From contig CAIUPH010000004.1 in NCBI GenBank assembly GCA_903901015.1, positions 1 through 36,218 on the forward strand: DNA of 36,218 bases, written 5' to 3'. The position numbers and the translations under genes were made by a program. The notes under the pieces were generated by a model, which had not been told where the DNA came from, did no database searches, and saw only the letters and a program-made list of their open reading frames with translations. Numbering within the stretch: the first letter of the stretch is position 1; each line of letters starts with the position of its first letter. Positions 1 to 36,218 of this stretch are shown in pieces. This DNA is from Candidatus Bathyarchaeota archaeon. Its GTDB lineage: Archaea; Thermoproteota; Bathyarchaeia; Bathyarchaeales; Bathycorpusculaceae.

Positions 1-89
1 CATTACCTAATCAACAGTTACGCTTTTCACAAGATACCCGCCACTAAACTACGAAAAAATCATAGTTTTTCTAGCACAACTAATTATGA

Positions 90-395
90 CTAAAGTCTAT
101 TAAATTTAACTTCTCTTTTTGGTTCAATAGTTGATCGGTATTTCCCACAATATGTGTAGGGTCCATGAAAGCAGGTTTTGCTTTTAGCTTGATTGAAGCT
201 ACAAACGTTGCGTTTTGGGCAACCTCCAAAAGTATGGTGCAATATTTCCTCAACAGACTTCAAGATGCGTATCTCCTTTAGCCTTTTTGTTACTTTTAAG
301 GACTTAAGGCGTATTCCCATAACTGAAATATTTCGAAGTTGGAATCCGCAAAAAGGGTAGTTATCATGAATTAGAAAATAGTGTGCCGTCATCAT
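90..395 (-). CDS. Small Cys-containing hypothetical protein
   Basis: I do not recognise this family. The product is up to 101 residues; an internal ATG at 320 would give about 76 residues and may be the true start, since the earlier part reads less like protein. The C-terminal half is basic and Cys-rich, with Cys in GGCPKRNVC, KTCFHG and TYCGKY, a spacing compatible with a small zinc or iron-sulfur site. It ends in TAG. No convincing Shine-Dalgarno sequence is seen. It could be a real miniprotein of the kind common in this window or a chance frame. Confidence 0.4.
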   Translation of the reverse strand: MMTAHYFLIHDNYPFCGFQLRNISVMGIRLKSLKVTKRLKEIRILKSVEEILHHTFGGCPKRNVCSFNQAKSKTCFHGPYTYCGKYRSTIEPKREVKFNRL

Positions 396-583
396 TCTCC
401 AATAAGCATCTTGTTACTGTCAGGCGATTTTGGTGAACATTAAGGCTATTACGGTATTAGGATTTTGGTTTTACCATTAAATACTCATACAACAACCCAT
501 AAAAACACAACTAAACACAAAAAAACAACCATCAAACAGTATGCAACCAACCACGCTTCTTAGACTGCTGGATAGCACCCTTT

Positions 584-907
584 TTAGACTGATTTTTTTC
601 TTTTCAGCAACATACGCTGCGGCACGGCTCCCTTCGCGGCTTTGCCATTTATTTCTGTTTTGATGAATTTATTCCAGCCGCCAACGTTGACGTCTGGTTG
701 AACGTAGCGTTCAGGGTTTTCAACTTTGTGCTTTTCCAGGATCTGCTTAAGGTTTAGGATCTTAAAATCCTTGGTTGCATGGATGATGGTTCCTTTCTCG
801 ATATCCAAAATCGCATAATCGTTTACTGAAACCCCCTCAGCTCGTACCCTATCGTCAAAGCGTTCACTCCACAAAAGCTTCCACTGAGCCTTAAGCTCCA
901 AAATCAA
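584..907 (-). CDS. Hypothetical protein, possibly with a longer N-terminus
   Basis: The frame gives 107 residues from a TTG at 907. It is rich in charged helix-forming residues and has a basic C-terminus (MLLKRKKSV). I do not recognise the family. The reading frame stays open upstream for 15 more codons to a TGA, and that extension (GEVCKARAEAQKHLILE) looks like coding helix, yet it has no ATG, GTG or TTG. Either translation starts at the TTG inside a formerly longer gene, or the 5' end is damaged. An AT-rich stretch with TATA-like sequence lies upstream on this strand, around 1040-1068. Confidence 0.5.
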   Translation of the reverse strand: MILELKAQWKLLWSERFDDRVRAEGVSVNDYAILDIEKGTIIHATKDFKILNLKQILEKHKVENPERYVQPDVNVGGWNKFIKTEINGKAAKGAVPQRMLLKRKKSV

Positions 908-1401
908 ATGCTTTTGTGCTTCAGCTCTTGCCTTGCAAACTTCACCACTAAAATCTCACTTTGAGCCGTCAGTGACCGCCAATTTACGCTTCTCCGTGTG
1001 TACTCACCCCTTCTTTTTGAACTATTTACCAGTTATTCTAGAAAAAATATATCTTTTCTATATATCCTCCCAACCAGAAAACTAAGCCAAACACCCGAAG
1101 TAGGTTAGTCTCTACTTATGCTGACTAATGTTTAAAGAAATTCAAGCGTAACTTCCATAACATAGCCTTCAAGACTGGCTATTTACGGTCATAATGTGTT
1201 TTGCTGGTTTTCCCCAAGATGGCTTTTTGGCTAATCTCTAGTTCTTAATATTTTAGCGTAAAGCATGTTCGTTAGTTATTCTGTCACCAATTGGTTGCAA
1301 CTAACGTTCACCTAATCTTGACCATTAACCTGTAGACTATAACCTATATGCTTAAAAGCCAAGCAAACAGAATTCTCTGAGTTTAAAGGAGAAAACCCGG
1401 T
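908..1401. other. Intergenic region, about 490 nt
   Basis: This spacer separates divergent genes. It holds an AT-rich TATA-like stretch at about 1040-1068 that could serve the minus-strand gene, and a TATA-like ATGCTTAAAAG at about 1347-1357 suited to the plus-strand gene starting at 1402. I see no tRNA, no long inverted repeat and no convincing small reading frame here. Confidence 0.5.
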
Positions 1402-2094
1402 TTGTTTGCTGTTGGGCACATGGCGATTGCGTACCTTTTAGGCAAAGGTTCGTCGAAAAAGCTCCATGTCAACCTGAACATTCCGCTTCTGCTGGTTCTC
1501 TCCATACTGCCAGATATAGACATAATTTATGATTTTTTAACAGGCGCCGAAATTCATCGCGGTCCAACTCACTCAATAGTGGTCGCGGCATTAGCTTTTA
1601 TCCCAATCTTCATTATCTACCGCAAAAAAGCGATTCCGTACTTTTTAGCGTTGATTTCCCATCCGCTGATAGGCGACTTTTTCATCGGCGGAAAACTGCA
1701 GCTGTTCTGGCCCATTTCAAATCAGCAGTTCGGGCTCCATGAACTGGGTTCATACTACATCTCGATTACCAGTCCAGTAAACATAGCGTTGGAACTCAGC
1801 CTCTTCGCTGCCGCAACTCTGGTTCTGTATAAGAGCGGCGACTGGAAGGTTTTTTTCAAAGCCGACAAGACAAATCTGGTGCTTATCATACCCATAGCCA
1901 CGGTTCTGTTGCCCAGTACAATCGGGTATCCTTTCAGTGCACCTTTGCTCCTAACGGAGCCGCTTTTAGCTTTTGCACACCTGTTCTACCTTGTGCTCTT
2001 CGCCATAGCTGTCTTGAAAACGCTTGATTACATATACAAGGAACGTTTTCGGAAATCCGCAAAATCGCAGCCCACTAACTTGAACTTGGCTTAG
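1402..2094 (+). CDS. Membrane-bound metal-dependent hydrolase, YdjM/DUF457 family
   Basis: This 230-residue polytopic membrane protein has the hallmarks of the YdjM/DUF457 family: an N-terminal His (H6) in VGHMAIAYLLG, the acidic pair in ILPDIDIIYDF (D38, D40) and the motif HRGPTHSIV (H52, H57), followed by LISHPLIGD. These His and Asp residues are the presumed metal ligands; substrates are not established for archaeal members. Several hydrophobic segments follow. The start is TTG at 1402, supported by a Shine-Dalgarno sequence AAAGGAGA at 1385-1392 about 9 nt upstream and a TATA-like box near 1350. It seems monocistronic; a T-run follows the stop. Family assignment is firm, function only general. 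Confidence 0.85.
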   Translation: MFAVGHMAIAYLLGKGSSKKLHVNLNIPLLLVLSILPDIDIIYDFLTGAEIHRGPTHSIVVAALAFIPIFIIYRKKAIPYFLALISHPLIGDFFIGGKLQLFWPISNQQFGLHELGSYYISITSPVNIALELSLFAAATLVLYKSGDWKVFFKADKTNLVLIIPIATVLLPSTIGYPFSAPLLLTEPLLAFAHLFYLVLFAIAVLKTLDYIYKERFRKSAKSQPTNLNLA

Positions 2095-2104
2095 CAGTTG
2101 GCAG

Positions 2105-2120
2105 TTTACTTTTTTTCTTT
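2105..2120 (+). terminator. Probable archaeal T-run terminator
   Basis: A T-rich run follows about 15 nt after the stop of the DUF457 gene. Oligo-T tracts on the coding strand are sufficient for termination by archaeal RNA polymerase; there is no obvious hairpin. Confidence 0.4.
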
Positions 2121-2466
2121 AGTAGTTGTAACGGAAAAGTCCCTATATCACAACAACAACGACCAGACTGAAAGGAATGTTGCTTTTTGTCGTCTAAGCC
2201 AGATTTGAGCTGAAGACTGGTTGTGCAAACAGCTACAAGTAGCATCAAGAGATAGGACAATGCGACAAAAACAACCCCGTAAACAAGGTGTATTCTTTCC
2301 TGTACGATGTTGCGTCTACCTTGGTTTGCCTTTTTTATCCGTGGGAAGCAAAGTTTATCCAAGCAATATTTATAACGAAAGCTCTGCATTCAAACAATCT
2401 GATTGCTAATCGGTAGGCGTGGGGCTAAATTTGTTCCACGCGGAAAAATCTCTTGGGGAATTAATA
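2121..2466 (+). promoter_or_regulatory. Intergenic region with a TATA box for the hdr pair
   Basis: This spacer precedes the polyferredoxin-hdrA pair. A good archaeal TATA-like element, TATTTATAA, lies at 2367-2375, which puts the transcript start near 2400 and gives a 5' leader of about 70 nt. No strong Shine-Dalgarno sequence precedes the ATG at 2468 (GGGGAATT is the closest). Short open frames on both strands here show no protein-like features. I see no RNA gene. Confidence 0.5.
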
Positions 2467-2467
2467 A

Positions 2468-3406
2468 ATGCCGTTCAAAACAGTGAAACAAGAATCGGCA
2501 GACGCTTTAACCTTAGAGTGGATGTTGCACGTTAAAAATTACAAGTTAACCCTTGACAAAAACCGCTGTGTCGGCTGCCAAGTATGCACATTGGCCTGCC
2601 CTAAAGAAGCCATAAAAACCGTCAAGCAACCAAAGCTTCCAGGTGAAAAAGCAAAGAAAGCCAAAGTCGACATCGACATGGCAAAATGCGCTTTCTGCGG
2701 AATCTGCGACGTCACCTGCCCATACGGCGCAGTCAAAGTAACTCTAAACGGTGTCCACGACCTCTCGATTCTGGCAAAAGACAGCTACCCCACGCTGGTG
2801 CGAGACATAAAAGTGGATACTCATCTATGCCAAAAAGAATGCGTCGAATGCGAACCCGCCTGCCCCCTCTCACTTATAACAGTCTCCAAAGTCGGCTTCG
2901 ACGGCAACCCAGTCCAGGATGTAGCTGCCCTCTCGCCAGCCGCCAAGAAACGCGTCCAAATAACCATTGACATCCAGAAAGACTATTGCCCAACCTGCAG
3001 AGTATGCGAATTCAAGTGTGCTGCAGGCGCGATTAAAGTCAAGAAAGCCTTCGAGGGAACAATCAGCATAAACAAGGGAAAATGCCCTCAGGGCTGTAGT
3101 GATTGCCTTGACGTTTGCCCCATTAAAGGTGCGCTTGTGTTGGGTGATGACAAGAAAGTTCACGTTAACGAGATGTTCTGCACTTACTGTGGCGCATGCA
3201 AGAACGTTTGCCCAGTAGAAGATGCGCTGAGTGTTAAACGCACAAAAGTCAATCATACATTTATTCATTCGGGCACATGGAACAAAGCCTTAGAGCGAAT
3301 AACAAGCCCAACCGATGCAATTAAAGAGTTAAAAGCTCAAGCTGCCGAGAGCAGGCGCAAAGTTGTCGAGAAGCGGTTCCTTTCGGAGGCACTGAAGAAT
3401 GAGTGA
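2468..3406 (+). CDS. Polyferredoxin with six [4Fe-4S] motifs, partner of HdrA
   Basis: The 312-residue protein is built from ferredoxin repeats. Six cluster motifs are visible, with Cys at 34/37/40/44, 74/77/80/84, 121/125/128/132, 174/177/180/184, 206/210/213/217 and 238/241/244/248; the third and fifth have a CX3CX2CX3C spacing. This is the architecture of multi-cluster electron-wire proteins such as FwdF or MvhB, although it is shorter than those I know. A helical, charged tail (residues about 270-312) follows. The stop TGA overlaps the start of hdrA by 8 nt, so the two are almost certainly translationally coupled, and it most likely feeds electrons to or from HdrA. Reading past the TGA would meet a TAA after four codons. 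No signal peptide, so cytoplasmic. Confidence 0.9.
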   Translation: MPFKTVKQESADALTLEWMLHVKNYKLTLDKNRCVGCQVCTLACPKEAIKTVKQPKLPGEKAKKAKVDIDMAKCAFCGICDVTCPYGAVKVTLNGVHDLSILAKDSYPTLVRDIKVDTHLCQKECVECEPACPLSLITVSKVGFDGNPVQDVAALSPAAKKRVQITIDIQKDYCPTCRVCEFKCAAGAIKVKKAFEGTISINKGKCPQGCSDCLDVCPIKGALVLGDDKKVHVNEMFCTYCGACKNVCPVEDALSVKRTKVNHTFIHSGTWNKALERITSPTDAIKELKAQAAESRRKVVEKRFLSEALKNE

Positions 3407-5864
3407 TCCACAACCTAAGCACAATCAACCTGAAGTATGCAACTGCAAACCTGAAGAGCTGCGCATCGGCGTTTTTGTTTGCCACTGCGGCTTAAACATC
3501 GCTGGTACAGTAGACGTTAAAGCAGTCGCTGAATACGCCAAGACAATTCCAGACGTGGTTTTCGTCAAGGAAAACCGCTACACATGCGCCGACCCTGGGC
3601 AAGCAGAAATCCGCAAAGCCATCAAGGAACAGAAACTAAATCGTGTAGTCATCGCGGCATGCTCTCCAAGAATGCATGAGCCAACTTTCCGACGTACTGT
3701 ATCCGAAGCGGGCTTGAACCCGTTCCTCTACGAGATGGCTAACATCCGCGAGTTCGCTTCGTGGTGCCACCAGAGCGACCCTAAAGCGGCGACGGAACGC
3801 GCCAAAGACAGCGTACGCATGGCTGTGGCTAAGGTGCGGTTGATGCAGCCGCTTCAAACTATCGAGGTTCCAGTCACCAATAAAGCGCTTGTCATAGGCG
3901 GCGGAATCGCAGGCATGAACGCAGCTTTAGACCTTGCTGAAATGGGGTTCAAAGTTTACATGCTCGAGAACACCCAGAGCATTGGCGGACACATGGCGGC
4001 TCTTGACAAAACCTTCCCAACACTGGACTGTAGCATCTGCATCGAAGGACCCAAAATGGTTGACTGCGCACGCCACCCAAACATCATCATATTCGCCAAC
4101 AGTGAACTTGTCAAAGTCGACGGTTACATAGGCAACTTCAAAGTTAAAATCCGCAAGAACCCCCGCTACGTTATCCCCGAGAAATGCACTGGCTGCGGTG
4201 AATGCAAAGACGCTTGCCCAATCGAGTACCCCAACGAATGGGACATGAACCTTGGCACACGCAAAGCAATCTCAGTGCCTTTTGATCAGGCGGTTCCGCT
4301 GATTTACTCCATCAACAAAGACTACTGCATCGAATGCTTCAAGTGCACTGAGGTTTGCGGTGAGCGCCAAGCCATCGATTTCAACCAGAAACCTGAAGAA
4401 GTCGATTTTGACGTTGGCGCAATAATCGTTTCCACAGGCTTTGACGTTTACTTGCCCTATGACATGCCCTTGCTGGGCTACGGGAAATACCCCAACGTCA
4501 TCATCAGCATGGAGTTCGAACGGTTAATTCTCGCTGCTGGTCCGACAGGCGGCAAAGTCATCCGCCAATCCGACGGGCAAAAACCCCACAGAATCGCTTT
4601 CATCCAGTGCGTGGGTAGCCGAGACAAAAGCCATTACCCCTATTGCTGCAACTTCGGCTGCATGTACACCCTCAAACATGTTGTTCAGCTTAAAGAGAAG
4701 TACAAGGAAGATGTGGAAGTCTACGTTTTCTACATGGATATACGCAGCCCGGGCAAAGGCTACGAGGAATTCTACGACCGCGCACGGGAAAGAGGCGTAA
4801 ACTTCATCCGCGGACGGGTCAGCCGCATCGATGAAGACCCAACCACTCACAACTTGGTCGTTCACTCGGAGGATTCATTGCTTGGGCAACCCATTGAGGT
4901 TGAAGCCGACATGGTTGTGCTCGCCACCGCAGCTATTCCCAAAAAAGGCTCTGAAGACATCGCCCGCATCCTCAACCTCTCGCGGGGTTCAGACGGCTTC
5001 TTCATGGAAGCACACCCCAAACTTAAACCCATGGATGCACCAACCGACGGCGTTTTCTATGCAGGCGCATGCGCAGGACTCAAAGACATTCCTGCCAGCG
5101 TTTCGCAGGGAAGCGGTGCTGCGTCACGTGCAGCCACGGTTATCAGCAAGCCGAAATGGAAGATTGAACCCATCATCTCCATCGTTGACGAATCCAAATG
5201 CCGAAACAAAACCGCTAAATGTGGAGTATGCCAGGACAAATGCCCATACGGCGCCATCCGCATTGAGCAGGGTAAACCCGCCCAAATTATCACTGCCAGC
5301 TGCCACGGCTGCGGAACATGCGTTGCCGAATGCCCCCAGCACGCCATCTCCCAGATGCACTTCACTGACGCACAAATCATGGCTCAAATCCGAGCAGCGC
5401 TCGAAGATAAACCGGAAGAAAAAATCCTCGCAATACTCTGCAACTGGTGCAGCTACGCAGGCGCCGACCTCGCAGGAATCAGCCGCTTCGACTACCCAGC
5501 AAGCGTGCGTGCCATCCGAGTCATGTGCAGCGGCAGAGTCGCACGCGAATTCGTCCTTGAAGCCCTCAGACTCGGCGCAGGCATGGTTATGCTTGGCGCA
5601 TGCCACTTGCCATACGACTGCCACTACATCAGCGGAAACTACAAGATGAAAGCCCGAACCGACGCGCTCAAAGGCATGCTTACAAAACTGGGCATGAGCC
5701 CCGAGCGGTTCCGAGTTGAATATATTTCAGCTGCTGAAGGCATCCACTACGCCGAAGTCATTAAGGAAATCGACGCGGAAATGAAGGCGCTTGGCAAAGA
5801 GAAGATTCAAGCGGAAAACGCGAAGCTAAAGCCAATCCTTGACAACATGCTTAAGCGCAAGTAA
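3399..5864 (+). CDS. hdrA: Heterodisulfide reductase subunit A fused to an MvhD domain
   Basis: The 821-residue protein is an HdrA, the FAD electron-bifurcating subunit of heterodisulfide reductase complexes. The N-terminal HdrA domain (VFVCHCG near residues 26-31) leads into a Rossmann FAD site (GGGIAG, 167-172) and the Cys-rich DCSICIEGPKMVDCARHPNI segment (210-229). Two [4Fe-4S] motifs follow (C263/266/269/273; C310/313/316/320, the second ending CG rather than CP), then two more near residues 605-650. The last 150 residues are a fused MvhD-like [2Fe-2S] domain with Cys 681, 684, 710, 735 and 741. MvhD normally links HdrA to a hydrogenase or formate dehydrogenase. No hdrB, hdrC or hydrogenase gene lies nearby, so partners must be elsewhere. 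It overlaps the polyferredoxin gene and shares its promoter. Confidence 0.96.
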   Translation: MSDPQPKHNQPEVCNCKPEELRIGVFVCHCGLNIAGTVDVKAVAEYAKTIPDVVFVKENRYTCADPGQAEIRKAIKEQKLNRVVIAACSPRMHEPTFRRTVSEAGLNPFLYEMANIREFASWCHQSDPKAATERAKDSVRMAVAKVRLMQPLQTIEVPVTNKALVIGGGIAGMNAALDLAEMGFKVYMLENTQSIGGHMAALDKTFPTLDCSICIEGPKMVDCARHPNIIIFANSELVKVDGYIGNFKVKIRKNPRYVIPEKCTGCGECKDACPIEYPNEWDMNLGTRKAISVPFDQAVPLIYSINKDYCIECFKCTEVCGERQAIDFNQKPEEVDFDVGAIIVSTGFDVYLPYDMPLLGYGKYPNVIISMEFERLILAAGPTGGKVIRQSDGQKPHRIAFIQCVGSRDKSHYPYCCNFGCMYTLKHVVQLKEKYKEDVEVYVFYMDIRSPGKGYEEFYDRARERGVNFIRGRVSRIDEDPTTHNLVVHSEDSLLGQPIEVEADMVVLATAAIPKKGSEDIARILNLSRGSDGFFMEAHPKLKPMDAPTDGVFYAGACAGLKDIPASVSQGSGAASRAATVISKPKWKIEPIISIVDESKCRNKTAKCGVCQDKCPYGAIRIEQGKPAQIITASCHGCGTCVAECPQHAISQMHFTDAQIMAQIRAALEDKPEEKILAILCNWCSYAGADLAGISRFDYPASVRAIRVMCSGRVAREFVLEALRLGAGMVMLGACHLPYDCHYISGNYKMKARTDALKGMLTKLGMSPERFRVEYISAAEGIHYAEVIKEIDAEMKALGKEKIQAENAKLKPILDNMLKRK

Positions 5865-6255
5865 GGGTTCCCCTATTTTCTTTATTACGTACTTTTTATT
5901 TCTGCTGCTTTCGTAACTTTCCCTCACCTTATTTTAACCACTGATTTTCAGCATGTTAATGCACACTTGTTCTTGACCAATACTGACCTGCCCCTATAGG
6001 TTTCTGCAATGAGTTCCTATTTGGATCTGAGGGGTGTGCTGTATTCTGTTTTTGGGGGGTTTGTTGCTTTTTTTTGTTACTCTAAAGTTGCCCGTTAGGA
6101 AAGTTAAACCGTAAAGAAAACACAAAACCGAATTATGCACAAGGCTCGGAGCCTAATAGGTTCGTGATCTTTGAGGCGTAACCTGATTTCTGTCCTAAAA
6201 AAGACGTATGAAAGGTTAAATCCGTCTTTTACATTAGTTGTTAACGGCTTAGCAG
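5865..6255. other. Intergenic region, about 390 nt, with a dispersed repeat copy
   Basis: This spacer follows hdrA. It opens with T-rich sequence that may terminate the hdr transcript. A 36-nt element at 6016-6051 has an inverted near-copy 18 kb away (see the repeat entries). G/T-rich sequence follows at about 6040-6085. I see no reading frame or tRNA. Confidence 0.5.
6016..6051 (+). repeat. 36-nt dispersed repeat, copy 1
   Basis: By eye, this segment matches the reverse complement of 24397-24432 at 34 of 36 positions. The core includes CCTATTTGGATC and GTATTCTGTTT. Both copies are intergenic. The similarity may extend weakly upstream (CTGCA...AGTT in both) with a 6-nt gap. It does not encode a recognisable protein, and its nature is unknown. 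Confidence 0.7.
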
Positions 6256-6705
6256 GTGGGTGCATTGGGTTTGAACAAGAGAGTGGTGCTAGTTTCCATA
6301 GTTATTTTAGTTATAGCTATCGCTGCTGTCTCCGGGACTGTTTTGGGTAATTTAAATACTAACGCTCCGTCGAAGGGCACTGTTATGTTGACCATTCAGG
6401 GCGACAGCAGGGTTTACTCGAGCAGCGGCACCTCAATTCCGTTCAGTTGAGGCAACGTTAACGTTGGAGAAAACACCAAAATCGTAACAATCACAAACTA
6501 CGCAAACGTAAACTTCAAAATGCACCTGACTATAACTTCGCCAAAGTTGCCTCACGGCTGGACACTGACGTTTTCACTCGACAGACAGCAGATTAAAGCG
6601 TGTCATTCGGCAACTGGAATTTTAACGCTTAAAGTACCAGCCAATGCGCATGTGGGAAATTATAATTGGGGCGCAAGCGTCACGTTTGAGGATGCAAAAA
6701 AATAG
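6256..6705 (+). pseudogene. Secreted-type small protein interrupted by an in-frame TGA
   Basis: Two halves in the same frame (6256-6447 and 6451-6705) read as one 149-residue protein split by TGA at 6448-6450. The N-terminus has a signal or anchor segment (VVLVSIVILVIAIAAVSG); the rest is a beta-rich extracellular domain with archaeal-surface-like wording (TIQGDSRVYSSS; VGNYNWGASVTF). The sequence across the stop reads SIPFS-stop-GNVNVGEN, where Trp (TGG) is the natural residue, so a TGG-to-TGA change is the simplest explanation. The start may be GTG 6256, TTG 6265 or TTG 6271; AGGTGG at 6254-6259 sits well before TTG 6271. No frameshift is present. It could be a recent pseudogene, a readthrough gene or an assembly error. 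Confidence 0.75.
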
Positions 6706-6802
6706 TCTGCTTCTGCAAGTCGCCTGAAAACAGCGTAGGTGCGTTGTTGTAGCGTCAGTATACACACATTCGTTTATTATGTAAATATTGCTATGTATAT
6801 GA

Positions 6803-6810
6803 CTATATAA
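6803..6810 (+). promoter_or_regulatory. TATA box before the zinc-ribbon miniprotein
   Basis: CTATATAA lies about 35-40 nt before the ATG at 6845. The predicted transcript start near 6834 would leave a leader of about 10 nt. Confidence 0.5.
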
Positions 6811-6844
6811 TCCATAGGTGATTATTTTTCAGAAATGCGCTTTA

Positions 6845-6969
6845 ATGGTTAGCTGTCCCAACTGCGGGTGCAAGCTTGAAACGCCCGACAAGAAAATAGA
6901 GAACTCTTTTTTCTGTTTAGCAGTCTATCCTGCCACATCTGCGGACACCGCTTCAAAGTATCATACTAA
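6845..6969 (+). pseudogene. Zinc-ribbon miniprotein with a one-base frameshift
   Basis: From the ATG at 6845 the frame reads MVSCPNCGCKLETPDKK, a typical first zinc knuckle. After the T-run at about 6905-6911 the matching second knuckle (SCHICGHRFKVSY, then TAA at 6967-6969) is found in another frame. Joined, they give a two-knuckle zinc ribbon of about 41 residues, a size common for archaeal zinc miniproteins. The total length of 125 nt is not a multiple of three, so there is a one-base indel, most likely in the homopolymer. That makes a sequencing or assembly error as plausible as a true mutation. If the gene is intact in the organism, expect a DNA-, RNA- or protein-binding accessory factor. 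Confidence 0.6.
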
Positions 6970-7284
6970 CAGTTTTTAGGCAAAAATGAACCAGCCCAAA
7001 AACGTTTAGCAACTTGGCGATTGTGGCTTCAACGTGAGACAACATCATTTTATATCATGTAAACCCGTAAGGAGTTCCAAGAAGCAATTAACTAAGAGCC
7101 ATCCGTTAAGCGGGTCTGGCTGTAGACACCGGTAAAGTGCGCCCTCTCAATTTTTTGCACTCACCGATGTCCGCACTTGGCTTGGTCCGCTCAACACACT
7201 ATTTTTCCCCTTTAAGCCAAAACAGAATTTGGTTTTGGCGTTTTAGGAAGGCTTTTTAAAACTTGCACAGTTAGTTTAGATGCT
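6970..7284 (+). promoter_or_regulatory. Intergenic region with an inverted repeat and TATA box
   Basis: A perfect 8-bp inverted repeat, GCCAAAAC at 7216-7223 and GTTTTGGC at 7232-7239 with an 8-nt spacer, lies just upstream of a TATA-like CTTTTTAAAAC (7252-7262). The TATA is about 27 nt before the ATG at 7285, which suggests a leaderless transcript. The repeat could be an operator for the membrane-protein gene or a weak hairpin. The rest of the spacer shows nothing recognisable. Confidence 0.45.
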
Positions 7285-7809
7285 ATGTACCGCAAAGCCA
7301 TTGTAAACATGATTAGGAGCAGGCGCTTCTGGATGTGGCAGTTAGGCGGCGCCTTCATCTATTCAATACCAGCAGCGATTAGGCTTGCAACAGGCAGCAT
7401 CCACCTTCCGATCTTAAGCATGTTCATGGTTCCATGGGTTACTCCATATGTTCCCGGCAACATCGTGGAGAAGGTTTTGGTTAACGCTTTTTTCCCCGGA
7501 GGCGCGGGGGCAGTGGCTGGCGAAATCTTCTATTCATACACTCATGGACAGGCGTTCAGCCAGAAGCAGAAGTATCTTTCTCGGTTGGGCGGCGCGTGGT
7601 TGTGGACGGCTGGGTGGTCGCTGTTCCAGTTCTGGGGTTACATGCAGAACGTTACAGGTTCTTACGGTGGTAACCTCTTCGAGTCCCCGCTCGTTTTCCC
7701 ACTAAATTTCCTTTTGGCTTCGCTTTCAATATTTACGCCAGACGTAATTGGCTACTTCAAAAATGAAGTAACTAACACATACCATGCGGTGAGACGCAAA
7801 AAAAGTTAA
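7285..7809 (+). CDS. Conserved-looking membrane protein, unknown function
   Basis: The 174-residue protein has a basic N-terminus (MYRKAIVNMIRSRRFWMWQ) and about four hydrophobic segments, including AFIYSIPAAIRLA, ILSMFMVPWVTPYV, LWTAGWSLFQFWGYM and LNFLLASLSIF. It ends in a basic tail (HAVRRKKS). I do not recognise a family and see no catalytic motif. The ATG at 7285 sits about 27 nt after a TATA box and no Shine-Dalgarno sequence is present, fitting leaderless translation. It stands 27 nt upstream of the PPOX gene on the same strand and may be co-transcribed with it. Confidence 0.75.
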   Translation: MYRKAIVNMIRSRRFWMWQLGGAFIYSIPAAIRLATGSIHLPILSMFMVPWVTPYVPGNIVEKVLVNAFFPGGAGAVAGEIFYSYTHGQAFSQKQKYLSRLGGAWLWTAGWSLFQFWGYMQNVTGSYGGNLFESPLVFPLNFLLASLSIFTPDVIGYFKNEVTNTYHAVRRKKS

Positions 7810-7836
7810 TACTGCCTGTGCCCTTAAAATTAATCC

Positions 7837-8343
7837 ATGTCTTTTCATGTTCGACGCAAGGACCGAGAAATCACCGACCAAAATGAGGTGAAACAGGTTC
7901 TCAAAGCCACCAAGTACGTGACGGTTGCCCTCTGCATGGACAACGCGCCCTATTTGGTTTCGCTGAGCCACGGCTACGACCAAACCAAAAACTGCATTTA
8001 CTTCCACTGTGCCCCTGAAGGCAAAAAAATCGTGTACGCAAAAGCAAATCCCAAAGTTTGGGGGCAGGCTGTACTGGATTTTGGAGTTACTGAGGAATGC
8101 GACTACGTCTATACCAGCGTTCATTTCCAAGGAAAACTAAGCTTAATCACCGACGTGACGGAGAAACGCCATGCCATGGAGGTTTTGGTGCGGCAGGTCT
8201 CGCTGAATCCCGAAGCGAAACTCGCTCAAATCAAACCCGAAAAACTCTCGTCAATCACCATGGGCAGGATAGACATCAGTTACATGTCGGGCAAAAAAGC
8301 ATCAGGCGCCAAAAAAACAAATCTAACTGCCCATCTTCTCTAA
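7837..8343 (+). CDS. Pyridoxamine 5'-phosphate oxidase-family flavoprotein
   Basis: The 168-residue protein has the split-barrel FMN-binding fold signature of the PPOX/NimA group: a short helix (ITDQNEVKQVLKATKYVTVALCMDNAPYLVSLSHGYD), then the strand-turn IYFHCAPEGKKIVYAKANPKV, and a later FQGKLSLI strand. Members bind FMN, heme or F420 and include nitroimidazole reductases; the HCAPEGKKI segment is the usual cofactor-phosphate contact region. The exact substrate cannot be told. The gene overlaps the 3' end of the convergent membrane-protein gene by 21 nt. It ends in TAA and the product is cytoplasmic. Confidence 0.85.
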   Translation: MSFHVRRKDREITDQNEVKQVLKATKYVTVALCMDNAPYLVSLSHGYDQTKNCIYFHCAPEGKKIVYAKANPKVWGQAVLDFGVTEECDYVYTSVHFQGKLSLITDVTEKRHAMEVLVRQVSLNPEAKLAQIKPEKLSSITMGRIDISYMSGKKASGAKKTNLTAHLL

Positions 8344-10254
8344 ATCCACTTGGTAAATCAGTAGGCTCCCATCTGCATAAACCTGCGTTAACCAATTAAT
8401 CGAGTTAAAGTGCGCTGCCAAGTTTTGACCGTAATTATTCAATTCTTCGTTGCCCACGTACACATAGGACACGTTGTACTTTTGGACAACCGCTACCAAG
8501 TCGGTCACTGTGCCGTTGTACGCCATGTCGATGTCGCGTTCCCTCGCGTTCACCTGGTCAAGCGGTTCCCCATGACCGTAAGGCCAATACACATAAGAAG
8601 ACACACGCAGGCGCCCTCCAACCATGCTTGTGGGCTCATGAACTCCATAGTAAGTCAGGAACACCGAGTTCTGCGGAGTATTATCCCTAACCCACAACCC
8701 AACTTGGTATTCGCTCCAGCTGACTCCAAGATACTGAGTTTGAGTGTTATAGATTATTACGCTGGCTGTGGTGATTATGGAAAGCAAAACCAACGTGACA
8801 ATCACAACCTTCGGAGTTTTAGCCAACAAGATACCAGCCAAAACCACGATGGGAATCCACGCGAACATGAAGAACTTGTACATGTCCCAGTCCCAGGGCG
8901 TTAAGAGCAGGATGTTGGGAATCATGAATAACAACAGGAAAGTGATTTTGAGGTATTCGTGTCCAGGCTTTATGAATGAAGCGATAGCAAGCACAAACGG
9001 GATGCCGAGGTTGAGCAAATAATAGACGATGGGGTTAATGGCAAACTGGTTGCCTGCGAAATCAGCCAAAAACCCAGAGCTCAAAGCAACCGTTAGGGGG
9101 GGACCGCCGCCGAAAATAAACGGCAACGCAAACACGCTGGGCAACAGAAAATAGAAGTAGCTGAATTTTAAGCGTTTAACGTTGAGGAGTAGGCAGACGG
9201 CGAAGGCGACGTAGCAGCAGAAGAACGCTACGTTGTGGAACTGGTAAACCAGACCAGTCATTATGCCTGCGAGGATAATGCGGTTTTTGTCCTCCATGTT
9301 CCTGAGCAAAGCCAAAACAAAAGCAAACACGGGCAACCCAACTAACAGTGGACGCTGCTGGAGCAAATTGTCAAACATAGAGGGCAAACCAAACAACTGC
9401 CTAAACTGGTAGATGTAGTTCTGGTTCGGGTCAAACTGGCCGTTGAACAATGCCGAGAACAAACCGAAGTAGCTTAGTCCCCAACCGAAAACCGCCAGAA
9501 CCGTGGCAACAACCGCGGCTCGCCTGCCGTATGGACGCGCCAACGCGTAGATTGAGAGGGCGAAAACCAGAATGAACAGCGCATTTAACAGGGGTAGAAG
9601 CGTGGGTAGGTACCCGTACATTTTCTCGACGATTGCGGTGTGGAAATCGATGAAGTAATGGTAAGTTAAGGGTGTGCCGATGTAGTTGGGGGTTTGCGGC
9701 GGGAAATTGCCCTGGTTTATAGATTCGATTATTTCGTAGTGGAAGGGTGTGTCTTGCCAGTTTGAGCCTGTGAGGACTATGCCGTTTTGGTTGCCGTACC
9801 AGACGCTTCGGGCAAGGACCGCTGCGGAGACTATGAAGATGACGGCGAAAATCAAAAGGCTGGTTTTCTTGATTTGCTGCAGCTTGAGGAACGCTGGGGG
9901 CTTTATCGGTTCGCCTTTCTTGTAGACCACGAGCGCGTAGATTGCGGTTAATGCGAGAAAACTGAAAAGGATGGTTTCGCGTGAATAACCCACTGCCAAA
10001 GACAGATAGTAAATCAGCGTCACCGAAACCAAAACGCTGAAGATTGGCACGAAAGCCCAGATTTCATGGGTTTTTAGCGAGAAGAACCTGTAGGCGATTA
10101 AGCCTGGAACCAGAAAAGTGAAGACGAGTGCGGTGAAGACGCCGACGTCGCCCGACACAAACGAGACAACCGTCAACACCAGAAACACGAGTGGAAGCCA
10201 GTACTTTTGCGCGGTCGCTCCATAGCTAACGTTTACTTTGACTCTTCCACCCAC
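8323..10254 (-). CDS. Large polytopic membrane protein, possibly GT-C-like
   Basis: I place the start at GTG 10254 (about 643 residues), because the sequence upstream of it reads like a promoter (a TATA-like AT tract around 10270-10285) and the extra N-terminal codons to TTG 10380 look non-genic. The protein has roughly twelve hydrophobic segments and a soluble C-terminal domain of about 130 residues (WSEYQVGLWVRDNTPQNSVF, GVHEPTSMVGGRLRV, YVYVGNEELNNYG). Extracytoplasmic loops hold TPLTYHYFIDFHTAIVEKM and LTPWDWDMYKFF. The layout resembles GT-C glycosyltransferases such as archaeal oligosaccharyl or dolichol-sugar transferases, but I see no decisive catalytic motif. It is transcribed divergently from tRNA-Asp. 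Confidence 0.75.
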   Translation of the reverse strand: MGGRVKVNVSYGATAQKYWLPLVFLVLTVVSFVSGDVGVFTALVFTFLVPGLIAYRFFSLKTHEIWAFVPIFSVLVSVTLIYYLSLAVGYSRETILFSFLALTAIYALVVYKKGEPIKPPAFLKLQQIKKTSLLIFAVIFIVSAAVLARSVWYGNQNGIVLTGSNWQDTPFHYEIIESINQGNFPPQTPNYIGTPLTYHYFIDFHTAIVEKMYGYLPTLLPLLNALFILVFALSIYALARPYGRRAAVVATVLAVFGWGLSYFGLFSALFNGQFDPNQNYIYQFRQLFGLPSMFDNLLQQRPLLVGLPVFAFVLALLRNMEDKNRIILAGIMTGLVYQFHNVAFFCCYVAFAVCLLLNVKRLKFSYFYFLLPSVFALPFIFGGGPPLTVALSSGFLADFAGNQFAINPIVYYLLNLGIPFVLAIASFIKPGHEYLKITFLLLFMIPNILLLTPWDWDMYKFFMFAWIPIVVLAGILLAKTPKVVIVTLVLLSIITTASVIIYNTQTQYLGVSWSEYQVGLWVRDNTPQNSVFLTYYGVHEPTSMVGGRLRVSSYVYWPYGHGEPLDQVNARERDIDMAYNGTVTDLVAVVQKYNVSYVYVGNEELNNYGQNLAAHFNSINWLTQVYADGSLLIYQVDLEKMGS

Positions 10255-10432
10255 CCACAATGACAATACCAAATTAATAATTTTAGAGGTATTAAAATTG
10301 TCGCTAATCCAAGCACAAAACCAAAAACCAGCGATTACGAGGGCAACCATCCGCTTTCTCAACAAACCGTTGGACGCCAAATCCGAGAAAGGTTAATTAG
10401 CTAAAGTTTCGTGTATTGTTGCGGCGCTTAAT

Positions 10433-10510
10433 GCCCAGGTAGTATAGTTCGGTCTAGTATGTACGGCTGTCGCCCGTAGGACCCGGGTCCGAATCCCGGC
10501 CTGGGCGCCA
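10433..10510 (+). tRNA. tRNA-Asp (GTC)
   Basis: A full cloverleaf folds: acceptor GCCCAGG with CCTGGGC (7 bp), anticodon stem TACGG/CCGTA around the loop CTGTCGC (anticodon GTC), T stem CCGGG/CCCGG around TCCGAAT, discriminator G73 and an encoded CCA. No intron is present. A degenerate copy of its 3' end lies at 11350-11372. Confidence 0.95.
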
Positions 10511-10521
10511 CTTTTCCCTTC

Positions 10522-11250
10522 CTATGAGATGGCTTTCTTTTTTTGTCCATAGGGGCAAGTATATACACAGAGGCCGCATATTCCCTCTCCTAAAGCTAAT
10601 TCTCGTTTATGGATATATTCATCGCAGAGATGAGCGTTGAATCTTGCTTCTCTGGGTTCAGAAACATTGAATTTTGCTCCCGTGAAAGCTTTGACGGGGC
10701 AGACTTTTACACATTTATCGCAGTTGCTGCATCCGTCAGCAAGCGGTTTGTTCGTCTGTTCTAATGGTGCATTTGTAAGAATCGTTGCCCACCTTACTCT
10801 TGGACCGCTTTCAGGCGTTATCAGAAGACAGCTTTTTCCAATCCAGCCTAACCCCGCCAGATTAGCCGCCAACTTGTGTGAAAAAGCGCCTTTGAGTTTT
10901 GCAGAGTCTATTCTTTGCGCTGCTGGAATTGGGTAAGCTTCAAAACCTGCATCCTGAATTTTCTTGGAAATAAAGAGCGTTGCCTTATCTAAGTTGTTGT
11001 TCACTGAATTATAGAGCCCTCTGTAAGTGAAAATGACTGACGGGTCTTCGTGACGGGGTAACTCATCAATGACGCTGTCGATCAAACGCATGCCTATCGA
11101 AACAGCCCGGGAAAAACCTGCAATAGCTTCGCCGCCCTGCTCCAAAACAAAATCTTTTACTCTTGACAGATCAGCTACCCCAAAATAGTCAACTTCTAAA
11201 CTCATGGCAAAATCCAGCAATTGTTTCTGCAAAGCGTCCATATCAATCAA
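10522..11250 (-). CDS. QueG-like 4Fe-4S double-cluster protein
   Basis: The 242-residue protein resembles the Fe-S part of epoxyqueuosine reductase (QueG) and related reductive-dehalogenase-like proteins. It has an N-terminal helical region (VDYFGVADLSRVKDFV), the typical LGWIGKSCLLITPESGPRVRWATILTN block, then a double cluster: CSNCDKCVKVCP and, near the end, CGLCVYTCPYG with an intervening C in HLCDEYI. It lacks the C-terminal HEAT-repeat domain of QueG and is shorter, so a role in queuosine synthesis is not secure; archaea usually make archaeosine instead. The start is TTG 11250 or ATG 11241; a TATA-like TTAATAAC upstream suggests a leaderless transcript. It is convergent with tRNA-Asp. 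Confidence 0.85.
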   Translation of the reverse strand: MIDMDALQKQLLDFAMSLEVDYFGVADLSRVKDFVLEQGGEAIAGFSRAVSIGMRLIDSVIDELPRHEDPSVIFTYRGLYNSVNNNLDKATLFISKKIQDAGFEAYPIPAAQRIDSAKLKGAFSHKLAANLAGLGWIGKSCLLITPESGPRVRWATILTNAPLEQTNKPLADGCSNCDKCVKVCPVKAFTGAKFNVSEPREARFNAHLCDEYIHKRELALGEGICGLCVYTCPYGQKKKAIS

Positions 11251-11349
11251 GTATAGTTCCGTGTGAAATGTTATTAATTTTTCTAAACCGAATCATTCAA
11301 AATTTAAAAAAAGTTTCAGTAATTTAACTCTTAAAAGGAATAATTAACA

Positions 11350-11372
11350 TTCGAATCCTCGGCTTGGGCGCC
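11350..11372 (+). repeat. Degenerate copy of the tRNA-Asp 3' end
   Basis: This 23-nt segment matches the T-loop and acceptor end of tRNA-Asp (10487-10509) at about 20 positions with one inserted base; the shared core is TTGGGCGCC against CTGGGCGCC. No other part of a tRNA precedes it. The two copies are in direct orientation and bracket the QueG-like gene, an arrangement like att sites left by integration at a tRNA 3' end, but no integrase is present. Confidence 0.5.
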
Positions 11373-11464
11373 GATTTATTCTTGGTTCAGATTTTAAATG
11401 CAGTTGACAACTCAATATTCCCTTTTCATAAACGATAAATCAATTTAACCACAAAAAGAGCTGT

Positions 11465-11656
11465 ATGGATCAGACCAACGAAATTCCTTGTGTTGCTTGC
11501 AAATTTTGGAATGGAAAACGGAAAAAATTATCATGTAACCCCCAAAAATGCACGGATATATCCACATGGCTTCTTGAGCATATTCCGCAGATAAGTGATG
11601 AAACATTTCACATGCAAGGGCATCTTCCCGAAATCGCAATTCAATATGTAGTGTAG
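11465..11656 (+). CDS. Small Cys-containing hypothetical protein
   Basis: The 63-residue product starts at ATG 11465 and has CVACKFWNG near the N-terminus followed by SCNPQKCTDISTWLLEH, four Cys in a possible metal-binding pattern. The CxxCKF wording recalls the protein at 22363. There is AT-rich sequence upstream but no strong Shine-Dalgarno sequence. Unrecognised family; it ends in TAG. Confidence 0.5.
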   Translation: MDQTNEIPCVACKFWNGKRKKLSCNPQKCTDISTWLLEHIPQISDETFHMQGHLPEIAIQYVV

Positions 11657-11762
11657 TATAGGTCAAATTCCAAGTGTTCGGTACCCCGAATATTTTCCTG
11701 CAGGTTTATTATTTCCCAATCCTAACTTTCTAATGTAAACAATTTTTTTGAGCGCTTAACTT

Positions 11763-12341
11763 TTGAAATACAAGACTCTGCATCATACAGCCAAGCAAAT
11801 CGACCATTTAATAGACAACTACATACAATCAAGCGGAACCTTGTTTATCCCCCAAGAAGACTTAAAAAACCTGATTTTGAATAATTTTCCCGATTTATAC
11901 GTCAAAGATTTTGGCTGGCACAAGATTGTCTTCGGCATCCGCTCAACAGACCAGAAAGTAGTGATTAAGGTGGGCACCAAAAAAAGCATCGAAAACGACC
12001 ACCGAGCCTACAAGCGGGTTCCCGAAAGCATGCGTCACCAACTGTTTGCTAGAATATTTGGTAACAGCAAATACTGTTTGGTGCAGGAATACGGGTTTGC
12101 AGCACAGGTTTCTCAAGAAGAACTGGCTAGCATAAGAAAAACTGTGTATAGGTACGGTGTTTTTGATGTTAAAGCTGCAAATTTGGTGAGAATCGATGGG
12201 CACCTGTAGATTATCAGTGTGAACGTGGCGCCGTTTCCGCTTCCCACCGTTTGGAGGATGGTTGATGAAGTGAAGCTGAAACTTCCTAAACGATTGATGT
12301 TACCGCTTAAAAAAATAACCAGAATGCTCTGCAATAGATAA
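11763..12341 (+). pseudogene. Protein-kinase-fold gene interrupted by TAG
   Basis: The first 148 residues show kinase-fold features: FGWHKIVFGI, a VAIK-like lysine in KVVIKVGTK, and a catalytic-loop-like DVKAAN in YGVFDVKAANLVRIDGHL. A TAG at 12207-12209 follows at once, and the same frame stays open for 43 more codons (IISVNVAPFPLPTVWRMVDE...) to TAA at 12339-12341. The downstream part reads like the natural continuation, a short C-terminal lobe. The stop most simply arose from AAG or CAG. It starts at TTG 11763. Compared with true kinases the C-lobe is very short and no DFG is seen (ISVN at that place). It may be a pseudogene, a readthrough gene, or genuinely end at the TAG. Confidence 0.6.
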
Positions 12342-12356
12342 ATAGGAAAAAAATGT

Positions 12357-13398
12357 TTAGGTTTTAACTTGTTTTTTTGGGTGCTTGAATTCAACGTACA
12401 CGATGAATCCTGCGCCGACTGGCTCCGAAAGCCGCTATTGTCTCGATGGATGATTCAGGGAGCACCTGTATGTATCCTAAGATGTAGACGTTGGTTGAGA
12501 GAGTTAGCTAGTAGGATGTTCCGATTCCGATAAGGTCCTGCGTTGCGGGGTCTGTGATGTCTACGTATCTTTGGGGCCAGATGCTTTGGGTGGATGCTTC
12601 AACCGCGATGGTTGAGCCTATGAGGGTGTCTGAGGGCACGGTTACGTTTACTTGTGCTTTTCCTTGGCTGTCCGTGAATGCTGACGCGGGTATGACGTAT
12701 GTTGAGTTCAGAAGTTGTGTTTGTCCGTTAAAGTTCAGTGTTGCGTTGAAGAGTACATGAACGTTTGCTCGCGGCGTTCCCGCTGAGGTTGTCAGTTGAG
12801 CGGTAAAGGCTACGGTTTGTCCAGGGTTTGCTTGGATAGCGGACATGTTGCTTGAAATTGGTGAAACCCCGTGGAACTGGTCACCCTGCCGAACGACGTC
12901 TTTGCCCCATGCTTGAGCTGCAATAGCGTCGCCTGCGCTGTCGACGGATGTGTCTAGCCATGATTCGCGGTAGTAGTTGGTTCCTCGAGTATGGTTGAGC
13001 AGTTTTCAAATTGCTACTTGGTCGGCGGCTGCGTCGTTGTTGCTAGCTGCTTGGTTCCAAGTGAGTAGGTAGCTTACTGCTCGCCACTCTGCGTTGTCTG
13101 CGGCAGGTGTTAAGGATGCAGGGTAGGTGCCACCTACAGAGATGACGCGGTCAAAATCCATACAGTAACTGGTGGTTTGGACTGGATTCGATGTGCCATC
13201 GGTTAGGGTTATGGGGATTTCTCCAACATAGTAGCCGCCCAGCGAGAGTTCCTTGTTGCCGTTTGTTTGGCTGAAGGGGTCATTTATGTAAACTGAAATG
13301 GTTGAGTCTGCTTTGACGGTTGCGCTGTAGGCTAGTGCTGTGGATGCGAGCAGGATTAATGTCAGGGCGTATATTGATACTTTTTTTATATGACACAT
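12357..13398 (-). pseudogene. Decayed thioester-domain surface protein
   Basis: One protein of about 345 residues can be followed through three lesions. It begins at ATG 13398 with a signal peptide (VSIYALTLILLASTALAYS). A thioester-domain-like region follows, with C79 in SYCMDFDRV and Q127 in ADQVAI, where the next codon is TGA (13006-13008) in place of the family's expected Trp. The frame continues through KLLNHTRGTNYY and a beta-rich Ig-like part (NPGQTVAFTAQLTTSAG) to a TAG at 12508-12510, then on (YILGYIQVLPESSIETIAAFG) to a one-base shift, after which GAGFIVYVEFKHPKKQ completes a C-terminal membrane anchor, ending at 12357. Cys-Gln thioester proteins are known mainly as adhesins of Gram-positive bacteria. 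Three independent lesions make this a real pseudogene. Confidence 0.8.
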
Positions 13399-13564
13399 CT
13401 CTTAGTATAGAAAGAGTCGTATCATGACACTTCATGTAAGCAAGCCTTCAATACCCGACATGAGTCGAAAACCGAAATACCACAAAATTTCACAAAAAAA
13501 CAGGCGTTTTAAGCATTTTCATGCAGAAAAAACATATGAGAGAACAACAAGATAATTATTCAGA

Positions 13565-14929
13565 ATGACGCTCCTCCAAAAGCCCCAGAGCACCCAAAAA
13601 CCCAGCAACTGGCTAGTCGACATCATACAAAAAGTCAACAGCAGCGCACTCGAGCAACAACAAATCATGACTAGAGGCAGAAACGACAGCCTGTGCGTGT
13701 TATGCAAGGGAGCAAGGGCACTATGCGGCAAAACCCGCTGTCCAATAATGGTCAAAGTCAACTATTTCCTCAAAAGCGTTCCGCTCATGTTCTCCGAAGA
13801 CATCAATGGCATGTCTCCACCCAGCGTTTTTATCGGAAGAATCGGCTACCCCAACGTTTATGCTGGACCGCTCGTTCCGCCCGTACACGAAGACACAGGC
13901 ATTTATGATTTGCCTGAGCGGTGGTTTGGGAAGTCGATGGATGAGATCGTGGGTTTTCGCAGTCTTCTTGTGCGTGGTAAACACAGGGTTAACGTGCAGA
14001 AATTCGCGGATGGAGGCAGAATCTTGGATCAAACGCGGGAGTTAGCTCTCGCAGACAGTTGCGTTGACATCGAATTGAATCTCACTAAAAAACCGCGGGG
14101 CTCCATCTACCTTGACGATGATGTGCAGCCTTTTGGTCCTTCGGCGCCCATCCGAGATCTCCATGTGGGCAACGCTCGCTACGACACAAAAATCGAGAAA
14201 GCCTACTACGACACGGATTTGAAGGCAACAAACGCGGTAGTGGAACTTTACAATCGCGGTGTCTTGGTTTCCAAGATTCAGAAGGCTTTCAGCGTCGGCG
14301 CATTTGGCGTAGAGAAGAAACGTCGTCTGGTGCCAACGCGCTGGAGCATCACAGCCGTCGACGACATCATCTCCAAGAACCTGCGGGAAAAAGTCAAGAC
14401 GTTCCCCGAAATTAACGAGTACCGAGTCTACGAATCCATCTACATGGATAACGTGTTTGAGATTCTGATGATTCCTGGGCAGTGGAGTTACGAATCCATG
14501 GAGGCATGGTACCCGGGCACTGTTTGGAACCCCACTGGCCAGAACATCGTCATCTTCTCGGATTGGGAAGGCAACAGCGGACGCACGACATACGCAGCGA
14601 TTGGCGGCTGCTACTACTCGGCGCGTTTAGCCATCTGCGAGCAGCTCCAGAAGGAACGGCGCCAAGCCACAGCCATCGTTTTGCGTGAAGCCAGACCAGG
14701 CTACATCATGCCCATCGGCGTTTGGCAAGTCCGCGAAAACGTCCGAAACGCCATGCACCAGAAACCCTACATGTTCAAGAGCTTAGCCGAATCTCTACAG
14801 TTCATCGGCGGGAGGTTCGAGATTCCAATGCAGCGGTGGATACTCCAAAGCGAACTGTTAAAGAAGGCGCTGTTTCAGAGGCGGATAAGCGATTTCTTCT
14901 CGTCTAAACCGCCTGCTGCACAAGCATAA
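13565..14929 (+). CDS. nreA: Nre-family archaeal DNA repair protein
   Basis: The 454-residue protein matches the Nre family, archaeal proteins implicated in DNA damage repair. It carries an N-terminal zinc-finger pattern, C44/C47/C54/C59 (CX2CX6CX4C), the block FIGRIGYPNVYAGPLVPP, and a long conserved core. The last residues contain QRRISDFF (438-445), an exact QxxhxxFF PCNA-interacting (PIP) motif, as in characterised NreA. The most likely role is PCNA-linked repair of DNA damage. The start is ATG 13565 with no Shine-Dalgarno sequence, perhaps leaderless. It is divergent from the surface-protein remnant, with about 165 nt between. Confidence 0.93.
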   Translation: MTLLQKPQSTQKPSNWLVDIIQKVNSSALEQQQIMTRGRNDSLCVLCKGARALCGKTRCPIMVKVNYFLKSVPLMFSEDINGMSPPSVFIGRIGYPNVYAGPLVPPVHEDTGIYDLPERWFGKSMDEIVGFRSLLVRGKHRVNVQKFADGGRILDQTRELALADSCVDIELNLTKKPRGSIYLDDDVQPFGPSAPIRDLHVGNARYDTKIEKAYYDTDLKATNAVVELYNRGVLVSKIQKAFSVGAFGVEKKRRLVPTRWSITAVDDIISKNLREKVKTFPEINEYRVYESIYMDNVFEILMIPGQWSYESMEAWYPGTVWNPTGQNIVIFSDWEGNSGRTTYAAIGGCYYSARLAICEQLQKERRQATAIVLREARPGYIMPIGVWQVRENVRNAMHQKPYMFKSLAESLQFIGGRFEIPMQRWILQSELLKKALFQRRISDFFSSKPPAAQA

Positions 14930-14964
14930 TATACCAGGTTTTATCCCCTAAGACTGGGAAATCT

Positions 14965-15429
14965 ATGCCATATACGATCCATTACAATTTTAGCCAACAT
15001 TTCGCGGTTCCTGCAAAGGTAGCTTTCGAGTGGTGTATTGATTATCAGCCTGAAGACCATGCTTTGATGGGTGAAACCAACACTAAACGAGAAGTCATTT
15101 GGCTAACAGAGTGCACTGCAATTTTGAAAGAGACTTTCCACATGGACAGCGGCATTGTGGAAAAACAAAAGCTCGTACACCTCTACCCCAATCGACTGTC
15201 ATGGGTTTCAACGCATCTGTCGGGTCCAAACAAATATTCCCAATTCATCTATCAAATTACCTCAGAAAGCGAGATGGCGTCGCGGTTAGATTTTAATGCC
15301 CAGCATTTAGAGCCCCAAGGAAACCTCAGCCAAAAAGACCTCAAATTATTGACTGACAAATTATGTGAAGAAGATTCCGAGCTCTGGAAGCTTTTGGCTA
15401 AAGCAATGGAAAGGGAACTTAGCAAATAG
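14965..15429 (+). CDS. SRPBCC (START/Bet v1-like) domain protein
   Basis: The 154-residue protein starts with YTIHYNFSQHFAVPAKVAFEWCIDYQPEDHALMG, the beta strand, two helices and second strand typical of SRPBCC ligand-binding folds, and ends in a long amphipathic helix (SELWKLLAKAMERELSK). Members bind hydrophobic ligands; no ligand can be named. It follows nreA by 35 nt on the same strand and may be in the same transcript. No Shine-Dalgarno sequence was recognised. It ends in TAG. Confidence 0.65.
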   Translation: MPYTIHYNFSQHFAVPAKVAFEWCIDYQPEDHALMGETNTKREVIWLTECTAILKETFHMDSGIVEKQKLVHLYPNRLSWVSTHLSGPNKYSQFIYQITSESEMASRLDFNAQHLEPQGNLSQKDLKLLTDKLCEEDSELWKLLAKAMERELSK

Positions 15430-15502
15430 GCGCTTGCCCAGCTGAACCAGACTTCTGATTGGTTAAGGGAAGGCAAATTTTAAAACAGCTGTCCACTATA
15501 CC

Positions 15503-17137
15503 ATGATTGATTCCATGTTGTCCCCTGCCATAAAACGGTCAAGTTTGCCCTTTTCAAACCAACGAACCAGCGCGTCTGGGGTTGAGGCGGCAGCTGTTTT
15601 CGCCGTTGCAGAGTTTGAACGAAGCAGGGGCGGCGGCTTAATATCAAGGCAGCCTGAAGAAAAACTCGTTTACCTGATGAAAACAGGCTATCCTTTGTGG
15701 CTTTTCCCAAAGAACGATTCAGCCCTCGTTTTTGATGGTTTAGGCAACGCCAGCCACAGCATCTCTTACCTCGAGATGCCTTCTGCGAAGAACTTCATCG
15801 AGAGTTTGGTGGTTAATTCGGCTCCAAGAGAAAAATACTCCGCCTTTCTCTTTGACCACAGCAGTTACTTTCAGCAGTCCACAAAAGAGAAGCAGTTTGT
15901 TTTGAGCGGTTTAATCGTGGACTTGGATTTTAAGAGCGAGTTTAACGTTTACCGCGAAGAAGCTACGGAATTGTCGGCGCAGGCAGATGTTGCTTTGCTT
16001 TCGCCTGTCCTCGTTGAATCCAATATTTCCGCCATACTTTCTGAGTTTGACAACCTGCAATCTGCGCTAAGAGAGGAGACTGAAAAACTAGCAGAATGCA
16101 AAACACTTGTGAACAAGACCACGAGCCAGTACTTAACCGAGCTCGATTATGAAGCGTCGGCAGACAAGGAGGAGGCAGACGCCAAAATCAGGGCCCAAGA
16201 AGAACTCGTCAACCCAAAAATAGCCAAACTAAAGAAGGATTACAAACTCAAAATAAAGAACACGACAAAAAGTTTTGACACAGAAATTGGACGATTACAG
16301 AAACAGAAAGCAAAAGCCCTCAAATCTATCAAAACCCGAGAGAGAAAAATAAAGCTCTACCAGCATGAAGCTAAAGCCCAAGCGGTACAGAACCACATCG
16401 CTTACGAGAAGCGGTGGAAGGAGAAAATCAAGAAAACCCAGAAGGAACTCGATGAACTTAAAAAAGAATTAAAAAACGTTGAAAACAACATTAAAAAGAT
16501 GAGCAAACAAAAAGCTGAGGAAATTTCAAAGTTAAATTTTGGGCTCGACACAGAAGTTAAGTTTGCTCAACAGCCCCTGCTGGACCTTGAAGCCGCCCGC
16601 GACGCTAAAATCCGCGTTTTCAAGCTGGAAACCGAGAAGCTGCTTAATCTAGCGAGACCGGTGCTTGAAGGCTTGGACAGAAGCGTCGAGCAGCAGAAAG
16701 GTACTTGGGCTAATTTTGAGGGTTTGGGTATCAAGGACCAAGAGTTGAAGAACGCCGCTTTGTTCTACGTTCCGTTCTATGTGGTTTGCTACGAAAACGG
16801 TTCAGGGAGACGCTACCTAATCGTTCCCCCATTGAACATTGGCAGTCAGGATTTTTCGTCTAAGCTCAGGGGCGCGTTTGGTATGTCAAGAATCAGGGAC
16901 CGCTTGACTCCGTGGTTTAAAACGTTAACCGCCCTAATTGATAAGGTTCAACCGCTGACTAAACAGAACGGCATGTTTGAAAGCCAACTTAACGGTTTAG
17001 CAAAGAAGAATAATCTTTTGAACGATGACTCATTCATGGAGAACGTTGAGAAAGGCTTAGTTACCCTTAGAAGCGAAGGTTGGCTCTCGGATAAGGAAAA
17101 ACAGGTGTTAGGCAACCGCTTAACGGTTCAACGGTGA
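15503..17137 (+). CDS. Coiled-coil protein of unknown function
   Basis: The 544-residue protein has three parts: an N-terminal globular domain (about 1-165; YPLWLFPKNDSALVFDG, YSAFLFDHSSYFQQ), a long lysine/glutamate-rich coiled coil (about 180-400, e.g. KKTQKELDELKKELKNVENN), and a C-terminal globular domain (VPFYVVCYENGSGRRYLIVPP, then RSEGWLSDKEKQVLGNRL). There are no Walker motifs, so it is not an SMC ATPase, and no signal peptide. I do not recognise the family. It ends in TGA, one of only three here; reading past it would add 19 codons to a TAG. It follows the SRPBCC gene by about 70 nt. It may be a structural or scaffolding protein. Confidence 0.75.
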   Translation: MIDSMLSPAIKRSSLPFSNQRTSASGVEAAAVFAVAEFERSRGGGLISRQPEEKLVYLMKTGYPLWLFPKNDSALVFDGLGNASHSISYLEMPSAKNFIESLVVNSAPREKYSAFLFDHSSYFQQSTKEKQFVLSGLIVDLDFKSEFNVYREEATELSAQADVALLSPVLVESNISAILSEFDNLQSALREETEKLAECKTLVNKTTSQYLTELDYEASADKEEADAKIRAQEELVNPKIAKLKKDYKLKIKNTTKSFDTEIGRLQKQKAKALKSIKTRERKIKLYQHEAKAQAVQNHIAYEKRWKEKIKKTQKELDELKKELKNVENNIKKMSKQKAEEISKLNFGLDTEVKFAQQPLLDLEAARDAKIRVFKLETEKLLNLARPVLEGLDRSVEQQKGTWANFEGLGIKDQELKNAALFYVPFYVVCYENGSGRRYLIVPPLNIGSQDFSSKLRGAFGMSRIRDRLTPWFKTLTALIDKVQPLTKQNGMFESQLNGLAKKNNLLNDDSFMENVEKGLVTLRSEGWLSDKEKQVLGNRLTVQR

Positions 17138-17221
17138 TTTGTCAAAAAACTTATTGCACTCCTCATGTTGTATCTGTTAGGTTGTATACGGGTTTAGACG
17201 GGACGAAGGTTGTGTTAATCG

Positions 17222-17914
17222 ATGTCTGAGAACGATTTCATATTGAAAGTTTCGAACCTTGGCGTAAAATTGCAGAACCAAGTCTTACTTGACCACCTAA
17301 GCTTCAACGTTACCAGAGGAACCACATTAGCCATTCTGGGACCCAACGGCGCAGGAAAAACCGTGCTACTTAAAACGCTGCTAAACCTTGTTCCCCACAC
17401 GGGTACAGTTGAGTGGACGGAGAAAGTGAAAATTGGCTACGTGCCCCAGTACGTGGCGGTTTCGGATATTCCCATGTCGGTAAGAGAGTTTCTCTTGATT
17501 GGAAACGGCGTTGATGTGGAAAACTCGCTTAGAAAAGTGCGTTTAATGGATAACAGCATCTTGGATAAGCGGCTGGGTGTCCTGTCGGGTGGACAGTTGC
17601 GGCGGGTTTTGATTGCTTGGGCGCTAAACGATAACCCTAACGTGCTGCTTTTGGATGAGCCGACGACGGGCGTGGATATGGATAGCGAAGAACCCATTTA
17701 CTTGATGCTTAACGAAATCAAGAAAACCCAGAAAATCACGATTTTTCTAATAACTCACAACATCCACATCGTCCAGGAATACGCCGATGCATTGCTCGCG
17801 TTAAACAAGTGCCTAACGTTCTGTGGGCCAGCCGCGGAAATAGCTAAACCAGAGATCCAACGGCAGATTTACGGCGAAACAGTCTGCGTTGAAACCAAAA
17901 GAGGAGAAAATTAA
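17222..17914 (+). CDS. ABC transporter ATPase, zinc/manganese type
   Basis: The 230-residue ATPase has Walker A (GPNGAGKT, 40-47), Q-loop (YVPQY), signature LSGGQ (121-125), Walker B (VLLLDEP, 141-147) and the H-loop (LITHN). It belongs to the ZnuC/MntB-type group, inferred from the adjacent ABC-3 permease, and powers uptake of a divalent metal. It ends 3 nt before the permease start, so the two are one operon. No substrate-binding protein gene is adjacent, so it must be elsewhere. I see no clear metal-regulator palindrome in the 84-nt upstream gap. Confidence 0.92.
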   Translation: MSENDFILKVSNLGVKLQNQVLLDHLSFNVTRGTTLAILGPNGAGKTVLLKTLLNLVPHTGTVEWTEKVKIGYVPQYVAVSDIPMSVREFLLIGNGVDVENSLRKVRLMDNSILDKRLGVLSGGQLRRVLIAWALNDNPNVLLLDEPTTGVDMDSEEPIYLMLNEIKKTQKITIFLITHNIHIVQEYADALLALNKCLTFCGPAAEIAKPEIQRQIYGETVCVETKRGEN

Positions 17915-17917
17915 AGC

Positions 17918-18724
17918 ATGCTTGACTCCACCTTCTACAGTTTAATTCTTTCGATTTTCGTCGGTGTCGCCACCGGTTATTTGGGTTCGCTGATGGTGTT
18001 GGAGAAGATGGCGCTGGTCGGCGACGCACTTTCCCACGTTGCCCTGCCAGGGTTAGCGATTGGAATAACGTTCCATTTTAACCCATACATAGGCGCATTT
18101 GCGTTCCTGTTTGTTTCTGCAGCGATAATTTGGCAGATTCAAAGAACCACAAAAATCTCTTTCGAAGCCCTCGTCGGCGCAATGTTCACGCTCGCATTGG
18201 CAATCGGTATTTTGATTTATGGGAAAGATTTGGATGCGCTTGAATCGGCGCTTTTCGGAGACATTTCCCAAGTGACCCTGCTCAGCATGTCCATTGCAGC
18301 GGTAGTCTGCGTTGTAGCGATAGTGCTCACGAAACTAATCTATGACAAGCTGGTGTTGGCGATGATTTCTGAGGACCTTGCCATTTCAAAAGGCATCAAA
18401 GTCGCAAGAATAAACCTGCTCTACCTTTTCCTTGTCTCCGTCGTTGTTGCCATAGGCATCCAAATAGTAGGAACCTTACTCGTCGGCTTCCTCGTAATCG
18501 TGCCAGCGATAGCGGCTAAAACTCTGAGTTCACACATGAAAAGATACGCGATGCTCAGCGCAGTGTTCGGCGCCGCAGCCGGGTTCTCTGGAGTTCTCAT
18601 CTGGAGCATCTTCTTTGGTCCCGATTCGGCTATTCCCTTTTCGGGTCCGCTGGTTGTTTTCTCAGGCATCATAATCTTCGCTGCATCCATAGTAATCAAC
18701 TGGAGATACAAACTAACCACTTAG
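17918..18724 (+). CDS. ABC-3 family metal permease (ZnuB-like)
   Basis: The 268-residue membrane protein has about eight hydrophobic segments and the ABC-3 family wording: GYLGSLMVLEKMALVGDALSHVALPGLA near the N-terminus, LFGDISQVT in the middle and VGTLLVGFLVIVPAIAAKTL in the region that contacts the ATPase. It forms the channel for zinc or manganese uptake with the ATPase just upstream (3-nt gap). The start is ATG 17918, preceded by AGGAGA about 15 nt upstream. It ends in TAG and the Nudix gene follows after 12 nt. Confidence 0.92.
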   Translation: MLDSTFYSLILSIFVGVATGYLGSLMVLEKMALVGDALSHVALPGLAIGITFHFNPYIGAFAFLFVSAAIIWQIQRTTKISFEALVGAMFTLALAIGILIYGKDLDALESALFGDISQVTLLSMSIAAVVCVVAIVLTKLIYDKLVLAMISEDLAISKGIKVARINLLYLFLVSVVVAIGIQIVGTLLVGFLVIVPAIAAKTLSSHMKRYAMLSAVFGAAAGFSGVLIWSIFFGPDSAIPFSGPLVVFSGIIIFAASIVINWRYKLTT

Positions 18725-18736
18725 GAATGAATCCAA

Positions 18737-19150
18737 ATGAAGAAGTACACGGGTAAAACCTCAACAGCCATAATTCCCTACCCCGACAACAAGATTCTTT
18801 TGATTAAACGCAACACGAAACCATTCGTTGGCTACTGGGCGCTTCCCGGAGGCAGAATGGACCCTGGCGAAGCAATCGAGCAAACCATCGTTAGGGAAGT
18901 CAAAGAGGAAACGGGACTCAACGCCGCCATCGTGTATAAAGTAGGCGAATATATTGAGAAAGGCATCAAAGACGACATCGACTACGAGTACTACCCTACG
19001 TGTTTTGTGGTGAAGCCTGTGGGCGGAGAAATCAAGAAGCAGGACAGCGAAATCCGAGAAATCAAGCTCTTCAGCCTAAACGAGTTGCCTAAACCCTTGG
19101 CTTTTGAACATGATTTAATTATAAAAGATTATCTTAAAAAATTGAAGTAG
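18737..19150 (+). CDS. Nudix hydrolase
   Basis: The 137-residue protein carries a complete Nudix box: G39, E45, R53-E54-V55, E57-E58, G60-L61 in GRMDPGEAIEQTIVREVKEE. These Glu residues bind the Mg2+ needed to hydrolyse nucleoside diphosphate derivatives. The short single-domain form suggests ADP-ribose or oxidised-nucleotide hydrolysis, but the substrate is not determined. It lies 12 nt after the permease gene and is probably co-transcribed, perhaps only by position. Confidence 0.93.
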   Translation: MKKYTGKTSTAIIPYPDNKILLIKRNTKPFVGYWALPGGRMDPGEAIEQTIVREVKEETGLNAAIVYKVGEYIEKGIKDDIDYEYYPTCFVVKPVGGEIKKQDSEIREIKLFSLNELPKPLAFEHDLIIKDYLKKLK

Positions 19151-19197
19151 AAAAATCGGAATAAGTAAAGAAAAATTTTGGGTAGGAAACCCAATTT

Positions 19198-20148
19198 TTA
19201 CATTTGCCGTGTGTTTTTCTGGGTTGGCGGCGTTGGGATTGGAATGATTGTGGCTTTGGCGAGGTTTTCTTGTTCGTTTAGTATCAGCGAGATTGCTTTG
19301 CCTTCGGGCACGATTATTTTGGTGTTGTTCTGCAGGGATGCCGTAATCGTGTCCAGCTGCTTGAAGGTGATGGCGCTGTCTTTGAAGTACGTGGTTAATG
19401 CCTCATTGCGCAGTTTAGTCGCTTGGGCGTCTCCTTCCGCTATTTCGATGGTGGCGGTTTTCTGTCCTTCCGCTTGGAGGATAGCGGCTTGTTTTTGTCC
19501 TTCTGCAACTTGAATCGCAGCGTTCTTCTGTCCGCTTGCTAAGGTTGCTTGGGCTATGGCGGTTTTCTCGGCGGCTTGGCGGTCGTTGTCTGCTTTAAGC
19601 ACGGACTCCATTGAAATGATGAGTTCCCGCGGGGGCTCAAGGTCTTTGATTTCTGCCCGCACGATTTCTATGCCCCATCTTTCGGTTTGCTCGTCAAGGG
19701 CTGTTTTGAGGCTGGCGTTGATTACAGGTCTTGAAGTGTTCGCTACGCTCATATCCATGCCGCCGATGATGTCTCTGAGGACGGTTCGGGCAAGAGTGTC
19801 GATTTGAGCGGCAAAACTTGCCACGGCGTACTGTGACGCTTTAACTGAGGTTTCATCAGATTTGATTCGGTAGAACACCACAGCGTCTACGCCCATGAAG
19901 ACTTTGTCTTTGGTGATGACGTCTTGGCGCTGCACGGGTGTCATGCGTTCGGTGACGTTGACTTTTATGATGCGGTCGATGAATGGAAACAGGAACGTTA
20001 CGCCGCCTTCGACGAACCTGCGGTATTTGCCTAAGCGTTCAACCAGTCCCTTTTCTGTTGGTCTAATTATGCGAATTGTTGAAATGACTGCATATACAAC
20101 TATGACTAAAGGTACGATTATAGCTAAGACTAAGAGTGGATCAACCAT
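19198..20148 (-). CDS. SPFH/band 7 protein (slipin/stomatin family)
   Basis: The 316-residue protein has an N-terminal membrane anchor (LLVLAIIVPLVIVVYAVI), then the band 7 domain beginning IIRPTEKGLVERLGKYRRFVEGGVTFLFPFID, and a long Ala/Gln/Glu-rich helix (about 195-265, with repeated AEGQK units: VAEGQKQAAILQAEGQK) that drives oligomerisation. Such proteins organise membrane microdomains. The usual NfeD partner is not next to it. The start ATG 20148 has a purine-rich GGGGGAA upstream and a TATA-like GTTTTAAATC near 20194-20203. It is convergent with the Nudix gene. Confidence 0.93.
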   Translation of the reverse strand: MVDPLLVLAIIVPLVIVVYAVISTIRIIRPTEKGLVERLGKYRRFVEGGVTFLFPFIDRIIKVNVTERMTPVQRQDVITKDKVFMGVDAVVFYRIKSDETSVKASQYAVASFAAQIDTLARTVLRDIIGGMDMSVANTSRPVINASLKTALDEQTERWGIEIVRAEIKDLEPPRELIISMESVLKADNDRQAAEKTAIAQATLASGQKNAAIQVAEGQKQAAILQAEGQKTATIEIAEGDAQATKLRNEALTTYFKDSAITFKQLDTITASLQNNTKIIVPEGKAISLILNEQENLAKATIIPIPTPPTQKNTRQM

Positions 20149-20317
20149 ATTTTTTCCCCCAACTGCCTCTTTCTATTGCATATGCACGTGGGATTTAAAA
20201 CTTGCTAAAACCAGGCAAGCCCAAGGCAGAATAACCCGTTAAAACGCCCCTTTAGCGTCCAAGCCCACGTAATTAAGAGATAATTCCAAAAAAAAGAAGT
20301 GAAGCTAACTTCCACGT

Positions 20318-20502
20318 CTAAGCTTTGAAGAACTGCGAGCGGTTATGTGCGATGCAGCGGAAGCCTTTGGATGCCGAAAAGTACCTTTGGTCTTCAAACG
20401 CATCTGCGTTAAGCGGCCAGCCATGGATGAAAACGACTGGTTGCCCGCTGCCCAGTTCTTGTAGTAGATTTCTGTTCCATCTTTAGTCTTGAATGTTGGC
20501 AT
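20318..20502 (-). pseudogene. Alpha/beta hydrolase (haloperoxidase-type) remnant
   Basis: From ATG 20502 the sequence reads [17 protein letters not shown], the standard opening of non-heme haloperoxidase/esterase proteins. A one-base shift then moves the homology to another frame: [20 protein letters not shown] (oxyanion HGWP region) and [15 protein letters not shown]. It ends at TAG 20318-20320, where the full enzyme would continue for about 200 residues through the nucleophile and catalytic His. So it has both a frameshift and a large 3' deletion. It is a clear dead fragment, not a sequencing artefact. Confidence 0.85.
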
Positions 20503-20619
20503 AGTTAAAAGTCTCCAAAAATCCAGGTTTGCATGCCCAACAAAACTCCACAAAAAAGACAGCAACATGATTATTTACGGGTATATGACTTCAAAACGCA
20601 ATAACAAAAACAATGAAAG

Positions 20620-20695
20620 CGGGCCCGGAGGGATTTGAACCCTCGATCTTCAGCTCCGAAGGCTGACACCTTAATCCGTGCTAGGCTACGAGCCC
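20620..20695 (-). tRNA. tRNA-Arg (TCG)
   Basis: On the minus strand the acceptor GGGCTCG pairs with CGGGCCC, the anticodon stem TCAGC/GCTGA encloses CTTCGGA (anticodon TCG, reading CGN codons), and the T stem GAGGG/CCCTC encloses TTCAAAT. Discriminator G73; no CCA is encoded (CTTTC follows). No intron. Confidence 0.95.
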
Positions 20696-20785
20696 AAACC
20701 TAACAAGTCAATATCTGAGTTGCACATAAAGATTTACGGCAATCCTATTAAATCCACCCTCAAGGCGATGTCCCGAAATTATGTG

Positions 20786-21129
20786 TTAAAACTGCTGCTT
20801 TGGTTGTTGCCTAAACCCAACAACGTTGCCGTCAGCGTCTTTAAACGTTGCAATCAACAAGCCCCCGCCAACCTCCTTAACGTCCTGAACAATCACCGCG
20901 CCAGCTTTAGTCATTGCTTGAAGGCTGCTCTTAATATCCAAAACATCCGTTTACGTGATAGGTCCCAGCTTAGATTAGGGTCTGAACCGATTTCCAGCTC
21001 ACCAATCCTATAACCTGCATAAAAGTTGCTTTCGACATACGGCTCTGTGCCAAGAAACTTTCCAAAAAACTCCTTAGCTTTCTCAACATCCCCAACAGGA
21101 TAGACTAAAATCTTGATGTTACGTGCCAT
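20786..21129 (-). pseudogene. Glyoxalase/VOC-family protein, frameshifted
   Basis: From ATG 21129 the frame reads MARNIKILVYPVGDVEKAKE and FFGKFLGTEPYVESNFYAGY, a standard VOC-superfamily first half. Around GSDPN the homology moves to another frame, GPIT-stop-TDVLDIKSSLQAMTKAG, then VGGGLLIATFKDADGNVVGF to TAA at 20786-20788. So there is one frameshift and one in-frame TAA, the latter probably from a Tyr codon. Intact, this would be a metal-binding dimeric VOC protein of about 113 residues. Two lesions make it a likely true pseudogene. Confidence 0.8.
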
Positions 21130-21164
21130 AAAAAAAGTCTCCTAAAGAAATTAAGCTAGCGCAA

Positions 21165-21311
21165 CTATAATAAATTTCGGACCCCTTCAGCCATGACGAG
21201 AGCTTCGATTTTCACCTTCATCTCTTCCAACAGTAACGCAACTGCACGCCTATGGTTCCCTGAAAGCATAGAACGTTCGTATAGAGCAGTTATTTTAACT
21301 CCAAAAATCAA
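21165..21311 (-). CDS. Possible small helical protein
   Basis: A 48-codon frame from TTG 21311 to TAG 21165 reads VKITALYERSMLSGNHRRAV and then ALLLEEMKVKIEALVMAEGV, a composition and periodicity typical of real helical protein rather than chance. I do not recognise it. It lies upstream of and in the same direction as the VOC remnant. It may be an intact miniprotein or the remnant of a longer gene. Confidence 0.35.
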   Translation of the reverse strand: MIFGVKITALYERSMLSGNHRRAVALLLEEMKVKIEALVMAEGVRNLL

Positions 21312-21771
21312 ATAAGCGAAGCTATTTTGGTTGTTTTCTGTTTGGTTTTATTGTATTTTTTGTTTGTGGGGTTTGTTTTTTAGGTGTGAGTTGTGTTGGC
21401 GGGCGTGTTGGTTATCGTGTGGTTGATTCGCGGTCTTCGCTTATGAGGGGTGTTGAGTTGATTTTGGTTTTTCTTTTTTGCCAATCTTTGTTGTACATGG
21501 GTTCTTGTGTAAAAAAAACAAACGATATGTACTTTCACATCCACACCGTGACCGTTTCAACATGGAGCATGCAGAGCATGTGAAAGAAAATGATTATCTC
21601 ACATCGAAACAGAAGCAGAAAACGGTTGCAACCACAAAAAGCAATTGTTCCCTTTTGCAGTCTTGTGGCACAGTTAAAACCGTTTTTCCCACATAAAGAG
21701 AGAAAAGCTGGAAGCCTTAGCCGTTATTCTTATAAACCCACGCTAGTATTTACTTCTGTCACCTCAAATGG
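21312..21771. other. Gene-free region, about 460 nt, with a G/T-rich tract
   Basis: No convincing gene is found. The first part, about 21323-21430, is extremely rich in G and T on the plus strand (about 81 of the 90 bases at 21331-21420). Short frames around 21386-21781 overlap one another and have low-complexity, basic products, so I treat them as noncoding. The end of the region holds the tRNA-Ile promoter. Confidence 0.5.
21729..21737 (+). promoter_or_regulatory. TATA box of tRNA-Ile
   Basis: CTTATAAAC lies about 39 nt before the tRNA, which would place transcription start about 13 nt upstream of the mature 5' end. Confidence 0.5.
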
Positions 21772-21849
21772 GGGCCGGTAGCTCAGTTTGGCTGGAGCGT
21801 TCGACTGATAATCGAAAGGTCGGCAGTTCAAATCCGCCTCGGCCCACCA
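21772..21849 (+). tRNA. tRNA-Ile (GAT)
   Basis: The acceptor GGGCCGG pairs with TCGGCCC (one G-T), the anticodon stem TTCGA/TCGAA encloses CTGATAA (anticodon GAT), D-stem GCTC/GAGC, T loop TTCAAAT, discriminator A73 and an encoded CCA. The T stem GGCAG/CCGCC contains one A-C mismatch (52-62), unusual but tolerable. Confidence 0.95.
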
Positions 21850-22066
21850 TTCCAACTTCTCAAGCATCCGGACTTTTAAAGAGTAATTTGTGACTGCCAT
21901 AAACCTACCACAAACGCTTATGTTTGGTCAATGCGAAATAGTGAGAGTTTAGCTTTCTTCCAAAACTATTTGCTTGGAGATTCAACTTATGAACGATAAT
22001 CAAAGCCCAAAACTTAGAATCGCCTCAGAAACCAGCATAAAATAGGGCAAAGAACCCAAATCAACC

Positions 22067-22231
22067 ATGCAGTTTGTAGAGTGCACATGCGGAGAAAAAA
22101 TCCTGGTAGTTCCTGACGTAGCAGCAATGTCTATGGCGGTAAAGAATCATCTAGGAGACCATAAAGATGCGGATGAACAATTTTTAATCGCGCAAATCTT
22201 TGAAGCAGCCAGCACACAAACACAGTCCTAA
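22067..22231 (+). CDS. Small CxCG protein, about 54 residues
   Basis: The frame from ATG 22067 reads MQFVECTCGEKILVVPD, then a helix (MAVKNHLGDHKDADEQFLIA). The single C-x-C and the following His residues suggest a small metal-binding protein; I do not know its function. The same frame is open upstream to an ATG at 21989, interrupted only by a TAG at 22043-22045 (MNDNQSPKLRIASETSIK-stop-GKEPKSTMQ). The longer version would be about 80 residues. The downstream ATG is the conservative start. Confidence 0.6.
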   Translation: MQFVECTCGEKILVVPDVAAMSMAVKNHLGDHKDADEQFLIAQIFEAASTQTQS

Positions 22232-22362
22232 GTTAATACGTGAACGTTAAGATTGACGGGTCGACTGGTTAATCTAACGTTGTCTTTAGTTAACGAAGTC
22301 TTTTAGAAGATTCTTGCAAAATGTTTTACTTCCAGAAAAATACATTATCAATAGGCGTTTTT

Positions 22363-22674
22363 ATGAGCAAAAACAATCCAGCTAAAGAAAAAGTTGTTGG
22401 AACAAACTGCTACAACTGCAAATTCGTAGCCAACAACAACGAACCCGTAACCCCGCAGGAACTAAACAACGAAGGTGGAATCAACCCGAAAAACAGGGAA
22501 GAAATGGATCGAGCCGAAAACGCTGACTTGATAACGCTTCCAGGCGGATCAAAAGCTGACGCATCGAGCAAGAGGCTTTGCTACAGCAAAAAAATAGAAA
22601 TGTACGTTACCGCTCGAATGTGCTGTGCCTACTGGGATAATGAAGGCGTTATTAGACCCTGGAAAAAACAATAA
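22363..22674 (+). CDS. Cys-rich small protein, perhaps HiPIP-like
   Basis: I prefer the ATG at 22363 (103 residues) over an ATG at 22321 because the product then starts MSKNNPAKEKVVGTNCYNCK. The protein has CYNCKF, a separate C in LCYS and MCCAYWDNEG near the end. The order C-x2-C, C, C-aromatic recalls high-potential iron-sulfur proteins, but the spacing is not exact, so this is only a suggestion. It has no signal peptide. The next gene starts 8 nt downstream, so the two form an operon. Confidence 0.7.
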   Translation: MSKNNPAKEKVVGTNCYNCKFVANNNEPVTPQELNNEGGINPKNREEMDRAENADLITLPGGSKADASSKRLCYSKKIEMYVTARMCCAYWDNEGVIRPWKKQ

Positions 22675-22682
22675 CGTGGAAC

Positions 22683-23039
22683 GTGTCGGAAATGACTGAG
22701 AAAAAAACTAAACCGCAAGACACCAGCCATGATGCCTGCGTAAGGGCAGTGGCTGAAGAACTCAAAAAAGACCACTGGACAGTTAAAGCAGATTTAGAAG
22801 GCTACCAGAAACCATCTGCAGTTGGGAAAGGGTATCTTCCAGATTTACAAGCCGAAAAAGAAGGCTGCTTAACCCGCATCTGCGAGGTTGTGACGCCTGA
22901 AATGTTCGAGGGCAACAGGGACAGGTATCTTGAAGTCAAAGATTACTGCGACGAATACGACTTCCACATGTACGTGGTGGATAAGGATGGCAAGCGCAGG
23001 CAGATTGACCCTGAAACCTTCGGGAAAAAAACGCCTTAA
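22683..23039 (+). CDS. Hypothetical protein, possible PD-(D/E)XK-like fold
   Basis: The 118-residue protein reads VRAVAEELKKDHWTVKADLE, then GKGYLPDLQAEKEGCLTRIC and EVVTPEMFEGNRDRYLEVKD. The helix, then strand, then PD...E-x-V arrangement is that of the PD-(D/E)XK nuclease fold, but the usual K is V, so nuclease activity is doubtful; it may be a fold relative that binds DNA or has lost activity. It is in tight tandem with the Cys-rich protein upstream. The start may be GTG 22683 or ATG 22692. Confidence 0.65.
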   Translation: MSEMTEKKTKPQDTSHDACVRAVAEELKKDHWTVKADLEGYQKPSAVGKGYLPDLQAEKEGCLTRICEVVTPEMFEGNRDRYLEVKDYCDEYDFHMYVVDKDGKRRQIDPETFGKKTP

Positions 23040-23054
23040 CCTTTTTTGCCCTGA

Positions 23055-23855
23055 CTAATAATTGCGTAGTCCATTTTTTAATTCTTGGAGCCGCCTGAAT
23101 TTAACAGCTCCTAAAACAACCAGCAGCGAAACCGGCAAGCCCACGATGAAGGCGGAAGCAACCAAGAACGTTGAGTACTCAGGGATTGCCCATACGCTGG
23201 ACGAGGATATCTTCATCATCTGGGTCGTATTGGTCTGTACGTTTCCGCTTGCCTGGATGTATTGCTGGCGCCACTGCACCATCATGCCTGTGGCTTGGTC
23301 AAAGTAAAAATCTGAATTCACCATCATGCCGTTCACAGTTGTGCTCGTGACATAGTGATTAGTTAACCTTGCGCCGCTTGGGTAGGGTATCGACTGCGTG
23401 TCGTTTATGGTTGGGCTCGAAGCCGAAGAGGGAAACATCCGTCCCATCATCCCCATTCCGCGCGCCATGAAAAAGAAGCCCGACGCATCCGCGGGACCGC
23501 CGTACCCTGAACTCGAAGCCGCGCCAGTTCCCACGTTCATACTGCATACCCCAACGTGGCTTAAACCATTCAAATCCTTAAGCGTTGTACCAAAACTCAC
23601 TGAATCACCTGAAACCCCTGTTACATTTATCATGAAATAATCCGTCTCGTTAATCGAGGAAAAAGTTGCCGAAGGAACGGCATGGGGGTCGCTTGAGTTA
23701 AAATAGCAAACGTACCCGTACCGGAAGACGTCGCCGCCCGCTACCCCCACGTTTGACGACATCATCTCACCAAAAACCATGCTAAAAGATGCCGCAGACA
23801 AGACAAACAGGACGAATACTCCGAAAAACACGATTTTCCGCATAAAAAAATACAA
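23055..23855 (-). CDS. Surface protein with signal peptide and C-terminal anchor
   Basis: The 266-residue protein has a signal peptide (KIVFFGVFVLFVLSAASFS), a beta-rich Ser/Gly/Thr/Asn ectodomain with several N-glycosylation sequons (for example NET, NVT, NDT), an unusual Met/Gly-rich patch (MARGMGMMGRMFP, and later Met pairs) and a C-terminal IPEYSTFLVASAFIVGLPVSL membrane segment followed by a basic tail (VKFRRLQ). The PEYS-plus-TM ending resembles PEF-CTERM-type sorting signals of archaea, possibly for an archaeosortase. Function unknown. The Met-rich patch could bind copper or simply be flexible. It is convergent with the gene at 22683. Confidence 0.75.
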   Translation of the reverse strand: MYFFMRKIVFFGVFVLFVLSAASFSMVFGEMMSSNVGVAGGDVFRYGYVCYFNSSDPHAVPSATFSSINETDYFMINVTGVSGDSVSFGTTLKDLNGLSHVGVCSMNVGTGAASSSGYGGPADASGFFFMARGMGMMGRMFPSSASSPTINDTQSIPYPSGARLTNHYVTSTTVNGMMVNSDFYFDQATGMMVQWRQQYIQASGNVQTNTTQMMKISSSSVWAIPEYSTFLVASAFIVGLPVSLLVVLGAVKFRRLQELKNGLRNY

Positions 23856-24062
23856 TTGAAAATAGCTAAAAGAAACTCTTAAACATTACTACCCAACCAA
23901 ACAAGCTCAACAGAAAATAAAGCTGCACCTTAACCATTTTCTTCTTCCAGCCACAAAGATAATTATGGATAACCTTCTGTCCAAGTTTTCTTGGGTTGGT
24001 GAAAAAACACATTTTCGTTTCGCGTGATAACAGTCTTAAGTCGAAAGCCTTAATAGTCGTAA

Positions 24063-24374
24063 ATGTTCAATTTTCCATTGAAAGGGACGAACGATTTGGG
24101 GCTGTCTAGAATGGAGATGTACCTAGCCATCATAAAGGTCTTAGACAAGGGGGACTCGATGGCACAGCAACAAATAATGCGCAAGGCCGGCATTAACTTG
24201 AGCGTTTCAAAAGAATTCTTCAACTTCCTAATCAAGCTGGGCATAATTAAGGAACAAAACCTCGGATCCAAAATAGTGTATTCCATCACGGTTAAAGGAC
24301 AAAGGTTGAGCATATATTTTGGTTTAGACGACGATTTCATTTTTAGTGGAACGGGACTCTTTCGAATCGACTAA
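24063..24374 (+). CDS. Archaeal winged-helix regulator, HTH_45/ArnR1-like
   Basis: The 103-residue protein reads LSRMEMYLAIIKVLDKGDSM, AQQQIMRKAGINLSVSKEFF and NFLIKLGIIKEQNLGSKIVY, then SITVKGQRLSIYFG. It is a compact winged helix: three helices with the recognition helix around NLSVSKEFFNFL and a wing at GSKIVYSITVKG. This matches the HTH_45 (ArnR1-like) group common in TACK archaea. Targets are unknown; the divergent surface protein and the downstream thioredoxin gene are the nearest candidates. Confidence 0.85.
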   Translation: MFNFPLKGTNDLGLSRMEMYLAIIKVLDKGDSMAQQQIMRKAGINLSVSKEFFNFLIKLGIIKEQNLGSKIVYSITVKGQRLSIYFGLDDDFIFSGTGLFRID

Positions 24375-24396
24375 ACCCGTCCGCGGCTTGCGTCTC

Positions 24397-24432
24397 AAAC
24401 AGAATACTGCACACCCCTCGGATCCAAATAGG
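24397..24432 (-). repeat. 36-nt dispersed repeat, copy 2 (inverted)
   Basis: The reverse complement of this segment matches 6016-6051 at 34 of 36 positions by eye. It lies between the winged-helix gene and the thioredoxin gene, about 50 nt before the thioredoxin TATA box. Confidence 0.7.
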
Positions 24433-24483
24433 CTGGTGAACTTTCTGCAGAGCACTAAAAAAGAAAATTGTGGGCGCGAACGG

Positions 24484-24490
24484 TTTATAT
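24484..24490 (+). promoter_or_regulatory. TATA box of thioredoxin
   Basis: TTTATAT lies about 50 nt before the preferred ATG at 24539; predicted transcript start near 24513. Confidence 0.5.
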
Positions 24491-24538
24491 CAAACAAACC
24501 TAAAACTAGTACTAGTTGGTAAATGGAGAATGTATCAA

Positions 24539-24865
24539 ATGAGCGCTGAACCTTTTCATGTAACTGACGCAAATTTTGAAGAAACAATCAAGAACAACAA
24601 GTTGGTCTTCGTTGATTTCTGGGCAAACTGGTGCGGTCCTTGCCGAGCCTTAGCCCCAACCATCGTGGAGCTGGCAAAAGAGAACAGCGGCAAAATGGTA
24701 ATCGGAAAACTCGACGTAGACGAGAACTCAGCTACAGCAGAGAAATTCCAGGTCTTTAGCATACCCACCATGATAATTTTCAAAGACGGCAAAGAAGCAG
24801 AACGCCTCGTCGGGTTATGCCCCAAAAACAAGATAGCTGACACGCTAAAGAAACATTCAGTGTAG
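24539..24865 (+). CDS. trxA: Thioredoxin
   Basis: From ATG 24539 the product has 108 residues, the normal size for thioredoxin. It has the active-site WCGPC (C32, C35) in FWANWCGPCRALAP and the cis-Pro region SIPTMIIF. I choose 24539 because GGAG at 24525-24528 sits about 10 nt upstream; an ATG at 24530 is too close to that site, and earlier in-frame starts would fall before the promoter. It is a cytoplasmic disulfide reductase, a natural partner for the Fe-S and thiol enzymes in this region. A reductase is not in the window. Confidence 0.96.
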   Translation: MSAEPFHVTDANFEETIKNNKLVFVDFWANWCGPCRALAPTIVELAKENSGKMVIGKLDVDENSATAEKFQVFSIPTMIIFKDGKEAERLVGLCPKNKIADTLKKHSV

Positions 24866-24867
24866 GC

Positions 24868-25506
24868 TTAAACGCCACTTTTCATTTTTTCATACATTTT
24901 CTCGAAAGTCCAGCGGATGCTTGACTTAAGCTCTTTAACTCGTTCTTCATCAGCGTTTTTTATGGTGATTTCACGGATTAAATCGCCTTGCCGCGCAATG
25001 TTGTAGGAGAACATTTTGTCGGTTGACATCTGCCCCAGCCTGACGAGTTCCTTGTCTTTTTCCTGCATTTTAGCAAAGACTTTTTCGACTAGGAAATTGG
25101 TGAATGGGGGTGTGTTGACGCTGAAGTTTTTGCTCTCGTCGGGCAGCACGTGGATGGTTTGTTTGTCGAAGTACATGAGTGCCAGGGGTTCTTCTGCCAT
25201 GGTTTTTAGGGGGATTACGCCTTCGGGTTCCGTGTGCTGCTGGGTCGGCGCTGGTTTTGGCGGTTCAGGTTCATGTTTTGGCAGGACCACTTCTTTGGGG
25301 ATGGATGCTGAAGATGCGGGGACTTCTTTGATGTCGCCGCGTTTGAAGCCTTTCTCGAGCAACATTTGGTTAACCATGTCGAGGGCCGCCTGGGCCTCGC
25401 TGGCTTCAATTGCTAACTTGTCCAGTTGGTCTTCTAAGCGTTTTTTGAAGGCAATCATCGATTTCATTTTTTCGGGGTCTTGAGACAAAGCAATCCGCAC
25501 TCGCAA
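24868..25506 (-). CDS. Coiled-coil hypothetical protein next to DNA ligase
   Basis: The 212-residue protein has an N-terminal coiled coil (about residues 10-55: KKRLEDQLDKLAIEASEAQA), a Pro/Glu/Lys-rich linker (KHEPEPPKPAPTQ) and a C-terminal globular domain (LALMYFDKQTIHVLPDESKN ... FTNFLVEKVFAKMQEKDKEL). I do not recognise the family. The start is uncertain: TTG 25506 is the longest, ATG 25467 is possible. It follows the ligase stop by 28 nt on the same strand, so the two are probably one transcript. It is convergent with thioredoxin, 2 nt apart. Confidence 0.75.
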   Translation of the reverse strand: MRVRIALSQDPEKMKSMIAFKKRLEDQLDKLAIEASEAQAALDMVNQMLLEKGFKRGDIKEVPASSASIPKEVVLPKHEPEPPKPAPTQQHTEPEGVIPLKTMAEEPLALMYFDKQTIHVLPDESKNFSVNTPPFTNFLVEKVFAKMQEKDKELVRLGQMSTDKMFSYNIARQGDLIREITIKNADEERVKELKSSIRWTFEKMYEKMKSGV

Positions 25507-25534
25507 CTACTTAGCAAATTGGTGCTTATCAGTT

Positions 25535-27307
25535 TTAGCTTTTTGGGATTTCACCGATTTTCTTGAGCTGGGCACGGTACATTTCCACGATTTCCTTGCT
25601 TGTGGTGGCGTCTTCGGGTGCTTTGTCGGTGCGGTATTTGCCTGTGAAGCGGGGGAAACGGATCGCTAAGCCTGCGCCTTTACGGATGGAATCCATTGCG
25701 GTCATATGGATGGGGCTCAACGTGACTTCGGCGCCTAAAATATCCAACACCACCGCTGGCTCAAACCAAACATCAGCTTCAAGAGTGGATTGGACGCGGC
25801 TGTTTTTGCGTGGAACCACGTGTTTCTGGAGCATCTCGTGGAGTTGGGATAGGTCTTTGTCTGTGAATCCTGTGCCGCATTTTGTTACGGTTTCAAACGT
25901 ATCCTTTTCATCATTGTAAGTGGCGAGGAGCAGCGCACCGTAGGCTCCCACGCGTTTGCCCCTGCCGTGGAAAGCGCCGACCACCGCCAGGTCCACGGTG
26001 TCGGTCATTTCGCTTCGGTAATCCCGCTTCAGTTTTATCCATAGCCAGCCGCGGCTGCCTGCTTGGTAAACTGAGTCTTGGGCAACGGATTTACACATTA
26101 AGCCTTCGCATCCTTCCCCGATGGCTTGCTCAAAGAAGTCCTCGAGTTCTTTTGGGCTGTTGACGCGTTTTTGGGTGGCGGGTTTCATGCGGTCGCCTGG
26201 CGTGATGATTTTTTCGAGGGCTTTGCGCCTTTGCGGGAAGGGTTCAAGGGTTAGGTCTTTGCCGTCAACGTATAGGGCGTCGAATGCGAAGAGCGAGATG
26301 GGGTAGTCTTTGATGGCGGTTTCAACGCCGTATTTGCGTCGGCGATGCATGAGTTCCTGGAATGGGCGCATGTCGCCGGTTTCTAAATCCATCGCGACGC
26401 ATTCCGCTTCCAAGATGGCTTCTTTAGCAGCTATTTTTTCCTTGATTAAATCCACCGCGTCGGGGTACTGGTCAGAAATGTTTTCCAAGCGCCTTGAGAA
26501 CAGCACGACTTTGCCGTCTTTCTTGTGCGCCTGCACCCGTTCGCCGTCATACTTGTATTCGGCTACGCATTTGCCGCTGAACTTCTCCAAAATCTCCTCG
26601 GGCGCGCCAAGCCGCTCGGCAAGCATGGGGCGGATGGGCTCGAAAACTTTCACTTGAAATTTCTGGATGCCTTCTAAGCCTTTTTCGGCTACGATGCTGG
26701 CTACTTTGCCAAGGTCTGAGGATATGTTGTAGGCGCGTTCGATGGATTCGCGGGCTTCTTTTCCGCCGCCATACGCAATCGCCAGTGCATCGAGAACTGA
26801 CATGTCCGCGATGCCCAAGCGCAGGTTGCCCGTTACGGTGCGGATTATCCATTTGGCTTCTTTAGGCGAGGCGTCGGTGAGGAGCCCGCAGAGAAGCGTC
26901 ATCTTCGTATCCACGGTGCCTGAACCCGAGGTCTTCGCGAGTTTTTCGAGCGTTTCATAGACGCGTTCGGCGGTGAGTTTTTTTGTAAAAAAAGTGGATT
27001 GCTTACGTTTTGAGAGTTGTTTTTCGGAGGTTTCGCCGATGTCGCCGCTCTTCTGAAGTTCAGACTGGATTACTGTTTCGCTTTGCCCCGCCGCTCGGGA
27101 GAGGGCTTTCACGGCGAGTTTCTCGGCTACGCCCATTTCGACGCCCATGAAGTCGGGGTACAGTTTGCCCTGCGTCAAATAAACGACTCTGGATATGATG
27201 TCTTTGGGGGTTTTCTTGAGCAGTTCAACCAGCAAATCGGTCATTTCGAGGCGTTTGGTGGTTGCCTCGATTTTTTCGTATGAGTCGGCGATTACTGCGT
27301 AATCCAT
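25535..27307 (-). CDS. lig: ATP-dependent DNA ligase
   Basis: I start at ATG 27307 (590 residues) because the upstream sequence holds a TATA-like GTTTAAAAG near 27344. Domains in order are an N-terminal DNA-binding domain, the adenylation domain with motif I EYKYDGERVQ (nucleophile K252), FSRRLENIS, DALYVDGKDL and the WLWIKLKRDY motif V, then an OB-fold ending KYRTDKAPEDATT. This is the archaeal/eukaryotic ligase I type, which seals nicks in replication and repair. The length fits archaeal homologues. It is divergent from the flavodoxin gene and is likely in an operon with the coiled-coil gene. Confidence 0.97.
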   Translation of the reverse strand: MDYAVIADSYEKIEATTKRLEMTDLLVELLKKTPKDIISRVVYLTQGKLYPDFMGVEMGVAEKLAVKALSRAAGQSETVIQSELQKSGDIGETSEKQLSKRKQSTFFTKKLTAERVYETLEKLAKTSGSGTVDTKMTLLCGLLTDASPKEAKWIIRTVTGNLRLGIADMSVLDALAIAYGGGKEARESIERAYNISSDLGKVASIVAEKGLEGIQKFQVKVFEPIRPMLAERLGAPEEILEKFSGKCVAEYKYDGERVQAHKKDGKVVLFSRRLENISDQYPDAVDLIKEKIAAKEAILEAECVAMDLETGDMRPFQELMHRRRKYGVETAIKDYPISLFAFDALYVDGKDLTLEPFPQRRKALEKIITPGDRMKPATQKRVNSPKELEDFFEQAIGEGCEGLMCKSVAQDSVYQAGSRGWLWIKLKRDYRSEMTDTVDLAVVGAFHGRGKRVGAYGALLLATYNDEKDTFETVTKCGTGFTDKDLSQLHEMLQKHVVPRKNSRVQSTLEADVWFEPAVVLDILGAEVTLSPIHMTAMDSIRKGAGLAIRFPRFTGKYRTDKAPEDATTSKEIVEMYRAQLKKIGEIPKS

Positions 27308-27408
27308 GGGTTTTCGCTTCAGTGAAATACTGCTTGGCTGAACTTTTAAACTTACCACATCGACGGGTACAGAAGATTTTATTAACTAAATCAAACCTAC
27401 TTGAATCT

Positions 27409-27831
27409 ATGAACGCGTGTGTAGTTTATTTTTCAAGGACGGGAAACACCAAACGTTTAGCGCTGGCAATAGCCGACATGGCAAAAGCCCCCATATACGA
27501 CTTGGCCTCAGTTGCGCCGTCAGCCATCCAGACCTGCGGCCTCTTAATCTTGGGAACACCCGTCGAAGGCGGAAGCCCCGCAAAAGAAACCTTAGCCTTC
27601 ATAGAAGCTATGCCCAACGCGGAGGGCAAAAAAGCAATCTTGTTCTGCACTTTCCGCCTATTCGGAAACAACCGAACTCTAAACGCCATGGAAAAACTTC
27701 TATCCGCTAAAGGGTATACTACAGTTTTGAAGGTTTCCAAGAAGGGGATGAAGCCGGATAAAGAGGCTGATTTCTCAGAGATTCTAAGCGAAATAAAGAA
27801 AACACTGGAAAAACAGCAGCTGGAAACATAA
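27409..27831 (+). CDS. Flavodoxin-like protein
   Basis: From ATG 27409 the 140-residue product begins NACVVYFSRTGNTKRLALAI, where SRTGNT is the FMN phosphate-binding loop of flavodoxins. GLLILGTPVEGGSPAKETL follows at the second FMN loop. Small flavodoxins carry one or two electrons between ferredoxin-dependent partners. A TATA-like TTTTATTAA lies about 30 nt upstream and no Shine-Dalgarno sequence is seen, so translation may be leaderless. Earlier in-frame starts would run into the divergent ligase promoter. Confidence 0.92.
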   Translation: MNACVVYFSRTGNTKRLALAIADMAKAPIYDLASVAPSAIQTCGLLILGTPVEGGSPAKETLAFIEAMPNAEGKKAILFCTFRLFGNNRTLNAMEKLLSAKGYTTVLKVSKKGMKPDKEADFSEILSEIKKTLEKQQLET

Positions 27832-27915
27832 AATAATCTTTAAAAATTAAAAAATAAAAATAAAAGAAAAACGGGAAAAAACCTTTTGCTTAAAATTAAC
27901 AATTTAACGCTAAAT

Positions 27916-28041
27916 TTATGCACCGTCAATTAAATGGGCTGTTCCATCTGGACAGTAAACGCAGTTGCCTTTCTCGGCGACGTCGAATCGTTTGCTGCAG
28001 GGCTTCATTTGGGAGCATCCATCACAGTCTCGTGATAACAT
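27916..28041 (-). CDS. Cys-rich zinc-ribbon-like miniprotein (41 residues)
   Basis: The frame from ATG 28041 reads MLSRDCDGCSQMKPCSKRFD, then GNCVYCPDGTAHLIDGA and TAA at 27916-27918. It has five Cys, C-x2-C, C, and C-x2-C-P, typical of small zinc-ribbon or rubredoxin-like knuckles. It is short, but a strong Shine-Dalgarno sequence (AAAAGGAGG, complementary to 28054-28062) sits 12 nt upstream of the ATG, which supports real translation. Function is unknown; such miniproteins often act as accessory zinc-binding factors. A TATA-like TTTAAAAG lies further upstream near 28176-28183. Confidence 0.75.
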   Translation of the reverse strand: MLSRDCDGCSQMKPCSKRFDVAEKGNCVYCPDGTAHLIDGA

Positions 28042-28238
28042 TTCTTTTCTTTTCCTCCTTTTGTTATTCTGACCTTTTTTCAGCGGCTGAATCGCACACG
28101 GTCTCTGAATCGGCGTTCTACCAATTCACACATGCACCATTTGCCGTTGAAGTTCAACCATAGATGTGAACGCTGCTTTTAAACCTTATGAATATTGAAA
28201 TGTAGATTTTGACTAAGCAAATCCCGCTGAACGTGAAA

Positions 28239-28449
28239 TCAGAAGGTTTCTTTATGCATTACCTCACCGATTGGTCTTCTCGGGCGGTTTTTAGGCGTTT
28301 CAGCTGGGTACCCGACTGGAATCAACGCTACAGGACGCCTGCCCTCCAGCATCAATCAGCGTCTCAACGGTGCCCTTCGACAACTCCTGTTTTTTGTAGG
28401 TTCTTATACTTCTTCTGTTCGCAATCGCTTCTGAAACATCCAAACCCAA
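28239..28449 (-). pseudogene. Nitroreductase remnant with a large internal deletion
   Basis: From TTG 28449 or 28443 the minus-strand frame reads VSEAIANRRSIRTYKK and QELSKGTVETLIDAG, the standard N-terminus of FMN-dependent nitroreductases. It then shifts frame and jumps directly to YPAETPKNRPRRPIGEV, the standard C-terminal tail, ending TGA at 28239-28241. About 100-120 middle residues, including most FMN contacts, are missing. An internal deletion plus frame change means this is a dead gene. Confidence 0.85.
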
Positions 28450-28711
28450 AACTCCGCCAATAAGAACACTGATTTGGTGGATAAAAACAGTTTCATTCAC
28501 GGAAAACATGGTTTTGCAGCGTAACAGTCTTAAGCGCAGGCGTTGACGTATTGGTTGGATGATGAGCACTAGAGTCTGAGCTATGCAGTGAGAAGGACTC
28601 GACGGGCGAACTGACAAAGGTTCAAGCGGAAAACTTATCAATAGAGTAGCTATGAGAAAGTAAGCTAAATCATCAGTTAATTGGCGCAGCATGAATCGAG
28701 GTGAACAATAA
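28450..28711 (+). promoter_or_regulatory. Upstream region of the eL22-like gene
   Basis: No gene is seen here. A strong Shine-Dalgarno sequence CGAGGTGA at 28697-28704 lies 7 nt before the ATG at 28712. No obvious long repeat. On the minus strand some open frame exists but has no protein-like features. Confidence 0.4.
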
Positions 28712-28993
28712 ATGGTTGAAATGAAAGTCGATGCTTCAGAACTTAAAGGCGAAGAAGCAAAACTCATAGAAAAACTAGCCGATTTCCTCAAGGACAAAAC
28801 AGGCGGAGACGTATCCACAGACGGCAAAACCGTGACGGTTAAAGGCGAAGGCGAAGCACTCAGCAAAAAATACGTGCGTATAACAGTCAAAAAATTCCTG
28901 CACAAACACGAGCTAACTGAAACCTTCAAGGTCATGGGCGACGAAGAATCCTTAAAGATTAAGGAAAGAAAACTTGACAAAGAAGAAGACTAA
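28712..28993 (+). CDS. rpl22e: Ribosomal protein eL22-like
   Basis: The 93-residue protein has the eL22 layout: a helix (GEEAKLIEKLADFLKDKTGG), strand pairs (KTVTVKGEGE), then SKKYVRITVKKFLHKHELTE, which matches the [20 protein letters not shown] core of eukaryotic eL22, then FKVMGDEESLKIKERKL and an acidic tail (DKEED). eL22 binds the large-subunit rRNA near the exit tunnel in eukaryotes. In archaea it is reported only in some lineages (for example Asgard and Bathyarchaeia groups), so it is both a phylogenetic marker and an evolutionary point of interest. The start is set by a strong Shine-Dalgarno sequence. It is not next to other ribosomal genes. Confidence 0.82.
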   Translation: MVEMKVDASELKGEEAKLIEKLADFLKDKTGGDVSTDGKTVTVKGEGEALSKKYVRITVKKFLHKHELTETFKVMGDEESLKIKERKLDKEED

Positions 28994-29028
28994 TTTTTTC
29001 TTCAAAAATAATTTATTTTTTGTTTTAA
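28994..29028 (+). terminator. T-rich terminator after the eL22-like gene
   Basis: Two T-runs directly follow the stop codon, separated by an A-rich stretch. This is a typical archaeal oligo-T termination region. Confidence 0.5.
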
Positions 29029-29118
29029 AAAAGTCAGCCTCTGTTCCAATCATTGAACACCCTGTTCCAACGCTTAGCATTAAATCAAAACAATCCATAA
29101 CAGTACAGCAAGCAGGCT

Positions 29119-29432
29119 GTGAGAGAATTGAGCCACAAAAACTTAGCCATTGGAACAGCGGTAATCTTGGTTTCGCTAACGGCTATACTTGCGTTCGTGG
29201 TATCTTCTTGTGAGGCACTGCAAACCATAAACCCGGTAGCGGCATTAACCGCCATAGCCGTAGCCATAGTTGGTATCGCATGGTTCAAAAAAAACCCGTT
29301 AACATCTCTGTTCCTTCGCGGCGCAGCAATTGCCAGCCCAACCGTACTAATCGACTTAGCAGTTGTTTCATTCTCGTGATAGGCATCTTGGCTGTTGGCA
29401 TCGTGCTGTACGCAAAATACTGCAAAATCTAA
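29119..29432 (+). pseudogene. Small membrane protein with a one-base frameshift near its end
   Basis: From GTG 29119 the frame reads MRELSHKNLAIGTAVILVSL, then three hydrophobic segments up to LIDLAVVSFS and TGA at 29377-29379. In another frame the sequence directly continues as FILVIGILAVGIVLYAKYCK to TAA at 29430-29432, completing a fourth membrane helix and a basic tail. The total of 314 nt lacks one base of a full frame. A missing T near TTGTTTCATT (about 29360-29368) would restore the protein. It may be an assembly error or a recent frameshift. Family unknown. Confidence 0.55.
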
Positions 29433-29443
29433 GTCATCCCAAC

Positions 29444-29463
29444 TTTTCCTTTTTTTGTTTTTC
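29444..29463 (+). terminator. T-rich terminator
   Basis: Long T-runs after the small membrane protein gene and before the HTH_10 gene fit an archaeal oligo-T terminator. Confidence 0.45.
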
Positions 29464-29514
29464 AATTATGTTTAACAGCATGTTGTTCCAATTAAAAATG
29501 CAAGGCTGATTAGT

Positions 29515-30141
29515 TTGGTTGACACCTGGCGCGAACCCTACCACGTTGTAATCGAAGTCGAGAACAAACAGTGTAGAATGGTGGGAAAACTTGCGTCATT
29601 GGGGTTTAAGCACCTGAAAGTCGTTGATGTGCGAAGTTCCAGTAGCGGCTCCGTTAGGCACCTGATGGATGTTGGGGCGGACCAAGCCAGTAAAGTTCCT
29701 AAAGAACTCGCCGCCAAAGGACACGTGGAAGGAAAATCGGCGGTGTGGCTGGAAAGCCAGGGCTGCGAAGTCTGCAACGCGATTTTGGCGCACGACGCTT
29801 TTTTGGTATCGGGCAAAAGCATGCAGGACAATATTATCACTTACAGTTTCATGGTGCCAACGTTCGAAGCCTACAAAGGCATAGTGGACGACTTAGAAAA
29901 ATCCGGGCACCCAGTGAACGTGCGGAAAATTGGCAAGTTTGAGCAGCAAATCGGCGTTTTAACTGAGAATCAGGAACGGATTTTTTGGCTGGCGCTTAAA
30001 AGCGGCTTTTTTGATTATCCGCGTCAAGTCGGGATGGCGGAGCTGGCGGCGAAGCTGGGCATCAGCGCGGCGACGCTTTCGGAGATTATGCGCCGGGGAA
30101 CACGCAGGCTTTTGGAGCATTATTTTAAGCGGGAACTGTAA
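29515..30141 (+). CDS. HTH_10 (bacterio-opsin activator type) regulator
   Basis: The 208-residue protein has an N-terminal alpha/beta ligand- or signal-sensing region (WREPYHVVIEVENKQCRMVG, GKSAVWLESQGCEVCNAILA) and a C-terminal HTH_10 domain (about residues 147-205), LTENQERIFWLALKSGFFDY then AELAAKLGISAATLSEIMRR. This is the archaeal bacterio-opsin-activator-like family. The N-terminal region has three Cys (C22 and the CEVC pair near residue 83-86) that could sense redox state or metals. It lies directly upstream of hcp and is the obvious candidate to regulate it. The start is TTG 29515. Confidence 0.88.
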   Translation: MVDTWREPYHVVIEVENKQCRMVGKLASLGFKHLKVVDVRSSSSGSVRHLMDVGADQASKVPKELAAKGHVEGKSAVWLESQGCEVCNAILAHDAFLVSGKSMQDNIITYSFMVPTFEAYKGIVDDLEKSGHPVNVRKIGKFEQQIGVLTENQERIFWLALKSGFFDYPRQVGMAELAAKLGISAATLSEIMRRGTRRLLEHYFKREL

Positions 30142-30210
30142 GCTCAGCTGTTAAGCGGCGGCGCAACACAGAATAAGATGCATGCCCAAGTAGTTTTGTA
30201 GGTAGCTCAA

Positions 30211-30236
30211 TTTTTAAATCCCTAACATATTAGGGA
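30211..30236 (+). promoter_or_regulatory. hcp promoter with a perfect palindromic operator candidate
   Basis: TTTTTAAAT (30211-30219) is a TATA-like box about 65-70 nt before the hcp ATG. It directly abuts an 18-bp palindrome, TCCCTAA-N4-TTAGGGA (30219-30236), with perfect 7-bp arms. Placement between TATA and the predicted start near 30240 is classic for an archaeal repressor site that blocks polymerase. Confidence 0.65.
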
Positions 30237-30283
30237 CAACGGCTATCTGCAAACTTTCACAGTATATTGTAAAGGTGTAAAAA

Positions 30284-31891
30284 ATGAGTCAAAACCAAAT
30301 GTTCTGTTACCAATGCGAACAAACAGCCAAAGGGCAAGGCTGCACAATCGCGGGCGTCTGCGGCAAATCAGCAGAAGTCGCAAACCTTCAAGACCTCCTA
30401 GTTTACAAACTAAGAGAACTCAGCCAGCACGTAATCCAAGCAGGGCTGCACGACGAGAAAATAGGCGTCTTCACCGCTGAAGCACTCTTCGTCACGTTGA
30501 CAAACGTGAACTTTGACCCAGAAGCCATCGTAGCTTACATAAGAAAAACCGCTGATTTCCACGAGCAACTTCATAAACAGCTGCAGGTAAAATCCCCCCA
30601 CTTACCGCTAGAAAACACGGTTGAAGGCTTAGTTGCTCAGGGCAAACAACATGGAATAAACGCCGATGCAACAATGAACCCAGACCTGCATTCGCTCCAA
30701 TGGCTTTTGACCTATGGGTTGAAAGGAGTCGCCGCGTACTCGTACCACGCGTATCTTCTTGGCAAAAAAGACCAGAAAGTCTCCGACTTCATCCACCAGG
30801 GACTCGCAGCTCCCTTTGACAAATTGCTTGGCGTAAACGATTTTGTTGGTTTAGTTTTAAAATGCGGCGAAGTCAACATCCGCGCAATGGAACTGCTTGA
30901 CGCGGGCAACACCGAAACCTACGGCCACCCCGTACCAACTAAGGTGCCGCTGGGACACAAGAAGGGCAAAGCCATATTGGTATCTGGACATGACCTCATC
31001 GATTTGGATTACATCCTAAAGCAGACTCAGGGCACAGGCATAACCGTCTACACCCATGGAGAAATGCTCCCAACCCACGGCTACCCCAAACTTAAAGCGT
31101 ACCCCAACTTTTACGGGCACTTCGGCACAGCATGGCAGAACCAGCAGCGTGAATTCGCACAGTTTCCAGGAGCCATCCTCATGACCACCAACTGCATCCA
31201 GCACCCCATCGAAAGCTACAAAGGCAACATCTTCGCAGCTGGACCCGTCGGCTACCCAGGCGTACCACACATCACAAACAAAGACTTCTCGCCAGTCATC
31301 AAAAAAGCACTGGAGCTCCCAGGTTTCCCCGAAGACGTCGAAGGCAAAACGGTCTTAGTGGGCTTTGGCAGAAACGCAGTGCTAAGCGTTGCGGATAAAG
31401 TCATAGAATCCGTCAAGAACGGTCACATCAAACGGTTCATCCTGGTGGGCGGATGCGACGGAGCTAGACCCGGACGCAGCTACTACACCGAATTCGTGGA
31501 GAAAGCACCAAGCAACACCATCATACTGACGTTGGCATGCGGCAAATTCCGATTCTTCGACAAAGAACTGGGCACAATCGACGACATCCCGCGCCTACTC
31601 GACATCGGGCAATGTAACGACGCCTACTCCGCAGTCAAAATAGCTCAAGCCTTAGCAGATGCGTTCCACGTGGAAATCAACGACCTGCCGCTTTCAATGG
31701 TGCTATCGTGGTATGAACAGAAAGCCGTAGCAATCCTGCTGTCGCTGCTGTACCTTGGCATAAAAGACATCCGCCTCGGACCAAGCCTACCAGCCTTCAT
31801 CACACCCAACATCCTCAAAGTGCTCGTTGACAAATTCAACATCATGCCCCTGAAAACACCCGACGAAGACCTCAAAGCAATAATGAAATAA
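30284..31891 (+). CDS. hcp: Hybrid cluster protein (hydroxylamine reductase)
   Basis: The 535-residue protein is a hybrid cluster protein. The N-terminal [4Fe-4S] motif C8/C11/C20/C26 (FCYQCEQTAKGQGC...GVCG) is followed by ligand motifs of the hybrid [4Fe-2S-2O] cluster: TNCIQHPIE, GGCDGARPGRSYYTEF, LACGKFRFFDKELG and GQCNDAYSA. Hcp reduces NO and hydroxylamine and protects anaerobes against nitrosative stress. The length is that of the class with few N-terminal insertions. It is preceded by a palindromic operator candidate and the HTH_10 gene, and is followed by T-runs. No hcr reductase gene is adjacent, so ferredoxin or rubredoxin-like donors are likely. Confidence 0.97.
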   Translation: MSQNQMFCYQCEQTAKGQGCTIAGVCGKSAEVANLQDLLVYKLRELSQHVIQAGLHDEKIGVFTAEALFVTLTNVNFDPEAIVAYIRKTADFHEQLHKQLQVKSPHLPLENTVEGLVAQGKQHGINADATMNPDLHSLQWLLTYGLKGVAAYSYHAYLLGKKDQKVSDFIHQGLAAPFDKLLGVNDFVGLVLKCGEVNIRAMELLDAGNTETYGHPVPTKVPLGHKKGKAILVSGHDLIDLDYILKQTQGTGITVYTHGEMLPTHGYPKLKAYPNFYGHFGTAWQNQQREFAQFPGAILMTTNCIQHPIESYKGNIFAAGPVGYPGVPHITNKDFSPVIKKALELPGFPEDVEGKTVLVGFGRNAVLSVADKVIESVKNGHIKRFILVGGCDGARPGRSYYTEFVEKAPSNTIILTLACGKFRFFDKELGTIDDIPRLLDIGQCNDAYSAVKIAQALADAFHVEINDLPLSMVLSWYEQKAVAILLSLLYLGIKDIRLGPSLPAFITPNILKVLVDKFNIMPLKTPDEDLKAIMK

Positions 31892-31910
31892 TTTATTGCT
31901 CCAAACTTCA

Positions 31911-31939
31911 TCTTTTTTTATTTTAAAACTTTTTCTTTT
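31911..31939 (+). terminator. T-rich terminator after hcp
   Basis: Two long T-runs separated by AAAA follow about 20 nt after the hcp stop, a typical oligo-T terminator. Confidence 0.5.
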
Positions 31940-32000
31940 CGGCAAAAACGTTTTATTTACCTGACACTGCCTATCAAGAAACCAAGCAGGAGACCAGCCG

Positions 32001-32912
32001 TTGCCCCGCAAACCACTGTTAACTACCAAAACCAAAGCCGTCTTCTTCACCATACTCGCAGGCGCGTTGTGGGGCACCTCGTTTCCAATCATAAAAATCG
32101 GTTTAAAAACCATCGACCCTTTCACATTCGTATTTTGGCGTTTCTTGGTCTCCGCCGCTGCATTAGTCACCGTCATGCTGGCGCTTAGGAAAATGGAGTT
32201 CAAGGTAGCTAACAAGAAACTGCTTGTGTTTTTGGGGATTACAAATGCTGCAGGCTACCTGCTCCAGTACGTCGCCATGAACTATACAACAGCTGCGAAG
32301 GCGGCGCTGTTCATAAATTTAAGCGCCATGTGGGTCGCGCTGCTCAGCCCCAAACTGCTGGGAGAGACGTTTTCACGTAAAAAGATTCTCGGTGTTCTAG
32401 CTGGGTTAACGGGGGTTGTTTTCGTCAGCACCAACCTCAATTTTTCGTCGATGGGTGAAGGCCAGTTGCTTGCTGATTTGATGCTTATCGTTTCGGGGCT
32501 AACATGGGCAGTCTTCATGGTTTATAACAAAAAATTAGTCATGAATTCAACTTCTGCAACGTTCCAGTCGATGACGTGGGTTCTCGTCTTAACGTTTCTT
32601 TCAATAGCGCCCTTCGCGGTTCTGTCTGGTCCAGGCTTCTTTGTGCTATCAGGCTGGGCGTGGCTGGCGATTTTTTGGACAGCGATTGTCTGCTGGGTTC
32701 TGCCCTATTACTTGTGGCTGGAGGGACTCAAACATCTTTCAGCATCGGTTTCTACTGTGCTACTTTTGTCTGAAATCGTCGTCGCCGTCATACTATCGAT
32801 TGTTGTCCTAAAAGAACCTATTACGATATTTTCCACCATCGGCGCCTTCTTCATAATAATCGCAATAGCGCTCGTATCGATCCAAAATGAACATCCCACA
32901 ATTAAAAAGTAA
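32001..32912 (+). CDS. EamA-family (DMT) transporter
   Basis: The 303-residue membrane protein has about ten hydrophobic segments in two EamA repeats, the first with GALWGTSFPIIKIGLKTIDP, the second with LADLMLIVSGLTWAVFMVYN. Drug/metabolite transporters often export amino acids or metabolites. The start is TTG 32001, with AGGAGA at 31988-31993 about 8 nt upstream, and a TATA-like TTTTATTT near 31950. It lies upstream of the amino acid ABC operon with its own promoter. Confidence 0.92.
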   Translation: MPRKPLLTTKTKAVFFTILAGALWGTSFPIIKIGLKTIDPFTFVFWRFLVSAAALVTVMLALRKMEFKVANKKLLVFLGITNAAGYLLQYVAMNYTTAAKAALFINLSAMWVALLSPKLLGETFSRKKILGVLAGLTGVVFVSTNLNFSSMGEGQLLADLMLIVSGLTWAVFMVYNKKLVMNSTSATFQSMTWVLVLTFLSIAPFAVLSGPGFFVLSGWAWLAIFWTAIVCWVLPYYLWLEGLKHLSASVSTVLLLSEIVVAVILSIVVLKEPITIFSTIGAFFIIIAIALVSIQNEHPTIKK

Positions 32913-32993
32913 CAAAACAAGCTTTTTCTTGTATTATGCTTAAGTTTAAATACGTAAACCAGAGAATATTTGGGCAAGGGAGAAAATAACAAA

Positions 32994-33830
32994 ATGGCAA
33001 AAGTATTAACTGTAGCTTTAGTTGTTATAATGCTCGTTGTAGGTTTCGGAGTAGGCTTAATCTCAAGCCCATTTCTCATAGCGCAAAACTCATCAACAGA
33101 CACAGCGTGGGCAAACATAGAGAAAACAGGCGTCATCAAAGTCGGTACAGACCCAACATGGCCACCATACCAACTGCTCGACAACCAAACCGGCAAAATC
33201 GTGGGATTCGAAGTTGACTTAGCAAACGCTGCTGCAGCAAAATTGAACTTGACAATTGAATGGCAAAATGTAGGTTTCGACAACATTATCCTCTCTGTTC
33301 AAGGCGGCCAACTTGACATGGGCGTCAGCGGCTTCTCAATAACACCAAGTAGACTCGACCAAGTCTCCTTCACTATACCTCACAGTGTATCTCAATCACA
33401 AGTAATTATGTTGAAGAGCACCATGGACAAATACCATATAACCACTATAAACTCGCTTCAAGACCTCAAAACCTTAGGCATCACTGTTGGAACGCAAGAT
33501 GGAGAAATCGAACAGCAAGAACTCCAAGCAGCAGGCGTAGCAATGCACTCCTGGGGTGACTCAGCATCAGCAGTACAAGACATGGTTAGCGCAAACCCAA
33601 GCGTAAAAGCAGTATACGCTGAAACACCAGTCACTAACGCGTGGATTGACCAATACGGAGCTCAAGGAATTCAAATCGGTCTCATCTATAACCACCCATA
33701 CTATCCAGTAGCATTCGTAGTTGCAAAAGGCTCACACACACTCTTGGACAAAATGGACGGTGCATTGACACAATTAATCGCCGACGGCACAGTGGATCAA
33801 CTGAAAGCGAAATGGCATGCTGAAACGTGA
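32994..33830 (+). CDS. Amino acid ABC transporter substrate-binding protein
   Basis: From ATG 32994 (GGGAGA at 32979-32984 as Shine-Dalgarno sequence; longer TTG 32970 less likely) the 278-residue protein has an N-terminal membrane anchor (LTVALVVIMLVVGFGVGL) and no lipobox Cys. The binding domain opens with GVIKVGTDPTWPPYQLLDNQ, GKIVGFEVDLANAAAAKLNL, the standard SBP_bac_3 signature for polar amino acids. It captures amino acids outside the cell for the permeases below. It ends TGA directly followed by TAA, and the permease starts 7 nt later. A TATA-like TTTAAATA sits near 32945. Confidence 0.95.
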   Translation: MAKVLTVALVVIMLVVGFGVGLISSPFLIAQNSSTDTAWANIEKTGVIKVGTDPTWPPYQLLDNQTGKIVGFEVDLANAAAAKLNLTIEWQNVGFDNIILSVQGGQLDMGVSGFSITPSRLDQVSFTIPHSVSQSQVIMLKSTMDKYHITTINSLQDLKTLGITVGTQDGEIEQQELQAAGVAMHSWGDSASAVQDMVSANPSVKAVYAETPVTNAWIDQYGAQGIQIGLIYNHPYYPVAFVVAKGSHTLLDKMDGALTQLIADGTVDQLKAKWHAET

Positions 33831-33836
33831 TAAGCA

Positions 33837-34490
33837 TTGGACGTTTGGCAACAACTCTTTAACCTATTGGAAGGAGTACCATTAACTCTTTCCATTTCCA
33901 TTATTTCTTTCTTAGTCGGCATAGCACTAGGCTTGCCATTAGCGTTTACCCGAATTTATGAAAAAGAAATAAGTTTTGCAGTAGACCTTTACGAAAAGAT
34001 TTTCAGAGGAATCCCTGAAATCGTTTTAATGTTGCTGTTCTTTTTTGGCTTAGGCACCTTTTTCCCGTTACCATTTGGCAGTGCGTTCTTTGTGGCATGC
34101 TTCGTTTTAGGATTAAGAAGCGGAGCAAATCAATCGCAGATTTACAGAGGCGCAATCCGAGGCGTTGGAGACGAACAGATGATTGCCGGTCAATCCATCG
34201 GGCTTTCGAAGTGGCGGTCAATCTGGCATATTATGGTCCCGCAAGTTTTCACTTTTTCAACTCCGGGTTTAGGCAGCGAATACGCCTTGCTCATAAAAGA
34301 TTCAGCTTACGTCTACGTTCTCTCAGGATTACTGGAAATAACGACTCGAGCAAATCAAATAAGACAAAGCACGGGCGACTTTATAACACCGTACATTTTC
34401 GGCGCGCTCATCTATATCGCAATAACTTTCCCAATTGCGTATTCACTTGACAGATGGGGAAATAGAAGAAAGAAAAAAATAGGACTGTAA
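33837..34490 (+). CDS. Polar amino acid ABC permease 1
   Basis: The 217-residue membrane protein has five hydrophobic segments and the HisMQ/GlnP-family EAA loop (YRGAIRGVGDEQMIAGQSIG, LSKWRSIWHIMVPQ). It forms half of the amino acid channel. The start is TTG 33837, 7 nt after the binding-protein gene. With the second permease it probably forms a heterodimer. It ends TAA and the ATPase starts 4 nt later. Confidence 0.94.
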   Translation: MDVWQQLFNLLEGVPLTLSISIISFLVGIALGLPLAFTRIYEKEISFAVDLYEKIFRGIPEIVLMLLFFFGLGTFFPLPFGSAFFVACFVLGLRSGANQSQIYRGAIRGVGDEQMIAGQSIGLSKWRSIWHIMVPQVFTFSTPGLGSEYALLIKDSAYVYVLSGLLEITTRANQIRQSTGDFITPYIFGALIYIAITFPIAYSLDRWGNRRKKKIGL

Positions 34491-34494
34491 AAAA

Positions 34495-35277
34495 ATGACC
34501 GACTGTGTAATGGAAGCAAAACATGTCTACAAAACGTATTGCGTTAAAGGCGAGAAGAGAAAAGACGTAAAAGTAATTGAAGCAGTTAAAGACGTCTCCT
34601 TACAGATCCGAAAGGGAGATATTAAACTTATTTTTGGCCCCAGCGGCTCGGGAAAAAGCACTTTTCTGCGTTGTATGGCGATGCTTGACATTCCTGATAA
34701 AGGCGACATCTACCTTGGAGATCAAAGCTTAACCGCAAAAGGCGTTGACTTAAACAAAGCTCGAGCAAGAATTGGTTTTGTTTTCCAGCACATTTACTTG
34801 TTCAGGCACCTCACTGCCTTAGGCAACGTTGAGCTGGCGCTACGGCAAGTACTTAAACTGCCTAAGGAAGAAGCGCGTAAACGTGCAATAGCTGCCCTGG
34901 AAGAAGTGAAATTAACCGATTGCATTAAGAAGTATCCTTCGCAGATGTCAGGTGGGCAAGCTCAAAGAGTAGGAATAGCCAGAGCCATAGCACGGAAACC
35001 GGACATCATACTGCTAGACGAACCAACCTCCGCATTGGATCCTGAGCTTACAGGCGAAGTCATCGATACGCTACGTGACTTAGCCCATGAAGGCACAACC
35101 ATGCTCATCGTGAGCCATGAAATGCCCTTTGCTAAAGAAGTCGCTGAAGAAATGATATTCTACGATGAAGGGCATGTAGTCGAAACAGGACCGCCGTCCC
35201 TGTTCTTTAATGCGCCAAACACAGACCGTGCAAAACAATTCATGACGAGGATCATCAATCGAACAACTAGGGAATAA
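34495..35277 (+). CDS. Polar amino acid ABC ATPase (GlnQ-like)
   Basis: The 260-residue ATPase has Walker A (GPSGSGKST), Q-loop (FVFQHI), signature MSGGQAQRVGIARAI, Walker B (IILLDEPTSALDP) and the H-loop (IVSHE). It energises polar amino acid uptake. The insert KGEKRKDVKVI near the N-terminus is slightly longer than in GlnQ. It is flanked by the two permease genes at gaps of 4 nt. Confidence 0.95.
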   Translation: MTDCVMEAKHVYKTYCVKGEKRKDVKVIEAVKDVSLQIRKGDIKLIFGPSGSGKSTFLRCMAMLDIPDKGDIYLGDQSLTAKGVDLNKARARIGFVFQHIYLFRHLTALGNVELALRQVLKLPKEEARKRAIAALEEVKLTDCIKKYPSQMSGGQAQRVGIARAIARKPDIILLDEPTSALDPELTGEVIDTLRDLAHEGTTMLIVSHEMPFAKEVAEEMIFYDEGHVVETGPPSLFFNAPNTDRAKQFMTRIINRTTRE

Positions 35278-35281
35278 ATGA

Positions 35282-35959
35282 ATGTTTGAATGGCTAACAA
35301 ATCCCTTGTACTGGACATGGATCTTTCAAGGGTTGACTCTTACTGTAGAGATAACTCTTTTCGGCGTCTGTTTGGGTCTGCTCTTAGGGACACTACTATC
35401 GATTGGAGACATTTACGGGGGAAGAACCGCAAGAGGACTCATCGCAATCTACGTTGAATTCTTCAGAGGAAGCCCCCTGTTTATTCAAATATTCATAGCT
35501 GTGTACACGGTGCCCGCTCTGCTGCATTTGCAGATGGACCATTACTTGTTAGCTTTCCTAGTTTTCGGTTTAAACAGCGCCGGATACCAGAAAGGCTACG
35601 TGAAAGGAGCAATGCAAACTATTCTCGACGATCAAATGGCTGCAGGCATGTCGGTTGGAATGTCAAGATGGCAGACGCTTCGCCATGTGATTATCCCGCA
35701 GGCTTACCGAATCGTTATCCCGTCATGGACAAACGAATTTTGTTCACTAACAAAAAGCACATCTGCCTTAGCATTCGTAGGTTTGTTTGACCTAACATCT
35801 GCAGGCCTGTCAATCAAAGGTATCACCTACCAAGTACTTCCCGTTTGGATGGTAATAGGCGCGATTTACTTTGTTTGGATTACAGGAGTATCCAAGTTAA
35901 TGGATGTAATCTACGAGAGAAAGAAAATACCGGGCGTCGAGCTTGACCTGCAGTCTTAG
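35282..35959 (+). CDS. Polar amino acid ABC permease 2
   Basis: The 225-residue membrane protein has five hydrophobic segments and the EAA loop ([40 protein letters not shown]). It is the second half of the amino acid channel. The ATG at 35282 is 4 nt after the ATPase stop. Its TAG overlaps the stop of the convergent flavodoxin-family gene. Confidence 0.94.
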
Positions 35960-36218
35960 GTTTTCAGTTTCTTGATTAGCCACGCCATGTTTCTGCCCAA
36001 GTCATACATGGTTTTGAGACCTTCCTCGTCTTTTTCAACGTCGCCTTTCGCTAAGCCTATGCCCACGTTCCAATAAGATGATCCGGGCACTATCATTTGG
36101 CTGATGAGGAAGAAGTTGTTTATAGCGTCAAATGTGGGGATGCCGCCTGCCCGACGCACAGCCACAACAGCCGCGCCGACCTTGCGTTTGAAGAGGTCCC
36201 CGTTTCCTCTGGCGACAA
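35956..36218 (-). CDS. Flavodoxin-family FMN reductase, partial
   Basis: The gene runs off the right edge; only the last 86 or so residues are seen ([52 protein letters not shown], ending [14 protein letters not shown]). The wording matches NADPH-dependent FMN reductases and iron-sulfur flavoproteins of archaea (WrbA-like multimeric flavodoxins). It ends TAA, overlapping the convergent permease stop. Confidence 0.85.

Follow-up and report, generated by a model that had tools for sequence, protein, structure and literature searches.

The locus on the minus strand at 12355-13398 of the window, the whole stretch of 36,218 nucleotides analysed here, raises the question of whether an archaeal genome carries a thioester-domain (TED) surface protein, and if so which residues would form its bond. 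The family of thioester adhesins, or 'chemical harpoons', has so far been described almost only in Gram-positive bacteria, and in the founding survey TEDs turned up nowhere else (PMC4450167). The most probable reading is of a vertically inherited Bathyarchaeia gene, recently inactivated in this copy, that encodes a short surface protein with a class II-like TED as its single domain.

Read in its frame, the gene begins with an ATG at 13398 and its features follow on the minus strand. Residues 1-30 (13309-13398) form an N-terminal signal peptide region with a hydrophobic core ending in ...VKA, and hydrophobic N-termini are aligned there in all of the relatives. The codon of C79, the predicted thioester cysteine, is at 13162-13164 in the motif SYCMDF (SYCMDFD in frame) and that of Q127 is at 13018-13020, within an ADQVAI sequence that corresponds to the TQxxPhiW-type motif of the TED alpha2 helix. 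Just after ADQVAI, codon 131 (13006-13008) is a TGA stop. An inserted Ig-like (Big_1-like) beta-sandwich spans about residues 174-281 (12556-12879), with boundaries transferred from the AlphaFold model of the intact relative L011, and is followed by the codon of Q287 (12538-12540), the predicted thioester glutamine. Ten residues past Q287 there is an in-frame TAG at codon 297 (12508-12510). The C-terminal anchor, consisting of a PE motif, a transmembrane segment and a basic tail (12355-12425), is interrupted within the transmembrane segment by a frameshift near 12415, past which it is read in another frame. The TGA, the TAG and the frameshift that an earlier note on this DNA had described can all be placed in the minus-strand frame, and the family Trp that it expected after Q127 is borne out by the ten intact relatives, all of which have Trp at codon 131.

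It could be asked whether such a gene is read through, or is intact in the organism. Decoding of TGA or TAG as an amino acid in the host is hardly conceivable. The TGA does sit at the family Trp and TAG does occur inside two adjacent genes, but TAG ends 10 and TGA 4 of the 32 clear genes in the window, and the sole match in a search for PylB was weak and generic (30.6 bits, with the cut-off at 348). The frameshift would persist anyway. TGA and TAG are ordinary stops here. An intact gene, in which all three lesions are errors of assembly or sequencing, is improbable. The genome is fragmented (117 contigs), and 5 of 41 conserved columns are broken in the window copy, about as often as in some intact relatives, so that any decay is at most recent. 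Against this stand three separate lesions within 1 kb and the drastic nature of the changes in the conserved columns, which are W to Y, W to G and, twice, G to E. In addition, the adjoining plus-strand gene of unknown family at 11763-12341 is interrupted by an in-frame TAG (12207-12209) at a codon that is Lys in L059 and L064, the two orthologues compared, whereas the majority of genes nearby are open. The window locus is a pseudogene, an assembly artefact being much less likely. The adjoining gene, too, seems either to have become a pseudogene recently or to encode a protein shortened at its C-terminus. Elsewhere in the window, a short minus-strand ORF at 20305-20568, with no Pfam match, resembles alpha/beta hydrolases from an inner start and then stops short; it is possibly another decayed gene.

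Intact copies, which the earlier note had thought could exist, were found when the class was searched. There are ten in nine other genomes, all of them Bathyarchaeia of the same GTDB family as the window, and those whose titles are given in a second collection are named Candidatus Bathyarchaeota. Their alignments cover almost the full length with 42-56% identity (E 1e-31 to 1e-96), so the resemblance is not due to chance. Within the genus of the window, the gene is kept in 3 of the 32 genomes searched, counting the broken copy. In the window it is divergent from the neighbouring Nre gene (13565-14929, plus strand; Nre_N and Nre_C domains), and the same arrangement is conserved in 8 of the 10 relative loci fetched, which establishes orthology. 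The locus is old, vertically inherited and often lost. One genome, G150, carries two family copies (L006 and L011) on separate contigs, just one of which is beside Nre.

Membership of the TED family is supported by profile matches in the relatives. The Pfam TED profile (PF08341), with a curated cut-off of 22 bits, matches 10 of the 11 family members; L008 (25.5 bits) and L007 (23.3 bits) are above the cut-off, and in the genome search the TED also passes in G156 and G146. The window copy reaches 15.1 bits, under the cut-off. Searched alone, PF08341 gave no match in the window genome, because of divergence and the stops. The second half of the family proteins matches Big_1-type Ig domains, with up to 40.7 bits (L010) and a sub-threshold match in the window copy. 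Matches to MG2, MG4 and C5 are confined to this Ig-like insert. PF19781 (DUF6266) was matched by the window copy at 1.6e-4, under its own cut-off, and was seen in no other member, so the match was discarded. Sequence searches of the PDB with the archaeal family returned nothing real, and a search with the pLS20 TED returned no TED either. Comparison by hhalign with nine plasmid-borne class II TEDs of the pLS20 family was not significant; the local alignment still paired both Cys motifs. The [YFL]C motif of the bond-forming Cys is present as YCM or YCI in all 11 members. In the alpha2 TQxxPhiW-type motif, which is usual but not obligatory in TEDs, the Gln is found in 10 of 11 and the Trp in all 10 intact members, and the Thr is lost.

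The fold points in the same direction. The AlphaFold model of L011, made from eleven sequences, has a mean pLDDT of 87.7 and runs from strands, one of which ends in the Cys, through helices at 98-109, 115-129 and 141-154 to a beta-sandwich and then a QDL strand. A slipknot is one mark of class II TEDs. Another is a beta-sandwich inserted between alpha3 and the hairpin that bears the Gln (PMC6194298), and in the L011 model the insert is at this position, after the third helix. In a fold search with the model, class II TEDs (6FWY and 6FWV) take the first four places among PDB chains, with E-values from 3.6e-9 (6FWY) to 2.2e-7 over alignments of 296-307 columns; the class I domains CpTIE and Cpa rank lower, near E 1e-3. 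The TM-scores to class II TEDs are low, at 0.29-0.34 with an rmsd of 11-13 A, which would mean that the sequential arrangement in the model agrees with class II while the two-lobe packing differs or is wrongly modelled. The read-through protein of the window itself, modelled from its single sequence, is uninformative (pLDDT 34.8). The TED interpretation of the intact relatives is supported, and with it the proposal of a TED-type surface protein in an archaeon, by the Pfam matches in relatives together with the class II fold matches.

The choice of the glutamine that would pair with C79 depends on how known TEDs are built. The bonding Cys and Gln are the only residues conserved throughout TEDs; in the characterised domains the Gln that forms the bond belongs to a late beta-strand with the motif PhiQzetaPhiPhi, and not to TQxA(I/V)W, and mutagenesis has demonstrated that the Gln and Trp of the alpha2 TQxxPhiW motif, which adjoin the thioester, are dispensable for the bond (PMC4450167; PMC6194298). 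In class I the Gln follows the Cys by 129-153 residues, in class II by 171-204 (PMC4450167; PMC6194298), with published class II values of 171 for SaTIE and 204 for EfmTIE86 (PMC6194298), and 188 for TIEpLS20. In the order of the L011 model, the archaeal QVAIW is on the second helix (115-129), ahead of the third helix (141-154), the beta-sandwich and xQDL[IL]. This last motif is invariant in all 11 members at class II spacing from the Cys, although the residue before its Gln is often polar (K, R, N or T), so that it corresponds weakly to PhiQzetaPhiPhi. C79 and Q287 are each conserved in 11 of 11, 175-208 residues apart across the members, and Q287 is the sole Gln conserved throughout. The position of Q127 is occupied by Ala (residue 121) in the intact orthologue L002 of genome G025, a hint from nature that the Gln of the alpha2 motif is dispensable. 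Given this substitution, the published dispensability of the TQxxPhiW Gln and the conservation of Q287 at class II spacing, the likely partner of C79 in these sequences is Q287, not Q127.

The earlier note had the thioester Cys right, as far as conservation of the predicted residue and its [YFL]C motif can tell, but its pairing of C79 with Q127 has to be given up as very improbable. In its favour, conservation is high at both positions, and known TEDs do have their alpha2 Gln next to the thioester. Every characterised TED nevertheless forms the bond with a Gln on the late strand and never with that of TQxxPhiW, and L002 has Ala at the position. The refutation proposed in the earlier note, a fold with C79 and Q127 far apart, would also mislead, because the alpha2 Gln of known TEDs adjoins the thioester without forming it. 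It is unlikely, though a more serious objection, that the proteins have the TED fold but no longer form a thioester, and act non-covalently as ordinary surface or S-layer-associated proteins whose Cys and Gln are structural only. The sequences are distant from characterised TEDs and L002 is without the helix motif Gln, both of which could be read in this way. The change in L002, however, affects a position that is dispensable for the bond, and Q287 is the one Gln at 11 of 11. A disulfide is also unlikely to explain the universal Cys, because none of the other Cys positions in the 11-sequence alignment is conserved throughout.

With a C79-Q287 bond as the preferred reading, the family can be set beside the known thioester systems. 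It shares with class II TEDs (EfmTIE86-TED 6FWY, BaTIE 6FWV and TIEpLS20; PF08341) the YC motif, the QxxPhiW helix motif, the three-helix head and the beta-sandwich after helix 3 as seen in the L011 model, and a late conserved Gln at equal spacing from the Cys. It differs from them in its archaeal host, in a mature protein that is a single TED on a short tether, without an isopeptide or ester stalk, in a VPE-transmembrane-basic tail in place of the LPXTG anchor, in its Big_1-like insert and in the lost Thr of TQxxPhiW, and the profile-profile match between the two is not significant. Neither isopeptide or ester-domain stalks nor LPXTG sortase anchors were found in the family proteins, and they are therefore not TIE proteins. 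The class I TEDs (SfbI, CpTIE 5A0G and Cpa 4C0Z) share the Cys, helix and Gln logic and give weaker fold matches; they have a C-Q spacing of 129-153 and no inserted beta-sandwich, unlike the archaeal family. The internal Cys-Gln chemistry would also be common to the complement/alpha-2-macroglobulin superfamily, if the thioester forms here. In that superfamily the two residues are only a short way apart, within a GCGEQ-type motif of an alpha-helical toroid.

From their sequences, the intact relatives are predicted to leave the cell by way of the signal peptide and to stay anchored in the membrane through the C-terminal VPE-transmembrane-basic tail. The archaeal C-terminal anchor noted earlier is present, as a PE-transmembrane-basic tail, in both the window copy and the relatives. 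Such a tail resembles the tripartite PEP-CTERM-like signals, although none of the NCBIfam C-terminal signal models matched the family tails. The window genome encodes a protein of the exosortase/archaeosortase family (PF09721, E 7e-14), and an enzyme of this type may process the tail. Related genomes have the same PE-type anchor on further surface proteins. In the window itself, a secreted protein with no Pfam match (23055-23855, minus strand) carries the TED protein's type of anchor, in the form of an IPEYS-transmembrane-basic tail. At the cell surface the head, as modelled and matched in the fold search, would be a beta-barrel with three helices and the Ig-like domain inserted after helix 3. 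By analogy with bacterial TEDs, an internal thioester is predicted to form between C79 and Q287; attack on it by an amine of a partner surface would then leave the protein covalently attached to that partner.

Other archaeal TEDs were also identified. Class I-like domains without the insert are present in L027 and L047 (both G290) and in L042 and L043 (G289 and G303), from other families of the same phylum, with 111-124 residues between the Cys and PhiQzetaPhiPhi. L027 is minimal, its 223 residues consisting of a signal peptide, a TED and a PEFSEG-transmembrane tail. A 391-residue TED protein in G001, of the same genus as the window (L040 / L075), is bacterial in appearance and near a contig end, and may be due to contamination or transfer. 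No case of an archaeal TED was found in the open-licence literature; annotation databases may already list archaeal TED matches.

The balance leans slightly towards archaea having both class I-like and class II-like TEDs on membrane anchors of their own, so that covalent attachment through thioesters would not be a Gram-positive speciality, and towards one such locus, beside Nre in the Bathyarchaeia, being old, vertical and often lost. The case of Q127 illustrates that a conserved Gln close to a Cys is insufficient for assigning thioester chemistry. With intact sequences available, the thioester is open to a direct test by mass spectrometry. Should the bond form in the intact relatives, archaea would have covalent adhesins, and the uncultured Bathyarchaeia would gain a candidate molecule for attaching to other cells or surfaces.
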